A DNA stretch of 39,281 nt from positions 1 to 39,281 of the forward strand of contig JASUSP010000014.1 in the NCBI GenBank assembly GCA_030446005.1. The letters are read 5' to 3'. Within the stretch, counting starts at the first letter, position 1; each line of letters opens with the position of its first letter. A model generated the notes under the pieces. It ran no database searches. It had not been told where the DNA came from and saw only the letters and a program-made list of their open reading frames with translations. Positions 1-39,281 of this stretch are shown piece after piece. The stretch is from Tepidanaerobacteraceae bacterium (GTDB taxonomy: Bacteria; Bacillota; Thermosediminibacteria; Thermosediminibacterales; Thermosediminibacteraceae). A program made the translations under genes and the position numbers.

Positions 1-100
1 CCCGGACAATGTTTGTTCGCCTCATGCTTCTATTTTAGCACAACTGGCCGCCGCTTTCATCCCTACCCTTGAAAGGGTAGGGCCTTCCCGCGGCGGTTCC
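1..100 (-). mobile_element. Left end of an IS200/IS605-type element (partial, runs off the window)
   Basis: Seen: on the minus strand a nested imperfect palindrome follows the tetranucleotide TTAC (101-104). Its inner arms are 61-68 and 75-82 (GGGTAGGG/CCCTACCC) and its outer arms are 48-54 and 90-96 (CCGCCGC/GCGGCGG). A leader with TTGTGC and TAAAAT then runs out of the window. Known: IS200/IS605 elements have subterminal hairpins, no terminal inverted repeats, and insert 3' of TTAC-like tetranucleotides. Inferred: this is the left end and tnpB leader of such an element, with its transposase or TnpB gene beyond the left edge. The coding part cannot be seen, so the family call is not proven. 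Confidence 0.55.
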
Positions 101-1288
101 GTAATGGTCGCTTCCTCCCGAATAAGGAAAAACCCCCCATCTTAACACCGGAAAGCCTTTTTGCTCCCCTGTCATGCCGGCGTCATTTGCGCAAAACGCA
201 GTGATTTCCTTTAAAAGCGTGCCCGCAAAGGAGCAAGCCGCAAGGGGCGGATATTCTACCTTCAGCGTGCTGCCGCACAATGTCTGATTTTCTCCCACCA
301 TATCGAGGTTTATCCCCGCTAAAACTCTGGGCCTTTCGGGTTCTGAGGCAAGATACGCAAAGGTTCCCCCCATCTCCGGCACAAGGAGAAGTCTCATCCC
401 CAGCCGGGGAGCCAAAAGCACGCCGCTTTTTATCAACCTATCTAAAGACGCAATCGCCTCTATGGCCGCTGCGGCACCCGAGGCATTGTCGTTAGCGGAA
501 GGTTTGGGGTGGCAGATATGGGCGACAACAAGAATTTCTTCCGGAACCTGGCCCGGTATGACGGCCGTTGCAACCGGAACCCGCGGTTCTTGGAAATCGG
601 AAACCACTTTTGCCTTCACCTTCACCGGCCCGCGGTCAAGCATCCCCCTTACCATTTCTCCCTGCCGGGGTGTCAGGACAAATCCGAATAATTTTTTGCA
701 CGCGTAAGCCGGGAAAGCCGTATACTGCCGCGCATCGGGCAGGTCCCACCTGGTCCTCACGGGCCAGTATTCGTTAAGGTCATCGGTGATTATACCGATA
801 GCACCGTACTTTACCGCAAAATAGGATGCGATACCCACCTTGCCCCGCACCAGCACAATTTTTCCCCGTAAGTCTTTCGACGCAAAACTTTCCTCTTTTT
901 CCGGGTCCTCGATTTCGACAAGTTCCGTTTCAATTCCCCCTTCTGGAGTGGGGCAGCTCTTCTGGATTACGGCAAAGGCATTCTCTTCAAAATCGGAAAG
1001 TTTGACATATTCCTTTTTCTCCTCGTCCCACATCCAGAGTTTTGCCTCGCGGCATTCCCATCCCGGTGAGGGCCTGTAGCCGTAAAATCTGCCGCCATTT
1101 TCCGGAATGTATATATTTACCATGGCATCCAGCCCTTTAGCTTTTAGCACCCCGGCGCAATACCGGGCCGCTTCTTCTATCCCCGGGCCGAGCTGCAGCC
1201 TGTGGAAACGGACGATTCCGTTTAAAATGTCGAAGCATCTTTCTCCCGATACTTCCCGTGCTATGGTTTTATAAATATCGAAAAACAC
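35..1288 (-). pseudogene. M28-type aminopeptidase, C-terminus cut off by an insertion
   Basis: Zinc aminopeptidase-like protein with an inserted PA-like region. Seen: an M28 metal-site pattern, with HICHP and NDNASG near residues 260-270, VPEMGG, then DMVGEN, and a final GGSDHY that supplies the last His ligand. The frame leaves the family pattern right after SDHY and reads 23 codons of hairpin DNA before stopping. The TAC codon of the last Tyr is also the TTAC target of the adjacent IS-like end. A start at GTG 1288 fits a GGAGG seven bases upstream; the longer frame to 1312 would swallow that site. The missing C-terminal part should lie left of the window. The product is probably inactive or unstable. 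It sits 34 bp downstream of larA, so it may be the last gene of that operon. Confidence 0.6.
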
Positions 1289-1322
1289 CAAGATTCCTCC
1301 TTCGCAGGTCATCTACAAAAAA

Positions 1323-2642
1323 TTATTTCCCGGGAAATATCTCGCTGTCATCCGACAAGAACAGCACGGTTGAAGAGGCATCCGGCACCACATAGGCCCT
1401 GAAGTCATCGCCCACAATTTCCCTAACTTTTTCAAGGGCCTGCCTGGCATCTTTTGCCGGTATCATTCCCATCTCGCAAACCGCTTCGGGGTCGAAATTC
1501 GACACCAGTATTACCCGGTGTTTTTCACACGTCAGAGTGAGCATGTAGCCCACGGCCTTGGCAATGGTGAATTCCCTCCAGAGCTCCTCTTCCCTTTGTC
1601 TCCGGGTCTTGAATTCCTTTATTATCCTGTAAAAATCCCCGTGGCCCACTCCTTCCGGACATTCGGCAAGCAGCACCACCGCCCCGCCTTCCTTGAGCAC
1701 ACCGACGCTGTTTTCCACGGCCTTGGTTGCCTGATAAAGGTCGATGTCCTTGGGAAATCCGCCGCAGGAAAGAACCAAAACATCGGCTTTTTCCTTTACT
1801 TTCAAACTATAAAATTCCTCCACCGTTCGGCAGCCTTCCTCGAAGGCCTTTCGGTAATCCCCCGCCACAACCTTTGCTATCTTTCCTTCGTGGTTCAAAA
1901 TCACGTTCACCATGAAGGAGGGATTCACCATAGCAGCTATTTCATCCATATCCTCCGCCATGGGATTGCCCTTTAACTTCCCGCATCCTACCGACTCTTT
2001 CAATCCACCGCCCTTTTCCGGCGGGTTCAACATCAGCTTGTGGTTGTGCTGAATAGTATCAAAACCCGAAACTCCCGGACAAATCGCTTTCCTTCCCCCG
2101 CCAAATCCGGCCATCGAATGATATACTATGCCTCCGGTGATTATCACCTTGTCGGCCTCGGCCACCAACCGGTTTATCCATACCGGCGTTCCCCGGGATG
2201 TGGTTCCAACATATACCAGTTCGTTCTTGTTCCGGCTGTCGTGATCCACGATGCGGACCCGCCTCGTTACTTCCAGGCCAAAAAGATATTCCAGTTCCTG
2301 CCGGGTGTGTCCGCGGTGCGTCCCCGTCGCCACCACGACGGTTATATCCTCACACGGTATTTGCGCTTGCCTTAACTCATCCAGCAGTGCGGGAATAACC
2401 ACCTGATTTCGAACGTTCCTCGTTATATCGCTGGCTATAATGACTACCCTGTCGCCCTTTTTTATGATTTCGGAAAGAGGAGGCGAATTTATGGGGTCCC
2501 TTAGGGCTTTTAATACGGCTTTTCTTTCATCGGCGACTGCCGGGACGTCTCCCGCCCCGAGGACCGCTAACAAATTTTTTGTTGAAATCCCTAGATTTAA
2601 GGCTTTGCGCCCGTATTTTAATTCTAAGGTTTTCATGTCCAT
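1323..2642 (-). CDS. larA: Nickel-dependent lactate racemase family protein (LarA, DUF2088)
   Basis: LarA enzymes interconvert D- and L-lactate or related 2-hydroxy acids using a nickel-pincer cofactor bound to a lysine. Seen: full family length (439 aa). The N-terminal domain has ATGTHRGHT near residue 107. A conserved HSMAGFGGGRKAICPG block at about 175-190 contains the cofactor-attaching Lys and a metal His, followed by a QHNHKLM stretch. No larB, larC or larE genes are next to it, so the cofactor must be made elsewhere, or the protein belongs to a LarA homologue group acting on another hydroxy acid. A second ATG two codons in is an alternative start; a GGAGCAGG ribosome site lies upstream of both. 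It is followed by the truncated peptidase and preceded by walI with a 78-bp gap. Confidence 0.85.
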   Translation of the reverse strand: MDMKTLELKYGRKALNLGISTKNLLAVLGAGDVPAVADERKAVLKALRDPINSPPLSEIIKKGDRVVIIASDITRNVRNQVVIPALLDELRQAQIPCEDITVVVATGTHRGHTRQELEYLFGLEVTRRVRIVDHDSRNKNELVYVGTTSRGTPVWINRLVAEADKVIITGGIVYHSMAGFGGGRKAICPGVSGFDTIQHNHKLMLNPPEKGGGLKESVGCGKLKGNPMAEDMDEIAAMVNPSFMVNVILNHEGKIAKVVAGDYRKAFEEGCRTVEEFYSLKVKEKADVLVLSCGGFPKDIDLYQATKAVENSVGVLKEGGAVVLLAECPEGVGHGDFYRIIKEFKTRRQREEELWREFTIAKAVGYMLTLTCEKHRVILVSNFDPEAVCEMGMIPAKDARQALEKVREIVGDDFRAYVVPDASSTVLFLSDDSEIFPGK

Positions 2643-2720
2643 TTTTCATCCTGCTCCCACAGATTTTTAGTGCTGTATTAATATTTTATTTTATATTCTG
2701 GATTCTGGCAATGCAAATAA

Positions 2721-3569
2721 TTATCTTTCTAGTTCGCCGGTATAGGCGTTTACGTAATAAACTTCCCCGGTATTTATTTCTACCTTCCAGACCGGAGCGG
2801 CCAGCCACCGCTCGGCATTGTAAAATTGGGAGTAAAACCCCTGTTCTACCTTTTTTATCACCATTGGCGTTCCGGCCTTTCTTTCAACCTCCACCTTCAA
2901 TAATGCAGTCAGCGGGGGGATTACTTCCCGCCTTTTGCCTTTAAATGAAACCGGCTTTAAAAAGCTCCTCTGAAAATTCACAACGCCGTAAGGGGTCACC
3001 GAAAGTCTTATGTAGCTGTTGGCTATAAAAAAACCTTTGTAGCGCCCCACGTACTCCACAACATACCCGCCAATTTTCGGGTCATACTTAACGTAGTTTA
3101 AGCTGGCATATTCGGGCAGACCTCCGTGGCTTTTTATAAATTGTTCGGCTATCTCCACGGCTTTTTTTTCATCTAGCCTCATAAAACTCTCTGTTCTTTC
3201 GCTATCCTCGAAGATAATCGAACCGCGGTCCGTTAAAAAAAGGTGCCTCCCTCCCGCAGTATATTTTTTTCCGCCCTGTATATCCTCAACTTCCGCTATC
3301 CCGCCAGGGAAGAACATTTTTATAAGTTCTTCTGGTTTGAACGACTCTTTGCCTACCTCAAGAAAGGGCATTGGCTCTCCTTGAGGAGGCAGTTGAGTTT
3401 CTAGTTTTATACCCCTGCTTTCAAGATAAGTTTCTACCGCCTGTTGCTGGTCTTCTTCCAGCCTAAAACCTTGTCCTGGCATGGTTTTTATATAAAGATT
3501 TGCAAAAAGTACGATGTTAAGTACAAAAAAAGATATGGCAAGAATCCATACGGCCTTTTTCCAATCCAT
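2721..3569 (-). CDS. walI: Two-component system regulatory protein YycI (WalI)
   Basis: Membrane-anchored extracytoplasmic partner that, with WalH, modulates the WalK kinase. Seen: one N-terminal transmembrane segment (MDWKKAVWILAISFFVLNIV) and an extracellular domain. The C-terminal VWKVEINTGEVYYVNAYTGE motif is a PepSY-like YycI ending. The start at 3569 is chosen because MDWKKA is the family's N-terminus, a GAGGG site precedes it, and it leaves a 16-bp gap after walH. A longer frame to 3605 would overlap walH. It is the last gene of the wal operon here; the usual downstream walJ (metallo-beta-lactamase) and htrA genes are absent. Confidence 0.85.
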   Translation of the reverse strand: MDWKKAVWILAISFFVLNIVLFANLYIKTMPGQGFRLEEDQQQAVETYLESRGIKLETQLPPQGEPMPFLEVGKESFKPEELIKMFFPGGIAEVEDIQGGKKYTAGGRHLFLTDRGSIIFEDSERTESFMRLDEKKAVEIAEQFIKSHGGLPEYASLNYVKYDPKIGGYVVEYVGRYKGFFIANSYIRLSVTPYGVVNFQRSFLKPVSFKGKRREVIPPLTALLKVEVERKAGTPMVIKKVEQGFYSQFYNAERWLAAPVWKVEINTGEVYYVNAYTGELER

Positions 3570-3585
3570 CTGAATCCCTCTTTGG

Positions 3586-4881
3586 TTAAAAATTGATAGC
3601 CTCACCGTTTTTGGCGTTAATAAAAATCCTGCCGGAGTGACTTTCTATCGTCCAAACCGGAATTAAAGTGTCTTCAGAAATAAGATAGGAAAGTTCAAGT
3701 GATGTTATCCCTTTCAAATTGTAAATGGCTATTGCCGTATCCAGAGCCTGTATAGGAGATATGGGCTGTATTTTATAAAGCACTTTATTTTCTTTTACGA
3801 TGTTTCTGAAATACCTGGAAACCTGATTTTCTTCCACGGTCACTGTAAGGTATTCGCTTTGACTTAAAAGGGGCAAGCCGTTGATTCTTATGCCGAAATT
3901 AAAGGTATAAGAGGTCCTTTGATTTTGAACTACCTTGTAGCCAGAAAGGTATACGTCATTGGGCCAGCCCCCGTGGGTGTTGATAAAATTAACAGCTATT
4001 TTCAAGGCTTCGTAAAAATCCGAACCGGCTTTAAGTTCCCTTGGGAGCGGCCTGCTGTACTCAATGGCGCCGTTGGGATATATGCGAATGCCCCGGTTTC
4101 CGTCGGTATAAACTACCGCTCCGTCTTTTTCTTCGATTTTGCGCGTCGCGGAAAAATCGGGGAAAAATTGGGCTATGGTGCTTTGAGACGGCGTTTTTTC
4201 GTGTTTAAAGGCAAGCACGGGCAGGTCATCTTGCATGGTTGAAACAGGCACGTAAATGCCTTCCTCAAACTCGACGTTTATCTTGGCAGGTGGAAGGTAG
4301 ATATATACGGACAGATTTTCCCGTCTTGCTCGCTCCAAAAGCTGTTTCAACTCAAAGCTGCTCTGTCTGTTTTTAAGACCGTAAAATTTGCCGTCGCTGC
4401 CTTTAAAAAACACGGAAAGGCCATCCTCCTCAATCATCGTTACCGAATTCACTAATCTTTCATGAGGGATGGCCTGCTGACCTACGTTCATATTAAAAAC
4501 CTTTGTTAAAAAATCAACGGGCAAAGGCACGGGGAAGAAAAGCTCCATCCCTACTTTTTGCCGGAGGTTTTCGTCGTCCAAGTTTGCATTTTTTACCTCG
4601 ACAAGTTCCTTTCCATGGAGTATTTTTCTTGCAAAATCCCATGCTTCCCCGTAAAAAGGCGTATCCGGATAAAGAACGCTGTGCATATCCTGCCCGAAAT
4701 GCAGCACAACTCTATCGGGGGTAATCACATCGGCCAGGTCAACAACGCTCAAGGCGGAAACTTCGGCCTGAACATCGCCGTTTTCACTGTAAAGGCGCCA
4801 CCAGGTTATGCCGGACAGAAAAAGGCTAGTGCCGACCAGCGCAACCAGCAACAAAACGAGAAAGGAATCTCTATTTTTCAC
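3586..4881 (-). CDS. walH: Two-component system activity regulator YycH (WalH)
   Basis: Extracytoplasmic regulator of WalK that works with WalI. Seen: a single N-terminal membrane anchor (VLLLVALVGTSLFLSGITWW, about residues 9-28), then about 400 extracellular residues, ending in a VWTIESHSGRIFINAKNGE segment close in pattern to the end of walI. The length of 431 aa is normal for YycH. The gene lies 16 bp upstream of the walI start and 14 bp downstream of a small secreted-protein gene, all on the same strand, so it is part of the walRK transcription unit. Family assignment rests on topology, size and position between walK and walI more than on catalytic motifs, which these proteins lack. Confidence 0.82.
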   Translation of the reverse strand: MKNRDSFLVLLLVALVGTSLFLSGITWWRLYSENGDVQAEVSALSVVDLADVITPDRVVLHFGQDMHSVLYPDTPFYGEAWDFARKILHGKELVEVKNANLDDENLRQKVGMELFFPVPLPVDFLTKVFNMNVGQQAIPHERLVNSVTMIEEDGLSVFFKGSDGKFYGLKNRQSSFELKQLLERARRENLSVYIYLPPAKINVEFEEGIYVPVSTMQDDLPVLAFKHEKTPSQSTIAQFFPDFSATRKIEEKDGAVVYTDGNRGIRIYPNGAIEYSRPLPRELKAGSDFYEALKIAVNFINTHGGWPNDVYLSGYKVVQNQRTSYTFNFGIRINGLPLLSQSEYLTVTVEENQVSRYFRNIVKENKVLYKIQPISPIQALDTAIAIYNLKGITSLELSYLISEDTLIPVWTIESHSGRIFINAKNGEAINF

Positions 4882-4895
4882 GGCCGCACCGCCTT

Positions 4896-5294
4896 TTATT
4901 GCAGTATGAGCAGTTTCAAAGCCTGGATGATGGAGCTCAGGCTTTTCAAATTCATATCCTTGTCAAGTCTGTATACGTTTCGGGATACGATTTCTTCCTC
5001 GCCCGAGGGGAACACTACCTTTACAGTTATGACGTTTTTCCCGAGCTCGATATCGGCCTGGGTCACGAAAAGTCCCGAAGCTCCAACCCTGATGGTCTCC
5101 TTCTTTTCTCCGTTCACCAGCACCACGACCGAAGTATCGGCAACGGTTTCGCCCGAAACAATCACGTAGCCTTGAGTTGTCACAAAGTCTTCTTTGGGGC
5201 GATTGAGCACGAATTCTTCCTTTGCATCTGCCATGATAAAAAGCAAAAAAACTATACAAAGGGACAATGCCGTTATCCCGATGAGCCTTCTCAT
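4896..5294 (-). CDS. Small secreted protein with a bacterial Ig-like domain, inside the wal operon
   Basis: Seen: 132 aa with a clear signal peptide (MRRLIGITALSLCIVFLLFIMADA). A beta-rich segment of about 70 residues follows (TQGYVIVSGETVADTSVVVL, then VNGEKKETIRVGASGLFV), with the repeating pattern of Ig-like or glucodextranase-type domains. A C-terminal tail ends in a hydrophobic helix (SSIIQALKLLILQ). No enzyme residues are visible. It lies between walK and walH, where classical wal operons have no gene, with 14 bp to walH and 92 bp to walK. Inference: an extracytoplasmic accessory factor of the WalKHI sensor complex or a cell-wall-facing adaptor. Function unknown. Confidence 0.7.
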   Translation of the reverse strand: MRRLIGITALSLCIVFLLFIMADAKEEFVLNRPKEDFVTTQGYVIVSGETVADTSVVVLVNGEKKETIRVGASGLFVTQADIELGKNVITVKVVFPSGEEEIVSRNVYRLDKDMNLKSLSSIIQALKLLILQ

Positions 5295-5386
5295 GATACT
5301 TTTCTCCTCTTCAAAAATAAAAATATTTCTCTTTACAGTTTAGCCTAAAATTATTACAGGAGTATTACATGAAAGTTACGTTTGAT

Positions 5387-7156
5387 TTACACAAGCGCCG
5401 GGAGTTTAATCACGACCTCCGTGCCTTTGCCCTGTTCGCTTTGAATGTCAATCTCGCCATCATGCGCCAGCACAATTTCGCGAGCTATCGAAAGTCCGAG
5501 TCCCGTTCCGCCAAGCTCGCGACTCCTGGTCTTATCAACCCGGTAAAAACGTTCGAAAATTCGCGGCAGGTCTTCCTTCGGAATTCCTATCCCTGTGTCT
5601 TTAATCGAGATGTGCACCTGATTGCCTCTATTTTCGGCTTTTACGAAAATCCTGCCTCCCTGGGGAGTATACTTTATCGCATTGGAAAGCACATTTTGAA
5701 ACACCTGCTCCAGTTTGTCCCTGTCGGCAAACACCTCGAGACTTTCCTTTATATCGCATTCCACCAGCAGCTGCTTTTTCCTTGCGCTTACCATCATTTT
5801 GGATATTACCTCATTAAGAAGCACGTCAATCCTAAGTGCCATTTTATTCCATTTAGTCTCCTTATTGTCCAGCCTGGAAAGCTCCAGAAGGTCGTTGACG
5901 AGCCTTGTCATTCTATCCGCTTCATCGTTTATAACGCTTAAAAACTGACGGGCTACCGACGAATCATCCATGGCCCCATCAAGCAGCGTTTCCGCATAGC
6001 TCTTGATTGTGGTAAGGGGGGTTCTAAGCTCGTGGGAAACATTGGCAACAAATTCCTTCCTCATTTCTTCGAGCCGCTGCTGCTTGGTAACATCCTGCAA
6101 AAGGAGAATGTAACCCGCCTCCCGTGTCTCTCCCGCTAAAGGGGCAAATATGGCTTTAAGCGTGCCGTCTTTTACTTTAACTAAAACTTCGAGCGGAGAT
6201 TTCTCTGCTTTCTGTAAATCTTCGAGGTTGATTTTTAAAATATCCTTTAATTTTTCCGCAAAATCTCCTTCAAACCGTTCTTTTTCAAGGCCCAACATGC
6301 GCTTCGCTGCCGGATTAATGTGGATTACCTCGCCTTTACCGTTTAACGCTATGACCCCGTCTGCCATATTGGTGAGGATGGCTTCCATTTTTTCTTTTTC
6401 CTCGGAGATTTCTTCCAAGGTGGCTTTCAGGCGACCGGTAAGGAAATTGAACATGTCGGTGAGCTTACCTATTTCATCGTCGGATTTTACCTCTATTTTC
6501 TGGTCGAAGTTGCCTTCCGCCAGGAGTGCAGCCCGCTTCGTAACTTCACAAATGGGTCCAGTTATGGTTTTGGACAAAGCGTAACCCAGAAATCCCGTGA
6601 TTAAAAGCGCAAGGAACGTCGCCGTCATCAGGATTAACCTTATATTGTTCAGTGTCTCGTATATGTCCTCCAAAGAAGCCACCAGGTACAGTATTCCCAC
6701 CACTTCACCGTTGTTTTTTATCGGGTAGGCGAGGTACTTGTAGCTTTTTTTGGTATTGGGGTCTTGTCTTATGTCCTCGGCCTGCTTGCCAAAGGTAGCT
6801 TGCATTACCTCCGGCGTTAAAATATGCGAACCCCTGCTGAACCTCGTTTCGTCCGTCGAAGCCACCACCGTTGCCTTTTCGTCCATAACCGCTATATATT
6901 TTATGCTGCTCGGCGCCACCTGTTTTATGTATTCTTCGATGGTGGAATCGTTAACCGACAGCTTACGTTCCGGAGGCAAATACCTTACCAGCAAAAAATC
7001 CGATATAAGCTGGGCGTTTATTATGAGGCTTTCGGTGAGCTTTCTGTCGTGATATCTTTCCAGAGACTGCATCAGGTAAAAACCCACAACTTCCATTGCA
7101 AGCAGGATAAGGAGTATGTATATCGTCACTAGTTTTGCCTGTATACTCTTAAACAA
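5387..7156 (-). CDS. walK: Cell-wall sensor histidine kinase WalK (YycG/VicK)
   Basis: Membrane kinase that phosphorylates WalR to control cell-wall hydrolase genes. Domains in order: TM1 (about 8-29), an extracellular sensor domain, TM2 (about 172-193), HAMP (about 194-246), and a PAS domain (MADGVIALNGKGEVIHINPA onward). The HisKA domain has the phosphoacceptor His in VSHELRTPLTTIKSYAETL (about residue 375). The HATPase has an N-box (QNVLSNAIKYTP), DTGIGIP and GGTGLGLSIA. The length (589 aa) and the single cytoplasmic PAS match Gram-positive WalK. It begins 11 bp after walR and is cotranscribed with it. It is followed by an extra secreted-protein gene before walH and walI. Confidence 0.92.
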   Translation of the reverse strand: MFKSIQAKLVTIYILLILLAMEVVGFYLMQSLERYHDRKLTESLIINAQLISDFLLVRYLPPERKLSVNDSTIEEYIKQVAPSSIKYIAVMDEKATVVASTDETRFSRGSHILTPEVMQATFGKQAEDIRQDPNTKKSYKYLAYPIKNNGEVVGILYLVASLEDIYETLNNIRLILMTATFLALLITGFLGYALSKTITGPICEVTKRAALLAEGNFDQKIEVKSDDEIGKLTDMFNFLTGRLKATLEEISEEKEKMEAILTNMADGVIALNGKGEVIHINPAAKRMLGLEKERFEGDFAEKLKDILKINLEDLQKAEKSPLEVLVKVKDGTLKAIFAPLAGETREAGYILLLQDVTKQQRLEEMRKEFVANVSHELRTPLTTIKSYAETLLDGAMDDSSVARQFLSVINDEADRMTRLVNDLLELSRLDNKETKWNKMALRIDVLLNEVISKMMVSARKKQLLVECDIKESLEVFADRDKLEQVFQNVLSNAIKYTPQGGRIFVKAENRGNQVHISIKDTGIGIPKEDLPRIFERFYRVDKTRSRELGGTGLGLSIAREIVLAHDGEIDIQSEQGKGTEVVIKLPALV

Positions 7157-7167
7157 TTAAAATCACC

Positions 7168-7857
7168 CTAGTTTTTTGAAAAATAGTAGCCTACTCCCCG
7201 CTTGGTCAATATGTACGTGGGATTCGAAGGATCGTCTTCTATTTTTTCTCTGAGCCTTCTAACCGTAACGTCCACGGTGCGTATATCGCCGTAATACTCG
7301 TAACCCCAAACTTCTTCCAGCAGTTTTTCCCTTGAAAAAACCTGCCCCGCTTGGACGGCCAAAAATTTTAAAAGTTCGAATTCCCTGAGGGTGAGTTCCA
7401 GCACCCTGCCGCCTTTCTTCACCTGGAAGCTCGATAAGTCTATCTCCAGGTCTTTTACCTTTATTGTCTTTTGCTCTTCGGCGGGATTCAAAAGCGTAAG
7501 CCTCCGCAAATTCGCCTTTATCCTGGCCATCAGCTCCCTCATGCTGAAGGGTTTTGTGACGTAATCATCTGCTCCCAGTTCAAGGCCCAACACCTTGTCC
7601 ACTTCCTCGCCCTTTGCCGTTAGCATTATTATGGGACATACGAGCTTTTCCCTTAGCTTTTTGCATACGGAAAATCCATCCTGTTTCGGCAGCATTATGT
7701 CGAGCAACACCAGGTCCGGATTTTGCGAGAACGCAACTTCTATTGCCTCTTCTCCGTCGTAAGCGGCAAGCACTTCATATCCTTCTTTTACGAGGTTATA
7801 TTTCAAAATATCGACTATGGGCTTTTCGTCGTCCACTACCAATATCTTCTGGCCCAT
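7168..7857 (-). CDS. walR: Cell-wall response regulator WalR (YycF/VicR), OmpR family
   Basis: DNA-binding regulator of cell-wall metabolism that recognises two TGTWAH hexamers spaced by five bases. Seen: receiver domain with acidic pocket D9/D10, phosphoacceptor D53 in LLDIMLP, Thr in MLTAKG, and Lys in YVTKPF. An OmpR winged helix follows ([20 protein letters not shown], then [13 protein letters not shown]). The start at ATG 7857 is chosen because AAGGGGTGA sits at the right distance; the upstream GTG at 7866 lies within that site. It is the first gene of the wal operon. A matching WalR operator is visible upstream of the M23 hydrolase gene at 12.7 kb. Confidence 0.93.
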
Positions 7858-7998
7858 AAGACTCACCCCTTCTCTTTCTAATTCTTAATATTCGATATGG
7901 CGCGGCGTTTTCCTTCAAAATCCATCATTTCTATCCTCAATCGGTAAAATTCCGGTAAAAGCCATGGGCCGGCATAGCAGGGAAACTTTTTCTCTTTT

Positions 7999-8028
7999 AT
8001 TATACAAAAAAAAAGGGTGCGGTAGCAA
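7999..8028 (-). promoter_or_regulatory. Candidate sigma-A promoter of the wal operon
   Basis: On the minus strand TTGCTA (8023-8028) and TATAAT (7999-8004) are separated by 18 bp, about 140 bp before walR. The spacer contains a run of nine T residues after a weak GCGGT/ACCGC stem that overlaps the end of the upstream ABC gene. The same DNA may therefore also terminate that operon. The -10 is perfect; the -35 is moderate. Confidence 0.45.
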
Positions 8029-8042
8029 AAGACTGTAAATCA

Positions 8043-8825
8043 TCACCGCAGAACGGCATTGGCCCATTTTAAATTTGCATCTTTTTCCAGAATTCGGCTT
8101 ATTTTCCCGTAAAAATCCATATAGGCCGGGTCTTCAGACATCCGAGGCCTTGGCAGAGGATTTATAAGATTAAACTTTAAAGTGCCTTTGGTAAACACCA
8201 AAATCCTGTCGGAAAGTCTGATGCACTCATCGATATCATGGGTTACTAGAATTATGGTTGTTCCCGTTTTTCCCCACAATCGCAGGAGCAAGTCCTGCAT
8301 GGCCTTTCTTCCTAAAGCATCGAGGCTTCCAAAGGGTTCGTCCAGAAGCAAAAGCCTCGGGTTGACCGAAAGCGCCCGGGCGAGAAAAGCCCTCTGCTTC
8401 ATCCCACCCGATAATTGATAGGGGTAGCAGTCGCCCCACTCGGAAAGCCCCACCAATTCGAGATAGTATTCGGCCTTCCGCTGAAGTTCCTTCATGTTCG
8501 CGTCCTTGTTTACAGTTTTCATAGCAAATATTAGGTTTCCCCGCAGCGAAAGCCAAGGAAATAGCTGGTCGAGCCCCTGGAATATCATGAACCTGTCGGG
8601 TCCCGGACGGGATACGCTTTTGCCGTCTAAAAGAATTTTCCCGCTATCCGAACTTTCAAATCCTGCGATGCACCTAAGCAAAGTGGTTTTCCCGCAACCC
8701 GAACGCCCGATAACTCCTACAACCTCCCCTTCGTTGACCTCAAAACTCACTTCCCTTATCCCCGCAAAACCCTCCTTTGTACTGCTGTATATTTTCGTCA
8801 GGCTTTCCACTCTGATAAGCGGCAT
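8043..8825 (-). CDS. ABC transporter ATP-binding protein (SsuB/TauB/NitD-like)
   Basis: Energises uptake through the permease encoded just upstream. Seen: Walker A GRSGCGKTT (about 38-46), Q-loop FQGLDQLFPW, signature LSGGMKQRAFLARAL, Walker B LLLLDEPFGSLD and switch His in VTHDIDE. The length (260 aa) and the PWLSLRGNL pattern place it with the nitrate/sulfonate/taurine family. It is the last gene of a three-gene operon, binding protein-permease-ATPase, with an 18-bp gap to the permease. The substrate cannot be read from the ATPase. No riboswitch is visible upstream of the operon. Confidence 0.85.
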   Translation of the reverse strand: MPLIRVESLTKIYSSTKEGFAGIREVSFEVNEGEVVGVIGRSGCGKTTLLRCIAGFESSDSGKILLDGKSVSRPGPDRFMIFQGLDQLFPWLSLRGNLIFAMKTVNKDANMKELQRKAEYYLELVGLSEWGDCYPYQLSGGMKQRAFLARALSVNPRLLLLDEPFGSLDALGRKAMQDLLLRLWGKTGTTIILVTHDIDECIRLSDRILVFTKGTLKFNLINPLPRPRMSEDPAYMDFYGKISRILEKDANLKWANAVLR

Positions 8826-8842
8826 CCCAGCTCCATCTCCCT

Positions 8843-9607
8843 TCAGTCAATCACTTGCTTTAATTTTTTTACAGTCAGGTTTTCAAGCGTCGCAAAGATA
8901 AAGTATTCTACCACCAGTCCTATGGCTATTATTACGAGCATCCCAGCGAAAACCCCCGGTGTTTCCATCATAAACCTTTTTTTGTAAAGATACCAGCCAA
9001 GTCCCCCATGTCCTCCGGCAGCACCAAAAACCAGCTCCGCCGCCACCGAGGCCTGCCAAGCCCTGGCCCATCCGGTGCGGAGTCCCCCCAAAATATGGGG
9101 AAGCGACGCCGGCAGCATAACGTAAAAAGCAAGTTTGGCCCCCGAAAGTCCCAGATTCTTTCCAACTTCAACCTGGTTCTTCGGTATGGACCGAAAACCC
9201 GTGTAAAAGTGGTTTAGAAGCGGCCACACCGCAGAAAACACGATGACAAAAACCACGGAATTAACGCCAATGCCAAACCAAAGAATCGCCACGGGAAGGA
9301 TGGCAATGCCGGGAAGCGGATGCATAACAGCCATTACGTCGGTGAATAATCCCTGAAGCGCCCTGCTTGACATACATAAAATTGCAAGTAACATCGCCAG
9401 GACCACTGCAACGGCAAGGCCGAAACCTATGAGTTTTAAGGAATATGCTGCATTTTTCAAAAGTTCGGCTTTTTCCATCAACAAGGAATAAGCGACGACG
9501 GAAATGCTGGGCAAAAGTAGTTCGGAATATCCGCCAATTATCCTTGCAGATTCCCACAACAAAGCCATAGCAAATATCAAGGCCATCCTAGAAAAAATCC
9601 TTTTCAT
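8843..9607 (-). CDS. ABC transporter permease (SsuC/TauC-like)
   Basis: Inner-membrane subunit of the importer. Seen: about six hydrophobic segments over 254 aa. The binding-protein-dependent transport motif is VGKNLGLSGAKLAFYVMLPASLPHILGGLR (about 145-175), with the EAA-type Gly and the following P-x-I-x-x-G-L; this loop docks on the ATPase. The family pattern MHPLPGIAILPVAILWFGIG is typical of SsuC/TauC proteins. It lies between the ATPase gene (18 bp) and the lipoprotein gene (11 bp), so translation is probably coupled within the operon. Confidence 0.87.
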   Translation of the reverse strand: MKRIFSRMALIFAMALLWESARIIGGYSELLLPSISVVAYSLLMEKAELLKNAAYSLKLIGFGLAVAVVLAMLLAILCMSSRALQGLFTDVMAVMHPLPGIAILPVAILWFGIGVNSVVFVIVFSAVWPLLNHFYTGFRSIPKNQVEVGKNLGLSGAKLAFYVMLPASLPHILGGLRTGWARAWQASVAAELVFGAAGGHGGLGWYLYKKRFMMETPGVFAGMLVIIAIGLVVEYFIFATLENLTVKKLKQVID

Positions 9608-9618
9608 GCCCTTTATCC

Positions 9619-10677
9619 CTACCTTATCCCCTGCATCCTTTCAAAGGCGCTGGTGCTTCCCTCGCTTTTCCCTACAAGGGCAAGCACGTTTTCCCACGCT
9701 ATCTCCGAAAGGTCGCTGGGAACTTTGGAAATATATCCGGCCCTTTTCATGAATTCCGAAAATCCCAGGAGGCCGTAAGGTGCCGTGGTAAAGTTTATGC
9801 CCCGACCGGTAAGCTGACGGTACAGTTCTTCCTCGGATATGTTGAATTCGGAGGCTAAAAGTTTTGCGGTTTCTTTTTTATGCTCGTTCACCCAATTGAC
9901 GGCTTCATTGAGTCCCATGATGAAAGCTGCATACCCTACGGGGTGGTGGTCGTGGTAGCTTCTTGTTACCAAAAGCACGTTGAAATTGAATTCCCCTCCG
10001 TATGCCTCAAATCCGTCCAGCACCACGTGATATCCAGGCTGCTTCAATTCTTCGTTAAGGTATGGTGGTGTTGTAAAATGGGCCGCCACATCCTTCTTTG
10101 CCAGCATCGCCTGCATCCCATCAGGATGAGGCAGGGCCACCAGGTTGTCGTCGAGAGCCTTTCCGTTGCCCAACTGCTTTTCGAGAGCCATCGCAAGCAG
10201 TATGTGCTGGACGCTTCCAGGCGAAGGCAGTGCTATTTTATGTTCCGGTTTAAAATCCGCTAAGCTTTTTATGTCGGGGTCGTACGTCACGAGCTTTATG
10301 GGGCATACGGTATAACCTGAGGCAATCTTGGCATCAAGGCTTTTATCCCATCCTATCAGAAACGGAGGGATGCCCATAAAAGCTGCGTCTATTTTACCTG
10401 ATGCCATAGCCTCCCTCACCGCTCCACCCGAGCCTAAAGTCACCCATTCTACTTTCAGACCATATTTTGAAAAGAAATCGACCTTTTCAGCTACCATAAG
10501 GGGTGCGTATACCAGGCCGAATTGCTTAGCAACTCTTATAACCTCCTCCCCCGAATGAGACGGAGTTCTCGCTGCAGCGCTTACGGTGTTCGATGCGCCG
10601 CAGCCCGTAAGTGAAAAAGTCGCGATGCAGAAAAGAAAGCCAAGCAAAAGAAAAACGGCAACCCCCCTGCGTCTCAC
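9619..10677 (-). CDS. ABC transporter substrate-binding lipoprotein (NMT1/SsuA-like)
   Basis: Extracellular solute receptor anchored by lipid. Seen: a signal peptide ending in the lipobox LTGC with lipidated Cys26. A periplasmic-binding-protein type 2 fold follows, with VAKQFGLVYAPLMVAEKVDFFSKYGLKVEWV typical of the SsuA/TauA/ThiY group, then GGAVREAMASGKIDAAFMG. It is the first gene of the three-gene importer operon. Candidate substrates are an alkanesulfonate, taurine or a related small anion, or a pyrimidine precursor. Its binding residues do not settle the choice. A divergent UPF0756 gene starts about 120 bp upstream. Confidence 0.85.
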   Translation of the reverse strand: MRRRGVAVFLLLGFLFCIATFSLTGCGASNTVSAAARTPSHSGEEVIRVAKQFGLVYAPLMVAEKVDFFSKYGLKVEWVTLGSGGAVREAMASGKIDAAFMGIPPFLIGWDKSLDAKIASGYTVCPIKLVTYDPDIKSLADFKPEHKIALPSPGSVQHILLAMALEKQLGNGKALDDNLVALPHPDGMQAMLAKKDVAAHFTTPPYLNEELKQPGYHVVLDGFEAYGGEFNFNVLLVTRSYHDHHPVGYAAFIMGLNEAVNWVNEHKKETAKLLASEFNISEEELYRQLTGRGINFTTAPYGLLGFSEFMKRAGYISKVPSDLSEIAWENVLALVGKSEGSTSAFERMQGIR

Positions 10678-10796
10678 AGTCCCTACCCCCTAAAAAAAAT
10701 ATCTATACTCATATTATTTTTTCATCGCCCAATCGGTGAATTAATTGCGTTACATTGAAATATAATTTAGTGAAAATCCCATCGGGGGTGCTCTTT

Positions 10797-11252
10797 TTGA
10801 AGTCTTCATCGATTATTTTTTTGATTCTGGCCCTCGGGTATCTCGGCAAAAACCACCTAATAATCGTTTCTTCGGCGGTATTACTTATACTTAAAATTTT
10901 GGGAATTCTGCCTCAATCTTCTTCTCAAAGCGCATTTTTGGACCTCGGGATAGTGCTTCTAGTAGTTGGAGTTCTCCTGCCTTTGTGCATCGGTGAATTT
11001 GATACGAAGCAGGTTTACAGGAGTATTTTTAATGTCGAGGGAATAGTAATTTTTTTGGTGGGAATCGCCTCGGCAGTAATGGCCCGGGATGGAGTTCGGC
11101 TTTTGAAGGAAAACCCCGGCACCATGATATGCCTCCTCATGGGTTCTATAGTGGGGTCCGCATTTTTTAAGGGGCTTCCCACAGGCCCTCTGGTAGCAGC
11201 CGGCATCGCGGCATTTTTATTAAATCTGGTAAAAAAGCTTCAAAGTATGTAA
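10797..11252 (+). CDS. UPF0756 (DUF441) membrane protein
   Basis: Small integral membrane protein of unknown function. Seen: four or five hydrophobic helices over about 150 residues, with the family features ALGYLGKNHLIIVSSAVLLI near the N-terminus. GVRLLKENPGTMICLLMGSI and FFKGLPTGPLVAAGIAA occur in the second half. A TTG start at 10797 is chosen because a GGGGGTG site lies six bases upstream and the product then has the usual family length. A longer frame from 10755 lacks a ribosome site. It stands alone on the plus strand and ends at a bidirectional terminator shared with the M23 peptidase gene. Confidence 0.75.
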   Translation: MKSSSIIFLILALGYLGKNHLIIVSSAVLLILKILGILPQSSSQSAFLDLGIVLLVVGVLLPLCIGEFDTKQVYRSIFNVEGIVIFLVGIASAVMARDGVRLLKENPGTMICLLMGSIVGSAFFKGLPTGPLVAAGIAAFLLNLVKKLQSM

Positions 11253-11253
11253 A

Positions 11254-11286
11254 CAAAAAAAGGCCGCGAAATTGCAGCCTTTTTTA
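11254..11286. terminator. Bidirectional intrinsic terminator
   Basis: A run of A residues, a GGC(C)GC / GC(A)GCC stem with a six-base loop, and a run of T residues lie between two convergent genes. It can terminate the UPF0756 gene on the plus strand and the M23 peptidase gene on the minus strand; the stem overlaps the end of the latter. Confidence 0.75.
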
Positions 11287-12642
11287 CTAGTTACCCAAAT
11301 AAAGTAACGGATTTTTGGGAGTGCCGTTAACCCTTACTTCGAAGTGAAGATGCGGACCCGTAGTCCTTCCCGTCGTACCCACAGTCCCCAAAACCTGTCC
11401 CCTCGACACTTTCTCGCCTACCGACACACTTATCGTATTTAAATGGGCGTAATATGTTTCAAATCCTCCTCCGTGATTTATTATCACCAGTTTTCCGTAT
11501 CCACCGTTCCTGCCGGCGAAGGTCACGACTCCCGAATTGGCAGCCCTCACCGGAGTGCCGGTAGCGTTGGCTATATCAAGCCCTGTGTGGAATTCGCCTC
11601 CTCTACTTCCAAAGCGGGATGTTATCCTGCCGCTCACCGGCCAGTAAAACCTTCCGCTGCCGCGGTATGTAACTTCCGTCTTGGTCCCCTGGGCAACTAT
11701 CCTAGCGACGGGTTCCTTCATGACCTTTTCCTCTAAAGTTTTTTCAGCCACCCTTACACCGTTTTTGTATACCACTTCCGCCGAAACTTGCTTCAACCCG
11801 TTTTGGCCGTCCTGCTTTACAACCCTTTTCCCCTGTAAAAGGGAATTATCCTTGACGACTTTGGTCTCAAAAGGTATCGCTTCCTGCCTTGTAACCCTTT
11901 TTACAACGGTCACGTTCAGCAGCGGTTTTACCGCCTGAAGGTAAACAACGTCGCCCGGCGAAAGCTTGTCAGCGGATTTTAGCTGGGAATTGGCCTCAAC
12001 CAACTTAGTAAAAGGAATATTATTCTTTTTGGCTATATCCCACAGTGTTTCCCCTTCGCGGACGGTGTGGGTTTTTGTTTCAAGGGTACCTTTCAAAATT
12101 AAATTTTTCGCTTCATCGTGCGAGAGGACTTCGTTTGCCTTGACAAATTTTTCTACCAGTTTGATTCTATCGGGGACTTCCACCCGGACCAATTCTCCCG
12201 GAGCCCCGCTGATGTAATGGTCCTTTACGGCCTGCAAAACTGATTCGGCTGTGTCTTTATCCTTGACCGCGAGCACTTCGGCGTCATTTATCTTTACTAC
12301 AACCGCCTTGACCTCTATCGCAATCGATTCTTCCAATTTTTTCAAAAGCTCGTCCTCGCCAAGCACACCGTCTTTTGCCGGTTCCCCCGGACTCACTTCT
12401 ATGTCCTGAGCTAACTGGATTTCCGTCCCGAGTTTTTCCCTGTATTTTTCGAGTAGCTTCTGCCTTGCCCTTTCTACAATCCTTTTGTTTTTTACATTCC
12501 CCAAAAATCTTCCGTCAACGCTTACCGCATAGACCCTCGCATTCAACGTTGTAAACATGATTATCAAAACTACTGCAGCCAGGGCACCGGCAACGGCCAG
12601 CGGCGTTTTGCCCTTCAGGCCTTTCAGGTCCGGTAAATTCAT
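11287..12642 (-). CDS. Cell-wall endopeptidase: membrane anchor, LysM, G5 and M23 peptidase domains
   Basis: Predicted peptidoglycan hydrolase. Domains in order: an N-terminal membrane segment (TPLAVAGALAAVVLIIMFTTL, about 14-34) and a 150-residue extracytoplasmic region rich in acidic and basic residues. A LysM motif follows (THTVREGETLWDIAKKNNIP, about 190), then a G5 domain (about 245-320). The M23/LytM catalytic domain has HTGLDIA, a GYGKLVIINHGGG strand and HLHFEV (His431/His433). The zinc ligands His and Asp of HxxxD and the second His of HxH are all present, so it should be active. The promoter carries three WalR hexamers, which makes it a direct WalRK target candidate. Confidence 0.88.
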   Translation of the reverse strand: MNLPDLKGLKGKTPLAVAGALAAVVLIIMFTTLNARVYAVSVDGRFLGNVKNKRIVERARQKLLEKYREKLGTEIQLAQDIEVSPGEPAKDGVLGEDELLKKLEESIAIEVKAVVVKINDAEVLAVKDKDTAESVLQAVKDHYISGAPGELVRVEVPDRIKLVEKFVKANEVLSHDEAKNLILKGTLETKTHTVREGETLWDIAKKNNIPFTKLVEANSQLKSADKLSPGDVVYLQAVKPLLNVTVVKRVTRQEAIPFETKVVKDNSLLQGKRVVKQDGQNGLKQVSAEVVYKNGVRVAEKTLEEKVMKEPVARIVAQGTKTEVTYRGSGRFYWPVSGRITSRFGSRGGEFHTGLDIANATGTPVRAANSGVVTFAGRNGGYGKLVIINHGGGFETYYAHLNTISVSVGEKVSRGQVLGTVGTTGRTTGPHLHFEVRVNGTPKNPLLYLGN

Positions 12643-12681
12643 CCCCCCACTCCTTTCTTGGGTTTCTTTGCAATATTAAAA

Positions 12682-12721
12682 ATTTTACTAAATTGTAATT
12701 CGATTGTAATAAAATTGTAAC
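12682..12721 (-). promoter_or_regulatory. WalR operator (three TGTAAY hexamers) over the M23 peptidase promoter
   Basis: On the plus strand TGTAAT (12694-12699), TGTAAT (12705-12710) and TGTAAC (12716-12721) repeat with exact five-base spacers. The known WalR box is TGTWAH-N5-TGTWAH, so this is one and a half to two overlapping sites. On the minus strand a TTACAA -35 (12704-12709) and TAAAAT -10 (12682-12687) with a 16-bp spacer overlap the hexamers. The box is in reverse orientation to the gene. Confidence 0.75.
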
Positions 12722-12778
12722 ATACTCTAATTTTATTCTACGGATTTTTTATTTTTCCTTCTACTTTTTCCTCAATTT

Positions 12779-13639
12779 TTACCTGGTATTTTCTAGCAAA
12801 ACCACTCCGAGTCCTACAAACATGACCAAAATTCCAGTCACCGTAGACATGCCGGGAACTTCTCCGAAAATGATGGCCCCCAAAAGCACGCCGCCGGTTA
12901 CTTCCTGTGTCGAGATTAAATTGGCGTACGTCGGGTGGACGTACCTGATACCGGCATTGTACAGAGTATGCCCCACCGTGGTGGGCAGTAACCCTAGAAG
13001 CACGAGTGCAAGCCAGCTAGTCCAGGATGAAGGCATCACAAACGAAGGCAAAGCCCATACCAGCAAAAATAAGGCAGAAGTAAAGTACACCCAAAAGACG
13101 TATTTCAAAAGCGGGAAGTTTTTCCTCTCGCTTCGGCCCACCACCGAATATATTGCAAGGGCGAGAGCGGATAAAAGCGCCATTATGTCACCCAAAATCA
13201 TCCGCGGCGTGAGCTTTACTTCAAATCCTGTCAGAATAATAATTCCCAAAATCACCAAAAATATACCTATATACTTGTACCTCGGGATTTTTTCTTTCAA
13301 TAAAAATGACGTCAGCACCGTAATCATAATCGGAGCCGTGTAAACCAGACTAAGGGAATGGGCTATGGTGGTATAAAGCACCGAACCTATGTAAAACAAA
13401 AAGTGAAACGAGGTAACAAGGCCGTACAGCAGAAATTTGGCAAGCTCTTTTTTGTTAAGCGAAAGGTCGACCTTTGCGGCTTTAGCCGCAACAAATATAA
13501 AAAAACTGCCAAGGAGCATCCTGAAAAAAGCTATTTCGGCCACCGGCAGTTCCCCGGCAAACCTGGTGAGTATCGGGCTTGTACTGAAAAACAATGTTCC
13601 CAAAGCCGAAAGGGCAAGCCCCCTTGTCTCTCCCTTCAA
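12779..13639 (-). CDS. EamA-domain drug/metabolite transporter (DMT superfamily)
   Basis: Inner-membrane transporter with two EamA repeats. Seen: 286 aa with ten hydrophobic helices. The first repeat starts ALSALGTLFFSTSPILTRFAG and ends before KEKIPRYKYIGIFLVILGIIIL. The second has WLALVLLGLLPTTVGHTLYNAGIRYVHPTYANLISTQEVTGGVLLGAIIFGE, the usual second-repeat signature. Substrate unknown; relatives export amino acids, nucleosides or metabolites. It lies 28 bp downstream of the M1 peptidase gene on the same strand and may be cotranscribed with it. Confidence 0.85.
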   Translation of the reverse strand: MKGETRGLALSALGTLFFSTSPILTRFAGELPVAEIAFFRMLLGSFFIFVAAKAAKVDLSLNKKELAKFLLYGLVTSFHFLFYIGSVLYTTIAHSLSLVYTAPIMITVLTSFLLKEKIPRYKYIGIFLVILGIIILTGFEVKLTPRMILGDIMALLSALALAIYSVVGRSERKNFPLLKYVFWVYFTSALFLLVWALPSFVMPSSWTSWLALVLLGLLPTTVGHTLYNAGIRYVHPTYANLISTQEVTGGVLLGAIIFGEVPGMSTVTGILVMFVGLGVVLLENTR

Positions 13640-13667
13640 AACAGTCCCCTCTTTTCTTCTATTAAAT

Positions 13668-15185
13668 TTAGGCGGCTTTTTCTTCTTCCATTCTTCCGGG
13701 TTTTTTGAGCATTTCGTAAATTACCTCTCTAAAGTCAGTTCCCATCGCGCCGCTCACGGCATTTACGAAATCGTCGGTGGTGGCGTTGCCAAAAACATTC
13801 TGCCTAAGGTAAAGCCTCAATGCTTTTCGCATTTTACTTTTTCCCACTCGGCCTTCCAGCTCTTTTAGCATTATCGCTCCCTTTTTGTAGACTGTAGCGT
13901 CGTACTCGCCCCAGCTTTTAAACTGTGAAACCGGCCTGAGTATCGGGCCCGAGCTGTTGCCCAATTCGAAAAATCGGTAGGGGTACAGTATAAAGTCCTG
14001 ATATATCTCTCTTCCTTTGGCCCTGCCGTAAACCCCCTCATAATAAAGCACCGTGGAATACTCCGTTATCGCCTCGTCCAGCCAGGGCTCTTTTACCTGG
14101 TTATTCCCCACCAGACCGTACCACCACTGGTGGGCGGTCTCGTGGACAACTACGTATTCCAAAAGAACCTCGTCGTCCAGCAGGTGATGGTCTATGAGCA
14201 CCAAGTTAGGGTATTCCATACCGCCGATGTAAAAGTCGGACATAACTATGGAATATTCATCGTAAGGGTAAGGTCCGAAATATCGATTGAAAAACCTAAG
14301 GGCCTGCTTTCCGTATTCCAGGGCTTTTTTTGCCGCATCTTCGTCGTTGCCAAAATAGTAGACATTGATTTTCGTTCCGTCAACCTTTCCTGAAATCACC
14401 TTCAGCCCGGAGCCCGCAACCCATGCAAAATCCCTAACCAGTTCAGCTTCAAAGACCCAGGTGGTGCTGCCGCTTTTAATAATCTTTTTTACCGGTTTCC
14501 CTGTGGCGGCAATTGTAAAGCCATCCGGAGCGGTTATGCTCACGTCATAGCTGGCAGTCTCGCTATAAAAGGGGTCCCCTATGGAATAGTAAGGGTCGAG
14601 GTTCCAACCGTTTTCATCGTAAACGCACAACACGGGATACCAGTTGCCGAAATTGTAAGTGTTTTTGCCGTGCCCGAACCGCCCCGGGGAAAAGGGCAAT
14701 TTTTCTTGAAATTCCATTTTTATTTCGATTTTCTCACCGGGTTTCAACGGCTCCGGAATGCTGACTTTGAGTAGGGTGCCTTCTTTTTGGAAATCCAGTT
14801 TCCTTTCGCCGGCCTTTACATCCGAAATATTTATGTACCCTTCCGAAAATCCTTCGGGGTAGGCGTATTTTAGTTCTTTCATGGGGAAGGGAGCCGTTTT
14901 GAGAGATTTAAAGGCTTCTGGATAAATGTGAAAAATAATTTTTGAAAGCTCCTCCGGAGTGCGGTTTTGAAAGACAACGGTTTGGGTTCCGTAAACCGTT
15001 TCTTTTTCGGGGTCAAACGTCACATCAATAATATACCGCGGGCCGGTTTCCATAACATTCTTAACCCGGGAATCATAGTAATATTTAAACTCTCGGTCTT
15101 TAAGAAATAAGCCATAAAGAACTGCGAAGACCGCAATAAAAAGAATGACAGAAAAAATTAATAGCCTTCTTTTATTCACTTTCAT
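13668..15185 (-). CDS. Membrane-anchored M1-family metallopeptidase
   Basis: Predicted zinc aminopeptidase facing the outside. Seen: an N-terminal membrane anchor (LLIFSVILFIAVFAVLYGLF) and an M1 beta-sandwich domain. The aminopeptidase substrate motif appears as GGMEYP. The zinc site is HETAHQWW (about 347-354) followed by WLDEAITEY, with the third ligand Glu. Length 505 aa, short for M1 because the C-terminal ARM domain is missing, as in other bacterial short-form members. The start has no strong alternative. Upstream is a 187-bp gap with a DnaA box cluster and the terminator of the tRNA-Gly copy. Confidence 0.87.
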   Translation of the reverse strand: MKVNKRRLLIFSVILFIAVFAVLYGLFLKDREFKYYYDSRVKNVMETGPRYIIDVTFDPEKETVYGTQTVVFQNRTPEELSKIIFHIYPEAFKSLKTAPFPMKELKYAYPEGFSEGYINISDVKAGERKLDFQKEGTLLKVSIPEPLKPGEKIEIKMEFQEKLPFSPGRFGHGKNTYNFGNWYPVLCVYDENGWNLDPYYSIGDPFYSETASYDVSITAPDGFTIAATGKPVKKIIKSGSTTWVFEAELVRDFAWVAGSGLKVISGKVDGTKINVYYFGNDEDAAKKALEYGKQALRFFNRYFGPYPYDEYSIVMSDFYIGGMEYPNLVLIDHHLLDDEVLLEYVVVHETAHQWWYGLVGNNQVKEPWLDEAITEYSTVLYYEGVYGRAKGREIYQDFILYPYRFFELGNSSGPILRPVSQFKSWGEYDATVYKKGAIMLKELEGRVGKSKMRKALRLYLRQNVFGNATTDDFVNAVSGAMGTDFREVIYEMLKKPGRMEEEKAA

Positions 15186-15282
15186 CGCCCCGGTTTTCTT
15201 AGATTTTTACTAAAAATATATTTTCGGGCGGTTACTAATATTCTCCAATTATTTTACCAAAATTTTTACTATGCCGCCAGGA

Positions 15283-15321
15283 TGTACACACAATCCACAG
15301 GATTATCCACAGCTGTGTACA
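15283..15321. promoter_or_regulatory. DnaA boxes inside an 8-bp palindrome
   Basis: TTATCCACA at 15303-15311 is a perfect DnaA box; CAATCCACA at 15291-15299 is a weaker second copy 12 bp away in the same orientation. Both lie between inverted arms TGTACACA (15283-15290) and TGTGTACA (15314-15321). Position: host DNA, 50 bp from the left end of the integrated element. Confidence 0.6.
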
Positions 15322-15324
15322 AAT

Positions 15325-15355
15325 AAAAAGCTCCGGCAGAAATTACCGGAGTTTT
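15325..15355 (-). terminator. Intrinsic terminator of the native tRNA-Gly gene
   Basis: On the minus strand CTCCGG and CCGGAG arms (15346-15351 and 15331-15336) with a nine-base loop are followed by CTTTTTATTT. It lies directly downstream of the left tRNA-Gly copy, which suggests that this side is the original 3' flank of the host tRNA gene. Confidence 0.7.
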
Positions 15356-15372
15356 CCCTCTTAAAATAAAAA

Positions 15373-15447
15373 TGGAGCGGAAGACGGGATTCGAACCCGC
15401 GGCTCTCGGCTTGGGAAGCCGATGCTCTACCCCTGAGCTACTTCCGC
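15373..15447 (-). tRNA. tRNA-Gly(CCC), left copy (attL side)
   Basis: Complete 75-nt cloverleaf with acceptor arms GCGGAAG/CTTCCGC, D-arm, anticodon loop TTCCCAA (anticodon CCC), T-loop TTCGAAT and encoded CCA. It differs from the right copy by one base in the variable loop (15404). No recognisable promoter precedes it: the upstream DNA is element DNA. A terminator follows it. It is probably transcriptionally silent or dependent on element transcription, and marks the left attachment site. Confidence 0.9.
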
Positions 15448-15450
15448 CCG
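15373..15450. repeat. attL: 78-bp direct repeat
   Basis: Identical to 25054-25131 except one base (t at 15404, a at 25085). It covers the whole tRNA-Gly gene plus three bases at the 5' side. The crossover lies somewhere within it. Confidence 0.85.
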
Positions 15451-15454
15451 CAAC

Positions 15455-15473
15455 CCTTGATTTTTCTAGCTTT
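15455..15473 (+). repeat. Terminal inverted repeat, left
   Basis: Reading inward from the tRNA, CCTTGATTTTTCTAGCTTT. The right partner at 25034-25052 reads inward as CCTTGAAAAATCTAGCTTT. They match at 15 of 19 positions and differ only by TTTT against AAAA in the middle. Possible core or arm binding sites of the integrase. Confidence 0.7.
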
Positions 15474-15498
15474 CAGGGGGCGATTTTTTCACCTTCTT

Positions 15499-15514
15499 CA
15501 GAGACTTCGGACTC
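15499..15514 (+). repeat. 16-bp direct repeat, left (candidate integrase arm site)
   Basis: CAGAGACTTCGGACTC, identical and in the same orientation at 24996-25011. In the excised circle the two copies would flank attP on both sides at about 42-49 bp, the layout of arm-type integrase sites. Confidence 0.7.
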
Positions 15515-15587
15515 ACCCTCGTGTTTATTTTATTCGGCGTTTTTTATCAAATTCCTGCTCAAGTGGATGAGTTTTTTTAAAAGGCCA

Positions 15588-16856
15588 TCAGATTTTTCCT
15601 CTCTTGGGAAAGGTTTTTGTTTTACCCACCTGTTTTCTTACCCACTCAATAGACCTTCCCAATTCTTCTGCAATCTCTTCAATAGTTTTCCCTTCTTTGT
15701 ATAGCTTTTGGGCCTCTCTGACGGCCTCTCTATACTTTTTTACCCTTTCTTTATTAGCACATGTTTCATGTTTAGTCCATGCCACAGTCTTATCGGTAAT
15801 ATCTTCCCATCTTCCGCATACCGAACACCGTTTGAATTGCCTTTCCCCAACAACTGTAAGGTAAAATTGATACCACATTGCAGCTAGGAGGCTTTCAGGC
15901 ATGAGGTAAGGCTTTAGTTGATTCTTCTCGTCTAACAACAATCTAGGTTTTACAACGTATTTTTTTAATTTCTCGTTGATGGCTGCTTGTATATAGCAAC
16001 GGGCAGGTAACAATAAATCTCCTACAACAAAACGGGAAAATAATTCTTTTTTGTAGTCTCGAGCAGCTATATAGCTCAACTGCACTCTAAGCGGAACATC
16101 CTCTTTGGTTGGAAGGCTGTCATGAATTGCCCTTAATGTATCTTTGCTTTCTGTAACCTTACTGACATCGGCAGCGTTTTGGAATCGATTTAGAAGCACT
16201 AATTTAGGGATGTTTGTCTTTACGACACTTACCACTTCATTTTCTGCGTGCCAGAGAATAACCCTCTTCAAGAACTCTAAATCTTCGTTTTTGAGTGCCT
16301 CCCAGACATTAACCGCAAAGGCCATATCTTGGATTTCATTTTGCCAAAAGCGTAGGGATTCCCCGAAAACCATTGCATATTTGTTATTCTCCCTGTCTTT
16401 AAGTAGTCCATCAGTACCTAATACCCATTTAGGAGGTTTTTCTCCTTCTCTTAAGCGATAAGCCTCTGAAAACACTTGAGTTTCCCCATTTGGAAGTAAC
16501 ATACCGTACTTATTGGCAAACTCTAAAATTCCTTTGCGGGTTGGTGTTGTTTCAGCAAACTCCAGAAACAAGGTGGGATTTTCTTCAAGTGGCTTGTAGG
16601 GGTAGTACCCTTCTGTTTCTGGTAAGGGAAGCAGGAAAGGTGACGGTGATAAACCTTTCTCTTTCTCGATTTTTTTCCGTTCTTCATGAGACAGAGGAAA
16701 TTCCTCGAGAAAAAAAGGTTTACCGTCTTTTGTAGCTGCGAATAAACCGCCTGCCATAGCCTCCTCATCCCAAAAGTAACCTTTATCTGAACGGTGCCAA
16801 ATAAAAAAACTCTGCTGAATGTCGAGGTAGTCATACTTAGGGTAGCTCTCCATCAT
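15588..16856 (-). CDS. CGNR-like zinc-finger protein with C-terminal HTH
   Basis: Function unknown. Seen: 422 aa without membrane segments. The last third has LLAAMWYQFYLTVVGERQFKRCSVCGRW, then HETCANKERVKKYREA. This C-x2-C...C-A-N-K-x-R-V-x-x-Y-R pattern matches the CGNR zinc-finger consensus. The last 35 residues form a resolvase-type HTH (GKTIEEIAEELGRSIEWVRKQ). The N-terminal 300 residues have only weak family flavour (ILEFANKYGMLLP). Two ATG codons in a row are possible starts; ATG 16853 has the better eight-base spacing to GGAGG. It diverges from the XRE gene across a shared operator region. It may be a regulator, or accessory cargo such as an anti-phage or host-interaction factor. Confidence 0.75.
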   Translation of the reverse strand: MMESYPKYDYLDIQQSFFIWHRSDKGYFWDEEAMAGGLFAATKDGKPFFLEEFPLSHEERKKIEKEKGLSPSPFLLPLPETEGYYPYKPLEENPTLFLEFAETTPTRKGILEFANKYGMLLPNGETQVFSEAYRLREGEKPPKWVLGTDGLLKDRENNKYAMVFGESLRFWQNEIQDMAFAVNVWEALKNEDLEFLKRVILWHAENEVVSVVKTNIPKLVLLNRFQNAADVSKVTESKDTLRAIHDSLPTKEDVPLRVQLSYIAARDYKKELFSRFVVGDLLLPARCYIQAAINEKLKKYVVKPRLLLDEKNQLKPYLMPESLLAAMWYQFYLTVVGERQFKRCSVCGRWEDITDKTVAWTKHETCANKERVKKYREAVREAQKLYKEGKTIEEIAEELGRSIEWVRKQVGKTKTFPKRGKI

Positions 16857-16874
16857 ATCAACCTCCCTTTAGTT

Positions 16875-16934
16875 GTAATGGTAAATGTTATGCCATATAG
16901 GTTAATGTAATGGTAAATGTAACTTGATTACCAT
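16875..16934. promoter_or_regulatory. Divergent operator region of the element
   Basis: GTAATGGTAAATGT occurs at 16875-16888 and again at 16907-16920, exactly 32 bp (about three helical turns) apart. A shorter inverted copy TTACCAT lies at 16928-16934. The region separates the divergent zinc-finger and XRE genes. A TTGATT -35-like hexamer (16924) overlaps the third motif and TATTAT (16951 or 16954) could be its -10. These are likely repressor sites for the XRE protein. Confidence 0.55.
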
Positions 16935-16999
16935 GTCTGTTCAGGTTTACTATTATTATAGCAGAAACCTAAGCAACACGCAAGGAGGGTTAACATCTC

Positions 17000-17245
17000 A
17001 TGGTCACAAATTTGAGGATATTGCGGGTAAAGCGTGGCTTGACTATCCGTAAGCTGGCTAAAGAACTAGAAATTCATGAGTGCTGGCTTAACAGAATGGA
17101 ACTAGGCCAAAGCTACATACCACCACACTTGCGACAGAAAATTGCCGATTTCTTCGGCGTGCAGGTCTCCGAAATCTGCGATGAAGCTACCGGTTGGCCT
17201 ATCTTGGTGGACATGGAAATGCCGAAGCTGGTACGGAAGGCGTAA
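17000..17245 (+). CDS. XRE-family HTH regulator
   Basis: Small DNA-binding repressor. Seen: 81 aa, with an almost complete Cro/CI-type HTH at residues 4-58 (LRILRVKRGLTIRKLAKELEIHECWLNRMELGQSYIPPHLRQKIADFFGV). AGGAGGG lies 11 bases upstream. It is the first plus-strand gene of the element, so it is the best candidate master regulator of lysogeny and replication. The gene after it is separated by 95 bp with no clear terminator. It lacks an extra C-terminal peptidase domain, so RecA-stimulated self-cleavage is not expected; induction would need another signal or an antirepressor. Confidence 0.85.
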   Translation: MVTNLRILRVKRGLTIRKLAKELEIHECWLNRMELGQSYIPPHLRQKIADFFGVQVSEICDEATGWPILVDMEMPKLVRKA

Positions 17246-17340
17246 AAGGTCAAGAAAATCGAATACCATCCGCTTGTTCTGCAGGCTTTAACTGCGAAAG
17301 GGCAAGCGAAAAGAGAAACTTGCAAGAGGGGTGAAGAAAC

Positions 17341-17565
17341 TTGACTTTAAGGGAAGCAGTAACTCATTTTTCCCAAACCAAAGACCCTGCAATTCTTGAA
17401 AAGATTCGCAAGAAGTATGGTAGTTACGGATTTTCTCTTGCGTGCAAAATAGCGGGAATTAAGAGAAGGGAGGGAAAACGTATGTTAGGCATATACGACA
17501 ACACAAAAACCATTAGGTGGCTCGCAAATAAATTATGCGGAATAAAAACTCTGAAGTGGCAATAA
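17341..17565 (+). CDS. Small hypothetical protein of the element
   Basis: 74 aa, not recognised. Seen: TTG start preceded by AGAGGGGTG at a fitting distance. The protein is basic in its second half (KIAGIKRREGKRMLGIYDNTKTIRWLANKLCGIKTLKWQ) and has the pattern of a small helical DNA-binding or Cro-like protein. There is no membrane segment. It is followed three bases after its stop by a strong nine-base-pair hairpin. Ribosome site and position in the early operon support that it is expressed. Confidence 0.5.
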   Translation: MTLREAVTHFSQTKDPAILEKIRKKYGSYGFSLACKIAGIKRREGKRMLGIYDNTKTIRWLANKLCGIKTLKWQ

Positions 17566-17568
17566 AAA

Positions 17569-17595
17569 AAGGCCGGATATTCAAACTCCGGCCTT
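17569..17595 (+). terminator. Hairpin between two small element genes (attenuator-like)
   Basis: Perfect arms AAGGCCGGA (17569-17577) and TCCGGCCTT (17587-17595) with a nine-base loop, followed by AAATCTTT and then AGGAGG of the next gene. The U-tract is poor for a full terminator, so partial termination or transcript processing is more likely. A related hairpin with CCGG arms lies at about 17962-17985 before the replication gene. Confidence 0.5.
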
Positions 17596-17616
17596 AAATC
17601 TTTAGGAGGTGTTTTT

Positions 17617-17955
17617 ATGAAGATTAAAAGGAACGGCATTCCCCTTTACGTCAATTATCAGGGGAAACAAGTAGTTTCCGGTATTCTCGGCCACGACAAG
17701 GTTTTCCGAAAATCAGTCGAAACAAAGCAAAAGCTCATTGTAATGGACGCATACGGCATTGACGAACCAAATTTTGAAGAACTAAAAGCCCTCGGTTGCG
17801 AAATGATTGAACTTATCGAACGAGATACGGGGAAGAAATATCTTATTGATTTTGCCACATTCGAAAAAATGGCTGTTCCTCGTAAAATAGGGAAATTTAA
17901 TGTTCGGTATTATCTGCCATTACGATATTGGCGAAAAGTGGAAGCAGTCGTTTAA
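17617..17955 (+). CDS. Hypothetical protein of the element
   Basis: 112 aa, not recognised. Seen: AGGAGG eight to nine bases upstream of ATG. The protein is mixed alpha/beta, with a beta-rich start (IPLYVNYQGKQVVSGILGHDKVFRKSVETKQKLIVMDAYGID) and a basic end (KIGKFNVRYYLPLRYWRKVEAVV). It has no Cys clusters, signal peptide or membrane segment. It lies between two hairpins and 66 bp before the replication gene, so it probably belongs to the early replication operon. Possible roles are a single-strand DNA or nuclease-inhibiting accessory protein; this is a guess from position only. Confidence 0.6.
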   Translation: MKIKRNGIPLYVNYQGKQVVSGILGHDKVFRKSVETKQKLIVMDAYGIDEPNFEELKALGCEMIELIERDTGKKYLIDFATFEKMAVPRKIGKFNVRYYLPLRYWRKVEAVV

Positions 17956-18021
17956 TTCAAAGTCCGGATGAAATGACCGGGTCTTAATTCTTTTTCAAAG
18001 AAAACAAAGGAGGGATGAAAA

Positions 18022-20799
18022 ATGCCTCTCACTTCTAATATACCAACTCTTGACTATGCTGTCGAGTATAAAAAACAAGGCTGGAAGGCAATCCCCATCC
18101 CCTTGAAGCATAAAAACCCCACATTAAAAGAATGGCAAAAACTACGTCTTAGCGAAGAAGAAATTAGACGAGTGTTTTCAAAACCTTCAAATATTGGCGT
18201 CCTCTTAGGTGAACCCTCTGGCTGGCTTGTGGATGTTGACCTTGACGACTATCTCGCTGTTAAATTAGCTCCATATTTCCTGCCATTCACCGAAGCAATC
18301 TTCGGTCGGGATTCAAAGCCTTCTTCCCATTGGCTTTATACCTGTTTTGGTGCAAAAACGACAAAGTGGCAAGGCATTGATGGAGAAATGATTGTGGAGT
18401 TACGTTCTACCGGTTGCCAAACAGTATTTCCGCCTTCAATCCACCCCTCTGGCGAAACTATCACGTGGTATAAGGAAGGGCGACCCATCCAAATAAGCAG
18501 GGATAAACTTGAAAAGGCGTGTTCAAGGCTTGCCTCTGCTGTCCTTCTCGCTAAACATTGGCCCTCTCAAGGAACAAGGCAGGACACCGCTTTGGCCCTT
18601 GCAGGAGGATTGATTCGTCTGGGATGGGATGAAGAAGAAGCAGAAAAATTTATTGAAGCTGTAACCGTAGGAGCTGGAGACGAGGAAAGCAAGTCGAGGG
18701 TTAGGACGGTGCTTTACACTGCGAGAAAAGCAGGGAGCTCACCAACAACCGGTTGGAAGCGATTGAGTGAACTCGTTGGCGAGGAAGTAGTCTCCAAAGT
18801 CCTGGCATGGCTCGGATGGAAGAAGCAGGAGGAAGTTTTTGAAGACCCTCCAAAGAAGGAGAAAGAAAGGGAATCTCAGGCCCAAAGCCTTGTTAACCTT
18901 GCCTTATCCTCCGGCGTGGAACTCTTCCATACCCCCGACGGCAACGCTTATGCTACCGTGCCGGTTAATGGCCATAAGGAAACTTGGCCCGTATCCTCAA
19001 GGGGGAGCGGGCCTTTCCGGAACTGGCTAAGGAGGATATTCTTCGAGAAACACGGCAAGCCCCCCGGAAGTCAAGCCCTGCAAGACGCAATAGGAGTGTT
19101 AGAGGCAAAAGCTCAATTCGATGGCCCCGAATATCCGGTTTTCACGAGGATTGCGGAACATGACGGCAAAATATACATTGACCTTGCCAATGACACTTGG
19201 GAAGCGGTAGAAATATCACCAATGGGCTGGCGGGTAATAAGCGACTGCCCGGTGAAATTCCGGCGGTCAAAAGGAATGTTACCCCTCCCACGACCAGAAG
19301 CGGGAGGCAGTATAGAGGAATTAAAGCCGTTTCTAAACATTCCGGATGAAGATTCATGGCGTCTAATAGTGGCGTGGCTTTTAGCGTCAATGCGTCCAAA
19401 AGGGCCTTATCCGATATTGCTACTCCAAGGAGAGCAAGGAAGTGCCAAATCCACCACATCTAAGGCATTGCGGGCATTGATAGACCCGAACACCGCTCCA
19501 TTGAGGACATGCCCGAAGGACGAACGGGATTTAATGATAACCGCAACGAATTCATGGGCCGTTAGCTTTGACAATCTTTCCGGTATTCCTGTATGGCTAT
19601 CTGACGCACTTTGTCGCCTTGCTACCGGTGGAGGATTCTCGACAAGGACGCTTTACGAGAACGACGAAGAAACGATTTTCTCCGCTTGTCGTCCATTAAT
19701 TGCGAATGGCATTGATGAGATAGCCTCGAGGCATGACCTACTGGATAGGGCTATAATCATTCACTTACCACCCATACCGGAGGAAAATCGAAAAGATGAG
19801 GCCCAATTTTGGGCCGAATTCGAGAAAGCAAGGCCACGAATCTTTGGGGCACTTCTCGACGCCGTTAGTGCAGGACTGCGGAATATAGATAGCGTCCATC
19901 TCGACCGCCTGCCCCGTATGGCCGACTTTGCGAAGTGGGTAACCGCCTGTGAGGAAACATTACCTTGGCCCTCGGGTGGATTTATGGAGGCATATATGGG
20001 CAATCGAGAAGAAGCAATAGAGGTGGCACTTGAAGGTGACATCGTGGCGGTGGCAGTTAAGAATTTACTCGAAGAACGGGAAGAATGGGAAGGGACTGCA
20101 AGTGAACTGCTGGAAGCGTTGGAAGTTTTTATAGACGATACCACGAAAAGAAGCGTCGTATGGCCAAAAAATCCGAGAGCATTAAGCAACCGCTTGCGTC
20201 GCTGTGCCACGTTCTTAAGGCAAACAGGGGTTGAAGTAGAATTTCTGAGAGCGGGGCATAACCGCCAACGACTAATTAGATTAAAGCGGAAAATTTGCGT
20301 CCGCAACGTCCGCAATGACCTCCAAAGCCTTGAGGATACTGGGCTTGAGGTGCGGACGATATGCGGACGAAGTGCGGACGTTGCGGACGATATGCGGACG
20401 ATAAAAAGAAATTTATCGTCCGCAACGGAAGCCTTGAAAGACAAGGGATTGAACACTGCGGACAACAAAGCGGACGATGCGGACGATAAAATTCCCCTTC
20501 AATCTAATGACATGCAAGACCACCTTTGGGATATACTCCTAAAACTCGCAAAAGAGAATCATCCTGAAGCATACGAACCGCTGAAGGCCCTCCGAATAGC
20601 TGGAGTGGTATTGATAAAATCGGAAAGAGGCTGGAGATTCAAGGCTAAAATAGGCGACCTATTCAACACAAAGCAGGACTTTGAAGAATGGATTAGGCGG
20701 TATATCCTACCGCATAAGCAGGCGATTAAAGACTTATTCGATAAGCTGGAAGAAGAAACAAATAAAGCTAATTCTACCCCGGAGGTATGGGAATTATGA
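18022..20799 (+). CDS. Replication protein: prim-pol primase fused to a phage/satellite-type ATPase
   Basis: Likely initiator of element replication. Domains in order: an AEP prim-pol domain at 10-170, with metal motif VDVDLDD (Asp71, Asp73), nucleotide motif SSHW (His103) and VELRSTG (Glu126). A primase C-terminal helical segment lies at about 195-235. A P-loop ATPase starts at about 440, with Walker A GEQGSAKST (470-478) and WAVSFDNLSG. A winged helix with WPKNPRALSNRLRR ends near 752. A low-complexity linker (752-822) is built from GCGGAC/GTCCGC DNA repeats and reads as CVRNVRN and ADDADD. A C-terminal domain of unknown type follows (830-925). An AGGAGGG site precedes the ATG. The last codons overlap the next gene by four bases. 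Helicase activity is inferred from related proteins. Confidence 0.85.
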   Translation: MPLTSNIPTLDYAVEYKKQGWKAIPIPLKHKNPTLKEWQKLRLSEEEIRRVFSKPSNIGVLLGEPSGWLVDVDLDDYLAVKLAPYFLPFTEAIFGRDSKPSSHWLYTCFGAKTTKWQGIDGEMIVELRSTGCQTVFPPSIHPSGETITWYKEGRPIQISRDKLEKACSRLASAVLLAKHWPSQGTRQDTALALAGGLIRLGWDEEEAEKFIEAVTVGAGDEESKSRVRTVLYTARKAGSSPTTGWKRLSELVGEEVVSKVLAWLGWKKQEEVFEDPPKKEKERESQAQSLVNLALSSGVELFHTPDGNAYATVPVNGHKETWPVSSRGSGPFRNWLRRIFFEKHGKPPGSQALQDAIGVLEAKAQFDGPEYPVFTRIAEHDGKIYIDLANDTWEAVEISPMGWRVISDCPVKFRRSKGMLPLPRPEAGGSIEELKPFLNIPDEDSWRLIVAWLLASMRPKGPYPILLLQGEQGSAKSTTSKALRALIDPNTAPLRTCPKDERDLMITATNSWAVSFDNLSGIPVWLSDALCRLATGGGFSTRTLYENDEETIFSACRPLIANGIDEIASRHDLLDRAIIIHLPPIPEENRKDEAQFWAEFEKARPRIFGALLDAVSAGLRNIDSVHLDRLPRMADFAKWVTACEETLPWPSGGFMEAYMGNREEAIEVALEGDIVAVAVKNLLEEREEWEGTASELLEALEVFIDDTTKRSVVWPKNPRALSNRLRRCATFLRQTGVEVEFLRAGHNRQRLIRLKRKICVRNVRNDLQSLEDTGLEVRTICGRSADVADDMRTIKRNLSSATEALKDKGLNTADNKADDADDKIPLQSNDMQDHLWDILLKLAKENHPEAYEPLKALRIAGVVLIKSERGWRFKAKIGDLFNTKQDFEEWIRRYILPHKQAIKDLFDKLEEETNKANSTPEVWEL
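20279..20484 (+). repeat. GTCC/GGAC repeat cluster 1, inside the replication gene
   Basis: A 24-bp leader (20279-20302: GATTAAAG..., ending TTGCGTCC) is followed by NCGTCCGCA repeats. The hexamer GCGGAC or its complement occurs eleven times between 20299 and 20484, with spacings of 9 and 11 bp inside the runs. A perfect 12-bp inverted repeat, arms 20394-20405 and 20412-20423 (GCGGACGATAAA and complement), lies in the middle. Two more copies of the leader occur at 22702 and 23668. Confidence 0.8.
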
Positions 20800-21140
20800 C
20801 GCCCGAGGCCATCGTCGAGGAATTGGAGAAAAAAGGCGTCAAAATCACCGTCGCCGGGGACAAGTTACGGCTTGAGGCCCCGGCTGGCGTCCTCACTCCA
20901 TCGCTGAAAGAACTCATAGCACGCAATAAGGCCCAAATTATCGAGTGGCTAATGAATCCTACTACCGATTGCGGTGGCAAGGTGGTTAAGCTATACCGTG
21001 CAAGGCCCGAGTGCATTAAAGCGGGTTACTGCTTGCGGTTTACTAACAACTGCGACCTATTCCCTCTCACTTGGCGGTGGGGATGGTGCAGGGAAAGGAT
21101 AAGTATGGCAAGGCCCAAAAGGAAGGCAGGGGGAGGATAA
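20796..21140 (+). CDS. Small protein with a TubC docking-like N-terminal domain
   Basis: Function unknown. Seen: residues 1-52 (MTPEAIVEELEKKGVKITVA, then GDKLRLEAPAGVLTPSLKEL, up to IIEWL) have the pattern of the TubC N-terminal docking domain, which is common in small proteins next to mobile-element primases. The C-terminal 60 residues hold four Cys (ECIKAGYC, NNC, GWC), which could bind a metal, and a basic tail. The start at 20796 is chosen because its ATG overlaps the stop of the replication gene (ATGA) and GGAGG lies ten bases upstream; the ATG at 20787 is only one base from that site. Likely role: protein-protein contact with the replication protein, an inference from coupling. Confidence 0.7.
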   Translation: MTPEAIVEELEKKGVKITVAGDKLRLEAPAGVLTPSLKELIARNKAQIIEWLMNPTTDCGGKVVKLYRARPECIKAGYCLRFTNNCDLFPLTWRWGWCRERISMARPKRKAGGG

Positions 21141-21152
21141 AAATTTCCTCCC
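21131..21152 (+). terminator. Hairpin at the end of the replication operon
   Basis: Arms GGGAGGA (21131-21137) and TCCTCCC (21146-21152) overlap the stop of the preceding gene. There is no good T-tract behind it, so it may stabilise the 3' end or act as a weak terminator. Confidence 0.35.
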
Positions 21153-21435
21153 TTCCCTGCCAATGACCCGCCGGGCACTCGCTTGCGTGAAAAAATCCCC
21201 CATAAAAGTGAGGGTTGTCGGCATTACCGACTACCCTAAGGGCATACCGAAACTTCGGGCTTGCTCTGGAGAACCGGCGGGCGGGCAGGCTTGCGTTTGC
21301 AAAATTCCCTTTATCTCGCAAGAGGGGGTGCGTTTAAATCGCACCCCCGGCTTAAGGTGGCAGAAGCACGCTGGAGACCGGCGGGCAGGCCCTCCAAAGA
21401 CCCCGGAATATACTCTTTCACGAGGGGGGATTGAA
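21141..21435 (+). other. 295-bp GC-rich leader with direct repeats and a strong hairpin
   Basis: No convincing gene. Seen: CTGGAGAACCGGCGGGC (21266 onward) recurs as CTGGAGACCGGCGGGC (21371 onward), 105 bp apart. A perfect 9-bp hairpin has arms 21324-21332 (GGGGGTGCG) and 21340-21348 around a TTTAAAT loop. A frame open from 21163 through this region joins the next gene but lacks a ribosome site at its start. The GC content is visibly higher than in the flanking element genes. Possible structured leader RNA for the activator gene. Confidence 0.4.
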
Positions 21436-21906
21436 ATGCTACACACATTAAGGCCCATCATCAAGCAGATTGAGTATTACCTTTTCAATTACCCTGCCTT
21501 GAGGGAGGAACTCGCAAAAGCGAAGGAGGACATATTTTCCCTCAAGGCACATTGGCCGGACAAACCTCCTACCGGGAGTCCTTCCAACCCTACGGAAAAA
21601 GCAGTAACTTTGTATGAGTCGAAGTATGGCAAAGCCGAAAAGTGGCTGAACCTCATCGTGTGGGCCTTGCACATAGCTGGAGCAGAAGACCCCGCAATGC
21701 GGAAGCTGGTCGAGTTACGGTATTTCAATGGCAAGGAAATTGAGGAAATAGCCCGGGAGCTACACATCGACCCTGTCACCTGCGAACGCTGGCAGGAGGA
21801 TTTTCTTGTCCTTGTTGTCCTGCTTGCGGTAGAGGAAGGGCTAATAAGCGTCAAGCAGTCAATTCAGGAAAGCCCTTGCTATTGGGGGAGGGCTGATGAT
21901 GGATGA
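21436..21906 (+). CDS. ArpU/RinA-like phage transcriptional activator
   Basis: Sigma-factor-like late-gene activators of temperate phages have this layout. Seen: 156 aa with an N-terminal helical part and a long amphipathic segment (EKAVTLYESKYGKAEKWLNLIVWAL). The C-terminal HTH is MRKLVELRYFNGKEIEEIARELHIDPVTCERWQEDFLVLVVLLAVEEGL, a sigma-70 region-4-like pattern. The start at ATG 21436 has GAGGGGGG about seven bases upstream. Oddly, no late genes follow: downstream is the 1.2-kb repeat region. It may act on the element's own repeat region or on a helper phage. A small-terminase-like HTH protein is the main alternative identity. Confidence 0.6.
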   Translation: MLHTLRPIIKQIEYYLFNYPALREELAKAKEDIFSLKAHWPDKPPTGSPSNPTEKAVTLYESKYGKAEKWLNLIVWALHIAGAEDPAMRKLVELRYFNGKEIEEIARELHIDPVTCERWQEDFLVLVVLLAVEEGLISVKQSIQESPCYWGRADDG

Positions 21907-22218
21907 ATTTTCCACCCTATGAACCGACTGCAAAATATTGCACTTGCCAAAAATTGTAATGTCAAGAATAGCTTAAACACTTACATTGCGAATTTGTTAG
22001 GATTGCCTTCTTGAATACGGAAACTTCACGCTGTAGTGGTAGTATTCTCTGCTATAATTGAGCTGTTTATACCCAAAAACAAAAGTTTATAGCCTTTTTT
22101 TGCGGATATGCTGTCAAGTTTTAAACTTTGTCCTTACAAACAATTAGCGTCAACTTTAAGACTGTATTTGTAACTTTTACTGCACTACTTGACAATCTCA
22201 AGACTGGATTACGCATTG

Positions 22219-22266
22219 AACCGCAATATTTTGCAGTCCTCAATCCGACTGCAAAATATTGCGGTT
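22219..22266. repeat. 20-bp perfect inverted repeat
   Basis: Arms 22219-22238 (AACCGCAATATTTTGCAGTC) and 22247-22266 with an eight-base loop, followed by TTTTAA on the plus strand. A third partial copy of the arm, GACTGCAAAATATTGC, lies at 21926-21941. It can act as an intrinsic terminator, an origin hairpin, or a protein-binding dyad. Confidence 0.85.
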
Positions 22267-22310
22267 TTAACCTTTCCCCTTCGGCCTATCGTTTAAAGCT
22301 GTTAATGTTA

Positions 22311-22430
22311 CCTAAACACTCAGGCAGAGAACATTAACAACCTTAACACTCAGGCAAGGAAGCGTAACAACCGTAACACTTACACAAGGAAGTGCAACAA
22401 CTGAAACATTCGCTTAATTTAGTGCAACAG
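22311..22430 (+). repeat. Four tandem 30-bp iterons
   Basis: Units at 22311-22340, 22341-22370, 22371-22400 and 22401-22430 are in exact 30-bp register. Common pattern: C-C/T-N-T/A-AACACT at the start and GTAACAA or GCAACA at the end. Units 1 to 3 share most positions; unit 4 is more diverged. The layout matches initiator-binding iterons of plasmids and satellites. Confidence 0.75.
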
Positions 22431-22487
22431 GCAAAACGAACGTTGTCAAGCGTGACATCGGCAGTTTTTAGCTTGACACATTGACAG

Positions 22488-22520
22488 AAAGGAGCACAAA
22501 AGGAGCGAAAAAGGAGCACA
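22488..22520 (+). repeat. Three 11-bp tandem repeats (AAAGGAGCACA type)
   Basis: Exact 11-bp units at 22488-22498, 22499-22509 and 22510-22520; the middle unit ends GAA instead of ACA. They follow a TGTCAAGC/GCTTGACA dyad (22444-22451/22471-22478). Confidence 0.8.
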
Positions 22521-22701
22521 TTTTTTGGGGTATCCCCATTTTACGGATGCCTTTCTGCCTCGGGAAGTCATTTGCTAAGAAATGCTAAGACTGCAAAGGG
22601 TATTCCAACTTGGAACACTCTTGCGACTTAGTAAAACTTAGGATAAATAGGACAAAGCGGGACAAAATGAGACAATGGCACACCTCGGAAGGTAGTCACT
22701 A

Positions 22702-22754
22702 GACTAAAAGCGAAAACTTGCGTCCTCATCGTCCGCAACGTCCGCATTGTCCGC
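22702..22754 (+). repeat. GTCC repeat cluster 2
   Basis: A 24-bp leader (22702-22725, GACTAAAAGC..., ending TTGCGTCC) is followed by 9-bp units of the form NCGTCCGCA; GTCCGC at 22731, 22740 and 22749 is spaced exactly 9 bp. It matches the cluster in the replication gene. Confidence 0.8.
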
Positions 22755-22776
22755 ACTCTTGCGTTGGGAAAAAGCA

Positions 22777-22956
22777 GGCAAAAGGAGGGCAAAAAGTAGG
22801 CAAAACAGAGAAAAACGGGAGAGAAAAGGGAGAGAAAATAACACCATCGGGAAAGGGTGCAAAAGAGTAGCATAAGGGTTGCAAAAACGACAGAACGACG
22901 ACAGAAGAACGGCAGGAAAAACCGAAGCAAAAGAGAAGCAAAAGAGAAGCAAAAGA
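22777..22956 (+). repeat. Phased A-tract arrays with 11-bp period
   Basis: GGCAAAA starts at 22777, 22788 and 22799; GAGAAAA starts at 22808, 22821 and 22832; GAAGCAAAAGA is perfectly tandem at 22924-22934, 22935-22945 and 22946-22956. A-tracts repeated near the helical pitch are expected to bend DNA. The strand is almost pure A/G over long parts. Confidence 0.75.
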
Positions 22957-23137
22957 GGTGCAATTGAAACAACCTCGAGAAATTCGAGGCCATAGTAACT
23001 GGCCCAAAATTGGACTCGTTGAATGCAGGGCCTTGCGTTAAAGGCAGGAGGCGGAAATTGGCTCAAAATGGCTCATTATTGCTCACCGGCACACTTGAGA
23101 ATATGAGCAAAGATTGGACAAAGGGAGGTAAGTTTTT

Positions 23138-23374
23138 ATGGGATGGTATATTACGAAATATGGCAAGGTCTTTTTCCAACCGGACGTCGAGGACATTATC
23201 GAGCTTGAAAGAACCAAAAGGGCACGGACAAAAACAAGTAAATCCCGGAAGGAAGACCATAGGACAGCCTACTGTAAAAATTGCGGCGAACCTCTGGATA
23301 GTCTAGAAGATGAAATTTGTCTGGAGTGTGGCTGGATTATCTGCCCAATGTGTGGGGATTGCGGTTGCACATAA
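23138..23374 (+). CDS. Small double zinc-ribbon-like protein
   Basis: 78 aa, function unknown. Seen: GGGAGG eight to nine bases before ATG. A basic middle (RTKRARTKTSKSRKEDH) is followed by a Cys-rich end: CKNC, CLEC, CPMC, then CGDCGCT-like pairs, enough for two zinc sites. Such proteins often bind nucleic acid or RNA polymerase. It is the only plus-strand gene downstream of the repeat region and ends just before a bidirectional terminator. Position suggests expression from within or through the repeat region. Confidence 0.7.
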   Translation: MGWYITKYGKVFFQPDVEDIIELERTKRARTKTSKSRKEDHRTAYCKNCGEPLDSLEDEICLECGWIICPMCGDCGCT

Positions 23375-23405
23375 AAAAATAGCCCCGTAATGGGGCATAA
23401 TTTTG
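23373..23405. terminator. Bidirectional terminator
   Basis: Arms GCCCC (23382-23386) and GGGGC (23392-23396). On the minus strand it is followed by TATTTTTTT, a good intrinsic terminator for the 61-aa gene; on the plus strand by ATAATTTT. Confidence 0.7.
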
Positions 23406-23411
23406 TGTGGC

Positions 23412-23597
23412 CTATGTTTGCGTCAATCCTCTATCTTGCATTGCTTTATGGGCCTTGGAAACAACCTCAAAAAACTCGCAAGCGTCCTCCATCAACCCTT
23501 TTGGGACTATTAAGGCCGGTTTTTCGGTGGCGTTATCGCCTACCGGAATACAAAGCATTGGCCTGCTGGAATTTTGTGAAACATAGAAGGCTAACAT
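23412..23597 (-). CDS. Small hypothetical protein of the element
   Basis: 61 aa, not recognised. Seen: AAGGAGAGGG with eight-base spacing before ATG and an intrinsic terminator seven bases after the stop, which together make it a convincing gene. Sequence: an N-terminal beta-strand part (MLAFYVSQNSSRPMLCIPVG), then IVPKGLMEDACEFFEVVSKAHKAM, a helix. The plus-strand frame over the same DNA has no ribosome site. It lies on the same strand as the integrase but 227 bp away from the gene before it, with repeat cluster 3 between them. Confidence 0.65.
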   Translation of the reverse strand: MLAFYVSQNSSRPMLCIPVGDNATEKPALIVPKGLMEDACEFFEVVSKAHKAMQDRGLTQT

Positions 23598-23667
23598 AAT
23601 TTATCCCTCTCCTTCCTTAATTTTTTTCTCCTACCCTTCAAGGCGAAAAAAAACATGCAGGGCATTA

Positions 23668-23766
23668 GATTAAAGGAGAAATTTTGCGTCCAGTGCGTCC
23701 ATATCGTCCAAACCCTTACGTATCAAGGCTTTCCGATTGGACGATAAAATTTTTCTATCGTCCAAT
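23668..23766 (+). repeat. GTCC repeat cluster 3 with an 11-bp dyad
   Basis: A 24-bp leader (23668-23691, GATTAAAGGAG..., ending TTGCGTCC) has GTCC units at 9-bp spacing (GCGTCC at 23686 and 23695, TCGTCC at 23704). Then a perfect inverted repeat has arms ATTGGACGATA (23736-23746) and TATCGTCCAAT (23756-23766). The GGACGATAAA...TATCGTCC dyad recalls the one in the replication gene (20394-20423). A 226-bp gap without a gene contains it. Confidence 0.75.
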
Positions 23767-23823
23767 TGCGATTTTTGCGTCCAATATGGTTGTCTCCCTC
23801 GAAACCATTTACTAAAATCATTC

Positions 23824-24030
23824 TTAAAACGGCAGTTTTACCTTAATTCCCTTTTCCTCTAACTTCTCCACCAGCGAGTAGGCGGAAAAGCCTATTGCCT
23901 CTATATACCACTCTACCAAATCCTTTGCCTTCGGGTCGTCTTTTTCTATGGCCTCCCAAATCCCCTCATAGATGGCAAAAGTAACGGGAATATACAAATC
24001 TTTCGGGATTGAAATTTGCTTTACCTCCAT
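23824..24030 (-). CDS. Small hypothetical protein cotranscribed with the integrase
   Basis: 68 aa, not recognised by family. Seen: its ATG overlaps the integrase stop by one base (TAATG) and GGGAGGGG lies upstream, so translation is coupled. The protein is acidic and helical (ISIPKDLYIPVTFAIYEGIWEAIEKDDPKAKDLVEWYIEAIGFSAYSLVEKLEEKGIKVKLPF). It has no basic HTH, so it does not look like a classical excisionase, although the position would suit one. It could be an integrase partner or an unrelated small regulator. Confidence 0.65.
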   Translation of the reverse strand: MEVKQISIPKDLYIPVTFAIYEGIWEAIEKDDPKAKDLVEWYIEAIGFSAYSLVEKLEEKGIKVKLPF

Positions 24031-24980
24031 TATCTCGCCCCTCCCGGCAGTTTTCTCGGTGCTCTCTTGCCTAACTGCTGTAACTTCTGCACGGGAGAAG
24101 CCTTTTCGTGGACTTCCTTTATATCATCCTGGGAAAGCCTGACATACCGCCTTGTCATTGTCAAATCAGTATGACCTAAAATTCTTTGAAGGCTGAACGG
24201 GTCACCGCCTGCTTTGAGGAACTCGATGGCGAAGGTATGGCGTAAACCGTAGGGAGTGGCTTTTACTCCTGCTTTCTTGCAGTATTTTGCCAATCTTTTC
24301 GACCACCACGACGTATTTAAAGCATTTCCGTTTTCCGAAGCAAACAAAGGCACATCATCACCCCACCATGATGGGCGAAGTCTCAAGAACTTCACCAACG
24401 CTTGTGCTGTATGGGGCGATATTGCCAAAGTCCTGCCGATTCTTGTCTTTGCCACTTCGGGCCTTATCCGTATTTCTCTCGATTCAAGGTTGAGGTCTGA
24501 CACCCTCACTTGCAATAACTCCCCGGGCCTTACTCCGGTATCAATCTGCACGAGCATAAGGCAGTAATCCCTAAGGCCCGTATAGGTCTTTTTGTCCGGC
24601 TGTTGGAGGAGTTTTTTCAACCCCTCAAGAGTAACATGCCTTGCGTTGTCTATGTCCTCTCTGGCCTTCTTAATCCCTGCGGTAGGATTGGCGGGGAGAT
24701 AACCTTCCCGCACGCACCAATTGAAAAAGGCCCGGAGATATTTCAGCTTTATATTTCTGTAACCCGGCGAACAAGGTTGGCTGAAATAACGCAAGACCGC
24801 TTTTTGTATTGCCTCATAATTGGATAGGCTATTGCAGAATTCGAGGAACTTCCCCACATGCCAACGGTAGTCCTCTAAGGTGCGTTGAGATAGGCCATTT
24901 GCCTGCCTTACAAGGAGGAATTCCTGCAAAACCTGTTTTAAGTCGGCCGTGTTTTGTTTAAACTTCACCAATTTACGCAT
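24030..24980 (-). CDS. int: Tyrosine recombinase/integrase
   Basis: Catalyses site-specific integration and excision at tRNA-Gly. Seen: 316 aa; N-terminal SAM-like core-binding domain (about 12-105), then the catalytic domain. Arg I is R151 in DTGVRPGELL. Box II is TPYGLRHTF, with R247 and H248; the usual His of HxxR is Tyr244 here. H270 in LGHTDLTMT and nucleophile Y279 in RRYVRL complete the set. ATG 24980 lies eight bases after GGGGAGGG. That site is the 3' arm of a terminator-like hairpin (24989-25023), so synthesis is probably restrained. It lies directly downstream of the tRNA genes, on their strand. Confidence 0.93.
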   Translation of the reverse strand: MRKLVKFKQNTADLKQVLQEFLLVRQANGLSQRTLEDYRWHVGKFLEFCNSLSNYEAIQKAVLRYFSQPCSPGYRNIKLKYLRAFFNWCVREGYLPANPTAGIKKAREDIDNARHVTLEGLKKLLQQPDKKTYTGLRDYCLMLVQIDTGVRPGELLQVRVSDLNLESREIRIRPEVAKTRIGRTLAISPHTAQALVKFLRLRPSWWGDDVPLFASENGNALNTSWWSKRLAKYCKKAGVKATPYGLRHTFAIEFLKAGGDPFSLQRILGHTDLTMTRRYVRLSQDDIKEVHEKASPVQKLQQLGKRAPRKLPGGAR

Positions 24981-25023
24981 AAATAAAACCCTCCCCAGAG
25001 ACTTCGGACTCTTTTTGGGAGGG
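24981..25023 (-). terminator. Terminator hairpin that also covers the integrase ribosome-binding site
   Basis: On the minus strand CCCTCCC (25023-25017) and GGGAGGG (24995-24989) pair around a 21-base loop, followed by TTTTATTT and then the integrase ATG. The loop is almost exactly the 16-bp direct repeat (24996-25011). The same GGGAGGG is the integrase Shine-Dalgarno. Termination after the restored tRNA-Gly and translational blocking of int are both plausible. Confidence 0.6.
24996..25011 (+). repeat. 16-bp direct repeat, right
   Basis: CAGAGACTTCGGACTC, identical to 15499-15514. Here it forms the loop of the hairpin before int. Confidence 0.7.
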
Positions 25024-25033
25024 CAAGTCCGTT

Positions 25034-25052
25034 AAAGCTAGATTTTTCAAGG
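25034..25052 (-). repeat. Terminal inverted repeat, right
   Basis: Plus-strand AAAGCTAGATTTTTCAAGG, ending one base before the tRNA repeat; partner of 15455-15473 with only a central TTTT/AAAA exchange. Confidence 0.7.
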
Positions 25053-25053
25053 C

Positions 25054-25128
25054 TGGAGCGGAAGACGGGATTCGAACCCGCGGCACTCGGCTTGGGAAGC
25101 CGATGCTCTACCCCTGAGCTACTTCCGC
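25054..25128 (-). tRNA. tRNA-Gly(CCC), right copy (attR side, likely the functional one)
   Basis: Complete 75-nt gene with anticodon CCC and encoded CCA. It has its own good promoter upstream and lies 56 bp after tRNA-Glu, so this copy keeps the host 5' end and promoter, while its 3' part comes from the element. It restores a working tRNA after integration, as is usual for tRNA-targeting integrases. Confidence 0.93.
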
Positions 25129-25131
25129 CCG
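25054..25131. repeat. attR: 78-bp direct repeat
   Basis: Matches 15373-15450 except at 25085. Confidence 0.85.
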
Positions 25132-25141
25132 TTGCAACTAT

Positions 25142-25170
25142 ATTATAACCAAGCTGAAACGACAAGTCAA
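25142..25170 (-). promoter_or_regulatory. Promoter of tRNA-Gly
   Basis: TTGACT (25165-25170) and TATAAT (25142-25147) with a 17-bp spacer, 13 bp before the tRNA 5' end. Its presence only at the right copy shows which side is the native promoter flank. Confidence 0.8.
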
Positions 25171-25184
25171 GATAAAAATAAAAA

Positions 25185-25260
25185 TGGTGACCCCGAGGGG
25201 AGTCGAACCCCTGTTACCGCCTTGAAAGAGCGGTGTCTTAACCACTTGACCACGGGGCCA
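25185..25260 (-). tRNA. tRNA-Glu(TTC)
   Basis: 76-nt gene with acceptor GGCCCCG/CGGGGTC, anticodon loop CTTTCAA (anticodon TTC), T-loop TTCGACT and encoded CCA. Six bases downstream of tRNA-Lys on the same strand. Confidence 0.95.
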
Positions 25261-25266
25261 CAAAGA

Positions 25267-25342
25267 TGGTGAGCCATCCGCGAATCGAACGCGGGACACC
25301 CTGATTAAAAGTCAGGTGCTCTACCGACTGAGCTAATGGCTC
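25267..25342 (-). tRNA. tRNA-Lys(TTT)
   Basis: 76-nt gene with acceptor GAGCCAT/ATGGCTC, anticodon loop CTTTTAA (anticodon TTT), T-loop TTCGATT and encoded CCA. First gene of the Lys-Glu-Gly cluster. Confidence 0.95.
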
Positions 25343-25378
25343 ACATCGTATTGCTTTTTAACACAAACAGCAAGATAT

Positions 25379-25407
25379 ATACTACTATAAAAAGATGAAT
25401 ATGTCAA
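25379..25407 (-). promoter_or_regulatory. Promoter of the tRNA cluster
   Basis: TTGACA (25402-25407) and TAGTAT (25379-25384) with a 17-bp spacer, 36 bp upstream of tRNA-Lys. It lies between purA and the tRNAs, all on the minus strand. Confidence 0.7.
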
Positions 25408-25426
25408 CCCCCTAAAAATTCCACCA

Positions 25427-28130
<2,704 letters not shown>

Positions 28131-28349
28131 TTTACCACCACCCGAGATAAAAATGGAAAGGCATGCATTAAAAAATATTATTCTCACAAAGACGAAATAT
28201 TAACATAACCGCAACCTAAATAATAATATCAGAGAAAAAATTGAATGTCAATTCGCAATGCGTATATTTTTATCAGTGTTACTCTATAATATTCGTATTT
28301 ATCCGTATGATAGGTACATCTTCCCCGCAAACACCACATAAATTGCTTG

Positions 28350-28377
28350 AAAAAAAAAGCGCGGCTAACGCCGCGCC
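28350..28377 (-). terminator. Strong intrinsic terminator after the Crp/Fnr gene
   Basis: GCGCGGC (28359-28365) and GCCGCGC (28370-28376) arms around TAAC, followed on the minus strand by nine T residues. It ends the dnaB-Crp/Fnr side and separates it from the FAD gene. The gap 28131-28349 shows nothing else definite beyond A/T-rich DNA. Confidence 0.88.
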
Positions 28378-28378
28378 G

Positions 28379-29086
28379 TCAATCTTTTACGCACCTCATC
28401 AGCTTTCTCTCATTCAGCACTATAATTTTTTGCCTGTCTATATCTATAATGCCGTCTCTTTTCATCTGGCTTAAAATTCTGGTCACCGTTTCCCGCGAAG
28501 TTCCTACGAGAGCCGCCAGTTCCTGCCTTGTAACCGGCAGGTCAATCTCAATGCCCCGGGATGTCCTATGCCCGCAGTCCAAGGAAATTTTGTGGAGCAA
28601 GCAGGCGGTGCGGTCGTAAGTATCCCTCAGAGCCAGATTCTTTATTTTCTCCTGGGAGTCCCTCAGCCTTGAAGCCATTATTCTTATAATCTTAATCGCA
28701 AGGTCGGGGTTTCCCCTGATAAGCCGTTCTAAATCCTCGTTTTTGATAAAGCCCACTACAGAATCTTCCACCGCCTCTGCGATCGCGGGATAAGTGCCTC
28801 CCCCCAGGAGCACGGCTTCGGCAAATACATCGCCCTCGCCGAATATATGGAGAATGTACTCCCTGCCTTCGTCGTCGCTCTTATATACCTTGACCTTGCC
28901 CGATTTGACAAAGTACACCGCATCCCCGGGTTCTCCTTCAAAAAAAATGACGGTACCTTTTTTGTAATTTTTGGTATTAACCAGTCTCTTTACCTTTGCA
29001 AGCTCTTCGTCGGAAAGCTCGGAAAATATATAAACTTTCTTTAAAATTTTCTCGAGCTCCGGATTCAAATCTTCCTTTTCAGGCAA
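28379..29086 (-). CDS. Crp/Fnr family transcriptional regulator
   Basis: Seen: an N-terminal cyclic-nucleotide-binding fold (KGTVIFFEGEPGDAVYFVKSGKVKVYK, GEGDVFAEAVLLGGGTYPAIAEA) and a long dimer helix (LAIKIIRIMASRLRDSQEKI). The C-terminal HTH is TRQELAALVGTSRETVTRILSQMKRDGII. There are no Cys residues for an FNR cluster at the N-terminus, and the phosphate-binding RA-type cAMP motif is not clear, so the ligand is unknown. It starts with TTG behind GGGGAGGAAGG, 19 bp after dnaB. Confidence 0.87.
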   Translation of the reverse strand: MPEKEDLNPELEKILKKVYIFSELSDEELAKVKRLVNTKNYKKGTVIFFEGEPGDAVYFVKSGKVKVYKSDDEGREYILHIFGEGDVFAEAVLLGGGTYPAIAEAVEDSVVGFIKNEDLERLIRGNPDLAIKIIRIMASRLRDSQEKIKNLALRDTYDRTACLLHKISLDCGHRTSRGIEIDLPVTRQELAALVGTSRETVTRILSQMKRDGIIDIDRQKIIVLNERKLMRCVKD

Positions 29087-29105
29087 TGCGCCTTCCTCCC
29101 CGTGA

Positions 29106-30461
29106 TTAAGCGTACCTCGCCTCTTCGCTCTGGCGGTACTTTTCGATACTCACGAACTTGGTGTACTGGGAAAGCCATAGCAGCTCCACCTTCCCGGTGG
29201 GGCCGTTTCTCTGTTTTGCTATTATAACCTCGGCTATATTTTTTCTGTCCGTATTGGGATTGTAATAATCTTCCCTGTACAGAAACGCCACCAGGTCCGA
29301 ATCCTGCTCCTGGCTGCCCGATTCCCTCAAGTCGCTGAGCACCGGTCTGTGGTCAGACCTCACATCCGGTGCCCTAGAAAGCTGGGATAACGCCAGCACC
29401 GGAACATTCAATTCTCTCGCCAGGGCTTTTAAGGACCTGGAAATTTCCGAGATTTCCTGCTGCCGGTTTTCAGACTGGCCCCTTCCTGCTATCAGCTGAA
29501 GATAGTCTATCACCACCAGGCCCAAACCTTTTTCGGCTTTGAGCCTCCGCGCTTTTGCCCTTATCTCCAGGCATGTGATGCCCGGTGTATCATCTATGTA
29601 TATGGGGGCTTCCGATAAAGGTCCCATAGCTCTCGCGAGTCTGGGCCAATCGTCTTCTTCCAGCCTTCCGGTGCGCAGCTTGTGGCTGTCCACATTGGAT
29701 TCGGCACAAAGCATCCTCTGTACCAGCTGCTCCTTGGACATTTCAAGGCTGAAAATCGCCACAGGTATTCGATGCCTGATTGCGGCGTTCTGGGCTATGT
29801 TCAGGGCAAAGGCGGTTTTACCCATGCTGGGCCTTGCTGCCACCAGTATGAGGTCTGAAGGCTGCAGGCCCGAGGTCATGGCGTCCAGGTCGGGAAATCC
29901 GGTGGGCACGCCCGTTATTCCGCCTTTGGAATTATAAAGCTGCTCGATGCGTTCAAAAGTGGCAAGCAGTACGTCCTTTATGTGGTGGAAGTTATCCACC
30001 CTTCTTTTTTGGACGATGCTGAATATCCTCCGTTCTGCTTCATCCAGGAGTTCTTCCACGTCATCCCTCGGCTCGTAGGCCATAGAAAGTATTTTGGCTG
30101 TGGCCTCCAAAAGCCGGCGGAGCAAGGCTTTTTCTTCGACTATCTTGCAGTACTGTGCTATATTGGCCGGGGTAGGCACCACCTCGGTAAGGGTTGTAAG
30201 GTATGTGACACCGCCCACGCTTTCTAACATCTTCCTGTTTCTGAGAGTTTCGGTGACCGTAATCAGGTCTACCGGTTCTCTGTTCTCGTGCAATTCCGCT
30301 ATGATATCAAAAATCGCGCGATGGGCCTCCACGTAGAAATCGTCGCTCTTTAAGCGTTCTAACGCTACGTAAATGGCTTCTTTGGAAAGGAGCATCGAGC
30401 CCAAAACCGACTGCTCCGCCTCTACGCTGTGCGGAGGAACTTTGGGCGTTCCAAGGCTCAT
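29106..30461 (-). CDS. dnaB: Replicative DNA helicase DnaB
   Basis: Hexameric fork helicase. Seen: N-terminal primase-interacting domain (PPHSVEAEQSVLGSMLLS) and the RecA-like domain with Walker A ARPSMGKTAF. Walker B LVVIDYLQL follows, then QLSRAPDVRSDHRP with the arginine region, and DLVAFLYREDYY near the end. Full length at 451 aa, with no intein. ATG 30461 is used because AAGGGTG before it overlaps the stop of rplI; a GTG at 30470 is an alternative. Immediate neighbours rplI and the c-di-AMP phosphodiesterase form the usual Firmicutes block. Confidence 0.95.
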   Translation of the reverse strand: MSLGTPKVPPHSVEAEQSVLGSMLLSKEAIYVALERLKSDDFYVEAHRAIFDIIAELHENREPVDLITVTETLRNRKMLESVGGVTYLTTLTEVVPTPANIAQYCKIVEEKALLRRLLEATAKILSMAYEPRDDVEELLDEAERRIFSIVQKRRVDNFHHIKDVLLATFERIEQLYNSKGGITGVPTGFPDLDAMTSGLQPSDLILVAARPSMGKTAFALNIAQNAAIRHRIPVAIFSLEMSKEQLVQRMLCAESNVDSHKLRTGRLEEDDWPRLARAMGPLSEAPIYIDDTPGITCLEIRAKARRLKAEKGLGLVVIDYLQLIAGRGQSENRQQEISEISRSLKALARELNVPVLALSQLSRAPDVRSDHRPVLSDLRESGSQEQDSDLVAFLYREDYYNPNTDRKNIAEVIIAKQRNGPTGKVELLWLSQYTKFVSIEKYRQSEEARYA

Positions 30462-30466
30462 ATATA

Positions 30467-30913
30467 TCACCCTTCGACTACTCTTACGGTCAGCTTTGCC
30501 TCGACTTCGGGATGAAGTTTAACAGGAACCTCATAACTTCCGAAAGCTTTAATGGGTTCGTCAAGCTGAATCTTTCTTTTGTCTATATCTATTCCGCATT
30601 GCTCCTTTAAAGCCTCCGCTATGTTCTTTGAATTTATGGACCCGTATAATTTCCCCTGAACTCCCGCCTTTACCTTTAGCGTCAGATGGCACTTTTTAAT
30701 CTTTTCGGCCAGTTCTTCTGCTTCCATTTTTTGTCTGGCCAGTTTCTTCTCCTTTGCTTTTTTCTCCTGTTCCAGTTTTGCCAGGTTCCCCGGAGTAGCC
30801 TCCACAGCCATATTCTTGGGAAAAAGATAGTTCCTCGCATATCCATCGGCAACATCGACTAAGTCGCCTTTTTTGCCGAGAGTTTTCACATCCTGAAGGA
30901 GTATAACTTTCAA
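30467..30913 (-). CDS. rplI: 50S ribosomal protein L9
   Basis: Binds 23S rRNA domain V at the L1 side. Seen: the N-terminal signature [33 protein letters not shown], the long connecting helix, and a C-terminal domain ending with [17 protein letters not shown]. Normal length, 148 aa. Its start overlaps the stop of the upstream phosphodiesterase gene (ATGA), so the two are translationally coupled. Confidence 0.97.
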
Positions 30914-32583
30914 CTGGCATCCCCCTCTTTCAAAAAATCATCTATTGCATTCCTTAATTGCTTTATTGCTTCTTCCATCGTTACATTTGAAATCTGTGCT
31001 CCGGCCACGGTCAAATGCCCTCCCCCACCGAGTTTTTCTAAAATTCTCTGTACGTTTATACCGCCAAGGGACCTGCCGCTTATAGCCACGCCATCCTCGA
31101 AGGGCACCAGGACGAAAGCAGCGTAAACACCCTTTATCTCGAGTAGCGCATTAGCGGCGTGGGCTGCCGCAAGGCGGGGGTTTTCGCATTTTTTATCGTA
31201 ATAAGAGATGGCTATGTGACCGGGCAAAATCTGCATTCGCTTTACCACTTCGGCCCTGTTTTGGAATTCTCCAATATCTTCCTGAAACAGTTTAAATACC
31301 AGCGTTGGGTCCGCGCCGTGCCTCCTCAAATAAGAGGCTGCGTCAAAGGTCCTGACACCGGTTTTAAACGCGAAGTTTCTGGTGTCCACGCATATCCCGG
31401 CTAAGAGTGCCGTTGCTTCCCGGGGGGTAAGCTTTATTTCTTCCCCCATGTAATGGAGCATTTCGGTCACCATCTCGCTGGTAGAAGACGCGTAAGGCTC
31501 AAGATAAACCAGCATGGCCTTTTCGATAAACTCTTCTCCCCGCCGGTGATGGTCAATTAAAACTACCTTTTCAGCCCGTTCCAAAATTTTCTGGGAATAA
31601 CAAAAGGAGGGCTTGTGGGTATCCACAATAATTACCAGAGTATCCTTGGTTTGGACCTTTAAGGCGTCTTTTTCGGCGATAAAGTATTTTTGCGTTTCCT
31701 CATCTTCCAGCAAAAGCTTCAGCAGCGACTCTACCGAGTGGCCCTGATTTGGAGATAGAACAAAATAGCCCTCTTTTTTCAAGTTCCTTGCAGCTTTTAC
31801 CATGCCAATACCGGCGCCGAGAGCATCCATGTCAAGGAAAATATGCCCCAGTACCAGCACCTTATCCGCTTCCTCTATCAAATCGCGAAGGGCATGGGCT
31901 ATCACCCTCGCCCTTACGCGGGTGTATTTTTCCACTTCCTTCGTTCTGCCGCCGTAGAAGTAAGTTTTACCTTCGGCCTTTACTACCGCCTGGTCTCCAC
32001 CCCTGCCCAGGCAGAGTTCCAGTGCGTTTTGTGCCGTCCTGTTCAGCTCCAGAAGACTCCCTTTTCCGTAAGATGCTCCTATGCTTAAAGTTACGGGCAG
32101 AGCATTAGTGGTTTTTATCTCCTTTATTTTCTCAAGGATTTGGAATTTACCTTCTTCTATTTTGCGGAATTTTTCTACGGTTACCGCAGATAAAAACTTG
32201 TCATCATCGAACTTTTTTATAAATCCGTCGTAGCTTTGAACCCACTGGGTTATGGCCTTGTCTATTCTTGCCAGAAGTTCCGGCCGGTTTTCTTCCGGCG
32301 TTGCTGCCAAAACTTCGTCGTAATTATCTATCTGAATGTACATGAGGGCCAGTTCGGATTTTGCAGGAACTCCAAAAGGCTGGCTTTTTGCATCCTCGCC
32401 TTTATTTATCTCTTGCTTTAATGCATTTTTATGGATTAAGTACGCGCCGATTAAAACCAAAAGAACGATGACGCAAAGCCCCAAAGCAGTTTCAGGACTG
32501 ATTACAGCCATTGTAACCAGCTGGAAGATTATGATTCCCAAAAAAAGGCTGTTTTTTCTAATAAAGTCGGAGAGGTTCTGCAT
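30910..32583 (-). CDS. gdpP: Cyclic-di-AMP phosphodiesterase, GdpP type (DHH-DHHA1)
   Basis: Degrades c-di-AMP, a regulator of potassium and cell-wall homeostasis. Seen: two N-terminal membrane helices (about 15-55) and a degenerate GGDEF region ([33 protein letters not shown]). A DHH domain has [23 protein letters not shown] and the DHH motif in VLIDHHRRG; the DHHA1 end has GGGGH. The PAS-like segment between is present but weak. Full length 557 aa. It sits between the DUF2232 gene and rplI, all in one operon with rpsF-ssb-rpsR upstream. Confidence 0.9.
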
Positions 32584-32599
32584 AACTCTTTCCCCGCAA

Positions 32600-33541
32600 T
32601 CACAATCTGCGGAAATTAAATACCGTATCTATCATTCCTATAAGGAATATCAACTGGGCCATAATGGGATTGGCGAACATAAACAAAACGATGAAAACTC
32701 TCAAGGCTTTCGATACGCTGTACTTTCCAAGGAAGAAGGCCAGAACGGCAAATCCCTGGATAAAAAATGCGAAGGTAAAAAGCATCTGAAGGTTAAGTCC
32801 GATCTGTTTTAAAATTCCGCTAGGCCAGTAAACTTCCAGCAGACCGGCAACTTGCCCTAAAAGGAACAAAAACAGGGTGTAAGGTGGCAAGCGCCACTGC
32901 CAAAACGGGGGAAAATCTTCCATGTTGTAACCCAAACGCCTCAGCACCATTTTGGAAATATGAAAGCTCAGAAAAGAACTGCTTACCGAAGCCAGTATCA
33001 GCATCGCCGGTATCAGAAGCGGCATCAAGTCCAAAATTTTCCCATACATTTCCAGTGCAGGCTTTACAGTCTCGGGGTTAACGCCAATGCGGCTGTATAT
33101 ATCCGCCGCGGAGTTAAGGCTTTCCCTGTATATTTCTATCTCCTGCACAAAGGGGTTAATGCCCATTATCGCCAGCGAAAGCAGGAAAAGGGCTACGTTC
33201 GATATTAGTGAAGCTGCCGCTCCCGCTGCGAAGACTTTAAAGGGCGAGTATTTTCTTTTTAAGGCCCAGCCCATGCCCATGCCTACCAAGCCGAAACTTA
33301 AAACTCCGGTTATAGCCCTGATGGGACCGGAAAACACGGCAATCACCGCTCCCGAGACCACCACCGAAAGCAAACTAATTTTTAGTCCGTGCTTCATTCC
33401 GAGGATTATTACCGGCACGGGCAGTACCAGGTCCGCTAAAAGGCCCAGCCCCGGCACGTACATTGAAAAAAAGCTCAGTATTACGGTTATAGCCGAAAGC
33501 AGTGCCCCTTCAACAATGGCCTTCGTACTAAAGCGGTGCAT
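32600..33541 (-). CDS. DUF2232 family membrane protein (YybS-like)
   Basis: Seen: 313 aa with about eight transmembrane helices, beginning ALLSAITVILSFFSMYVPGLGLLADLVLPVPVIILGMKHGLKISLLS. This is the standard start of YybS proteins, which resemble ECF-transporter S components in topology. No ATPase or T component is nearby, so transport is unproven. It lies 16 bp before the gdpP start and after rpsR, the usual place for this gene in Firmicutes. Confidence 0.85.
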   Translation of the reverse strand: MHRFSTKAIVEGALLSAITVILSFFSMYVPGLGLLADLVLPVPVIILGMKHGLKISLLSVVVSGAVIAVFSGPIRAITGVLSFGLVGMGMGWALKRKYSPFKVFAAGAAASLISNVALFLLSLAIMGINPFVQEIEIYRESLNSAADIYSRIGVNPETVKPALEMYGKILDLMPLLIPAMLILASVSSSFLSFHISKMVLRRLGYNMEDFPPFWQWRLPPYTLFLFLLGQVAGLLEVYWPSGILKQIGLNLQMLFTFAFFIQGFAVLAFFLGKYSVSKALRVFIVLFMFANPIMAQLIFLIGMIDTVFNFRRL

Positions 33542-33584
33542 CTTTTTCTCCTCACTTTTAAAAAAAGAGAGGGTTTACCCCTCC

Positions 33585-33809
33585 CTATTCGGTCGTAAAA
33601 GGCAAAAGTGCCATGTTACGAGCTCTCTTTATGGCAACCGTAAGTTGTCTTTGGTGTCTCGCGCAATTGCCGGTTATGCGCCGGGGCAGGATTTTGGCCC
33701 GCTCGGTTATAAATTTCTTGAGCCTTGCCACATCCTTGTAATCGACGTAGTCTATCTTATCTACGCAAAAGCTGCAGACCTTTTTCTTCTTGTTCTTCTT
33801 GGATTTCAA
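33585..33809 (-). CDS. rpsR: 30S ribosomal protein S18
   Basis: Seen: 74 aa, [15 protein letters not shown] zinc-type N-terminal pair of Cys, with [35 protein letters not shown] as the conserved core. Partner of S6 in the 30S platform. Third gene of rpsF-ssb-rpsR, 18 bp after ssb. Confidence 0.97.
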
Positions 33810-33827
33810 CTTTTTCCCTCCCTTTTC

Positions 33828-34271
33828 CTAAAAAGGTACGTCGTCCCCTTCGTTCAGATTTTCATCGTCAAAATTGAAATCGAAATCTATATCCCCGATT
33901 CCCTCGTTGTTATCGCTCAAACCGGGATCCTGTTCCATCGCTTTCGGCCTGTCCAGAAACTGCACCTCATCGGCGACCACTTCGGTGACGTATCGCCGCT
34001 GCCCTCCGGGGGTGTCGTATGACCTCACCTGAAGCCTTCCCGACACACCCACCAGGCGGCCTTTCTTGAGGTTGTTGGCGCAGGTTTCCGCCAGTTTCCT
34101 CCATACCACCACCGGTATAAAGTCCGTCTCCCTTTCTCCCTTTTGGTTCAGGAAAGGCCTATCAACGGCAAGGGTAAAAGTGGTCACCGCAACTCCATTG
34201 GCAGGGGTGAACCGCAGCTCGGGGTCCTTTGTCAATCTCCCAATCAAAATTACTTTATTCAAGGTTTTCAC
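33828..34271 (-). CDS. ssb: Single-stranded DNA-binding protein
   Basis: Seen: OB-fold start [29 protein letters not shown] and LAVDRPF, with a C-terminal acidic tail ending DDVPF, the interaction tip for replication partners. 147 aa, normal length. It sits between rpsF (4 bp) and rpsR. Confidence 0.97.
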
Positions 34272-34275
34272 CCCT

Positions 34276-34563
34276 TTATTTATCTTTGCGGATGACGATA
34301 TGCCTGAGCACAGCGGGGGTTATTCTGAAAACCCTCTCCATCTCTCTTGCCGTTTCCGCATCGGTCGCGAAATTCATCACCACGTAGTAGCCTTCTCTCT
34401 GGTGTTTGATGGGATAAGCCAGTTTTCTTTTCCCCCACCGGTCGATTTCCTTCACCTCTCCCCCTCTTTCCTCGACGAGAGCCTTGAACTTGTCCACCAG
34501 GCCGTTAATGGTCTCCTCGTCAAGCCCGGGGTCGAGGATGTACATGGTTTCGTATTCCCTCAT
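34276..34563 (-). CDS. rpsF: 30S ribosomal protein S6
   Basis: Seen: [21 protein letters not shown] start, [29 protein letters not shown] and ending HIVIRKDK. Normal 95 aa without a poly-Glu tail. A GGAGG site is immediately upstream of the ATG. First of the S6-SSB-S18 operon. Confidence 0.97.
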
Positions 34564-34631
34564 CTTTCCACCTCCTCGGACTTATGGCCCTAGATTTTTA
34601 TCTAGAGCAGAGATGCTTCTTGCGTATTATA

Positions 34632-34847
34632 TCATTTATCAGCAGGTTTTTCAAGGTCTTCCGGCTGTATGCACTTTACTATCTTTTTCACGCTTTTTTC
34701 AAACTTGGACCGCGGTATCATGACTTTCCGCCCGCACCCAAGGCATTTTATCCCGAAATCGGCGCCCATCCTCCATATTTCCCACTCAAAGCTGCCACAA
34801 GGGTGTTTTTTCTTCATTTCCACCACGTCGCCGATATGGAACTTCAA
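34632..34847 (-). CDS. DUF951 family protein
   Basis: Small conserved Firmicutes protein, function unknown. Seen: VGDVVEMKKKHPCGSFEWE-like start (written here as IGDVVEMKKKHPCGS) and DFGIKCLGCGRKVMIPR; the C...CLGC set could bind zinc. 71 aa. Its ATG overlaps the stop of the upstream mechanosensitive channel gene (34844-34847), so translation is coupled. Confidence 0.88.
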   Translation of the reverse strand: MKFHIGDVVEMKKKHPCGSFEWEIWRMGADFGIKCLGCGRKVMIPRSKFEKSVKKIVKCIQPEDLEKPADK

Positions 34848-35692
34848 TCTTTCGCCTCCTTACTTTTTTTATCAATCACGACCATCCTGGGATAGGGAAT
34901 CTCTATCCCCTCCCTGTCGAATCTTTCCTTTATCGCTTTTCTCAATTCCCTTTCAACGCTCCATTGCTGCATTGGCAAAGTCTTGGCCCATATCGTAATA
35001 ACAGCTTCGCTGGGACCCAGATCGCTGACGCCGAGAACGGTGGGGCCTTCCACTATGTCGTCCCTTTTTTGGCGTATTTCTTCGGCCACTTCCTCGAGCA
35101 CTTTTATTACCCTATCCAGGTCCTCTTCATAGGATACTCCCACTTTCACCATTGCTCTGAGGTTTCCCCTTGAATGGTTGGTCACCCGGGTGATTTCTCC
35201 GTTCGGTATTACGTGGAGCTGACCGCCAAAGTCCCTAAGCTTCGTGGTCCTGAGTCCCATCTCCTCCACTATGCCGGAGACCCCTGCCGTTTCCACGTAA
35301 TCGCCTATTTGGAAGTAATCTTCAAAGATTATGAAAAAGCCTGAAATCACATCTTTAACAAGGCTCTGGGCACCGAATCCGATGGCAAGACCTCCTATGC
35401 CGGCAGCGGCTATGATGGACGATGTGTTGACGCCAAAGGTCTCCAGCATCAACACTGCGGCAATAAAATAAACGGTGTACTTGAGGACGCTTTTCAAAAT
35501 TCCCGCCAGGGTCCTCTTCCTGCTTTCATCCACCGGCACTCTTTTAAATCGCATTGCGAAAAGGTGGTCTATCACACCGGCCCCCACCCTTATGACCAGC
35601 GTTGCCAGAACCAGTATAAAAACAACTTTTGCGATGTAAATGTAGACTTCCGGAAGCCCCGAAATTAAGCCCATTATGCTCTGGAAGTTCAT
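34844..35692 (-). CDS. MscS-family mechanosensitive ion channel
   Basis: Osmotic safety channel in the cytoplasmic membrane. Seen: three N-terminal hydrophobic helices. The pore helix region has SSIIAAAGIGGLAIGFGAQSLVKDVISGFFIIFEDYFQIGD (about 92-131), followed by a beta domain (GIVEEMGLRTTKLRDFGGQLHVIPNGEI) and a C-terminal alpha/beta domain with EGIEIPYPRM. Length 282 aa matches YkuT-type channels. It is followed by DUF951 with a four-base overlap and preceded by yedF. Confidence 0.92.
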   Translation of the reverse strand: MNFQSIMGLISGLPEVYIYIAKVVFILVLATLVIRVGAGVIDHLFAMRFKRVPVDESRKRTLAGILKSVLKYTVYFIAAVLMLETFGVNTSSIIAAAGIGGLAIGFGAQSLVKDVISGFFIIFEDYFQIGDYVETAGVSGIVEEMGLRTTKLRDFGGQLHVIPNGEITRVTNHSRGNLRAMVKVGVSYEEDLDRVIKVLEEVAEEIRQKRDDIVEGPTVLGVSDLGPSEAVITIWAKTLPMQQWSVERELRKAIKERFDREGIEIPYPRMVVIDKKSKEAKD

Positions 35693-35710
35693 AGCGGAAG
35701 TAACCCCCTG

Positions 35711-36292
35711 CTAAAGCACGACGGCTCTGAATTCGGAAAGCTTTTCCGCTATCGCGTACATGTTTGTCACGCTTCCCACGGCAAGTTCGTTTTTCAATCC
35801 ATAATAGTCAAGGCAGGTACCGCAGGAAAGTATCTCCACCCCTTTAGATTCCAGTTCCTTTAGGGTGTCTAAAACTTCCGAACCGTTGGTGGTGAGGTAC
35901 ACTCCTTTATTTAAAAACATTATGCACTTCGGCATATGCGCGAGGTCCTTCAAAGTATATATATAGTTTCTCATGAGAAGCTTTCCAAGTTCTTCCGAAC
36001 CTTTCCCAAGAGTATCACCGGTAACCAGAATCACGAAAGAATCGCCGGCTCTTTCGGCTTCAGTTACATTTACCCCGGGATTCTTTTCAATGTATATCCG
36101 GTATTCCCCGTCTTTCTCCTCATAAAGGCAATCGCATCCATCGTGCTTTGCCAATTTAATGATATTGTCCCGGGCAACTTCGTTGTCCACAATGGCAATA
36201 ACTCGCCCGCGTTCAATTGTATCCAAAGCTTTTTTCGTCATGATAACCGGCTCGGGACATTTTTTCCCTCTGCAGTCCACCTCAATTGCCAT
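35711..36292 (-). CDS. yedF: Sulfurtransferase-like selenium metabolism protein YedF
   Basis: Seen: N-terminal TusA-like domain with active Cys in CRGKKCPEPVIMTKKAL (CPxP). A C-terminal DsrE-like domain has LMRNYIYTLKD and the Cys pair in GVEILSCGTCLDYYGL (about 150-165), which could carry persulfide or selenide. Length 193 aa is typical. In several Clostridia this gene accompanies selenoprotein genes, but none is visible nearby. It is 18 bp upstream of the mscS gene. Confidence 0.87.
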   Translation of the reverse strand: MAIEVDCRGKKCPEPVIMTKKALDTIERGRVIAIVDNEVARDNIIKLAKHDGCDCLYEEKDGEYRIYIEKNPGVNVTEAERAGDSFVILVTGDTLGKGSEELGKLLMRNYIYTLKDLAHMPKCIMFLNKGVYLTTNGSEVLDTLKELESKGVEILSCGTCLDYYGLKNELAVGSVTNMYAIAEKLSEFRAVVL

Positions 36293-36305
36293 TTTTCCCC
36301 CTCCT

Positions 36306-36878
36306 CTATATCAATTTTATCACAACAGGAGTTATAAAATCTAGAAACTTCAATTTTTGAAGGATATACGACCCGGCGATACCCCTTTCAATAATGCTTC
36401 CCGGCCATGCCATTACGAACGGCGTAATGACGGAACTTACTAGTGCAACCCACAGGCAGGTTGATAAAAGGGCTAACAAAAGCCCCAATATGCGATTCGG
36501 GAAGGAAAGCCCGGAATATCTGAACATTCCGTTTATGAAAAATCCCAGCACGGCAAAAAGAACCTGAACGGCAATAAAAATTGCGAGAAAGCCTACCGCA
36601 GACAATGCCATTTCGATAAGCAAATCGATGCTATGACCCGTTGGAAGGGCGCTTGAGTTTGCCCGGGACCCTGTCATGTTCAGCGCCGGCATAAGTGCCT
36701 CGTTTACGTTTACACTGCCTTTTAAAAAGTCCACCGCCTTATCCCTGTAAAAAAGGCCCACATACAGAGCCGTTAAAACACCCAGTATTCTAAATGCCGA
36801 AAGAACAAATCCCCTGGTAAAACCTTCTATTGCGCTTTTTAAAAAAATTACGAGAAGCAATATGTCCAACCAATTCAT
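36306..36878 (-). CDS. CvpA family membrane protein
   Basis: Seen: 190 aa with four hydrophobic helices and the family start MNWLDILLLVIFLKSAIEGFTRGFVLSAFRILGVLTALYVGLFY. CvpA proteins are linked to colicin V production or membrane/cell-wall homeostasis, with no defined reaction. First gene of the stretch yedF-mscS-DUF951. The gene on its other side, yyaC, is divergent across a 123-bp gap. Confidence 0.8.
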   Translation of the reverse strand: MNWLDILLLVIFLKSAIEGFTRGFVLSAFRILGVLTALYVGLFYRDKAVDFLKGSVNVNEALMPALNMTGSRANSSALPTGHSIDLLIEMALSAVGFLAIFIAVQVLFAVLGFFINGMFRYSGLSFPNRILGLLLALLSTCLWVALVSSVITPFVMAWPGSIIERGIAGSYILQKLKFLDFITPVVIKLI

Positions 36879-36944
36879 CCTTCGTTCCCCCTTTCTTTCC
36901 GAAATAAGTAACCTTCCTCTTTAATTTTATTTAAATCTATCAAT

Positions 36945-36973
36945 GCATACTACCCAAAAAAATTACATATAAT
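36945..36973 (+). promoter_or_regulatory. Candidate forespore (sigma-F/G-like) promoter of yyaC
   Basis: GCATA (36945-36949), 16 bp, CATATAA (36966-36972), about 30 bp before the gene. Known sigma-G promoters have GHATR and CATNHTA elements. This -10 has one mismatch, the spacer is slightly short, and a sigma-A -10 (TATAAT, 36968-36973) is also present, but no TTGACA-like -35. Confidence 0.4.
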
Positions 36974-37001
36974 GTTAAAAAAGGTTTTCAGGAGGAAAAC
37001 T

Positions 37002-37571
37002 ATGCTTTTGGACCCCCAGGCGTTAAGACCCTCCGGAATCAGGGTTCATATAGATAGTCCGAATGCTATCGAGGCTATCGCTAACGGATTTGCCATCCTT
37101 CTATCCGAAACTTATTGTCCCCCCTCGCCGATAGTGTTTCTCTGCATAGGCACCGACCGTTCTACCGGAGATTCCCTGGGCCCTTTGGTAGGAAACATGC
37201 TGATGGAAAAAAATTTTTTAAACGCCAGGGTAATGGGCTGCCTAGCCGAACCGGTCCACGCTGGCAATCTCCAAAATATACTTCAGGAACTTTATAGGTT
37301 CAATCAACCGTACATAATCGCCGTAGATGCTTCTTTGGGCCGCTCCGAAAATGTGGGAACGGTAAAGATTGGTAAAGGACCCATCAAACCGGGAGCGGGC
37401 GTCAATAAGAATCTGCCTGAGGTGGGTCAACTCCACATAACCGGCGTCGTCAACGTGGGAGGTTTTATGGAATTTTTCGTATTGCAAAACACCCGGTTGT
37501 TCCTGGTGATGAAAATGGCAAGGGTTATTTCCGACGGCATAGTCCTAGGAATGAAACGATTTTTCACTTAA
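37002..37571 (+). CDS. yyaC: Spore protease YyaC
   Basis: Predicted GPR-like cysteine/serine-type spore protease family protein of forespore-expressed genes. Seen: PIVFLCIGTDRSTGDSLGPLVGN (about 34-56), GCLAEPVHAGNLQNIL and YIIAVDASLGRSENVGTV, which form the family core. ATG 37002 is chosen because CAGGAGG lies eight bases before it; the frame from 36972 lacks such a site. It implies that the organism sporulates or descends from sporulators. It ends at a strong bidirectional terminator. Confidence 0.88.
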   Translation: MLLDPQALRPSGIRVHIDSPNAIEAIANGFAILLSETYCPPSPIVFLCIGTDRSTGDSLGPLVGNMLMEKNFLNARVMGCLAEPVHAGNLQNILQELYRFNQPYIIAVDASLGRSENVGTVKIGKGPIKPGAGVNKNLPEVGQLHITGVVNVGGFMEFFVLQNTRLFLVMKMARVISDGIVLGMKRFFT

Positions 37572-37596
37572 AAAAGCTGCCTGGAGGCAGCTTTTT
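37570..37596. terminator. Bidirectional intrinsic terminator
   Basis: A-run, GCTGCC/GGCAGC stem with TGGA loop, T-run. Shared by yyaC (plus) and the UPF0180-like gene (minus). Confidence 0.85.
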
Positions 37597-37891
37597 AGAT
37601 GAAGCGGTCATAAATCCGGTTTTTTATTATCTCGTATATTTTCTCCCGTGTCCTGCCTTCGGCATTTACTAGAAGTATTCCGAAAGAATTTCTGGGATAA
37701 AGTTCTTCCGCCATCTCATGCTCAAAATCCGAAAAGTATTCTACTGTTATTTGTTTCAACTTTTTCCCTCTGTAAACTACAGCATCCACCGGGCCATCCA
37801 CCTCGCTCCACGGAACGGCCGTGAACCCCCGCTTTTTTAAATATTCGCATATCTCCTCAAGACCGTCTTCCACCGCTATTAGCCGGGTCAT
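37595..37891 (-). CDS. UPF0180 (YkuS)-like small protein
   Basis: Seen: 98 aa; the first half (MTRLIAVEDGLEEICEYLKKRGFTAVPWSEVDGPVDAVVYRG) follows the UPF0180 pattern. The second half (EHEMAEELYPRNSFGILLVNAEGRTREKIYEIIKNRIYDRF) is longer and different from the B. subtilis protein. Function unknown. It stands 51 bp from the end of the lipid-kinase gene upstream and ends at the shared terminator. Confidence 0.6.
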   Translation of the reverse strand: MTRLIAVEDGLEEICEYLKKRGFTAVPWSEVDGPVDAVVYRGKKLKQITVEYFSDFEHEMAEELYPRNSFGILLVNAEGRTREKIYEIIKNRIYDRFI

Positions 37892-37942
37892 TCTGCCACC
37901 TCCCGAATCTATTTTTCTCGGAAGCTGGCAGAATTATGCCTT

Positions 37943-38803
37943 CTATGTCAGTAACTTCAAAGCTCCCGGCTCGATCGAAAACTCCACGGGGGTTATACCG
38001 GTAATATCTCCGTCGACGTGAACCTTTGCAGGAGGATTAAACTTTATTTTTACCTTTTTTCCCCTTAAAACCTCATAAGCCGGGTGATTTTTGTGTTTTC
38101 CCGAAAACACGCTGGGCAAAAACCTCAAAAGTTCCACTTTACTTATTTCGTTAACTATGCAGACATCCAGAAAACCGTCGTCTACGAGCGCATCCGGACA
38201 TATCATCATGCCGCCGCCGTAATACCTGGCGTTCCCCACGGAAACCAGCCATGCCCTTCGTTTTACCGTCTTACCGTCTATTTCTATGGTTACATGCCTG
38301 GGAGTAGATGCCGCCAAAACTTTTATTAACTGTACTACGTAAGTTACGGTTCCATTAAAAAACCTCGCACTCTTATTTACGGCATCGGCTACTTCAGCAT
38401 CCAAGCCGGCTCCGGCCACGTTTATAAAAAAGCTGTCACCTGCCCTCAATAAATCTATGCACCGCACTTTACCGCTTTTCAAAACTTCCAGTGCCTTTTT
38501 GGGGTCGGAGGGGATGCCCACCGACCGTACAAAATCGTTGCCCGTACCTGCGGGAATAACCCCCAGCGAAGCTTTGCGGTGGGAAAGGGCCTGGACGACT
38601 TCCCGAACGGTGCCGTCGCCGCCCACGGCGACAATCTTTTCGTAGCCCGCCCTGAGAGCTTGTCTTGCTATCTCGGTGGCGTTCCCCGGGCCTTCGGTCA
38701 GTGCAAACTCGTAGTGAAAGTCTATTAGTGGTTTCAAATGATTCCAAATTTTCAAAGCCCTTTTCTTTCCGGCAGTCGGATTTACCACAAAAAATGCTTT
38801 CAA
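37943..38803 (-). CDS. Diacylglycerol kinase / YegS-BmrU lipid kinase
   Basis: ATP-dependent lipid kinase that may return diacylglycerol to phosphatidic acid. Seen: FFVVNPTAGKK start, IVAVGGDGTVREVVQAL nucleotide motif (about 57-73), GVIPAGTGNDFVRSVGIP (about 80-97), and in the second domain NVAGAGLDAEVAD. Length 286 aa. Its ATG overlaps the stop of the bactofilin gene by four bases, so both are made from one message. Confidence 0.9.
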   Translation of the reverse strand: MKAFFVVNPTAGKKRALKIWNHLKPLIDFHYEFALTEGPGNATEIARQALRAGYEKIVAVGGDGTVREVVQALSHRKASLGVIPAGTGNDFVRSVGIPSDPKKALEVLKSGKVRCIDLLRAGDSFFINVAGAGLDAEVADAVNKSARFFNGTVTYVVQLIKVLAASTPRHVTIEIDGKTVKRRAWLVSVGNARYYGGGMMICPDALVDDGFLDVCIVNEISKVELLRFLPSVFSGKHKNHPAYEVLRGKKVKIKFNPPAKVHVDGDITGITPVEFSIEPGALKLLT

Positions 38804-39177
38804 TTCTCAACCCCCTTGGCCCGATTGGTCATTTCGCATCTGCCCTCGAAAAATGCACCGTCTTCAACGATGATGCCTTCCACTTTCAAGTCCCCCAATA
38901 CCCGGCCAGAGGATTTAATTTCCAGTTTGCCCGAAAGAAAAATATTTCCATTGACTTCGCCTGCAATCACGGCGTTTCTTGCCTTTACCTGGGCGTTCAC
39001 CACTCCGGTCTCGGCGATGATAACATCGCCTGTACTTTCCAGCTCCCCTTCTATCCTGCCTTCTATGCGGAGAATTCCGCTGGCTTTCATCGTCCCCTTG
39101 ATTTCCGTCCCCTTACCGATAAGGGTGTCCACAGTCTCGGAGTTTATCCTCAATTCTTCATTTTTCCTGCCGAACAT
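38800..39177 (-). CDS. Bactofilin family cytoskeletal protein
   Basis: Polymer-forming beta-helix scaffold protein. Seen: the typical start MFGRKNEELRINSETVDTLIGKGTEIKGTM, then repeating six-residue beta-helix turns (GILRIEGRIEGELESTGDVIIAETGVVNAQVKARNAVIAGEVNGNIF). 125 aa from ATG 39177, behind AGGAAAA. A TTG five codons upstream (39192) overlaps the stop of the upstream frame and is possible but less likely. It is the partner of the lipid kinase. Bactofilins often stand next to M23 peptidase genes. Confidence 0.88.
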   Translation of the reverse strand: MFGRKNEELRINSETVDTLIGKGTEIKGTMKASGILRIEGRIEGELESTGDVIIAETGVVNAQVKARNAVIAGEVNGNIFLSGKLEIKSSGRVLGDLKVEGIIVEDGAFFEGRCEMTNRAKGVEN

Positions 39178-39188
39178 GTTTTCCTGGT

Positions 39189-39281
39189 TCAAAAAACTTG
39201 ACTGTTTTTATCTTCAGCCAAGTCGGCCCCCGGACCAGGCTTTCGCCTCCTTTCCGGATATTTGATTTGCCCTCCGAGGGG
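39189..39281 (-). CDS. C-terminal end of an upstream gene (partial)
   Basis: A frame open from the window edge ends at TGA (39191-39189), reading about 30 residues rich in Pro, Arg, Lys and Gly. It stops just before the bactofilin gene. In related genomes an M23 peptidase often precedes bactofilin, but the fragment shows no such motif; it could also be a random open frame. Confidence 0.3.
   Translation of the reverse strand, partial: PLGGQIKYPERRRKPGPGADLAEDKNSQVF

Follow-up and report, generated by a model that had tools for sequence, protein, structure and literature searches.

The window analysed here comprises 39,281 nucleotides and is the whole of contig C44 of genome G000, which is 83% complete. 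A 9.7-kb mobile element is inserted in a tRNA-Gly(CCC) gene of this contig, which comes from a thermophilic clostridial bacterium. ARAGORN placed tRNA-Gly(CCC) genes at 15373-15447 and 25054-25128, both on the minus strand, and tRNA-Glu and tRNA-Lys genes adjoin tRNA-Gly(CCC) in the window. The direct repeat of the tRNA-Gly(CCC) gene, with copies 9681 bp apart, had been called perfect in a preliminary description of the locus; its length of 78 bp was correct, but one mismatch separates the copies (77/78 identical). From the left, the element carries P0001 on the minus strand, then XRE, p74, p112, PrimPol-D5, TubC_N and ArpU on the plus strand, a non-coding stretch, a zinc-ribbon gene (plus), and p68 and int (minus). 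Its features are:

15331-15351, minus: host terminator-like hairpin, outside the left att copy only
15373-15450, minus: left att copy, a complete tRNA-Gly(CCC) that has the host terminator behind it but no host promoter
15455-15473, plus: left inner arm CCTTGA-TTTTT-TCTAGCTTT, seen in the sequence as inverted-repeat partner of 25034-25052
15588-16856, minus: P0001, a 422-aa regulator or cargo protein with C-terminal helix-turn-helix and Cys zinc-finger-like motif
16857-16999, no strand: divergent intergenic region with two TAATGGTAAATGT repeats, operator candidate
17000-17245, plus: XRE-family regulator, 81 aa
17341-17565, plus: p74, conserved in L054 (62%)
17617-17955, plus: p112, conserved in L049 and L054 (74-82%)
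18022-20799, plus: replicase, N-terminal Prim-Pol and D5-type helicase, 925 aa
20298-20486, plus: in-gene array of CGTCCGCA/TGCGGACG repeats, origin candidate
20796-21140, plus: small TubC_N-domain protein
21436-21906, plus: ArpU/RinA-like late activator (phrog_36, 9e-16), start set by homology with L046
21907-23052, plus: non-coding module, 80-84% conserved in L046 and L049, packaging-site candidate
22220-22265, no strand: two 18-bp palindromes, ACTGCAA-N4-TTGCAGT with one mismatch each, 28 bp apart
22720-22756, plus: second cluster of the replicase-gene repeat
23138-23374, plus: zinc-ribbon-like protein, 78 aa
23824-24030, minus: p68, follows int, 65-80% identical in lineage B
24030-24980, minus: tyrosine integrase, 316 aa
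24988-25024, minus: hairpin pairing the int Shine-Dalgarno, then a T-rich run; conserved in related int leaders
25034-25052, minus: right inner arm CCTTGA-AAAAA-TCTAGCTTT, seen in the sequence
25054-25131, minus: right att copy, tRNA-Gly(CCC) with host promoter

The gene set of int, XRE, Prim-Pol/D5-type ATPase and ArpU-like activator is the one described previously, and searches of Pfam, PHROGs and NCBIfam bore out that the window element lacks packaging and conjugation genes, with no match to virion, lysis, relaxase or coupling genes. PADLOC made no defence call on the element beyond a generic HTH, and Rfam identified only the tRNAs. The reading frames are intact and, with dN/dS values against relatives of 0.08-0.26, the genes are by this measure under purifying selection. 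The slot of P0001 is occupied by divergent relatives in other elements; its AlphaFold model is poor (pLDDT 53), with only the C-terminal HTH fairly confident. PICIs have an excision gene (xis) among their replication genes; no Xis was recognised in the window, where the small proteins p74, p112 and p68 are present, and an AlpA-like gene occurs in lineage B. It is possible that p68 is an excision factor.

Signals flanking the insertion are arranged asymmetrically. The host Lys-Glu-Gly promoters lie upstream of the right att copy: promoter-like sites TTGACA-17-TAGTAT (25407-25379) and TTGACT-17-TATAAT (25170-25142) were found on this side only, in line with the preliminary description. That the host terminator is confined to the left also held (15351-15331), but the element supplies a terminator-like hairpin of its own behind the right tRNA copy. 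These promoter and terminator calls are consensus matches, of which the region holds about as many as shuffled sequence, but they lie in the expected places.

Comparison with related genomes revealed empty sites of the kind the preliminary description had proposed to look for. In G001, G006 and G008 a single tRNA-Gly gene lies between purA and a peptidase gene, and the alignment spans this gene without a break, taking in 10 bp of the window's left flank and continuing into the right flank. In G003 and G004 a single tRNA-Gly is followed by 94-99 bp of the int end of the element, 94-96% identical; these are scars of lost element copies. Three empty-site and two scar relatives confirm the 9.7-kb tRNA-Gly element, and the close relatives do not all have two tRNA-Gly(CCC) genes. 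On these alignments the insertion at tRNA-Gly(CCC) is real and the tRNA was left intact. Since the mismatched base of the left copy is that of the empty G001 site and the base of the right copy is that of G002, G003 and G004, strand exchange probably occurred 5' of the mismatch. PICI att sites are never taken by prophages; no prophage was seen at the tRNA-Gly site here, with few prophages available for comparison.

Elements of the same layout, 7.8-10.1 kb in size, are present at tRNA-Glu, -Thr, -Leu and -Lys genes in several genera; same-genus relatives include Fervidicola ferrireducens (G002) and Thermovorax subterraneus (G003), and G007 is a Thermosediminibacteraceae MAG. Lineage A contains L046 (G005, 9.26 kb, tRNA-Glu), also found in G002 split over contigs L047 and L048; L049 (G007, about 8.3 kb); L054 (G072, 7.78 kb, tRNA-Thr); and, more distantly, L061 (G056, 7.95 kb, tRNA-Leu). 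Lineage B contains L052 (G003, 10.1 kb, tRNA-Lys) and L050+L133 (G007, tRNA-Leu), two contigs that overlap by 55 bp; here a CHC2-type primase is accompanied by a separate D5-type helicase, 59-62% identical to that of the window. The repeated core in relatives is the 3' 48-50 bp (L046, L054 and L052) or 77 bp (L061) of the other tRNA genes. The L049 contig was considered as a circle junction and ruled out, its ends being its two att copies. We left L062 out of the family: it has the integrase in common, with a restriction-modification-like operon and no replicase. Relatives of the D5 helicase occur in many phyla, most without the other family genes. No family element carries capsid, portal or conjugation genes, and none a relaxase or coupling gene. 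The element copies in G005 and G002 share 99.4% identity over 6.9 kb and 98.1% over 2.2 kb, whereas the host DNA flanking them is about 68.5% identical, so the family moves; this shows recent transfer of complete elements between genera.

Several relatives encode parts of a phage packaging machine. TerS-like proteins are present in L054 and L061 (phrog_2538, 7e-11 and 2e-9). L052 has a TerL split in two genes (phrog_7579, 3e-65; Terminase_6N, 7e-17; Terminase_6C, 4e-6), and L133 has the same split pair; the TerS call in L052 is one of position before TerL, its P0013 having no PHROG match. Overall, two relatives have TerS alone (L054 and L061) and two have TerS with a split TerL (L052 and L050+L133). 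These cassettes sit between the TubC gene and p68-int. The same slot in the window, L046 and L049 holds ArpU, the palindromes and 1.1 kb of conserved non-coding DNA, with no TerS. L052 matches the last 78 bp of this module at 92% identity. In L054 the reading frame of ArpU breaks off within a few codons; the same CTCGAGGCCATA sequence comes next, and then TerS, as module exchange would predict. Some Gram-positive PICIs encode TerS and others carry a phage cos or pac sequence (PMC6092414); by analogy, the window element would be of the cos/pac-site type without TerS. The module had no DNA match among public phages, by which no cos/pac site could be assigned, and the conserved block, searched as an exact pattern, had none in viral contigs. 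Public phages gave only distant replicase matches and plasmids only distant D5-helicase matches, and no relative was confirmed among viral contigs searched by PrimPol and ArpU.

The palindromes after ArpU start at 22220 and 22248, with a single further copy at 21927, and the pair recurs in L046, L049, L052 and L133. A further pair lies ahead of a gene in a degraded prophage of G006, a family member; an exact search of 2.9 million viral contigs found two matches, one of them this prophage. No ArpU match was found in the prophage remnant. From its position, ArpU may bind the pair.

In both lineages, short repeats in either orientation form a dense array at 71-99% of the length of the replicase gene. 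The unit differs by element: CGTCCGC in the window, GTCCGCA in L046, CGTCACC in L052, CGTCGCA in L050, CGTCCCC in L053, AAGTAAC in L049 and GTGAATA in L054. Counts reach 7-11 per 250 bp compared with codon-shuffle maxima of 4-7; L061 and L060 have no such array. Element-specific repeats of this kind fit an origin matched to its own initiator.

Wherever a locus with this type of integrase was read, int lay behind a tRNA gene (once a tmRNA gene) and was co-oriented with it. The stretch separating the two genes contains a hairpin that covers the Shine-Dalgarno and is followed by a T-rich run. In 14 leaders the Shine-Dalgarno bases have a mean predicted pairing probability of 0.94, versus 0.60 in 49 other element genes (Mann-Whitney p = 7e-7, an optimistic value given that the leaders are related and one scar was read one base off). 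The fold energy of the window int leader taken alone is not exceptional (z -0.6). The hairpin likely stops or mutes read-through into int from the host tRNA promoter. Our literature search found no paper on such a tRNA-int leader hairpin.

Taken together, these data lead us to favour, with some caution, a PICI-like phage satellite that is packaged by a helper. P0001 and/or XRE would keep the element silent until a helper phage relieves this silencing. In the integrated state the host tRNA operon immediately precedes int, which is read the same way, and the conserved hairpin would probably end or block int expression. Upon induction Int, perhaps with p68, would excise the element as a circle, which the PrimPol-D5 protein would replicate from the repeats within its own gene. 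ArpU or the helper's equivalent would act on the palindrome pair, and helper capsids would package the DNA via a cos/pac-like site in the 1.1-kb non-coding module, a route proposed because this lineage lacks TerS. The satellite reading draws its support from TerS or TerS and TerL in the equivalent slot of relatives that have no virion genes, from the conserved non-coding module that fills this slot where TerS is missing, and from the palindrome pair common to the elements and a prophage. Empty sites and scars, the same layout at other tRNA genes and in other genera, copies 98-99% identical within host flanks about 68% identical, and a fused primase-helicase with repeat arrays among intact, selected genes point the same way. 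Against it stand the lack of a terminase gene in the window copy and its closest relatives, the lack of a phage match for a cos/pac site, the linear int position unlike that of PICIs, the positional nature of the ArpU-palindrome link, and the helper, for which no candidate was found. In the nine family genomes (G000-G008) Pfam matched no portal or HK97 capsid, and Terminase_6N occurs outside the satellites only in the G006 prophage remnant. Spacer-like short matches in 40 relatives included none that was convincing, a 33-bp, 88% match in G028 being near chance. By analogy with Streptococcus thermophilus satellites, the helpers may be virulent phages, or another transfer route may operate.

The preliminary description had left the choice between a satellite and a self-replicating element. 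Terminase genes without capsid in L054, L061, L052 and L050+L133 favour a satellite; the self-replicating alternative stays for the TerS-less window copy. An integrative element or integrative plasmid of this sort would have no dedicated transfer and would spread by natural transformation or chance packaging, the terminase genes of some relatives being separate acquisitions. A complete replicase with origin-like repeats, the absence of TerS from the window, L046 and L049, the near absence of prophages in the family, and the ability of S. thermophilus satellites to move by natural competence (PMC13376191) would all suit it; we nevertheless consider it unlikely, as an element without a phage would have no use for ArpU, for the palindrome pair also seen in a prophage or for terminase cassettes in the same slot. 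Mobilisation through an oriT-like sequence is more doubtful still. Here the element would hitchhike on conjugation, for example on an ICE-like element that encodes a type IV coupling protein and occupies this tRNA-Gly in G002. The inner arms of that element and of the window element match at 97% identity over 70 bp, so that the two have closely similar att sites; no family member carries a relaxase or coupling gene, however, and the terminase genes point to phage. We give very little credence to a decayed prophage that retained its early genes. Phage-type int, XRE and ArpU, the last normally placed before late genes, would be expected of one, but not the recurrence, across several genera and tRNA sites, of the same compact 7.8-10-kb set that lacks virion genes, with intact genes under purifying selection and complete copies recently transferred.

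Returning to the satellite reading, we raise as a tentative extension, and hold as less than probable, that in thermophilic Clostridia the elements form a separate satellite lineage controlled in its own way: a hairpin-silenced int, swapped packaging modules and a shared operator. In such a lineage int would lie in the read-through of the host tRNA promoter and stay silent because a hairpin masks its ribosome-binding site, until excision joins it to the regulator gene instead. The cos-like non-coding module would be exchanged with TerS or TerS-TerL cassettes, and packaging would come under an operator common with helper late genes, in hosts that keep satellites and almost no prophages. Most known satellites are from well-studied pathogens, lactic bacteria or marine bacteria. 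If correct, the reading would add a satellite family of thermophilic anaerobes that moves between genera and swaps terminase genes for a non-coding module, and a testable rule for silencing an integrase directly behind a host tRNA gene; it raises the question of which helper serves hosts with almost no prophages.

Among known systems, P4-like satellites have a multifunctional primase-helicase replicase, repeats near the replicase and a tRNA target. The window family, set beside P4 by description, is alike in all three and differs in that no P4 capsid-size or transactivation genes were seen. PICMIs, which lie next to fis in Vibrionaceae and have three core proteins, likewise combine minimal excision and replication genes with packaging by a helper and have no TerS or capsid-remodelling gene (PMC10803314); their hosts and target are different. 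The StCI satellites of S. thermophilus, for which virulent phages are inducers (PMC13376191), also reside in hosts with many satellites and few prophages and carry integrase, regulation and replication genes; the hosts again differ, and the likeness is by description, not gene by gene.

Several traits of PICIs and SaPIs (PMC6092414) recur in the window family: Int, a divergent and putatively regulatory gene pair, primase and replication functions fused in one protein with candidate origin repeats, a TerS encoded by some members and a putative cos/pac type among the others, and the lack of virion genes. In the window, the regulatory pair, one member of which is the master repressor in PICIs, would correspond to the divergent P0001 and XRE with repeats between them, a repressor role being putative, and the primase and replication initiator with origin to the predicted Prim-Pol and D5-type helicase with repeats within and after the gene. 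The family differs in its ArpU and TubC_N genes, in a split TerL in one lineage, in having no known helper, and in size (9.7 kb in the window and 7.8-10.1 kb in relatives, versus a typical PICI size of about 15 kb with no strict limit). PICIs are defined by an int left of the repressor gene (rpr) in the same direction (PMC6092414). On the linear map of the window int lies at the end opposite the regulators, as the preliminary description had pointed out, and does not follow the PICI order. That objection is weaker than it appeared: on the putative circle the divergent, regulator-like P0001 would precede int in the same orientation, so that only the att position differs and the layout would be a circular permutation of the PICI map with att between int and P0001. 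The earlier suggestion of a new family holds for a group that is undescribed within the literature we searched, although of a known kind. Given this layout, we do not claim that the element is a PICI, but that it probably works like one.

The ArpU-like activator gene is preceded by a non-coding leader of 295-590 nt, located at 21141-21435 in the window and found also in the related elements L046, L049 and L054. The ends of the leader are conserved, and the copy in the window contains a GGGGGTGCG/CGCACCCCC hairpin. The leader may be a structured RNA; it has no match in Rfam. On the 3' side of the gene lies the pair of ACTGCAA-N4-TTGCAGT palindromes, and the same pair is present in a degraded and rearranged prophage in genome G006 (L134 1-10400 and L226 11404-19901) that carries TerS-like, TerL, portal-like and capsid-like genes.

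In Fervidicola ferrireducens (G002), the contigs of two different satellites end at the same two points, equivalent to 22065 and 22451 in the window, and the end sequences are identical. These common break points and identical ends suggest that the two satellites share a near-identical segment of ~390 bp.

Contig ends in G002
C1:216033, locus L051
C18:1, locus L047
C12:65553, locus L132
C31:22304, locus L048

P0001 (15588-16856), encoded divergently from the XRE-family regulator, and its relatives P0017, P0018 and P0019 form a highly variable family, with 20-28% identity, that retains a Cys zinc-finger-like motif. Regulator and defence cargo are candidate roles.

Other elements were found at tRNA genes. 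One at tRNA-Trp in G060 (L062 1154-10089) has a related integrase (57%) and a restriction-modification-like operon, without a replicase. In G121, tRNA-Gly(CCC) and a partial repeat flank a 1.8-kb remnant (L065 7406-9232) whose integrase is truncated. Finally, the tRNA-Gly site used by the window element is occupied in F. ferrireducens by a different element (L102 1-11569 and L103 1-20). One of its genes, matching T4SS-DNA_transf at 5e-60, codes for a type IV coupling protein; another encodes a DnaG/DnaB-like fusion, and there are also genes for small membrane proteins. The inner-left 70 bp of this element are 97% identical to those of the window element.
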